Below are positions 1 through 40,872 of a stretch of 40,872 bases of DNA, piece after piece. The first letter of the stretch is position 1; the number at the start of each line of letters is the position of its first letter. Position numbers and translations under genes: made by a program. The notes under the pieces were generated by a model. The model searched no databases. It saw only the letters and a list, made by a program, of their open reading frames with translations, and was not told where the DNA came from. The DNA is taken from the NCBI GenBank assembly GCA_019915015.1, contig JAHBBC010000079.1, positions 1-40,872 on the forward strand, read 5' to 3'. Source of the stretch: Auriscalpium vulgare. Taxonomy: Eukaryota; Basidiomycota; Agaricomycetes; Russulales; Auriscalpiaceae.

Positions 1-499
1 GGGCGCGGGCGCTACATCTAACGACTATCTTCTGATACCATAAGGTCAAGCTACGGAGACTAGGCGGGGCCATGGCTGGCGCGTCTGATCATCATTTCTC
101 AAATCGCGCCCACGATGTACTGCATCAGCTTCCTGCCGCGGACATGTGACGCAATGGCCACACGCCCCGGCGGCCCGCCCACTCTGTCATCAATATTGCA
201 TGATTATGATGCCACGCAGGTGCAACTTCGCACCGCTCCCAGGGACTTGGAGCGCGATCAGTCGTTTCTTGCATTGCTTCCGCAATTTCAAAATTCCGGT
301 AGTGTTTTCCAACATCACACACACTAGTACTGATAGTAAGAGGAAGAGCCCCTTGTGTGGTTCAACAGGCTCACCAGCGTCGTCCGAACATGTGTATCGG
401 TCATGTACCTCAGAACCGTGTTCAAATGTGCAGCAATCAAAGTACTACTTACAAATAAAGTTTACCAATATCCTTCCGATCCCTAAGTGAAAAATATAT
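1..499. other. no gene recognised
   Basis: Short overlapping open frames occur on both strands, but none shows a recognisable domain, a convincing start context or splice structure. The stretch lies immediately downstream of the minus-strand methyltransferase stop codon, so part of it is probably the 3' untranslated region and terminator of that gene. Confidence 0.5.
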
Positions 500-2398
500 C
501 TACATGCTCTCCTTGCCATTGGCAGAACCTCCGTGACCAAGCGCCATTGGCTCGCACTCGATCGCTGATACCATACCGCGCAGCGGGTGTATCTTCACAA
601 CCCGAAGGCCCGCCTTCCCGAGGAGGACCTTCCACTCCCTCTGAAAACACATCTCAGAGACTATCGGGATCGGCATGGGTTGACGTACCGCAGAGCGCTC
701 AAGCGCATTAAAGACACCCATCATGTGCACACCCAGTGCGAGCGACATTTTCGCGGTCACCCCGAAGTTCGAAGGGATGAATGCTGGGGCGGTGATGGGG
801 CGATGCGTGGCGGCGTCCTTGAGATCGTCGAGGGTGACGTGCTCGTCGACTTGCCGAGACATAGTGTTGGGCGCGGAGATGACTTCCACGATGACAATGC
901 GTGAGGTCGGATGTGCGACGCGTGTGATGTTCTTGAGGATGGCGATCTACAAGGACGTCAGAATTCCGAGCCCCGATGCCACCGCCTTTGCGAAGATACA
1001 CACGCAGGCGTGATCAGGCCAATCATGCCTGAGGATGACGATAAGGAGAAAGACATCGACAGCGAAGATCAGAGACGTACAGGATGTAACGCAGGAGATA
1101 GATGAGCCCCTTGCCGCTCAGCGGCTGCACATCGAAGAAGTTGACGGGTTCCGCGATGACACGGCCTGAGGGCGCGTTGCATGCGATGTTCGAGCGAGCA
1201 ATGGGCATAACCTCAGGGAGATCTTGCACCACAAATCGGCTGTTCGGTAGTCTACCAAGCATGTAGCATGATCAACACGTGTATTCCAGCGATAAGGCAG
1301 GAGACATACATCTCGGAGAGCGCGATTGACAAGTTCCCCTGTCCGCCTCCACAGTCGACGAATGTACGCCCGTCGAAGCGGCGCCACGGAATATCGTTCA
1401 TGATGGCCGAATGGTAGGCATCGCCAAGGGACTGTTGCAAGGCGAACGATTGCGTTGACTGATGAGTGATTGCATGTAATCAAGTAACCGCACCTGAACC
1501 GAACTCGCCCATTGCGTCAACTCCGCGGGACGCTGTTTCAACCACTGGAACAGTGTCAAAGGCGACGCGTGAGACAGCTGAAACGCCGTCTGGTCCGCTT
1601 GGCGCGAGTATCGCCACTCGTGCTCGGCGTGCGTGATCTGTGTCAAGAGCGACTGCGCGACCTTGGGCTTGCCGGGAGTCCTGATACAAGGATCGGCAAT
1701 CAACCCGCCGCTCCATTGGAAATGCCATGATCGGAATAGCGTACATGATCCACTTGCGGCCATTGCGACCTTGGCGAAGCTCGAGCGCGGGCCGCGTGAG
1801 CGCGAAGACGCCCTCGCGCGGTTCGTGGAGCCAGCCTTGGGCAGCGAGATATCGTAGAACCACGGTGAGCTTCATCGCGTCTAGATCAAGGGCCTTCTGC
1901 AGGTCCTGGACGTGGGCGCCTTCGACGGGGGTGAGCTCGCGATCTGCGAGCCGGTCGAGCACGCCCGTCTTCACGAGAATGTCTAGTGTCGCAGTGTCGT
2001 ATACCGCGCAGGACTGCTCGACAACCTTCTCGTAAGGCTGCTGAAGAAGGCTCTTGAGCTGCCCCTGCCGAGCAGAGAACGAGAGATGTGAGCATGATAA
2101 TTTAGATGGTCGGATAGCATCGACGTACGATTGTAGCTATGTGAACGGGGGTGACGGCATCAGTGGTGATATAGATGGGAGTGTCGTGGGCAGTAAACAC
2201 ACCTAACGCGAGACGTCGGGCCTCATACAGCCTGGAAGGACACACGAACCTAGCATCGTCGAGAGGATGGGGCTCCTGTGCGTAGTTTGAGAGGTCCGGT
2301 AGTTCGTTCCGCTTGATCTCCTCACGCAGCGCGTCGAGGGCCTGGTTCATCGTAGCCTGGAGCGAGTCAAGCTCGGATAGCGTCGCTGGGACACCCAT
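500..2398 (-). CDS. O-methyltransferase, family 2 (COMT-like), SAM-dependent
   Basis: Transfers a methyl group from S-adenosylmethionine to a hydroxyl of a small molecule, probably a secondary metabolite in the cytosol; the substrate cannot be read from sequence. Eight exons join in phase to about 473 codons: 2398-2201, 2064-1745, 1680-1494, 1431-1310, 1251-1081, 1028-1004, 946-689 and 640-500. The start is the ATG of MGVPATLSELDSLQ. The N-terminal half carries the winged-helix dimerisation domain (KTGVLDRL, LRYLAAQGWLHE). The SAM-binding glycine loop is FVDCGGGQGNLS, followed by RFVVQDLPEV and VNFFDVQPL. The family motif RYILHDWPD is rebuilt only across an intron, with the catalytic-type His in HDW. 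The C-terminus REWKVLLGKAGLRVVKI is typical of the family. All phases agree, so the gene looks intact. Intron 1 (136 bp) is longer than the rest and its donor is the least certain. No biosynthetic partner gene lies beside it. Confidence 0.85.
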
Positions 2399-3615
2399 GA
2401 TTGTTAGCGCTGTGGTACTGACGTCAGTGAGACTCAAGTCAGGGTTGACATTTCCACTGGGCAGGATATTTATATGCACTTACAGTGGCTGGAGGAAGAG
2501 GCACAGATGGAACTGCGGCGCCCACGCGGGAACGATACGCTCGTGACGAAATAAGAGAACCGCGAAGTCCCCGCGAGGTAGGTATTGAAGGTTAGGTGGC
2601 TTGGGAAGGATCAGAAGGCGCGCCGCTGATGAGGTACGTGGGCTGAGAGGGTGTGGCCTGAGATAGCCGGCGAAAGCGACTTATAGGTACTACCGCTCCC
2701 CGGGCATGTGCGGCAGTAATGATGATCACAACTGTGCGAAATCCTGACCGCGGTCAAATATCAAGAGTGATGTGGGCGGACGCGCACTGCCAGTCCGAGT
2801 CAGGCGCGCGCGCCAAGTGTGTAGAGAAGGTGGGAGCCATTGCTGGGGACCTCGCCCACAAGTCAAGCAAATCAAATGCTGAGATGAGAGCGGTGGAACA
2901 GGGTTTCACCGTCAGCAGTCCCGTAAGACGTGTTGGTGGTGGGACGAGGTGGGACGGCACAAAGAATGCAACGCGCCAAAATCGTGCCTGAGATCGATCT
3001 AACTCCGCTGAGGGACGTGGATTCGCCCGTAGATTAGTCTTCACTTACAACCCTAGAAAGTCCACATCGGGACGCTAGCAACCTACGTCGCCGACCGGAT
3101 TATTGGGAGTCGGAACACCAATGCAGCGCCAGGTACGCACCTTCGTTTCTGAAATACTCCTGCGAACGATAATGCCACTGTACGCCTGGGAGTTATACAG
3201 CAATCCATGGATGTCTTGCACTGTTGCCACAACATAGATCGCCGAAGAACGTCTGTGTCAACGTCCGCAAGGCAATGTCGAACTGCACTTCGCACGGCCA
3301 ACAAGCTAGATACTGCCGCACATCGGATTCACATGGAAATTGCATGCGAGCGGTGAATAAAAAGAGCCGGAGACATCTTAGCTGTCATGCAGGACATCAC
3401 CGTCGGGAGCTAGAGTCTATCCCCGGTGATAGGGACACAAAAATGCGGTGGAGGGTGATCCTACTAGTAAGTTTGCGTGACGGTCGTTCAAGCAACGGGG
3501 GTGCGAGACGGGCGGACCCATTCAAAGCCTGAAATGGAAATCAAGTGATGGAGAACCTCTGAGTGGACATCTCAAGCGTCAGGACTCGGGGGTACTGTAT
3601 CACTTACATCTGCAC
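2399..3615. other. intergenic region upstream of the methyltransferase, no gene recognised
   Basis: Only short open frames on both strands with no domain or exon pattern that I recognise. The first few hundred bases should hold the promoter and 5' untranslated region of the minus-strand methyltransferase. The region ends at the 8-bp target-site duplication of the transposon. Confidence 0.45.
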
Positions 3616-3623
3616 AGTTGACT
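3616..3623. repeat. target-site duplication, left copy
   Basis: The octamer AGTTGACT directly precedes the left terminal inverted repeat. The same octamer, in the same orientation, directly follows the right end at 10486-10493. An 8-bp duplication is what P elements, hAT elements and some fungal DNA transposons make on insertion. Confidence 0.85.
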
Positions 3624-3655
3624 AGGACCCCCGTAACTCATGCCAGGGGTATGAT
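3624..3655 (+). repeat. left terminal inverted repeat (32 bp)
   Basis: Begins AGGACCCCCG and ends GGGGTATGAT. Its reverse complement matches 10454-10485 except at one position, where CATGCC here corresponds to CACGCC in the other end. Confidence 0.9.
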
Positions 3656-3862
3656 CCGCCAAACGGGGTCAACTACCATTTTTTTTTGCGGCTCGCGACC
3701 CCTTCCAGCTACCATTCGCCCCTCAGACCTCCGTTTGGGGTCCGTAGCTACCACGGATAGGATCATAGCTTCAAAAAAATCGTAGTTTATTGTAAAAAGC
3801 TCCGCTTTGCGTGCAGGCAGGAGGGGATGTACTACGGATGCGCAGAGGCCTGTCAAACTGAC

Positions 3863-6800
3863 CTATTCATCTGGTTCATCGTCACCCGCCTGTTCAAGAC
3901 CCGCCTTGACCCTCCCACTAAGCTCCTTGATAGCACGAGCGATATTCGCGACGTTCTGCTTGAGGGCGACATAGCACGCGCCATCAGATTTTACCAAAGC
4001 TAGTGTTGAGCCCGAGGTTTGGAGGGGATGGTCGAGGGCATACAGGAAGTAGGACGGTTTCAGGAAGGCGAACCGAGGGATCTTGCTAGGATCGGCGAGG
4101 GAGAATTGGTTGTGTCGGACCGGCTTGAACAGTCTCACAGCGATGTAAGAAAGAGCGGTGATGCGAGACGTGTCCGAAGCCCAACCATGTTTGCCGTTCT
4201 TACCGGCCGACTTCTCGTACATGGTCAGGACTAACCAGCCATCAGCGCATGCCGAGTCATGTTGAAGATTACGACGCACCTTCTGCAAGGCAGATTGCCT
4301 CATCAACAAGAACCAAGCCATAAGAAGGCGGCATGCCAGTGTGAGCAGCGTAGAGGTGTTTGAGCGGCGTGACATTGGCCGAGTGTGCGACCTTGGGGAC
4401 GTGATGCTTTGCGAAGATCGCTGCTCGCCTCCGTTCAGCCTGGCGGACGTCAATACCATGTATGTGCACTCATACAACACTAGCAGACGCACCTGATACG
4501 ATGCATTTGCAGCGACCTCAGCCGCGTTTGCAGCCGTCCCTGGTGCAGGAGCAACAGCTTCTTCGCCGTTGATTGCTCCGTCTCGACCGCCCGCAGCTGG
4601 CTGCCGCCAGCGCATCGACCGACCCGCGCCCGTGGTAACACCGCGCTCTGTAACACCGCGCTCTTCTTGACGCTTGAGAACATCCTTGACCAACTGCAGA
4701 AGGCGTTTTTTCTCGGAGAGCGTTGACTGGGCGGGTGGACCGTTATCAGAGGAAGGTGGTAGATCTTCCGAGGACTTGAAGGCCTTTGTTCGGACACCTT
4801 TCTCAGCCTGTCTGGTATGATGCGACCGGCGGATGACTGCGAGCTGTTCGAGATCGAATTCAGCAGAGATCACTGTGTCCTGGAAGGTCCTGCGCTCGTC
4901 GGGGTCGGACACAGCAGGGAGCGACTGGGCGAGGATCTTCCCTATATGTGCAGCGTCTTTGCGTGTTGCATCCGCTGTGTCTTCAGGCAATTGCAGTCTA
5001 GTAATGTGAGGGTTAGACTCTGTAAGATCTATCGGCGGTGAGAGGAGGACAAAACACGAACATGTCGACAGTGCTCTGGACGCATAAGGCAGCTGCTGCG
5101 CAAGTCAAATCGTTCAACTGCTGGTCGAAGACCGCACCAACTCCGTCTGCATTCTCTGCCTTCTTCAACCCATTTTCAATCTGGAGCATCTCGGGCTCGT
5201 CTTCGTCCATCTCAGGACCCTCGTCTTCGGAATCGGACTGGCCATAGATTGCATCCCAAGCCTCCTGCGAATACCAACTCGACAACGATGGGAATGCGCG
5301 AACACGGTGAGCTTGATTCTGCAATTTGTCCAGAAAATCCGGGTCTAGTACGAGAGCGTCCCACAGATTCGCTGCCTCCGAATGGGCCTGTTGTGTTGCT
5401 TGCTCAATGTCGTGATCAGAAGGGAATGTGGAGAGGGCATGGAGGTCGAGATGTCGATTGTCGGTATAGGTATGATTGTATCCATTCGCTCTTTCCTTGC
5501 CCTCAGATGTCTTTGCAAGGAAGAGATGCTCGCGCAAGCGGACTGAGAGCTTCGGAATCATATGATAGAAGTCTTGCAAGGTGAAGTCCTTCACAAGCTG
5601 TCGACAAATGCCGAAGACATGCTCACAGACTTCGGTTGATAGAAGCCAGGGCAGCAATGGGTATCTGCCGTCGAGGTGGTCCCGATAGATGATCACCAAC
5701 TGAAGGAAACCAACGACTAGGAAGTTTGTGATGTCGCGTGCCTCGGGAGATATGAAGTGTTGAGCTTTTCGGTAGCCCGCGATGTCCATGAAGTCGGTCC
5801 ACATTTCCATGAAGAAGTGCGCACGCAGCACCATGCGAACACGTTCGATAATTGGGATCGATCGATTCTGGTATGCATCCACGAGCTCTCCAAACACAAA
5901 GAGGTAGATAATCGAGCCGACCATTTCACGATGCTCGTTGGTGAACCATGCTAGCGTATGACCGGAGAAGAGACGGGTCGCAGCATTGTCGTCTTGTCGA
6001 TCAAGTTTCTCGACATCCCTCCGAAACAATGTCCCTGTTGCTTCAATTGCTGCAAGGCGGAAGTGGCTGTACGACGTCGTATAGCTGCCCAAAGTAAGTA
6101 TCCGGGCACCTGAGAATGCGTTGTTCCGGTACGTCTTGCGCCCATGGTTCGAATCTTGAATGAGTGCGACAGGCTGTCGCCCTGCGCCGATGAGAGGAAT
6201 GTGGAGGTTGATGTCACGATGTGAGCGAATAGGGTGCCTGAGGGTGTAGTCAATGTACGCAACGGCGTGAGCGACCAGGAGACGTTGAAGGGAGCGCTCG
6301 ACAGCCGTGCCGTCTGCGGCGTAGGATACAACGTTGATCTTGCGGGAGAGAAGGCCATTCAATATTAATTCCAGGTGGACGAACAGTTGCTCCGCCGAGT
6401 TTGACTCTGAGATAGGGAGCGCCGCAACGACGATAGTCGGAACGCCGGGAAGAGGGATCTGGAGGGTCCATACGCGTATCTGGCATGTGTCGGTGAGCTG
6501 CATGCCTCCGAAGTATTCGTAGAACTCATACCTTCTTAGCCTTCTCGATCTTCCTGGTGCGGATGAGGGCATCGAGTGTGTTGATGTCGCTCACGACGAC
6601 GGGATCGCCAGGACTCCCTAGAAGCACGTAGCACTTTCGTATTGGGTCCCAGTGAGGCCTCAAAGACTCTAGCAGCTTCGTATCATCACATGCGAGGCCA
6701 ACGGGACCCACAAGGTAGTCCAATGATTTCAGCCGTTCGTAGATAAATTCAAATGTTGCCTCTGTGATGCCGATGGGAAACTGCACTTCGTGCGCACGAC

Positions 6801-9800
6801 GTTTCCTTCGGGTCATTTATCAGTCAATTGTATCAATGCAATCTTGTAAACACTGACTGGAGTGTCCGTTCTGCGGGTACGGGTAGCACATTCATCATGG
6901 ATTCATATGCTCGCGGGCTTAAGACGTGGATAATTTGCGCCCACTCCAATGTCATGGCTGAATATCGCATGCCGTTCAAAGGGACACCTCGTTCTTCTAA
7001 ATCTTTCTTCTTGACGAGATCGTTCATCAAGGCGACAAACAAGGAATTGCCATGCTTGCCCTCGATAACGCCTCTTGCGAAGACTAGGCATGCACTATGA
7101 GGGTTCTGTGCAGACAATGATCAGAAGCTGTAACGTGGGGATACTATGAACTTGAAGCTACTGACATCTTCGTATGCCTCCAGAAGAGGTGCAAGGTCGG
7201 GATGAGTAAGAGCATATCGATGGAGGGCCTGTATGTCGTCTTTCTGAGCATGATTGGGGGTGAAGCGGCGATTCTTAGGCTCGGGGACTGGCTTGCGAGT
7301 CGCATTCTGGAATACGTGGACATGCAGCAGAGCGAGGCAGTTGACACAAGTAACATCCTCAGTTGACTCTTCCGGCACCCTTACAGTGCGAAGACAATCT
7401 GTCGCAAGGACATGAAGGGGAGGCGACCGATAGTTCTTCCACTGCCACCGATGCTCTTGCTCCGTGTCGACTACTTGCTTTCTGGCCTTATCCAACGAAC
7501 GATAATCTGGTGCCGAATACAACTCTAACGCCAAATCGGCGAGGGAAGGCCCGCCGCCCCCGCCGTATGGTGTGCGCTCCAAATATTGACGCACACGAGC
7601 GTATTTTGCTGCGCGAAGTCCGAAACAAGGACGATCTATCATTCTCGGAGCGGGGGCCTGCGTCGATGAGGTTGATGCCCAGATGTGGCCCAGTGTATGT
7701 GATCGCATTGTGCCCTTGCAAACTTTCTGGTGCTGTTTGAATGCCTTGGTGTGATACGCCCCAGTCATAAGCATGTACTTGTTGCATCGAGAGCATCGGA
7801 CCTTCCGAACATCGTCTAGACAGAACTCGGCCATGTCGTCAAGCGCAAGGATTTTCTCCTTGAATTTGGTATACGCCTTTGAGTTGTCGTCCCTACCGCG
7901 TTTGACGAAGGAATTGGCCAGGCGCGTGCTGATTGCTCCAGACGATGGCCCAACATCAGCGCTTGCGGTGCTTGCAGACACGGTAGCAATGACATCCTTA
8001 TTCTTTCCCTTGGGCGCGAAGAACGGATGAATGGGCCCAGGGACAGTGCGTGTGCGTTTTGCAGGATGGATAGGCGCCTGAGCCTCTGAGTCGTGGTCAG
8101 ATTGAGCGCTTGTTGCTTCACTCGCGCTCGCAGCCGTCTTGTCGTCTGCGCTCGAGCTCCCTTTCCTCCGCCTTTTCAGTAAGCCCCGCGCAGCCTTCAG
8201 TGTCGTCCCAATGGAACTGATGATCTTCTTAGATGCCCTTGACAGTCGACTTCCATCGGATGCGCAATCCTCCGCCTCACTTCCCACCGACGACACCCTT
8301 CTTGACGACATTGACGCAGCATCAGAAGTCCCATTTTCCAAATGGCTTCTCCATTCTGTGATACTGCCAGGCCCATCCTGGTCCAGCATTCCACCACGCG
8401 GAACTGGTGGGAGATCATCGTCGACAGTGGATGGAGAGAGCAACGACCGGCCGTATGCGCAGCTGGTATCGGTGGTATCGGGCATAGGTATGTCGTCGCA
8501 GTCGCTGTCATAGCCACTAGCAGATGCAAGTACTGAATATGATGATGTAGGAGAAGGTGGCATTGACAGAGGTGGAATTGACGGATCGTATTTGCTGCCT
8601 TCGTCCATGTCTCCGCGTCGCCCCATCTGCTTTTCTTCCACCTCTGGACTGAATCCTTCAAGTAGACATTCAGCATCTCTGGTCGACTCGCCGGGTTCGG
8701 AAGCTTGAGGATTTAGAAGGTGGGCCATCCCGCGAGGGATATGATGCGCAACAGGCTCATCGCGTCCGGCGCCGCCTGTCACAGCATCAGACCGTCGCTG
8801 ATGACTTGATACCTGCGCAGAGCACCTGAGTATCGTCGTCCTCATGTCGCTAATGAGCAAAATATAGCGTACCGATTGAATATGGTCGGCAGCGAGCCTC
8901 TCGAACCACGCCAACCGTTCGACGTGGCGCCTTGAATCATCCCAAAGCTGCCAGCCCAGTGTTTCGTGTGCGACCGCATTCACGGCGATCACGCCACACG
9001 ATACGTGATCTGTCTGTCTCGCTGTCGTAAGCGACTGTCCCTCCCACTTGTACTCAATGCCGAATTTGACACGCGTCCACCAGAGCAATTTCTTCTCGAT
9101 GTCTTTAGGCAGGCGCAGTCCCTGATGGTAAAGGCCGTCGCCTTGTTTCACAGGAATGGTAAGATTGCATTCCCATTGGCGACATAGTAACGTACTCACC
9201 ATAGGATATTGTTTCCGCTTGACCGTCGATCTTCACGACAACAAAATGCTTGTATTTGGCGAGGAAAACAGGGAAGAGGAGTACCTTCCTATGGGTGCGC
9301 AGATCGTCTTCAATTCTCTTGAGGTAACGAGGTGAGTCGGGGAACAGGTCTTCTATTACTGTGATCTTTGAAATTGCATTCCAGAACTCGTGTCCGGCGA
9401 TCTCGAAGTTGTTGGCAATTCCTGGCGTGCTCCGAACGCGGCTTCTCAACCACATGAGCATCATGTCAACGATGGTGTCGGTGAGAAGGCCGTCTGATAA
9501 CAGCGGAGCAAGGGCTGATGTTGTCGTAAATGTGGCGGCACCGGGTATCATGAGTTGCTGGCGCCAGGGAAGCGAGTGGATAAGAGCAACAGTGCGTTCG
9601 CTTTCCATAGAACCGTCAGCGACTTGTAGCAGCCACCGCACGCTCGCCGTCCACGTCTCCTGTGCCAGGAGGACCGTACGCATCCGTTGCCAGTAAGTGA
9701 TCATCCACAGCGGGGATGCACCACTTGCATATCGTGGGTCCATGATTGATTGTGCGCCATCCAGGATGGCCTGCGGTGCGAGTGCAGCAAGCTTGTCCAC

Positions 9801-10127
9801 GAAGGCATCCGTAGGAAGGCTTCGTGATTTTGTAAGTGTGGTTATGGGGAAGACTGCCACGTCATGGCTAAAAACAGCTTTGGTTGAGGGGTGTATGAGC
9901 TGCTGATCGCGACGAGGGAGTGGTGTAGATACGAAGGAATGAACATCCTCGGTGCCGCTGGGGAGCAAAGAAGTCTCGGGAGCGTTGGGAATCCTGAGGA
10001 GCTGCTCGATGTAGGCCAGCAGCTCCGGCGGTGGGTTCTGGGGATAGCTTTTGCCTTGCGAGATCCATAATTCGGGACGGAACATAGGTATTTCATCGTC
10101 GTTGTAGATTGTGATGGACTCATCCAT
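3863..10127 (-). CDS. giant transposon protein: Ulp1/C48-like cysteine peptidase - C2HC zinc finger - P-element-like transposase
   Basis: Exons 10127-9200, 9141-7166, 7105-6858, 6805-6532, 6479-5062, 4997-4493, 4439-4280 and 4230-3863 join in phase into 1,959 codons including the stop. I chose the ATG of MDESITIYNDDE because the frame closes upstream. Residues about 290-360 form a Ulp1-type peptidase core: His294 in KYKHFVVVKID, Asp311 in SYGDGL, Gln352 and Cys358 in RQTDHVSCGV. The H-to-D (17) and Q-to-C (6) spacings equal those of yeast Ulp1. An acidic, Ser-rich linker with basic patches follows. A C-x2-C-x17-H-x3-C finger lies near residue 757 (RCSRCNKYM...HQKVC). The transposase half has SPRAYESMMNVLPVPAERTLQ-type text, GPVGLACDDTKL, VVSYAADGT (Asp1198), QDSNHGRKTYRNN (Asp1251, His1254) and STEVCEHVFG (Glu1428), resembling the D-DxxH-E arrangement of P elements. 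The peptidase and finger share one uninterrupted frame across 9141-7166. A possible 60-nt intron at 8813-8872 is a multiple of three without a stop. No frame break was found. Confidence 0.85.
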
Positions 10128-10453
10128 TGGCACGATGCCGGGATGGCTGCGAGGGTGATGCGCTGCACAGAAGAAGCAGGTTCGGTCCGAGGCGTTGTCG
10201 TAGAATGTCGTACGCAGCAGGCCACGTAAATTTCTACCTAATGTCTCAACTTGTACGAATTATACCGGTAATTATGGGGTCAAAATCTTCTGCCGCCAGT
10301 ACTTAGTCCAACTACCTCTGTGATCAGACATCGGTTCACCGCGCCCCTAACTACCACCATCAGGATCATACTTTTGCCCCAAATTCTAGCCCCCAGCTAC
10401 CTCAGACCCCTCAGAGCTTCCGGCGCAAAGCGCCGTCTAGCTACCGTGCGAAA

Positions 10454-10485
10454 ATCATACCCCTGGCGTGAGTTACGGGGGTCCT
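10454..10485 (-). repeat. right terminal inverted repeat (32 bp)
   Basis: Inverted partner of 3624-3655 with a single mismatch. It marks the outer end of the transposon and lies about 330 bp upstream of the gene start, so it probably overlaps or abuts the element's promoter. Confidence 0.9.
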
Positions 10486-10493
10486 AGTTGACT
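10486..10493. repeat. target-site duplication, right copy
   Basis: AGTTGACT, identical and in direct orientation to 3616-3623, directly after the last base of the right inverted repeat. Confidence 0.85.
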
Positions 10494-10594
10494 GCGAAAA
10501 CGCCGCGCGAACCAGTGTCCATTCCGGCCCGTGGTGCCGATGCGTCCTGCTCGGAGTCAAGCCGTCCGACCGGTTACCGGCCGGTTACCACCGG

Positions 10595-11284
10595 TACTAT
10601 CGTTGCCCCAGAGTTGAACGGGTTTTCGCTGTTTCGCCCGTAGATGCTTCGTTATGCTGCTTTTTCTCATAAAACTTTCACAAATGTATGAAAATTGATC
10701 TCAGCTATCTTATTCTTGTTTTTTTCGGATTTTTAGCTAGACATATTCTGTCCTCGGGGAGCTCCCGGGAAGGACACTCGAAATTCAAGGGGAGATGAAC
10801 TAATTCGCCGAGCATCAGTCACACAAAGTCACCGTCGGCACGGCACGGCACAGCCAAGCACGTTGTCACGGACCCGTGCAGGAAGGGAGGTAGCTGAAGG
10901 AGCCTTAATTTGTCACTCCATCGTAGTGGTTGACCCTCCACCTACATCTCATCGTCTGTAGCTCGAAATACTACCGATTGCGTCCCGGAGAATTACCCAG
11001 CGCTTTACCAAGTATAAAAAATCATAAGGTTCAATTTTTACGGGGCGCAGTGCTCGCACTGTCTCACACTTTTGTGGATATACAGTAGGTCTTCAGACAC
11101 CCAAACACCCTTTCAGCAACTGTGCACACTCTCGACATCCCCTGAGCAGCAAAAACATCCAAAACTCATTCTGTAGATTGGAACACAAGTGCTTGAATAT
11201 TTTGAGAGGTGTGGCTCAAGTGGTGCAAGTGATATTCAAGATGTTCATATCTGGGGCCCGTTCAACTCTGGGGCAACGATAGTA
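10595..11284. mobile_element. short non-autonomous inverted-repeat element (MITE-like), about 690 bp, TA duplication
   Basis: The ends are a perfect 28-bp inverted repeat: 10595-10622 begins TACTATCGTTGCCCCAGAG and 11257-11284 is its exact reverse complement. The outermost TA at each end fits a TA target-site duplication, which leaves a 26-bp repeat starting CTATCGTTGC. A TA target is the hallmark of Tc1/mariner-like elements and some others. The interior has no open frame of note and is partly AT-rich (around 10650-10740), so any transposition would need a transposase supplied elsewhere. It is unrelated in sequence to the larger transposon whose right end is about 110 bp away. Confidence 0.8.
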
Positions 11285-11760
11285 TCGCGTATCATGGGGA
11301 GTTTGGTCCGCGCTACCCCTTCATGATGCTGTTCTCAGCCAGGTATACACATATTTCTGTTCAGTCTCCCTGGAGGCAGAGTGGAGAGATTCATTTTCGC
11401 CACGTTGGCATAAGATGTACACATGCGCCGTTGAAAGCCTGAGAGTGGCGACAGTATTGGAAATAATATCAGCACAAGGACACTGACAGCGAAGCGGACA
11501 GGAGCGGACAGCGTGTGCAAGGATAGGATAGGATAGCGCATCTTTGTCATTATTGAGACATATATGTAAGACGCGCACTACCACTACCGGAGGGCCGACC
11601 TTCACCGCGTGCGATCTTGAACCTGGGTGAAAGGTCAATTAAGAGGCTTGGTAAACATTTCGCGTACGCACGAGTTGAGAGCCGGCGAGCATGTACTCTT
11701 TGTACACCATGCTATCCTCCTTTACCTCCTTGATTTCCTTATTCCTCGCATCTATGACGC
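11285..11760. other. no gene recognised
   Basis: Open frames of about 70-105 codons on the minus strand lack recognisable features. A short direct repeat of GGATA units lies at about 11520-11535. Part of this stretch is probably the 3' flank of the coiled-coil gene. Confidence 0.4.
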
Positions 11761-12945
11761 TCAAATGACGCTGTCTTTCAGAGCGACGATGACCTGAAGC
11801 TCAAACTTCACGTCTTTAAGCGACTGCTCAAGTTCGCAGATGCGTGCATTGGCATCAGCTTGGGCCGCTGTGTACTCGGAGCGTTCGCGGACTTGATCTG
11901 TCCGTAGCGATTGACATTGGAGCTTTTTCCGCACGCACAGCGTCCAGAGTGTCCATTAGGGTCTTGCATCGAGCCGCTTGCTGTTCCTCTTGCCGCTTGA
12001 GCTCTGTGTAGTTGAGTTGCAACTCTCGCGCCTGCGTGCGGGCCTGCTCGGTCTCCTCTCGCTGAGCCTGTAGCTCTTTCTGGGTTTCACAAAAGTCATT
12101 CAACAGACGAACATTCTGAAAGGCGTTTTCAAAGTCAGAATCAGAATCAGACTGAGCCTCAATGAGTCGTGCAACGCACCTCGGCAACAACCGCATCATG
12201 CACCGCTTGGGACGGCGCGGCTATGGGTGCTTCGTCTATGGCGTGTGTTCATCAACATCCATGTCATCCAGGTTGTGGTGATCCATTTGCTGGAAGGAAG
12301 ACAGAGGCGGAGACATGGGTAACCGTCTAAGAGCTCGCTGGACCCGCGGAAGTGACTCGGGTGTCGGGTACGCATCTGCAGGGAGCGTAGCGGATCGCCG
12401 AACGGGAGAACTTTGGAGAGTGGACTGCAGGTGAAAATCAGTGGATCAGAAACACAGCCTACAGGTCAGTTTATAGTGACATACGCAGGGATGGGGAAGC
12501 CTCTAGGTGTGAAAACAATATCGGCATTTGCAGGGCTGCGAAGCGAGATGAGGGCAGGGAAATATTTGGGATGGAACTCAATGCGTACATCACCGTCGAT
12601 GGACCAGCCACCGGGCCTTCCTCCGTATATGCATCCTGGCAGTGGCAGTTCTCGCAAATGTCCGCAAGCGTGTCTTTCAGTTCGGAAGTCTCGACTTCCA
12701 TTTCATGGATCAAGGCATCTTTCTCGTCGAGCATATCACGAAGCTGACGAAGATTAGACCGCTGCCCCGAAGGTCACATTGAATAACGGAACTGACAGTG
12801 GAGGACGTGACCTGCCCAATTTGAATATGTCTGCGTGCTCCCAGACTTCGCTTGACTTTGTCATTGCCAGCACAACTCTGGTTAAATTGCTCTGGATGGA
12901 CAGCAAGGACTTGGGTGAGGAGACCCGGAGAATTCGGACTCGGAC
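11761..12945 (-). CDS. coiled-coil protein of unknown function, probably frame-broken
   Basis: I do not recognise the family. Minus-strand pieces read as one protein. An N-terminal heptad-rich segment (SNLRQLRDMLDEKDALIHEM, about 12755-12620) leads into a Cys/His cluster CENCHC. A Ser/Pro-rich middle (PTPESLPRVQRALRRLP) is followed by an acidic DMDVDEH stretch. A long Glu/Gln-rich coiled coil (CETQKELQAQREETEQARTQ, about 12085) ends in RICELEQSLKDVKFELQ with a stop at 11761-11763. Exon borders with GTGCGT donors are visible near 12160 and 11940. Near 12240 the frame changes by one base between VDEHT and IDEAPIAAPSQ with no plausible intron, and a second shift or very short intron lies near 11930. 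The start is uncertain; 12945 is the furthest plausible ATG. It could be a functional gene with sequencing errors or a decaying one. It is divergent from the proteasome gene. Confidence 0.45.
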
Positions 12946-13305
12946 ATGTATAGGTTGGTTAGCTTGGCGTTGCTCTGCCCAGTGAGCTTTTAGTTGAGAT
13001 GTAAACCAACTCGCCCCGGGAGCCTTTACTAGGATAAGTTGGAGAGGTAGATGTACATAGCCCACATAGCAGAGCACGCCGAGCGCTGCATTGTTCACGT
13101 CCAGGACAAGAGTCGGTGGACAACTGTACATGTGGACAAGTGGGCGAGTGTCACACGGTGTCACAGATTTGGAAGTACGTACGCGTCACGCCATCTGGAG
13201 GACGCGTACGCGGCGTGCCCGCTCGCTCGTCCACCACTCTCCATTCCCTTGCCCGGAACGCCAGACCACCTCTCGTCGCAATCCACTCTTCTATTGCGTT
13301 TTGTC
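12946..13305. other. divergent intergenic region upstream of proteasome beta-3
   Basis: Lies between the left-facing coiled-coil gene and the right-facing proteasome gene, so it likely contains both promoters. A pyrimidine-rich stretch (about 13228-13295) precedes the proteasome start codon, as is common in basidiomycete promoters. A near-palindromic GTACGTACGCGT...ACGCGTACGC motif pair lies at about 13174-13212. No gene seen. Confidence 0.4.
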
Positions 13306-14132
13306 ATGGTGAGCTCATTCCTTACCTGCAATAGCCGTTGACTGATCGAACGTCAGTCGATAATGGAACATAATGGCGGCTCGGTCGTCGCAATGGCTGG
13401 CAAGAACTGCGTAGCCATCGCGTGTGACCTCCGACTTGGTGCCGGTGCGCAGACGATCGCGACAAACTTTGAGAAGGTACACCGAACTGGTCAACTTGCT
13501 TCCTCGCCTGCTGACACCGTTTGCGCCAGATCTTCCCGGTCACGGATCGTATGTACCTGGGCTTAGCGGGGCTTGCGTCTGACGTGGTTACTCTGTAAGT
13601 GTCTCACTGGCCTGTATCTAGCATGTCCGTTTACCTGTTGCCAAGTCGGGAAAAGTTCCGTTACCTCACGAACATGTTCCTCATCAAGGAGTCGCGCCCG
13701 CTCGAGCCCTCGACATTTGCACATCTCGTCTCCTCGACGCTGTACGAGCGACGATTCGGACCGTACTTCTGTGAGCCTGTTCTCGCCGGCCTGGAGCGCA
13801 CTCCGTCCGGATCCTACAAGCCGTACATCGTCGGCACGGACCTCATCGGCTGCCTGAACTTCGCGAAGGACTTCATCGTGACAGGCACGGCATCCGACAA
13901 GTTATTTGGTGTAGCGGAGGGTCTGTGGGAGCCTGACTTGGAGCCGGAGGATCTGTTTGAGACGATCAGTCAGACGCTCATGAATGCGGTGGATCGTGAT
14001 GCGTATTCGGGTTGGGGAGCAGTAGTGCATGTTATGTGAGTCATCTATATTGAGTCCCAAGTTCTCAGCTCACGGTTCCTCAGTACTCCGGACAAGGTCA
14101 TCACGCGCACATTGAAGGGAAGGATGGATTAG
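13306..14132 (+). CDS. PUP3: 20S proteasome subunit beta type-3
   Basis: Structural, non-catalytic subunit of the inner ring of the 20S proteasome, which degrades ubiquitinated proteins in cytosol and nucleus. Five exons join in phase to 208 residues, matching the family's roughly 205: 13306-13308, 13357-13476, 13530-13594, 13646-14035 and 14084-14132. The first coding exon is the ATG alone; the next begins SIMEHNGGSVVAMAGKNCVA, the conserved beta-3 start. Further family text includes GAQTIATNFEKIFPVTDRMY, LGLAGLASDVVTL, REKFRYLTNMF, GPYFCEPVLAGLE, GTDLIGCLNFAKDF and ITPDKVITRTLKGRMD at the C-terminus. The active-site N-terminal Thr of catalytic beta subunits is absent, as expected for beta-3. 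The gene looks intact and is the best functional anchor in the window. Confidence 0.95.
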
Positions 14133-15219
14133 ACGTCTGTAAAGTATCGTTCGGTGTGTCATGTAATCATTACTGCCTTCTTTGCCAAAGTTTTCCATGA
14201 ATATCGCCAAACCAGCCAGGGACCCTTAGTTGTATGCATCGACGTATCATACATGCGGCAAGTCAAAATCTGCTACGGACAAGGCGCAGCTGAAGCAGAC
14301 TAGGTTAATTGGTACGTGATTATTCTGTGGGTACACCTTCTCTGCATTACCGTTCTCAGCATAAGTTGGCAAATGTGGTCTCCCTCAACACCACAGTCTT
14401 TCTCTAGGATCTAGAAGAGTCGGCTAGTTGGTATATGTCCCACTTCTGGCGTCCACCTCGGGCACACCCCTTGTCATTTGCGCCACCGCGGACAAGAGCC
14501 CTCGCCGAAGATGTCCACCTCCAATATGCCCGGATATCAAAAACCATGCGTCACCCCGAGAACTTTCCCTTGTCTCGGCGTCTCCCCGACCAGAGCCCGA
14601 GCCGCTCTTCCCACCAGTGACTATAGTGGCTATGCTCGCACAGGCTGCCAATGCGACGCTGATCAATTCGGGAATTGATTGACACAGCTGGCGTATCTTC
14701 GAGGTCGTTTGCAGTGAATGTCTGTATGCACGCGAGTGCTCTCATCTGCTCTGATTAAACGCATCAGGAGGCGTACGTCTATCTCCCTGGCGACCCCTCG
14801 AACACGTACTAACAACATGTCAGGTAATTATCGAAGCACTCCCCCGACGTTACCCAGGGCTCAATCGCAGATGCAAGGGAGAAAATGCGAAACGTCAGTC
14901 ATTCAATTGCACTCGAACTCTTTCAGCATGCCTTTCCTGTCAAGCAGCTGGACGTCCTTGTTCTGCCTTCGTCGTTTGTAGGTCACGTGCCTTTTGCGAG
15001 AGGCACATCCTTGTTTCTTCATGGGCTAACGGACGCGTCGTGCCCTCGCGAGGCGATTTGCCTTGTCCTCCCTAGTGTGGACGCAATACTTAAGCCTTAG
15101 GTGCGCAGGAAATGAAATATCTGTCCAAGCTACCGCGCATCATCCTCGCCGCGCGAGGCAGGAGCCCCGTTCACCTCACTCTCTTTCGACTTTTTTGCTT
15201 CCAACTACCCTTCATCGAC
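14133..15219. other. intergenic region between proteasome and receptor genes, no gene recognised
   Basis: About 1.1 kb with overlapping short open frames on both strands (for example 14428-14682), none with a recognisable domain. I looked specifically for a short farnesylated pheromone precursor ending in a CaaX motif, since such genes often flank basidiomycete receptors, and did not see one on either strand. The end of the region should hold the receptor promoter. Confidence 0.4.
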
Positions 15220-16592
15220 ATGTTCGACCCACCGAATACTCTATTTTCGGCGTGCTCTTTCCTGGGATTTATCATGTCCATAACACCTCTCTACTGGCAT
15301 TGGGAAGGTATGACGCGGCCCTTTCACACCTGCCTGAGGCTACTAACGCCTCGCTCGAAAGCGGAGAATGCTGGCGCATGTCTCTACATGTTCTGGTGCT
15401 CCATCGCGAACCTCAACCAGTTCATCAACTCGGTCGTGTGGAATAAAAGCGCCATCAACTACGCACCCGTTTGGTGTGACATCTGTGAGCTTTGTTTCTT
15501 CGTTTGACTTGCGCCGGCTGCTCAACGAGACATACTGGAAGCTATGAGGTTACTCATTGCAGGCAACGTTTCCCTTATTTGCGCCAGCCTGTGTATGACG
15601 CGCCGCCTTTACTCCGTTGCGAGCTACGCCAAGTACAACAAGCGCCGGGAACTCACCATAGACCTTTCCATCGGGCTAGGCATACCTGTGCTTGCAATGA
15701 TACTGAGTGAGAATGACACCAGATGTTCCCAGAGATTCAGGCTAATGTGCTTTAGCGTACATCGTGCAGGGCCATCGTTTCGACATCCTCGAAGAAATTG
15801 GGTGCTTTTTCTCTCTCGTCAATCGGCCGCCCACCTACCCACTCTTTTATGCCTGGCCCATAGTTCTCGGCCTCGTCTCTGGCGGCTTCGGAGGTGCGCG
15901 TTCAAGAGAATCACCCTGCGACGCTTCCTGACTTACTTTCTCCCCATCCAGTCGCGACTATCTACCGGGTGTTGCTCCGCCACCACGGCCTGCGCGGCGT
16001 TGCCAACTACGACGACAACTTCTCCCGCCACATCCGCGTGATGATCCTCTCGTGCACCGATGTGCTCTGCACGGTGCCCCTGTCCGTCTACTTCATGTAT
16101 CTGGATCTGCAGGGCGTCACCCCGTGGGTGAGCTGGAGCGACGTGCATGCCGACTTCTCCGCCGTTTGGGAAATTCCGTCGGTGTTGTGGAAGGCCTGGC
16201 CGCACAGCTCGGCCACTCAGCTGTCCCGGTGGTCGAACTTCTTTTGTGCGCTGTTGTTTTTTGCGATCTTCGGTACGGGCGAGGAGGCGTTCCGCCACTA
16301 TCGTGCGTTTTTCCGGGCCGTCGGGACACGATTGGGGAGGGCGGGCGCTGGTGTGGTGCGCCGACGCGTCAGGTGCGTCTCCACGTCAAGTGAGAGGGAT
16401 ACGACTGACGCGCTGTGCCTCAGGAAAGCGCCGCCTGCGTTGCCTATCGCAGTCGATATCACCAAGCCTCATCCACACGTCACTTTCGTGGACATTGGAA
16501 GCACCGGTTCTCTCACCTCGACTCTCTCAAGCGACTCTAAACCAGAGTCGAGCACTACCGTCCAGAAGCTTGACTTAGTGCGATTTTTCTGA
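15220..16592 (+). CDS. STE3: STE3-type G-protein-coupled pheromone receptor
   Basis: Seven-transmembrane receptor for farnesylated mating pheromones, or a non-mating paralogue, at the plasma membrane. Exons: 15220-15307, 15362-15484, 15542-15706, 15756-15893 and 15952-16592. The protein is 384 residues, or 367 if 16372-16422 is also an intron. Family text is clear: ACSFLGFIMSITPLYWHWE (TM1), ACLYMFWCSIANLNQFINSV (TM2), YAPVWCDI, SLCMTRRLY, IDLSIGLGIPVLAM, YIVQGHRFDILEEIGC, the hydrophobic TM5 region and TPWVSWSDVH. The first intron (15308-15361) has a perfect TACTAAC branch point and is 54 nt without a stop, so a naive open frame reads through it and inserts 18 spurious residues. The cytoplasmic tail is fairly short and Ser/Thr-rich. 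The gene looks intact. Without a neighbouring pheromone gene I cannot tell a B mating-type receptor from the non-mating STE3 paralogues common in Agaricomycetes. Confidence 0.92.
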
Positions 16593-16820
16593 GACTTGCA
16601 TTCGCAGATGCGTGTATTTTGACTCGACTTCATTTGTATCGATAGCACTTATAACCGTAACCCTCGAAAATCAGCATGCTTACTGCAGGGTAGTCTGGGC
16701 CTGAGGCTATTTTGGCCCTGGAGCGGCTAGGAGGAGTACTGGAGCGCGAGGCTGGAAAGCTGAGTGACGTCATCGGCCAAGCTCCGTGCTGCGCTCCGCA
16801 GCCACCTCTCGGCCGCGCTG
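16593..16820. other. receptor 3' flank and upstream region of the 99-residue gene
   Basis: Short GC-mixed spacer between two genes on the same strand. It should contain the receptor polyadenylation region and the upstream promoter of the next gene. No open frame of interest. Confidence 0.4.
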
Positions 16821-16829
16821 TATATAAGG
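16821..16829 (+). promoter_or_regulatory. TATA box
   Basis: TATATAAGG, 66 bp upstream of the ATG at 16895, is a strong TATA element followed by a C-rich, pyrimidine-biased leader. It suggests a highly expressed or inducible gene. Confidence 0.7.
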
Positions 16830-16894
16830 CCGTCTTCACTCGCAGCCCACCGCCCACCTCACACCATCACCTTCACACCCCACTCACTCTCATC

Positions 16895-17310
16895 ATGTCC
16901 CATATGTTCCAGAACCTCAAGCGCAAGCTCTCGCCCAAGCGCCACTCCAAGGAGGTTCAGCCCCAGGCTCAGCCCAAGGACTCCGAGCAGCAGTTCTCCA
17001 TCCAACCACACCCAGCTGTACGCGTCTCCTACAGCATGCCTTATCACTCTCGCTGACAAACGTCACTCCCGCCTGCAGAAGACGAATGACCCCGCCGATC
17101 TTAACCGGAACACGGGCGGTCTGCAGTCCCAGCAGCCTGCGGGTGCGCTCCATGCCCGGGACCCCCACGTCCCATCCCCGCAGATCGTGAACTCGCTCGA
17201 GGCACCTGCGGTATGTTTCGATCTTGCATCCTCCGATCGCGATGTCTGATCGCTTACTTCTCCAGCCTCGCGATGAGCTCCGAGCCCGCGCCGCTGAGCT
17301 GAACAAGTAA
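16895..17310 (+). CDS. small hydrophilic protein, 99 residues, unknown function
   Basis: Three exons join in phase: 16895-17017, 17079-17210 and 17266-17310. The protein starts MSHMFQNLKRKLSPKRHSKE, is rich in Gln, Pro and charged residues, includes TNDPADLNRNTGGLQ, and ends PRDELRARAAELNK. No signal peptide or membrane segment is visible. I recall similar short proteins ending in EELRARAAxLNK from other mushroom genomes, but know no function; this is recollection, not a search. Consistent splice sites, phase and a strong TATA box support a real, expressed gene. The GC-biased codon use matches its neighbours. Confidence 0.75.
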
Positions 17311-17881
17311 TCGCGATACGCCTGTCTCCAGTCACGACCACCTTCCTGGATCACGACCAGTACCACGACCTGTACCTCGCTCCTTGTACACAACCTTAGA
17401 CATGTAGTAATTGTGGTCGGGCTGTCACATGCGCAGTTTGATACCTGTAATTGCATCCCTGATTTACGCGACGCGTTGTATATCTACCGTATGGTATTGT
17501 TTAAAGGAATTAATGCTTGTTTCATGCGTTCTTCGTGTTGAGATCTTGAGATCCTCGGCCTGGTCGATGAAAGAATACCAATTACACGTGACCGTGGTAC
17601 TGTTTAGTAGGTGGCAATGGGTGGCAACACAACTCCACGCACGACCTCCGCCATCGAGGGCAATGGCCATGCAGGCTGTCCGTTGATATAGCGCAATGTT
17701 TCCACAGTCATCCAAAAAGCCGGAAGTTGTCTCGCGCGAGATGGTCAGGGCGGCAAGACAAGGTGCGGAGTCGCGCGGCCAGTTGCGTTTCATCCGTGCG
17801 TCGTCTTGCCTATTGCTCCTTCCTTGAGTGTCTCACTGAATTCTTCAACTCGAAGCTCCTCGACGAATAAACTCTGCGGGG
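17311..17881. other. intergenic region, no gene recognised
   Basis: Holds the 3' flank of the 99-residue gene and the 5' flank of the F-box gene. A missing first exon of the F-box gene could lie near its right end, because that gene has no ATG at the start of its F-box, but I could not place it with confidence. Confidence 0.4.
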
Positions 17882-19409
17882 TTGCCTATCGCTCACATAC
17901 CGACCGAAATATATATGATGGTGTTCGACTCCCTTCGTCCGCTGTCAGATTGCGAGTTCAAGGCCGTCATGTCCAATGCCGTCCCAGTATGCCATTTGTT
18001 CCGAGCAATATGCCTTCCCTGCCGCCTTCATCACCTCACCATCAAGGCCAGCCAGGGAAACCATGTCAATTTTCTCGATGGCTTCCAAGCATACCCATTT
18101 CCATTGCACCATCTTCCTGCACATGTCCGCGCTCTCACATTCTCCGGGTGGCGCACATACTCGGACCAGGACGAATGGGTCCACAGAGCGCTTATAGAGA
18201 AATATGCCCGCGGACTCTATCGGTTTTCCAGCCTCAGCGTGTTATGTCTGGACGGTGTTACCCTACCGCCCGAGTTCTTGGACGCCATAGAACTTTTGGT
18301 CACACTTCATGAAGTCGACATCACGGACTGTGTATTCGATTTATCCATTGACAACAAAGAGGCGGAAATGCCGACGACGCCCTGGACGCGGTTCGTATTT
18401 TGCGACAACCACAACCACCAGCCATACCTCCACCGCTTCGCCGCTCTCGCCGCATCGGCACACCTCTCGTGTATGAAAACCTCTGATATGGAGGTCGCAC
18501 ATGCCATCCTTTCGCGACCTGTCAACTTTTCTCTTGAGGAGCTTCAACTCCCCATCTCGATCTCGGATCCCCACGACTGGTCCTTCCTACGCGACGTGTT
18601 TACAACGGCGGCCAAACTGCGTATACTTTCCTTTTCTACCGCGGACCGTCTCCCGTCGATGGAAGACATGGAATACCTTGGCCTTCCACATGAATCGCTT
18701 CCTCGTTTAGAGACGTTGCGATGCCCGGTCGAGTACCTAGCATCTTTGATCGCAGGACGCCCGGTGTCAGATGTCGAAATCATCTCGCCCGCTCGTGTCA
18801 CTCCGTTCATTGACGAACTGGGTCGATTGCGCCACACGGACATGTATTCAATATTGAAGAAGTCGTCAGCGCCGATTCGTGTGCTGTGCGTCGAGATTGA
18901 AGCCGTTTTCCGGGGTTATATCCCGCGTTTGACTTGTCTTGATACTCTCACTCTGTACGCTGTTGTTGTAAGCCTTTTAATGCAGTTCAGCTTGCCCAAT
19001 AACTGATGCTGAAATGTCGTTTCAGCCGCACTTGGACTTCGAGAATCTGAGCGACATCCCGATGAATTCTACTGTGCGAGCCGTTCATCTTCGTCTTGAC
19101 CACGGACCTGGAAGGCGCAACAAAACGCTGTCGATGACCGGATATGACCTTGCGCGAGAGTCCACGCTCCTCAGCACTTTGGAGAAAGCTTTCCCGCAGG
19201 CGTCAGTTTTTTCCTTCTGTTACCACATGGAATGGCGCAGAGGAGAGGAGAAGCGGGAGTGGCGTCCAGTGGTCCTCGCGAAGGACCATTTGAAGCACGC
19301 CGTCGTGGAGTCGGGAAACAGAGTACGGGATTTCGGGCGTTGCCTGGAAGGCGTTTTCGAAAAGGAGCTCCCGTATCATCTGCGCCGTGTATACGATTCT
19401 CACGTATGA
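17882..19409 (+). CDS. F-box/LRR-like protein (agaricomycete type)
   Basis: Probable substrate-recognition subunit of an SCF ubiquitin ligase, based on an N-terminal F-box-like helix (IPTEIYMMVFDSL) followed by VCHLFRAICLP and several hundred residues of irregular leucine-rich repeat-like sequence (LSVLCLDGVTLPPEFLDAIELL, LEELQLPISI, LPRLETLRCPVEYL). Exon 1 runs to 18967 and joins in phase to exon 2 (19026-19409), which begins PHLDFENLSDIP. No ATG precedes the F-box in frame. The first in-frame ATG, at 17915, would remove half of the helix, so a short upstream exon is likely; 17882 is the limit I can support. Such genes are greatly expanded in mushroom genomes and their targets are mostly unknown. 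It is convergent with the peroxiredoxin gene, 140 bp away. Confidence 0.72.
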
Positions 19410-19548
19410 GCGCTGGAGACGGCGGGAGGGAGGAGGAAATTGATGTCAAGGACGCTGATGCGCTGATGGGCAAGTCACATTGACATGATGTACATATTTT
19501 GTATCGGACTTCGTTTTCCAAGAAGCATGTAGGCCACTTTGAGTACCT

Positions 19549-20375
19549 TCACAACGACGCCTTCAGATTGAATGCCTGGACGAATTGAAGAGCAAGTGCA
19601 GGGCTATGCGTGGATCAGTATACGATGTACACAAGATAATCAGACACAGAACTGACCTTTCCTTGGGAGCGACGGGCAATTGCTTCTCCACGAGCTTACC
19701 GCCCTTAGCGAAGACGAAGTGCCCACGCTTCGTTCCGCCACCGCTTTCATTCTTAGCGCCAAGAGCAGCGACAAGGACACGGCCAGGATCGGAGAGAAGG
19801 GGGTACGGGAGTTCCTTCTGCTCAACGCGAATGAAGTGGGTCACGGGCATCAGGATGTTGAGAAGAAGAGAAGGCGCGATGACGGGAACGCACCTTGATC
19901 TGCCATTTCTTCTGGTCTTCGGGCGTATCATGGCTCAAGCAGTAGACATCGAAGTTGGATTCCTTGAAGTCCGGGAAAATGTCGCGGAACCCGCAAGCCT
20001 GGGTCGTGCAGCCAGCTGAGGACACGTACCGCGCAATTGAGCGCTCCGTCCACGAGATCGACTAGAGAGTTTGCTCACATGTGTCCGCTCTCGGAATGGA
20101 GAACAAGATTGCACCCTTCTCCGCTGTCAGAGTAGAAACATCGACCTCCTCGCCCTGTTCGTTCTTCAAAACAAATGAAGGCAGGCTGTCTCCTATATCG
20201 ATCGGCGCGAGGGCCGGGGGCGATGGGGAGGGTTCCTTCGCAACCTGCGCAGTTTGGTTAGATGTTGCTGGATGACCAACGAGTCGTGCGCACGACGCAC
20301 TGGTGCAGGAGCAGGAGCAGGCACCGCCGCTGCGGAGGAGGCAAGGCGAGAAGAGCGTCTTGGGCCTTCAGACAT
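19549..20375 (-). CDS. peroxiredoxin Q / BCP-type thiol peroxidase (Dot5-like)
   Basis: Reduces hydrogen and alkyl peroxides using thioredoxin-type reductants; fungal members are often nuclear. Five exons join in phase to 193 residues: 20375-20301, 20244-20079, 20015-19894, 19820-19657 and 19603-19549. The basic N-terminus (MSEGPRRSSRLASS) and Ala/Pro tract could act in nuclear targeting, which is inference. The thioredoxin fold begins GDSLPSFVLKNEQGEEV, then GAILFSIPRADT. The active site is TSGCTTQACGFRD, with peroxidatic and resolving cysteines five residues apart as in atypical two-cysteine PrxQ; the usual TPGCT is TSGCT here. Further family text is FDVYCLSHDTPEDQKKW, LPYPLLSDPGR and FVQAFNLKASL at the C-terminus. 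The active-site exon starts just before this motif. The gene appears intact. Confidence 0.92.
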
Positions 20376-20984
20376 TATAGTGAACGTTGGGAAATTGGAG
20401 GTGCAGCGGGATTCACGGCGAGCGGCGTTTATAAAGCCTACGTATGACTTCCGCCCGGCGAGTAATCCGACGATAATCTTGCGGCTGAGGGATGACACCA
20501 TCCAATAATGGCGTGCTCCCGCGCTCGCTACCAGCATGTGCTTGCGTTCACACCGCCGTGAGCGTTTGTCCTGTCTGGGGGGACCGCTCTCAAGAGTCAA
20601 GGCTATCGGTGCAGGTCAGGTCACCGTGGTGACACTTTATCTTATGCACACGGTTTGTAACAAGCTGCTACCAAACCTGAGCGCTCAGCGCGCATGAGCA
20701 GCCCATGATGCGGACAAAAGGCTTGATGATCAGCACAACAGTGACAATCTACCGTGCTACAAGGATTGGGTTGGCGGAAGATAATCGATGAACAAATATA
20801 TGAGCGATGGCCCGCGCCAGTTGATGGAATATGCAAAATGCTTCCAGAGATGCTTGACATGTGCCGTCCAACGACAAGCACGACTAAAGGAATCAAACCG
20901 AGTAAGGTAAGGTAGTAAGTAGCCAGGGTATTAGACCAAGTCCACATCCGGCTCGTAGTAAGTTAAGGAGGTGTACGGATAGGC
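20376..20984. other. spacer between two minus-strand genes, no gene recognised
   Basis: Contains the peroxiredoxin promoter and the 3' flank of the LRR protein gene. No open frame of note. Confidence 0.45.
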
Positions 20985-23900
20985 TCATCGCGGATCCAAT
21001 GACGAGTTTGACGATTTCCTCCTGGCCAAATATGGCTTGGGACCTATGGACGGAGATAACGGGCTCGAGCTCGTTGGGCTGAGTAGACTGTCGATGACGC
21101 CGTTTTCTGTCAAGGTCGGTGTGGACGGCGCTTCCGAAGCCCGGATAGTGGTGATTGATGCAGACGAGGTACGACGAGAGACGTAGGGTCGGGGAGAGGC
21201 TTTGGGGGACTCCGGCGATACGACAGGGGATGTCGGTGCGCTGTTGGCATCGGTTTGGTCGAGGCTCAGCGCCAGATCCTCCACTATGGCGCGAGGAGGG
21301 GGACGCTCCACCATGGCTTCAAGCAACTATCGCAGTAACGTCACGATCAGCTTCCGCGAACGAAGTGGTAATGACGGACACACCTCTATTCGTAATTCCT
21401 CACCGGCATACTCTCCTTCCATCTCTTCCGGACCGAGCAGTTTGTTGCCCTTGCGGAAAACCTCGCCTTCCTCGGCGACCCAGCGTCTAGAACTGGATGT
21501 TATTGAAGCATCAACAACGACCCCATCCTCCTTGGAGGACGTTACGCACCGGTCAGTGGGGGAGCGCTCGTCCTCGCCCACCTCGCCGTCATGTTCGCGC
21601 CCTTCTTCGTCGTCCGATTCCGCGACAACAAAATTAGTGGGGCTCATGACGGGCTCCACAACCTCCGGTTCCGGGGTGCCTTGCCCTTCCCTTTGTCAAT
21701 CTTCGGTGTGGATGGCATTTCTTCCGCATCGTCTTCTATGAGATTGTCAACCTTGCCATTTGGCGAGTGTACATGTCCATTGCCCATCGTGGAGCCTCCC
21801 GGAAACATCCTATGTGCATCTTGATCGAAGCCGACAGGCTTGAGGTCCATGCCCAAGCCTTGAAGCGTGATGCGAGGGCGTGGACTAGCTTGCGCGACCA
21901 TGGACGTGAGGGAATCATTGAGATTGAGCAACTCGTCCAAACGGTCGGTCGCCGTCGGTGATTGGATGATCTCAGCGAGGGCTGGAAGTAGGGACTTCGT
22001 GCGAATCACGAGCTCCGGATCGATGCCCACGATGGGGGATGATGGCTGAGACGACGACGCAGAATTGGACAATGCGTCTTCGAGCTCCTCCTGGTATCGG
22101 CGAGCCTGCAAAACTGTCTGCATCTCCGTCTGTGCGGCTGATGGAGTGAGCGAAGGTTCTGGCGACGCGGTAGGGGTGCGTGACTCGACCTTCTTCTCCT
22201 CGTCCTTCCGGAAAGACTTCGCGAGTTCGCTTTCTTCGATCATACCCCACACACCTTTGCCTTGGCCACGACCGCTCACACCGTTCGCTGCCGTGGACTG
22301 CGTGCTTCGTTCGGCTTCCTCAGTATTCCGCACACAGGTATTCAGAATGTCCCGACACATCCTACAAGACTTGAGCATGCCGTAGAACTGAAGAGCGTAT
22401 GCCGACCTACCTGGCCATCTCCTCGTCATCAGGAGGAATGTTGAGATCGAGACAACGCATGACATGATTTCCCTTCAATCCTGAGCTGAGTGCCATCACC
22501 CCTGCGAGGTCAAGGTTGTCGTTCATCGTGAGATCTAGGTGCAGCAACGACATTGACTCTGGCAAGAACTCTGCCAGAGCGATCGCGCCGGCAGATGTCA
22601 TGGAAGTTGATGAGAGGAAAAGTCGTTTGAGAGCCGTGTTCAGAGTGAATGCAGTTCGCAGCGACTGGACCTGTGCACGGAGATGCCTTAGAATCCAGAA
22701 ATGGGTTTATGCAAGCTTGAACCTACTCCGTCGAGACCTGGGCCACAACAAGGATTCTTGCTAAGGTCGAGAGTTTCCAGACAGGAGTTGTATTTCTGAC
22801 GATGGACTGTCAAAATCTGCAGGTTCAGGAAAGACACAGAAATTACCAGAGCTTCTGCAATCGAAACAAGGCCCTGCACATCCAGCTTATTCTCGCTCAA
22901 GTTCAAGACCTTCAGAGTCCTATTCCGCTTCAGCACCTGTGCGATGTATGTGATACCCGTCTAATGGACGGTTAGTGAACGCGCTGAACGAACGCGTAGC
23001 ATGTCAAAGCCATACCCGTATATCGTTTCCACGAAGGTCGAGCGTTCTGAGCGCACCAAGGCGAGGCAGTGCGTCGAGCGCCCGGACCTTGTCCAGCAGC
23101 GCTGCACTGGGTCCATGATCAGGAACCGTCAGACCGCTTGCTGGAGGCACTGCATGTCGGGTCGTAATACCACCCTGTGCAGAAGATGTGATAAGGGGTA
23201 TTTGTTGCCCCGTCGGAGATAGCGGGTTTGTGGCGGGCGGCGGAGGAACGGCACGTCGTGCACGAGGGATGTAGGGAGTGTATGTTGTCTGGGGGGGCAT
23301 AGCTGTGGGGTGGCGAGGGGGTGGTAAGACGGGCCCAGAGCGGAGAGGAGGGTTTGGAGCAGCTCCGGTCGCGGGCAATGCCGCAAGAGCGGGTGGTGGA
23401 GATATTGGCGGAGTCGAAGGTGCGGAGGATGTGGGACTGGGACTGGGTACGACATCGGGGTAGTCTCTGATCATCAAAGCGATGGCAACCGCGCCGGTCG
23501 CATTGATACGGTTGTACCGCAGAGAAATATTCTTCAGTGAAGAGGTGCGGACAGTGTGGGCTATGCCATCGGGTCAGCAGAGTCCGCCGGGCTACCGAAG
23601 CAGCACTCACCTAATGCCTCCAGCGCCTGTGGCTTCAGAAAGCAGTCGTCGAGCTTCAGAGACGATAAACCATGCTCCGGTGCAGGACGGAGCGCCACGG
23701 CAACGTACTCTATGGACTTCTTGTCCAGAGAATTCTGGGAGAGATCGAGAAACTGAAGGTTCTTTGCCTGCGACGTAATACATTAAATGGTAGGACGGCC
23801 GCACTTGCACGCGGCTTACCTTGCCACAAAGGCACCTATGAGGCGAAATGCAGGTGCTTTGAGCCGTCGATTGGATGCGACTGAGAAGAATGATAACGTG

Positions 23901-24578
23901 CCCGGGATGAGCAGCGCGTGAAGGATTGGTTTCAGTATCTACGCAGTTGTCAGTTGCAAGGCAGGCGGGGAATGAGATTGACACGCACTCGATCATCCAA
24001 ATCACATTCTCTAAAGGTCAGACGTCGCAGACCCCACTCGATTGTGAATACATCGGACAGCGTAGCGGAGGAGGTTGGCGAGAGCTGTACGCCGGAGAAA
24101 TCAACTGTTCTCGGCGACGTGCCTGCTGCAGCCTTGAACGCGGCGGAAATTTCGGGAACTACGGCATCGTCCCTGCTTGCGCAGCATTCCCTGTAGAAGG
24201 ACTCGACCCTCTCGAGCGACCACCAGTCGTCGGCGTCACTTTGACTGACCGAATTGCCGCGCACGACCCGCCTTCGCCGCTCTGCTTCTCTTTGCTCTAT
24301 CGACCGCTTCTCATCTTTCAACGTGGGCATAGACGGGGGGTTCGACGCTGATATTGGATAGACGGTGACGAGCTCTGGGAGTATGAAATGTGCGCGTTTG
24401 AGGGTCTTGTCACCATCGTCGGTTAGTGTGGGCGGCTGATTCTGGGTGGGAGAAACTTGGAGAAACGGGAAAAAAAGGACTGCTGAGGTGGTGGGGGACG
24501 CTTGAGGATTGACCTGCCTGGCGTGGGGATTATGACGGCCGAAGAAGAGGGGGCGTAGGAGGAAGTGGGCGACGCCAT
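20985..24578 (-). CDS. leucine-rich-repeat (RNI-like) protein, PPP1R37-like
   Basis: Large protein with ribonuclease-inhibitor-like repeats flanked by disordered regions; animal PPP1R37 binds protein phosphatase 1. The start MASPTSSYAPSSSAVIIPT is followed by RSILKRPPPP, then LKRAHFILPELVTVYPIS and an Arg/Glu-rich helix (REAERRRRVVRGNSV). LRR text includes LRRLTFRECDLDD, NLQFLDLSQNSLDKKSIEYV, LKNISLRYNRINATGAVAIA, LRTLDLRGNDIRTGITYIA, LKVLNLSENKLDVQGLVSIA, CLETLDLSKNPCCG and LLHLDLTMNDNLDLAGVMAL. A Pro-rich insert (about 23400-23200) interrupts the repeats. The C-terminal third is Ser/Pro/acidic and ends RRKSSNSSLDPR. KRAHF resembles a degenerate phosphatase-1 RVxF site with Ala for Val. Near 24446 the frame must shift by one base between KFLP and TQNQPPT without a plausible intron. 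I did not check the phase of every exon. Confidence 0.8.
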
Positions 24579-24702
24579 GTAGAAAGCCTCTTCCTGCGCG
24601 TCTGTTATCGCAAACAGGGCGTCTAGAATCTACTGTAGATTCATCACAAATCTCCTATTTGGGCACACACGTCCTTGCCAAAATTCAGGGCGAGATATTG
24701 TC

Positions 24703-26952
24703 CTACACAATCTTGAACACCTTCTCGTAGAATCTCCTCTCTGCCTCCAACGCCGTCTTAATGGTATCAGCCTTCACCCATCCGTGCCCCTCTCCCTCGA
24801 ACTGAATGTCTTCCACATGACCGCCTTGCGAACGTATCTTCTCGATGATGATCGCCGCTTGCGCTGGCGGTACGACTTTGTCATCGAGCCCTTGCAGGAT
24901 CTATGGGGTCTCCATCATGAGTGTGAACTCCCGCAGACAAAGCGAGCTGGGCCTTACGAGCAAGGGGACGCGGATCTTCTCGGCGTTATTCACGGGACTC
25001 CTCTCTGCGTAAACATGGGGAATCTCCTCGTAGGTTCCACCCAGCAGTTTGTCCATATACGAGCTTTCAAATTTGTGGGTGTCTTCTGTAAGCTTGATGA
25101 GGTCGCTGATGCCGTAGAGGGAGGTCCCGGCGGCGAATGCATCAGGATAAGCACAGAGTGCAGCGAGCGTAGTATATCCACCCGCCGAACCTCCTCGTAT
25201 CGCCGTGCGGGTGGCGTCCACAAGAGAATGCGGGGAAGCTGCTAGTCGAGTGGCGGCTGCTGCACAATCGGACACGTCTGCGATGCCCCATTGGCCATTG
25301 AGGCGATCACTAGGGACAGACCTTAGTTGCAGGCAGCACGGATGTGGGTTAGCAGCTCACATATATCTGCGACCATACCCACACGATCCGGCATAGTTGA
25401 CATCAAGCCTGTAAAGCAATGTCAGACAATCGATGACGAGCACGAATTTCACATACCAAGCCCAACCTCGGCTCGTGAAGTACTGTTTTGTCCATTCAAG
25501 GCTCTGGTCTGCCATATAGGTCGGTCCTCCGTGGGCGTTGACGATACACGGCGGTTTCTCCGTCGGAGAGTCGCTACCCTCGTAGTCTGGATTGGTGGGA
25601 GGATAGAAGATGACATATAACGGTTTGCCGTCCTCCTGCAGCGTCAAAGGGATAGGCTGGGAGATGACGCCGTCAGGGAAGGGAAGATACTCCATCGACG
25701 ACTTCAGGACCTCGGCGCGTGTCTTGACTGGTGAAGCAGAAGTGTCGCTGAGCGTCAGCCGCACGACGCCATTCGGTTCCTTGGAAGATCCGGCAACGCA
25801 AACAATTGTGGTTGGATCGAGTGCCCGGATTGATGACATGGTGACGAACGAGTTCTCCACTGGCGTGAGGGTCTTCAGCGGAATGCTGTAGTGGTAAAGC
25901 ACGCTTTTGCCACTCGTAAAGGCTGAAAACAAGATGGTGTTCTCGTCGAGGACGTCATAGTAAGAAGCACCCAATTTGTTGGCAGGAAGATTGAAGTCCT
26001 CTCCGAGCGGCGCCAAAAGCAGCGAGCGCTTTTTCGACGACATGGAGTATACCCAAGGATTCTGGAAGCCCGAGTGATCGCACATGAAGATGAGTGTGTC
26101 CGAGTTGAGCCATCTGGGGAACGCCACGCTGACTTCTTTATCATCCCAAGCGAGTGGGACGTCGTCACGGAGAGTGATGCCCGTGCTGGAACCATCGTCT
26201 GGAATGAAGATGGTTGCGACATGGACAGCAGAGCGCTGCCAAGGCATGTCCGGATGACTCCACTCCTGGTACGCTATGCATGAGCCGTCTGGGGAGAATT
26301 TTGGGGCCGCATAGAAGTCTGCGCCTTCAACGACTGTGGTAAGAGATTGCGTCAGAGTGTTGATGATGGAGAGCCGAGTCAACACGGTGGATGGGGTGTC
26401 CTTTGTATGATCCTCGAGGACTGCAACAAGAATATGCTTGTGCACCGGATGCACGTCGAAGTCAGCATATCTAAACGGAACGCCAGCTAATGTGAACCAT
26501 CAGGAAAGCTGATGATGATCCCTGCGGAAAAAGACTGACCAGGTGTAACTGCCTCAGGTTCCTTGCCTGCTTGCGTGCGGTAAACCCGTCCATCTGGAGC
26601 GTGCGAGAAGAAGACCAATCCGTCGTGAACGAGTGCAGATCCTCCTCCGTACTCCTGTACGCGAGTCGTGGCGTTCCAGCCAGCACCGACTACATCCGCG
26701 CCAGCTACGGTGTCCACGATGACGGCGCGCCCGCCCTCCGAAGGCCGCTTCTCAATATGATACACGACGCGTGTGACAGCATCGACAAGAACATCAGTGA
26801 GGGAGATGCTCTGTTGGATGGGTATCGTGATAGCTCGACGTCAAGGTGTGCTCAACCAAATGGTTGTTGGTAGCCCTGCGCACCTTTTGGACTAACGCGT
26901 CTGCTGTGATTGGAGACTTCCAAGTCCCGTACGGTGCCTTGGACAGGGTCAT
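24703..26952 (-). CDS. S9 family serine peptidase (prolyl-oligopeptidase / acylaminoacyl-peptidase type)
   Basis: Alpha/beta-hydrolase peptidase with an N-terminal beta-propeller that cleaves short peptides, probably cytosolic as no signal peptide is seen. MTLSKAPYGTWKSPITADAL starts at 26952. Propeller text follows (VYHIEKRPSEGGRAVIVDT, GGGSALVHDGLVFFSHAPDG, FSPDGSCIAYQEW, WLNSDTLIFMCDHSG). The catalytic domain has VNYAGSCGYGRRYI, the Ser nucleophile in IRGGSAGGYTTLAAL, the Asp in LQGLDDKVVPP and the His in EGEGHGWVKAD, ending FYEKVFKIV. Introns near 26530, 25450, 25360 and 24930 splice in phase. The first intron (donor at about 26883, acceptor near 26837) does not keep phase with the next exon, suggesting a one-base indel or an unrecognised start. 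The stop is 125 bp from the upstream ATG of the LRR gene, head to tail. Confidence 0.88.
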
Positions 26953-27286
26953 CGTCGCGGAAACAACTCGACAAAACGGTTATAGCACAGCAAATTATAA
27001 AGGTGCCAAGCCAAGTGCGGGCGCTTGACAGTCACGTGCCGAGGGCTGAAGCTTGTTTTCGTCGCGATCCTGGAGTCTGGACGCCGATGATTTATGAGGA
27101 GCAGGTGGTGACTAGGCGACTGACAAGAAACCAGAATAGATAACGCAGGCCATATCATCCAGTGAAATAATACGGGTGGCGCGAGCAAATGATGGATTAG
27201 CAGTAGGTGAGTCTAAGGTGAGTAATGTAGTTTGTCAAGACACTGAACAGTAGTAAGTTTAAGACGACTCTGCCATGTGAAGAATA
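26953..27286. other. spacer between two minus-strand genes, no gene recognised
   Basis: Promoter side of the peptidase gene and 3' flank of the glutathione transferase gene. Moderately AT-rich near 26980-27240. No open frame of interest. Confidence 0.45.
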
Positions 27287-28101
27287 TCACAGAACGTCCA
27301 TGTATTCCCTGCATCTCTCCCAAAGACGGGCCCACCGCCCGCCGCTCCATTGACGCATGCGTGCCCATCCGTCGTGCGGCGCAACGCGCTCAACCCATAT
27401 GAGGACCCCGCAGACGGCGAAGTCGGCGTAGGTCAACTCACGCCCCATCGCCACAACCCCGTCACCATCTGATCCCACATTCTTGTCGAGCATCGCCGCA
27501 AGCAAATCCAGTTTCTCTTTCACGGCAACCCAAGCCTGTTCGCGCTGCGGGCCGGGAGTCAAGTATCCCGGAAGGGATGCGGGTGGGGGGCCGCGGAATT
27601 GCGCCTGAACATGAGCGGGCAACCGCATGTGTGTAAGGGGAACCATGACGGCTAGGAGCGGTTGGAGGACAATGTCGTGGAGGTATTGGACAAATACGGA
27701 TTGCATGGCCTTCGAGCCATCGGGAAAAATAGTCCGCGCCGGGAAGGCAGCCTCAAGGTATTCGGCAATGGTAGAGGCGTTGGTCAGGACAATTGGACGT
27801 CCAGATGAGTGTTGGGGAACCACGATGGCGGGTAACGCGTAGAGTGGCCGGCCGTCACGGCTGATAGCCGTCGGGGGTGCGTTTATAGAACGCAGCACCC
27901 GTTCTACGTCGGAAAACTCGACCCATACAGTACGGTATGGGAGCCGCTTATAATTCAGGATTAATCTGCGGAATGGGCAGGTTCAGAATGTGCATGCGAA
28001 GTCGATGAGTTATACGCGCACCTTATCCGCCATATATTCGGGGACCAGGCCTCGGGAGTCAGGGAAGGGACATCATAGAGGGTGATGCTAGGCGGTGGCA
28101 T
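27287..28101 (-). CDS. glutathione S-transferase, LigE/etherase-related fungal class
   Basis: Conjugates or reduces small molecules with glutathione in the cytosol. In wood-decay fungi this class has been linked to lignin-derived phenolics and extractives (family knowledge). Two exons join in phase to 252 residues: 28101-28022 and 27965-27287. The N-terminal thioredoxin-like domain reads MPPPSITLYDVPSLTPEAWS then PNIWRIRLILNYKRLPYRTV, the WSPN-type active-site region of LigE-related enzymes where Ser is the catalytic residue. WVEFSDVE, YALPAIV and the glutathione-binding NASTIAEYLEAAFP follow. The all-helical C-terminal domain includes LTYADFAVCGVLIWVERV, a typical C-terminal-domain helix. 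The length is normal for the class and the gene looks intact. Confidence 0.88.
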
Positions 28102-30800
28102 TGTCGCAGAGAGGATTGGTATGAAAGATGAAATCCAGAGTAAGGAGTCGCATTTATATGGACAGAGACGAGGACACAGAGAGGAATAAGTAGTCGCAAC
28201 CTAAGCGGACAAGCACCTCGAATATGCCGCCGCATCAAATCTAAACATGGAGCCGCTGCGTAGCATCCCTCAACGGAAGGCGTGACTCCGGAGGACTCAC
28301 CGTCTGGACATGTTGTCAGGTCATCCGCCGGGCGTGGGCAGATGCCTCTATTTGGCAACTATCAACCAGGACGACGCTGTGGGGACGTAGGTTTGGTGCT
28401 GTCGTTCTCCCGAAAGTGTCCTAGGACCCGTTTGGCACTGCTGTGCCCGCGACCTGAGTGTCACCGCCCCCCCGCCATTATCTGCCCCGGGCTGTGAGAA
28501 CCAGGGGAGCGAGTGATCCTGAATGTCCGGACTCGGCGTGTCAGCTGCACGAGGCAAGTGAGACGGTCCCGAACACGGTCAGCGCAGTATACCAGAGCTT
28601 GTTACCACAAGGGTTGTCCATTGCAGCGGACGAAGGTTTCGCTCAACGCCCGAAGGATCTATCTGTTGCGGAGTGCGAAAAGACACATGCCGAGGTCGGC
28701 AGACGCCTGGCATCACTGTCAGTGTGCTGCTGGTAGATAATCGCGCTGTCGATACCCTTCTGCAGGATAGTCCGTCTGCTCGGAAATGTGACGACGAGTC
28801 ACACGCAGTTGAACACTGCGCAGGTGTAGTCACCAGAGCACCTGCGCCGAGTCACCTACGAGTGGCATTGAACTCGAGGTTTCCTTCAGGACTCGGTGGG
28901 TATTATATCCCATTTTTGCCTCCCCGAAAGGCGCTATCATCGCAATAAAACGATTCGACGACTGTAGGTATCGAGGTCGCGGTCGCCTCGGCCTTCATAC
29001 TGCCCTCCTAGTACTTATCTCCAGGCTTGACTGTGTCACATAGGCTTATGATCTCATTGACTAGTCTGTCCAAGAAGCCCACCTCTGGGGCATCAAAATG
29101 ACGACAGCCCTCGGCAGCCGCGCAGGGAACTGTGTCATCTAGACTACGCACCAACGGTGGTTCAGTGCGCCGTACGCATAGTCAGCGCTTGTTGAAATGC
29201 AGAGGTACCTCTCGGTGTTCGCTATTCGCGACGGTTGCCCTACTAAACTCAAAGTTGGCACATGGGACTCCGGCGGCCTAGGCTATCCTGTCCTCTGAAA
29301 CATCTTTTAGCGTGCAGGAAGAACGTCCGTGAGTAGTCCACCAATATAATATTGCCTCCGTACTATTTATGGGCGGATGTATCGCAAGGGCTCATCGCGG
29401 TGCTAACCGGGCGGCGCCTGCTGCTGATGCCTTTATTTCTAGCTTTTTGCATAACATGTAACATGGCATGAAACACCGAGTTGATATCATACAGGCCGAT
29501 GCTAACAACGGCCGCCACACGGGCGCTTCATGGGCGCAAGCAGCACCGCTGTGCTGTGCTCCGTCTACATGACAGGCAGGGCTTCGGGGCACCTTGATAT
29601 TAGTGTTCTCAAGATGACTCGAGCGCCACTAGGTCATCGTCGGCGCAGTTGCGGATACGATGTCCCTCCGTCCTTCCTTTCTCCCCCGACACTTGTGAAG
29701 CTGCATTGACCGGGCTGCTACAAGTCCGGGATCTGCTGCACTCCTCGTGGCTGGCGGGGCTCATTATTCGGGCGATCCAGCTCCGAGGCCCTCTCTGTAG
29801 GCGAGTAGGTTCGTGTGGACCAGGACATCCCGAAGAGGTAAACGTCAGAACACCGCGTTTCCTTCCCAAACTAGTGCCCGTTACAGGACGTCTTTTCCTC
29901 CGAGAATGTACCCTGTGAATGCTACCGGCACATGTACGGACTTGTGGGCTTCTTCTCCACCGCCGCGGCATTGTGTGGGACCGATGGTTGGACTCCCGAG
30001 GAGACAAGAGATATTGGGAGGCGCGGAAAACCCGGCAAGTTTCTGGCAGGTGGGTTCCTAGGCCATTGTCGACAGAAACGCCGGTGACACGGAGGTGCGG
30101 GTCAGTCAATATCGACTCTGAAGAACTCCGCGAGTAATACCGCAGCAAGTCGGGTTCGCCTCGTAATAGGGGTGGTTGAACATGCGGCGGCCAGCAACGC
30201 ACATGCTGCGCCGTTCGATGTCGTATGCGACAGCTGCGCCCAAGTGGCCTTGTTGGGCCTCTTGGTCTGCGATGGACGCGCCGTCTCCGGAGGTGAAGGC
30301 TGAGTGAAGCAGACTGAGCCGCAGCAATCCGGCCCTGGGCATTGGAGGTACTTGTATCGCTTCCGGTGAAATTTGTGCGATGCCCACGGCTGGTACGAGT
30401 ATCGCAGCCTCGCAAAACAAGTGTGTGTCTGTCCGACTCTGGGTGCACCCGAGGATAGAGGCTATCCGCTGCGGGAAAGGCCAGTAGGGTAGATGTGCTG
30501 CGCTTGCAGAGCCACAGAGAGAGAGACCCGAAAAGACCGCCGTTGACTCGTCCAGGAGCGGGATACGTGGCGGATGCCAATTTGGTTGCGTCTAGGATAA
30601 TGATTGTTGAACGAAAAGCGTGGGAAAGGGGCGTCGCGTGATGAGGTCCGACGCGACGCGCGCCGCTCACGTGGAGTGCGTCTGTTGATCCCACACAAGG
30701 TTTACAGTTAAACAACGTTCCTCTTGCCCTTCCACTCGTCCGCTCTTTCCCTCCAACCACCTCCATCCCTCTCACACCTGCCGTCGCCTCACCCTTCACA
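28102..30800. other. 2.7-kb stretch without a convincing gene; possible minus-strand exons
   Basis: No recognisable domain on either strand. On the minus strand, two exon-like segments near 29008-29290 read plausibly as protein. The upstream one contains NTERYLCISTSADYAYGALN and ends at a GTGCGT donor. The downstream one reads EGCRHFDAPEVGFLDRLVNE and ends KPGDKY with a stop at 29008-29010. Another minus open frame at 30420-30106 (LVPAVGIAQISPEAIQVPPM) may be related. I cannot connect them into one gene. A 460-codon minus open frame covering 29609-30991 is mostly Arg/Ser/Pro-rich and partly antisense to the next gene, so I treat it as spurious. The last 80 bp are CT-rich and probably promoter. 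Confidence 0.35.
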
Positions 30801-31557
30801 ATGCCTCGCAAGCCTGCTGCTGCATCCACCGACGCTCCCGCCGAGCCCCGTCGCTCGGCACGCATCAAGGACATCCCCAAGGAGGCACCTGCCCCCAAGA
30901 AAGCCGCCAAACCCAGGGCGAAGAAGACTGCTAAGGCTGACGACGCTGTTGATGATGCCGACACTGAGAAGACTGAGAAGCCCAAGTCCACTGCCCGTGG
31001 AAAGAAGCGTGCCGCCGAGGACGACGCGACCGACGCCGCACCCCCGGCGAAGAAGGTGAGCCCCCCCAGATCTCCTCGATGGCCTCCTTTTCCATCGACA
31101 AGTATATGACGAGTTTCTGACGACGTCGTTCTGTCTTTTGTAGACCAAGCCAGAGTCGAAGGCGGCCAAAGCCAAGCCCGACTCCAAGGCCGTGGGCTCC
31201 AAGCCCGCGTCCAAAGCTACTAAGCCAGCATCGAAGGCCGCTTCCAAGCCGCCTTCCAAGGCCGCCTCTGCCAAAGCGCCCTCCCGTGCTGCGTCCCAGA
31301 AGCCAGCATCCAAGGCTTCGCGTGCGGGGAGCCGCAAGCCCGCTTCCAAGGTGTGTTGGCGCCTTATCGGCCCTTTTAAGATCCGAACTAATGACGCCCA
31401 ACAGGCGGAGGCGGACAAAAAAGCTGAGCCTGCAGTCCCTGCTGAGGAGACCATCGCGGAGGAGCCAGAGAATGAGGCAGAAGCTGAAGCAGCTGCCGAG
31501 GTACGCCGTTATCTGTTGATGTGGCAACCCCTTTCCTCACATTCTCTATAGGCATAA
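30801..31557 (+). CDS. lysine/alanine/serine-rich nuclear-type protein, about 187 residues
   Basis: Probably a chromatin-associated, histone-H1-tail-like or AT-hook-like protein judged only by composition; no folded domain is visible. Four exons join in phase: 30801-31055, 31144-31350, 31405-31500 and 31552-31557. The last coding exon holds one codon plus the stop. The N-terminus MPRKPAAASTDAPAEPRRSA leads into ARIKDIPKE, then Lys-rich blocks with bipartite-like nuclear signals (PKKAAKPRAKKTAK, ARGKKRAAE). Exon 2 is a run of imperfect SKPASKA-type repeats. The C-terminus is strongly acidic (EEPENEAEAEAAAE). A CT-rich leader precedes the ATG. Splicing and phase are consistent, so I consider it expressed. 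A similar unnamed family occurs in other mushrooms as far as I recall. Confidence 0.78.
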
Positions 31558-32119
31558 TGAACCGCTATTTCCCTTTATTTGCCTGTCCTCGACGAAGCGG
31601 ACGATGCACACTACGATTATGATACAGCGTCACCCTTGTACAGAACCCGATGTACCACTCCCAGAACGTGTATTCCCCGTCTCCTATCGTCGCAGGTCTT
31701 TCGCTTGTCTATCATCATCCTCGTTGTGTCTCCCTCCTATTTGCTCGTGATTTCTATAGGTCGTCCTTTATCCAGTTGAGTTCGTAAATGAATCGTGTAT
31801 ATTGACATCTCGCGTCGTTGAACAGGAGTCCCACGACAACTGTCCGACGCTGTCCAAGGTCGCGCTATTCGTCGTTTTGTATCAATCGGCCTGCTAAGAG
31901 CTGCGCATTACTTATCGATTATCTTGGTTGCTCGTGTGCTTGTGGTTCCAACGTCTGGCGTAGGATCAGTCGTCTGACTACGTTGCTTTTCGTCACTTGT
32001 TACTAAACTGTTGACCAGCTTTATATCAACAGTGACGACAGGACGTCGTTACAGCATGCGAACTTCTCCACGACATCTCTTTGTCTCGACAGTGCAATGA
32101 CTTTGGATCTCGCAAACCG
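31558..32119. other. intergenic region, no gene recognised
   Basis: 3' flanks of two convergent genes. AT-richer than its neighbours and without a notable open frame. Confidence 0.45.
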
Positions 32120-32688
32120 TCAGCCAAGCCTACACGAAGTTCCACGTTCCGTGTACAAAGGAGCGAAGAATTGGAAAAGGCCCGCGGACAAGTCAAGCCC
32201 AGTGTTGTTGCAAAAGGGGCACTGGACGACCACGTCTTCGTCAAATATTCCCCTCTACAGCGGCTGCCACGTACCTCGTCGACGATGGTTGCCTGGGCCG
32301 ACTTTCCGTTGGCGGTGATAGTGATCCGCTGGAAACGATGTGCGCCGCTCGACCATTGCTTGAAGTTCGTTAATTGCTTAGAGTTCGTTAGCTGGCTGCT
32401 GGATCGACAGACGTGAGGAGCAAACTCATTGCGCTATCGAGCGCGACAACCTGGCAACGGGGTCAGTTGAAAATGACGCCGTGACAAGAGGGAATTGCGC
32501 ACAAAATCGCTGGCAGTATTGACCTGACCGCAGGCTCCCAAGCCGACGTTGTAGAACGTGAGGGTGGCGTCGTCGAAGCGCTTGCTGAGCTCGAAGGACG
32601 AGCCCGTCACGTCTGGTGAGCGCTCTGGGGGAGCCGCCACAGATAGTGACGCAGCGGCGAGGAAACATGAAGTAGCAGAGAGGCGCAT
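32120..32688 (-). pseudogene. decaying copy of a secreted double-psi beta-barrel (RlpA/expansin-like) gene
   Basis: Same exon plan as the copy at 33399-33967. The ATG (MRLSATSCFLAAASLSVAAP) gives a signal peptide, and the barrel starts ATLTFYNVGLGACG. Three defects are visible. The donor after the microexon VVALDSA is ATGAGT where the sister copy has GTGAGT, so that intron is probably not spliced normally. A barrel cysteine is lost, with AHRF replacing AHCF. A net 13-base deletion shortly after FQFFAPL shifts the frame, so the conserved ending GTWNFV is replaced by a short unrelated tail. The promoter and leader are still similar to the intact copy. I call it a pseudogene; a truncated secreted product cannot be excluded. 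Confidence 0.72.
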
Positions 32689-32812
32689 GTTGAAGACGAT
32701 CTGGATTACGAGGCGATCAGCATGGTTGTCACCGGGCTCGCTGCGACTGAAGAAGGCATACCTCGATTTCAGGTCACCCAAGTGCTGCAGATTTGACTAC
32801 AGGAAACGCGGG

Positions 32813-32820
32813 TATTTATA
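32813..32820 (-). promoter_or_regulatory. TATA box of duplicated gene, copy A
   Basis: TATAAATA on the minus strand, about 125 bp upstream of the ATG. A likely leader intron lies between them, with donor GTATGC near 32762 and acceptor CCAG near 32701. The equivalent element in copy B is at 34093-34100. Confidence 0.6.
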
Positions 32821-33170
32821 CTTTGAATCGCATGTATGGTAACTCGCCGGGGTTTACTCCGCAAGCAGAAAAGCTTCTGCAATATCCAGTATAAGTTGGT
32901 CCGTATGGATCGCGTGGACGTTGCTGTTGATGGGAATGAAGGGTGGTCGTTCCAGCAGAAATACGAAAGCTGCTTTCGTTTTGGCGCTACGGGCAGACCG
33001 GAAGACCTATGATATACGCGCTTACTCTGAGGAGACTCGGAGCATGGGTCTCATAGACTCTCAACTTGCAAGTTGCCAAGTTGGCCATCGCCGAAGAATT
33101 CAGAGCTGGCGAACGTGGCTCGGGCGCAAATCTCAGAGTAAGCACCTTCGTGCAACGGGTCAGAATGAGT

Positions 33171-33398
33171 ATCGAACATCCTCTCCTATCCTATCCGGGC
33201 TGCTGATGAACATATTGGGGACCACGGCGGGGCAGAGCGTCTAAACGTTGCGGCGCTGACACTGATACCTACTCGAAAAGCGCCGCTGCGCGCGGCACCT
33301 ACCTTGCCCACTCGAGTACGTCGAGACGATGATATGTAATGCAAACACGCCCTGAGAAGAGCGCAACCACTTTGTATTTCACAAACCGCCAGCCAGGC
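33171..33398. other. spacer between duplicated units
   Basis: Unique sequence between the two duplicated blocks. No gene seen. Confidence 0.4.
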
Positions 33399-33967
33399 TT
33401 ACACGAAGTTCCACGTTCCCTGCAATTCCCCGGCGCTCAAGGGAGCGAAGAATTGGAAAAGGCCCGTGGACAAGTCAAGGCCCGTGTCGGAGCAATCGGC
33501 GCACTGGACAACCACATCTTCGTCAAATATTCCCCTTCTGAAAAAAGAAGAAGACTGCCACGTACTTCGTCGACGATGGTCGCCACGGCCGACTTTCCGT
33601 TGGCGGTGATATTGATCCGCTGGAAACAATGTGCGCCGCCCGACCATTGCTGAGAGCTCGTTAGCTGGCTGCCACTGGATCGACAGACATGAGCAAACTC
33701 ACTGCGAGATCAAGCGCGACAACCTGGCAATAGGGTCAGTTGAAGATGACGCCGTGACAAGAGTGGAATGCGCACATAGTCGCTGGCAACATCGACCTGT
33801 CCACAGGCTCCCAATCCGACGATGTAGTACGTGAGGGTGGCGTCGTCGAAGCGCTTGCTGAGCTCGAGGGACGAGCCCGTCACGTCTGGTGAGCGCGCTT
33901 CTGGGGGAGCAGCCGCAGATAGTGACGCCGCGGAGGCGAGGAAACATAAAGTAGCAGAGAGGCGCAT
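33399..33967 (-). CDS. small secreted double-psi beta-barrel protein (RlpA-like / expansin-related)
   Basis: Predicted secreted protein. Fungal members of this fold act at cell walls or in host interaction, but none of that can be read here. The ATG at 33967 opens a signal peptide (MRLSATLCFLASAASLSAAA), followed by a short pro-segment ending LSKR, which resembles a Kex2 cleavage site. The barrel domain begins DDATLTYYIVGLGACG, then the 21-nt microexon VVALDLA, then AQWSGGAHCFQRINITANGK, ATIVDE and CADCSDTGLDLSTGLFQFF, ending LQGTWNFV. The paired cysteines and the GLDLSTGLF motif typical of this fold are present. Donor and acceptor sites are all canonical and I saw no frame break, so this copy looks functional. 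The TATA box is at 34093-34100. Confidence 0.83.
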
Positions 33968-34092
33968 GTTGAAGACGATCTGGATTATGAGGCGATCAGC
34001 ATGGTTGTGACCGGGCTCGCTGCGACTGAAGAAGGCATACCTCGATTTCAGGTCACCCAAGTGCTACAGATTTGACTACAGGGAACGCGGGC

Positions 34093-34100
34093 ATTTATAT
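34093..34100 (-). promoter_or_regulatory. TATA box of duplicated gene, copy B
   Basis: ATATAAAT on the minus strand, about 126 bp upstream of the ATG, in the same relative position as the element in copy A. Confidence 0.6.
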
Positions 34101-34425
34101 TTTGAGTCGGGTGTATGGTAACTCGCCGAGGTGCATTCCGCAGCACCGGGAGGAGACTTTCTGCGGAAGAGCTTCTGCAATATCCTGCATATTGGTTCGT
34201 ATAGATCGCGTGGGCGTTGCTGTTGATTGGAATGAAGGTAGAGGCGCGCGGCAGTGGTCGTTCCAACAGGAAAACGAAAGCGGCGTTACGGGCAGACCGG
34301 AAGACGCTCAGATTCTTTACTTGCAAGTTGCCGAGTTGGGCCACGCTGAAGATTTCAGAGCCGGCATAAATATTTCTGGCGCCAGTCTCAGAGTGGGCCC
34401 CTTCGTGCAGCGGGTCATGGGCAAG

Positions 34426-34977
34426 TTGATTGTACGAGTGAGAGGACTCAGGCCCGGCAGCCTAGAATCGGACTAGTATTGCACTCAACTCGGCGCTCTC
34501 GGTAGTCTCCGTGGCTGACCTTGGCACAGAAGATATTCGTTCTGTTCGGGGATAGGATAGGATGCACCCCGCGCGCAAGCACTGCAAATAATCGAACACC
34601 GGAGCTAGCGCTGTCTGCCAGACGACGGCAACCGGAGGTGTGCGCATTTTATTACTAAAATTTAGTATAGCATGTGAGCGCTTGAGCAGCCATTTGTCAA
34701 GCTTCAAGCTTCAAGGCGCACCTTGTAGCAGGCCGCCTGCCATATCCTGGGTTTCCGCGAGGGCAGTTAGAAAGTAGGAAAGAGAACGGTCATGCAAACG
34801 TGTAAACGCGGACTCTAAACTCACGGCCGGTTAGGCCCGGGCGACGAGCGGGCAACTCGGCGTCGCACTTAACCAAGAAGTATGCATGTCAAGCGGCACA
34901 GGTCTGAACGATCCGCAGGATCCCACTTGTATAAGTATCACGACAGCCCCTGCATGATACCATAAGCTGTCTGAGCG
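34426..34977. other. intergenic region upstream of the second F-box gene
   Basis: No gene recognised. A TATA-like TATAAGTA lies at about 34930, 48 bp before the F-box gene start, and is a plausible promoter element. Confidence 0.45.
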
Positions 34978-36735
34978 ATGCTCAAATCACTGCTGAAACG
35001 CCTTTTGAAGAGACTACGCAAAATTGAAGGTAGGCATGCAACAACGAGTGTCAACCTGCGTTGATCTCAAATTCTGGCTGACAGTGGCTGGAACTACAGG
35101 GTCCCCGTTAAAGCCCGACCCTCATATCACCACCAACAACGTCGACCACGTCTCCCATCTCCCCCCAGAAGTGCTCGCGCGCATCTTCGCCATCCTAGGG
35201 CACCTAGACGCACTCAGAACAACGCGTTGGGGCAACGCAAAGCTCGCGCACCTCGGCTGGGTGGTCGTCACGCATGTATGCCGTCGCTGGCGGCGCGTCG
35301 CCCTTGAGCACGCCTTGCTATGGCGTTGCATCCCCTATCCGCCAATCACCGAGTGGACATTCCAGTTCATCGCGCGCTCTGGAGATGCTCCGCTGGTGCT
35401 CACTTTCGGGCACGTAAATTCGCCGTCGCTGGAGCTGCTGAGGCAGCAGACCCTTGGCAGAGTAGGGGAGATCCACCTCTTCGACAACGAGGCGATAGCA
35501 CATGTGTCAAGCCTGGTGGAGGGGCCGACAAATTCCCAACTTCTTGCTGGGTCACAGTTGGAGGTACTCGAAATCTTTGTCGATCATAGTCCGGAGTTGA
35601 AGTATAGCATCGGGTGGACACACGTGGAGGGTCAAAAGATCCTACCAGGCGATTTCCTCATGGTCTTAAATGCGCCGCTGCGCCGCATCTCCCTGACCGG
35701 ATGCCGACTGCCGTGGACGTCCCCCCTTCTTCGCAACCTAACAACGCTTGAAATCGACGGGGCCCTGTTGCCGCATCAGCAGCGTGAGTTCGACGCAAAG
35801 TACGGGCCGCTCGTGGGGTTGCTGGAAATGCTCGAAGCGAACCCCGAGTTGGAGCACCTCCTGCTCGTTGACTGTCTTCCCCCATCATCCCCTCCGATCA
35901 CATCGCCACCCTTCCGCGCCTACAAAGCATCAAACTTGGGGGGTCCATCGTCGCATGTGCGGAAGTCATGCAGCACGTCACCATCCCATCCTCCGCTCGC
36001 ACGCAATTTTTGTGTCACTACGACGAGAAGAACGCATCGCATGCGCCGCTCCTCCGTTTCATTGACGAGCGCTTTGCCCCCTCGGGGACAGGCAAGTCCC
36101 CGAAGGTGCGCACGCTCATGGTCAAATGTGGAGGGATATACTCCCCCGTCAGCGTGCTCGGTTGGGAGGCTTCTTTCATGCTCCCTGGAGACTCCAGGCG
36201 CCATGACCGCTTTGGACCTCCGGACGTAGACCTCACTTTCCCCACGGAGGAGGACCCGCGCCAGCTGAAGGAAATGTGCGACGCGCTGCATCTGGACGAG
36301 CTCCAGGCTGTTTACATTGACTTCGCCTACAACCTCTCCATACCCGGATTATGGCCGGCGTTATTTGGCGGGTGTGCGTCTGTGCGTTTTGCGCAACTGG
36401 AAGCGTCGCATGGTATGGCTGTGTCGTTTTGCGAGGCATTTGTCAAGCCCTCAGTCAACGATGGCGCAAGTCGGGATTTGTTTCCCGAGTTGAACGCACT
36501 TGCTCTGCGCTTCAGCGATACGGTCGTCGATTACTTCTCCCCAAGCTTGAAGAGCTCCTACAGTGACCTGCCGCATGTAACGTTCGCAGAGAAGCTGAAA
36601 CAACGGGCGGACAGGACGCCGGGCTTCATCACACTGTACTTGCAGTATCGGGGAGTGCGCACCTCATTCTTACCCACTATTGCACAGGAACTTTCCATAC
36701 TTCACCCAACTGTTACAGTGATACCGAGCTCTTGA
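34978..36735 (+). CDS. F-box protein (agaricomycete type), one-base frame break
   Basis: Probable SCF ubiquitin-ligase adaptor. Exon 1 (34978-35029) encodes the basic MLKSLLKRLLKRLRKIE and joins in phase to exon 2 at 35085 (VAGTTGSPLKPDPH). The F-box is HLPPEVLARIFAILGHLD then LGWVVVTHVCRRWRRVALEH and ALLWRCIP, a very common mushroom variant. Leucine-rich text follows (LEVLEIFVDHSPEL, LRRISLTGCRLPW, LEHLLLVDCLP). At the run of five Cs at 35879-35883 the reading frame must shift: before it the protein reads LLLVDCLP, after it IIPSDHIATLPRLQ continues the same kind of protein in another frame to a stop at 36735. One extra C would restore a single frame. This is either a sequencing error or a recent inactivating deletion. 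Confidence 0.75.
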
Positions 36736-36772
36736 TCGGCTAGTGTACGCAAAGGATGTATGTACTCTGAAA

Positions 36773-37329
36773 TCATACGAAATTCCAAGTTCCGAACAGC
36801 TCCCCATCGGACAACGGACCGAAGTATTCGAAAAGTCCTGTTGACAGGTCAAGACCATATGTCGGGCAAGTGACGCACTGGGGAGAGCATCGTTGTGATA
36901 AAACTTGCTTCAGGTGAGCGGCGACAGCGTACCTCATCCACGATACTTGCACTCGCCGTCTTCCCGCTGACCGTGATGTTGATTGCCGCGAAACAATGCG
37001 AACCGCTGGACCATTGCTGAGTGACACGTTCAGTGGCTAAATTGGGCCGCCAGCGCAGGGACAAGCTCACCGCAATGTCCAACGCGACGACCTGGCACGC
37101 AGAGTCAGTTGTGAATGTCGTCGGGGCAAGAGGAAATGCTCACGAAATCAGTGCCGACGTTCTGCTTCCCACAGGCTCCCAAGCCGACGTCGTAAAACGT
37201 GAAGCGCGCGTTGTCATAACGCTTGCTGAGCTGGAGGGACGTGCCGTCCAGAGAACGTGCCTCCGGGGTGGCCGCCGCTAAGGCAGAGATGGCGAGAGCG
37301 AAGGGAGCTAAGGCAGCAGAGAAACGCAT
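36773..37329 (-). CDS. small secreted double-psi beta-barrel protein, third paralogue
   Basis: Four exons join in phase to 131 residues: 37329-37144, 37091-37071, 37016-36933 and 36877-36773. The signal peptide is MRFSAALAPFALAISALAAA, with a pro-segment ending LSKR as in the other copies. The barrel reads ARFTFYDVGLGACG, then the 21-nt microexon VVALDIA, QWSSGSHCFAAINITVSGK, ASIVDE and CVTCPTYGLDLSTGLFEYF, ending ELFGTWNFV. It is more diverged from the tandem pair than they are from each other and is separated from them by the F-box gene, so it is an older duplicate. A TATA-like AATAAATA lies at about 37464-37472. The gene looks intact. Its stop is 38 bp from that of the convergent F-box gene. 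Confidence 0.88.
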
Positions 37330-37463
37330 GACGAAACTGAGGCGGTCTAAATTGGTCGAGAATGAGTGCTCCTTTCTCGTGGTGGACAAGAAATGCGTAC
37401 CAAGAGCAGCTGAGAAGCGAGAGGGAAACAGACTGCAAAGAAATAGACACAGGGAGATATTCC

Positions 37464-37472
37464 TATTTATTG
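37464..37472 (-). promoter_or_regulatory. TATA-like element of the third barrel gene
   Basis: CAATAAATA on the minus strand, about 135 bp upstream of the ATG, at a distance similar to the TATA boxes of the two paralogues. Confidence 0.5.
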
Positions 37473-38254
37473 AGGACTGCCAGGGGCGTCAAGTCGCACA
37501 TTGCAAAAGGCCGGTCAGTGGTGCATTTTGCGGCAAGACGCCTGCCATTGCAATATGGGGCTTGGTCCGAGAATCTCGCGAAAGAGACGCTGCCATCCAG
37601 CCGAAGGTGAGCGAAAGAGCTGCTGAAAGACACATCCTGGTGGTGCTCGCGGTAAGACAAGGAGTACCATTCAGTCAAAATACGGGCCACCGAAAAGCTC
37701 TCGACGTTCCCCGTCAAAAAGGCGGGGAACTCGTGAGGCTGGGTTGTCCGTGCGGCAAAAGTGCCCTGTTCAATGTATCCGTGTGAGCTTGCGCCAGGGT
37801 CGAAAGCTCCGGGCTCCGGGCGCTGGGAAGAAGTCTGCAGTTGCGCGTAGACTTCGGACGACCTGCCGTTGAGGTTACAGCACGCGGTCTCACGCGGTGC
37901 GCTGCGGTGCGGCCAGTGCAATACTTAGGCGCTGCGGCATCTCGGCAGCCAAGGCATGAGCTCTTCAACCCCAGTCAAAAGTCCGGCGGTCCCGCGGTCC
38001 CGTCGCGTCGTGTCCTTTCCTGTATGCCGGTCAGATGGAGGAAAACCTGCCATATAGCGAATTTGAACCGACGGTAAATATGACAGCGTCCATTGACAAT
38101 GGTTCGTAGCGTACACAATTCCGATGCTGTGCGTTCCCAGTGATTGTCATCCGCATTTCCTTTGTTTGCTCTCAGGATCCACTGGGATCCTCTGGTAATC
38201 ATTCTAAACCACTGTCATTCAACGGTAACGATATACTTGTGCGCTACTGCGCCT
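37473..38254. other. no convincing gene; one open frame of 152 codons on the minus strand
   Basis: A minus-strand open frame spans 37921-37463 without a recognisable domain or signal peptide. It overlaps the expected promoter of the third barrel gene, and a comparable open frame exists on the opposite strand, so I do not call it a gene. Confidence 0.35.
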
Positions 38255-38580
38255 ACTGGGCCGCCCCCGCCCGCTCGCCCGTGCCCCCGCGCTCCGCTCG
38301 TCCCCGCCGTCCCCGCCGTCCTGCTCGTGCTAGCCATCCTGCTCGACCTGCTCACCTGCTTGACCTGCTCGACCCGCTCAGCTACTTGCCCATGCCCCGT
38401 GCTCGTCCCCGCCGTCCTGCTCGTGCCAGCCGACCTGCTCGACCTGCTCGACCCGCTCAGCCACTCGCCCGTGCCCCGCGCTCCTGCTCGTCCCCGCCGT
38501 CCTGCTCGTCCCCGCCGTCCTACTCGTCCCCACCGTCCTGCTCGTCCCTGCCACCCTGATCATCCCTACATCGGCCGCTC
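38255..38580. repeat. GC-rich minisatellite, pyrimidine-strand repeats
   Basis: Strongly C/T-biased on the plus strand. The basic unit is about 18 bp, CTGCTCGTCCCCGCCGTC, seen in near-perfect tandem at about 38482-38553. A higher-order unit of roughly 110-120 bp with CTGCTCGACCTGCTCGACC and CGCTCAGC is repeated about twice between 38300 and 38480. The open frames crossing it are repeat artefacts rich in Pro, Arg, Ala or Leu. Confidence 0.85.
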
Positions 38581-39105
38581 CCACTCGTCCCCTCCGCTTG
38601 CCTTGCTTCATGGAGCTCGAACTATGTCCTGAGCCCTGCATCTGAGCCAAGCCAGAGCATCACACAGCATTGAGAGTTGTCTAGAAAACCAGCCAAGTCA
38701 TAAGCCAAGCTGTGAGCGCAGAGCTGCAAGCAAGTGAGCCAGAAGCGAAGAGGAGATAGCAGAGAGACCATCGATGATGGTGGTATGGGAAAGAGAGGAA
38801 GCGACACGACTTGGCGACGAAAGTAGCGACTCGATGACGTCGCGCGGCGCGGAAGATGCCGACAGGTTGTCACACCGTCCTAAGGAGCATCCTGTGGATG
38901 CGATCTTGTCGTTTTAATGCACAAAGATCAAACATGCCTCTCTTGAAGTTATTGTAAGGCCATCAGCAGCCTTTCTGCAAATGAGGCCTCCCATTTAAGA
39001 GGTTGTTAGGCCAAGTCACATCTGGGTGTTTAAAGTGACATGTGTGACCGCCGCGCGACACGGCTGCGCGACTTCTTCGCGCCAAAGGCGCGCTTAGTCT
39101 GAGCG
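38581..39105. other. no gene recognised; promoter-like right end
   Basis: No notable open frame. A GC-rich segment with local inverted symmetry (GCGCGACACGGCTGCGCGAC, then GCGCCAAAGGCGCGC) lies at about 39050-39095, just before a CT-rich tract that leads to the next start codon. Confidence 0.4.
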
Positions 39106-39164
39106 GTGTCTCCTGCCCAGTCGTCTCCTCTCTCGCTTTATTCTCTTTCCTCTCACCCTTCTCT

Positions 39165-39854
39165 ATGCCGTCTACGCGTACCCTCCGGCATCCTCGGGCA
39201 TCCGCAGTCGCGCTCGTCCGAAGTCGAACTGGGCGATGCGCTGAAGGAACCTGTCCGCATGCGCCGTGCGACGTCCAGCTTGCGGCACGAGGAGCGCAGA
39301 GCCATGTTGTTAGAGGGACCGCGCAGCTGCAACAGGACGGGGTCCCCGCCGATGGGCCATCTGCCCTTCCCCGGCGAGGAAGACATTGATGTCGAGGAGC
39401 GGACGCCCACCGTGTCCAACCCCACCCACACCCGCCGACGCACCGCGCGCAGTCTCAGCCAGGCATCGTCGCCCCCTGCCCCCTCCCCGCGCGCCAGCTG
39501 TCCACCTCCGCGCTTCCTTGCGCCCCACCTCCAGCGCCGGTGTCTCACGAGAAGCCGCAAAGACGCCGCGCCTGCGATCTGCGCCGTCTTCTGTGTTTCA
39601 AGCCTCTGCGCTCTCCCGACTGTATGCACTCGCTGCGCCAGCTCGCTCGACTGCGCAGCAACGACGCGCTGTGCGGGATCGCGTGCTGCTCGCACTGACC
39701 CGCCTCGCGTCCTTGTGCCGCGGACCACGTGCGCTGTGCCAGCTTCCCGGACCCCGCCCATCCGCCCCGACGACTCTCTTCCCCATCGCGCGCGCGGTCT
39801 TTTTCCAATAGCGCCAACGGGGTTCGCGTAGACCGGTGTGTCAAGGCCGCGTAA
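39165..39854 (+). CDS. unidentified GC-rich coding region with frame disruptions
   Basis: A CT-rich leader and an ATG (39165, MPSTR) look like a genuine gene start. However, the protein-like frame that follows is a different one: RVPSGILGHPQSRSSEVELG, DALKEPVRMRRATSSLRHEE, RRAMLLEGPR, GHLPFPGEEDIDVEE. Joining it to the ATG needs a small shift near 39176. Further on, the plausible coding text moves to another frame (SREAAKTPRLRSAPSSVFQA, SALSRLYALAA) near 39545 and perhaps back once more before a stop at about 39854. The composition is rich in Arg, Ser, Pro and Ala, and the order suggests a largely disordered regulatory protein. I know no function. Either the assembly has indels here or this is a pseudogene. 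Boundaries are approximate. Confidence 0.4.
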
Positions 39855-40872
39855 AAGATCGGTTGCTGACGCAGCGCGTGCATCCATGCCGACGAGCCTA
39901 GGCAACGCAGTGGTCGGTCAGCGCGCGCAGAACGCGGAACGGGACAACGCGAAGGCAGCGGCATACACGTCGAGTAAGTACCACGGGCGAGCTTCCATTT
40001 TGTACTGCATATCATAGTAGCCTTAATATGAATGCTATTTATTTATCATCTTCATCTGCTGCCCCTCCCAATTCTGCGACCTCGAAACTCATCTTCTCAC
40101 ACATCGAAGCTTCGAGGTGAGTTGCGTCAGGACACCCCGCGGCAAATTGCAGTGCAGTCATAAGGGAAGGTTTCCAATATGCTGATGGAGAGCGGGGGAA
40201 GATGGTGCAGAGAGGATGTGTCGTCTCGAGCAGCTGGTGGACACATGCATGTCTACTTGGGCTATCGACACACGCTGCTCCGTGTGCAGGTTTCCAAGTA
40301 AGCAGACACAGTGCATGTCGATTGCAATCGACGTACGTACGGTGTTGTACAGGTTTGTGTTGGTGCCGATATCATTATGAGCAATGCGCACGATGCACGT
40401 CGGAACTGGTGTGAATTTTGAGCACTCTTATATCACATGCTAAGTACGTCGCTACGGAATGGATCCCAACCCTTGCGAACGCATTTGCGGTGACAGGTCC
40501 TCTGTGAACGGACACCATCGGTAGGGAAACACCGGGCTTTTGACTGGGCTTCAACCCTGTTGACGGGTCGAGGTCCCAGAGAAAGCAAAAATTCCACGAT
40601 GCGGGCTTCATCTTGTTGGTGACGAGCTTCTGGCAGTCTGCGCCGTTTTCTCATCGTTAGAACCCCCATTTCAATGACTCGGACGGTTGACCACAGGCAC
40701 CAACCGGCGCTGCAGCACCTGTGGATGCTCCTGTTTTCATCCACTAGAACATGGCGACCCAGATGCACACCCTACGATTGGTCCAGATATCGATGGGATG
40801 CAGGCACTTATTTAACAAAGAGTGGAGTAAGATACGCAGCTAATGACATCGGCATTCGCCAGCCCCACTCTT
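39855..40872. other. right end of window, no gene recognised
   Basis: A short plus-strand segment (MPTSLGNAVVGQRAQNAERD, about 39885-39970, followed by a GTAAGT donor) could be an exon of the preceding gene or a new one. On the minus strand, open frames at 40375-40768 have a TTAAATAAG element upstream near 40810, but the protein text is not recognisable. The window ends without a clear gene. Confidence 0.35.

Follow-up and report, generated by a model that had tools for sequence, protein, structure and literature searches.

We argue, with reasonable though far from full confidence, that the 40,872-nt stretch of Auriscalpium vulgare DNA analysed here (the window) contains a 6,862-bp transposon of the P superfamily, present in the genome in dozens of near-identical copies, in which a Ulp1/SENP-type protease module is predicted to be fused to a P-type transposase and likely strips SUMO locally. 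An earlier sequence-only reading of the window, which had proposed a P-like superfamily element with its own Ulp1-like protease, is supported and was largely right. Few DNA transposons have been studied as well as P elements, and the silencing of transposons and the repair of DNA both involve SUMO. If the proposal is true, the idea that transposons fight or use the host SUMO system becomes directly testable, given 6.9-kb copies that are identical base for base, an allele from which the element is absent and a predicted SUMO protease.

Structure and copies of the element

The element occupies positions 3624–10485, with its gene on the minus strand. Its constant ends read AGGACCCCCGTAACTCA... 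across copies, and since the bases outside AGGACCCCCGTAACTCA vary from copy to copy, its limits can be placed exactly there. An 8-bp target-site duplication, AGTTGACT, adjoins it on the left (3616–3623) and on the right (10486–10493). The left terminal inverted repeat, AGGACCCCCGTAACTCATGCCAGGGGTATGAT (3624–3655, plus strand), and the right one (10454–10485, minus strand) match in 31 of 32 positions, leaving a single mismatched position between the ends; the inverted-repeat search of the window returned them within 41-nt arms (3615–3655 and 10454–10494, 93% complementary) that take in the duplication bases. The 32-nt repeats and the perfect duplication had both been read correctly from the letters; the span then assigned to the element, 3616–10493, was also right, except that it counted in the duplications. 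Inside the repeats, a motif count places A[AG]CTACC at 3671, 3707 and 3746 with AGGATCAT at 3759 on the left (3671–3766, plus strand), and A[AG]CTACC at 10310, 10349, 10395 and 10439 with AGGATCAT at 10362 on the right (10310–10445, plus strand). GGTAG[CT]T, counted on either strand, occurs three times in the left 250 bp, four times in the right 300 bp and nowhere in the middle 6,262 bp. Because the Drosophila P transposase is described as binding internal sites of each end (PMC7776569), these subterminal sites are possible transposase-binding sites by analogy.

The window is contig C79 of a 51.6-Mb genome assembled in 96 contigs. A search for further copies with the same ends, which the sequence-only reading had named as a check, found dozens that are near-identical. 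The complete 525-aa exon-6 frame recurs unchanged at at least 45 genome places including the window (six-frame search, 86 matches), and the 309-aa exon-1 frame at at least 44 (among 117 matches). Of the 20 copies retrieved in full, 15 are identical to the window's element over its 6,862 bases, which rules out a decayed element; among the other five, four are 1 base and one is 4 bases shorter, the first change in each being a base missing from a short run. The exon-6 search also shows some other copies to be broken by stops, often TGA. Beyond the 45 intact frames it gave 41 more rows, some copies accounting for several rows as separate pieces; set against 137 matches to the element ends genome-wide (at most two mismatches; 100 of the matches listed), these numbers make it improbable that the family has many short derivatives, an estimate in which the ends are not all paired.

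We examined 51 copies (the window, 20 whole and 30 by their ends), of which 48 were readable at both ends and three were not. Perfect 8-bp duplications, all different, flank 42 of these 48, so that the duplication in the window is not a chance repeat. The six readable copies with unequal 8-bp flanks (L022, L037, L057, L061, L067 and L089) may have arisen through recombination of one copy with another or through joins made in assembly. The GC content of the duplications is 61%, and they show mild palindromy: 57 of the 168 paired positions fit, where shuffling gives 43 on average and attains 57 in 36 of 5,000 shuffles.

The empty site carrying a single duplication, also named beforehand as something to look for, was found as the other allele on contig C1. 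The left flank of the element matches C1:3102019–3103027 at 98% and the right flank C1:3103020–3104034 at 100%, the two matches overlapping by eight bases. On C1 the flanks are joined through one AGTTGACT, the element ends are absent, and the joined sequence occurs exactly there. One haplotype thus carries the insertion and the other lacks it. For two further insertion sites there is no second allele in the assembly, so that an empty site was obtained at one of three sites tried. Within the P superfamily, the element represents a branch that has been mobile recently.

The predicted gene

The gene is predicted to run on the minus strand in nine exons from an ATG at 10127 to a stop at 3863, encoding 1,938 aa; one minus-strand gene open from ATG to stop had been claimed before, and that stands, in contrast to its eight exons and roughly 1,958 residues. 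Predicted exon 1 (9200–10127) holds the start codon, the non-catalytic half of the module and the Ulp1 catalytic His294 (9248–9246), and exon 2 (8873–9141) the catalytic Asp311 (9139–9137), Gln352 (9016–9014) and Cys358 (8998–8996). Exon 3 (7166–8812) encodes the linker, a zinc-finger-like C-x2-C...H...C region (about 7795–7712) and a conserved GGG (residues 817–819, about 7561–7553), and exon 4 (6858–7105) includes a P-element-type helix-turn-helix (6976–6857). The first catalytic acid, D1071/D1072 (about 6687–6682), is placed in exon 5 (6532–6805), and exon 6 (5062–6479) carries the RNase H-fold core with D1231 (about 6155–6153) and H1234 of the DxxH motif, the insertion domain and E1408 (about 5624–5622). 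Exons 7 (4493–4997) and 8 (4280–4439) encode C-terminal regions, and exon 9 (3863–4230) ends in the stop codon.

The protease module and its proposed action

Models of relatives and an alignment of 90 rows (88 listed proteins longer than 1,300 aa, plus P0121 and P0122) indicate a Ulp1/SENP fold with a catalytic His-Asp-Gln-Cys, the active-site residues being kept in 80–86 of the 90 rows. This fold, like that of the transposase, was modelled on relatives and not on the window's own chain. PF02902 scores above its cut-off in the relatives P0011 and P0036 and below it in P0107; the Pfam scan gave no match to it in the window's separate exons. The modelled fold and the catalytic residues appear to be those of yeast Ulp1 and human SENP1-2 (PF02902), at about 14–17% identity in structural alignments, but unlike those enzymes the module here is part of a transposon protein. 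We infer that the protease has SUMO, or a modifier like it, as its target and that its function is local deSUMOylation: proteins near the transposition complex would lose their SUMO to it as cut-and-paste by the transposase proceeds.

The protease could act either on other proteins or on its own chain. That the module is a maturation protease, freeing the transposase from its own N-terminus, had been offered as one role by the sequence-only reading, and some viral proteases of this clan do cut polyproteins at GG-X sites. The linkers that follow the module (median 189 aa in 82 rows; disordered in the model of a relative) argue otherwise: GG occurs in 33 of 82 where shuffling would give 39 on average, hence no excess, and no GG column is common to more than five rows, so that we reject cleavage at a linker GG. 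The GGG at residues 817–819 fares no better as a site, since it lies outside the linker, downstream of the zinc finger, where a cut would separate finger from core; moreover, in the model of P0122, a protein which itself lacks the full GGG there, the aligned stretch is flanked by ordered helices (pLDDT blocks 83 and 92). We therefore consider self-cleavage improbable, although it is the best placed of the alternatives, and favour a protease tethered by its linker that would work in trans, its targets being the transposase or else host proteins of repair or silencing, and not its own chain.

One polypeptide or two genes

A still less probable alternative is that protease and transposase are two genes of one element which gene predictors have merged. 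The fusion is itself a prediction from splicing models, whose intron positions we checked by asking how many relatives align across each junction free of gaps. Junctions 1, 4 and 5 are gap-free in 65, 84 and 81 of 89 relative rows, and junctions 6, 7 and 8 in 63 of 88, 55 of 78 and 50 of 65; the figures are 10 of 88 for junction 3 and 0 of 77 for junction 2, in the linker. Whatever intron 2 does, however, a single stop-free frame of 703 codons (7121–9232) contains both the protease Cys and the zinc-binding region of the transposase.

The relatives bear on the same question. The protein search found 206, with 120 among the matches listed; the named species there are, as far as is known, mushroom-forming basidiomycetes (P0081 carries no name), six of the names belonging to Russulales, Cantharellales, Thelephorales, Boletales, Polyporales and Atheliales. 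Precomputed labels assign PF02902 to 40 and PF12017 to 10 of the 120. BLAST covers the protease site as well in 77; among the remaining 43, 32 models do not exceed 1,278 aa. These 32 transposase-only models (683–1,278 aa) would fit separate genes, but they may be split predictions, and 82 of the 90 aligned relatives are annotated as one polypeptide, a single chain having both the protease Cys and a residue aligned with the second catalytic Asp. Protease and transposase distances covary across 83 rows including the window (Mantel r 0.85, reached in 0 of 1,000 permutations), a correlation with which either co-inheritance or shared host phylogeny would agree; the row closest by transposase is the closest by protease too in 49 of 83, and is one of the three closest in 66. 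Queried with the N-terminal module, two protein searches each gave a single partial relative, P0121 and P0122.

A homologous module in other transposons

The genome search with exon 1 also gave two weak matches, on C13 (L100) and C24 (L101). At L100, a 406-aa frame homologous to the module precedes a same-strand frame that matches DDE_1 (PF03184, E 7e-10). Both lie inside perfect 24-bp inverted repeats with TA flanks (26 nt with the TA), a pattern typical of pogo/Tc1-like elements; the element spans 1040–5373 of that locus. Seven further places match only residues 4–95 of the L100 module frame, at 72–74% identity. At L101, a module with C48 above the cut-off (E 7e-7) precedes a hAT-like frame. 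Searching with the L101 module revealed at least 49 places of another family (95 rows), 38% identical over residues 56–447, to which the loci L110, L111, L114 and L115 on C8 and C18 belong. Two of these places, on C18 and C8, delimit a 5.3-kb hAT-like element with ends TAGCGTTGCGGG.../...CCCGCAACACTA; both copies were read at their ends and show perfect 8-bp duplications, GACAGCGG and GGGCTTTC. We label L101 and the 5.3-kb family hAT-like tentatively, from motifs together with the end sequence and the 8-bp duplications; Pfam, NCBIfam and PDB searches yielded nothing useful for their transposase frames.

Profiles of the P-family module, run against 785 frames with E scaled to 10,000, match L100, L101 and L111 at E 2e-55, 9e-51 and 2e-40, and the profile of the non-catalytic half alone does so at 8e-28, 1e-20 and 1e-16; among the same frames, the transposase profile found the window and nothing else. 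The catalytic His, Asp, Gln and Cys are readable in all three modules. By Pfam, C48 passes its cut-off only in L101, being sub-threshold in L111 (E 0.027) and not detected in L100. Judged from the frames alone, module and transposase are consecutive frames on one strand at all three loci. By sequence homology, then, a module of about 400 aa, its non-catalytic half included, is also found in a pogo-like (DDE_1) element and in a family that we tentatively call hAT-like. In a tree of 79 P-family modules and the three others, the hAT-like pair groups with P0120, a single P-family row on a long branch, while a long branch near the base leads to the pogo-like module, so that the number of captures is uncertain.

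This distribution suggests that modifier removal would help DNA transposons of the host lineage generally, and the module probably serves as a helper that can pass between elements, working against the SUMO control of the host or together with it. It is tempting to go further and see in it a portable N-terminal SUMO-protease cassette of about 400 residues, shared among P, pogo-like and hAT-like transposons of mushroom-forming fungi, with an anti-silencing or transpososome-clearing role and with recent bursts in two of the families, though we hold this broader view tentatively, as somewhat less than an even prospect. A captured host gene can in principle hitch-hike, and the proposed role is read from sequence; that the protease is such a passenger, with no part in transposition, is nevertheless very unlikely in our view, as its active site is preserved to the extent given above in species of several orders and homologous modules reside in two further transposon types. 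The occurrence of a homologous cassette with other kinds of transposase speaks for its having been recruited more than once, and such recruitment would be difficult to account for if it brought no benefit.

Superfamily assignment

The catalytic D, D (DxxH) and E of the P superfamily are present and conserved (D1071 in 89, D1231 in 86, H1234 in 87 and E1408 in 82 of 90 rows, the exceptions being gaps save for one row at D1231), as are the 8-bp duplication and terminal inverted repeats. The modelled core appears to be a P-transposase-like RNase H fold with an insertion domain, the aligned range spanning the insertion (chain 158–565), a candidate counterpart of the GTP-binding domain of P transposases. 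The P-type helix-turn-helix is identified via relatives: PF12017 lies above its curated cut-off in 6 of 10 scanned, five of those scanned having been chosen as already labelled, and below it in the window's own exon (E 0.0043, 17.8 against 23 bits). A PDB sequence search with the transposase profile returned no P transposase. That the element merely resembles P and belongs to hAT or KDZ is barely credible: the hAT fold match named beforehand as a refutation was looked for and the closest fold is not a hAT transposase, which together with the Pfam scans disposes of hAT. As to KDZ, the Pfam scans gave no match to a KDZ transposase domain (window frames at E up to 1, relatives at E up to 0.1).

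With the Drosophila P element and THAP9, the element shares 8-bp duplications, terminal repeats, candidate subterminal sites and, by model and alignment, a helix-turn-helix, an RNase H core with helical insertion and D-D-E. It differs in having a zinc-finger-like region, a long linker and the Ulp1 module in place of THAP, and in its terminal 3' base, T here and G there. Pfam scans of seven window frames and ten relatives detected no THAP domain, which is described as restricted to animals (PMC7776569), so that this is not an animal-type P element, though it falls within the superfamily. The zinc and helix-turn-helix regions would recognize the ends, and the RNase H core would perform the chemistry and insert the element with an 8-bp stagger, as P transposases do.

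Relation to known elements

P elements have already been published from rust fungi (P-1_MLP, P-2_MLP and P-1_PSt), likewise Basidiomycota, with 8-bp duplications in the Melampsora ones; their description as given there mentions no protease (PMC3164196). The present element adds a fungal branch to the superfamily. Proteases of the Ulp1 or OTU kind are on record for Ginger1, and Ulp1 for Mutator elements, with a suggested role in transposition that may touch ubiquitin- or SUMO-controlled repair (PMC2836005), and C48 is reported in Cryptons (PMC3212892). As described in these sources, all three thus encode a Ulp1/C48 or OTU protease along with a transposase or recombinase, but one of another family, and the Ginger1 protease is C-terminal (PMC2836005), whereas here it is N-terminal and follows a conserved non-catalytic half. 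The sequence-only reading knew of no description of the fusion; a full-text literature search, read at the level of titles and abstract starts and covering few subscription journals and not Repbase, likewise gave no paper joining Ulp1 to a P transposase, so that, as far as that search reaches, this claim stands for P elements but not for Ulp1/C48 in transposons at large. Neither "P element" nor "Ulp1" occurs in the text of PMC12730594 and PMC9674265.

Neighbouring sequence in the window

At 15508–16589, two plus-strand frames give matches (E 6e-10 and 9e-26) to the STE3 family of pheromone receptors. The contig probably includes or adjoins a mating-type locus of the pheromone/receptor kind, and this would account for the assembly of two haplotypes here. 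An element of about 0.7 kb with inverted ends of about 30 bp adjoins the transposon (about 10590–11289); it has three further copies at 89–91% and is present in the empty allele too. Elsewhere lie a glutathione S-transferase-like frame (27290–27982, minus strand; GST_C_7, E 5e-32) and an F-box-like frame (35009–36226, plus strand; E 1e-8). A stretch of a little over 1 kb within 32091–34417 occurs twice, in pieces 78–93% identical, some of which appear a third time at about 37 kb, and a short tandem array is found at 38.3 kb (38282–38561).
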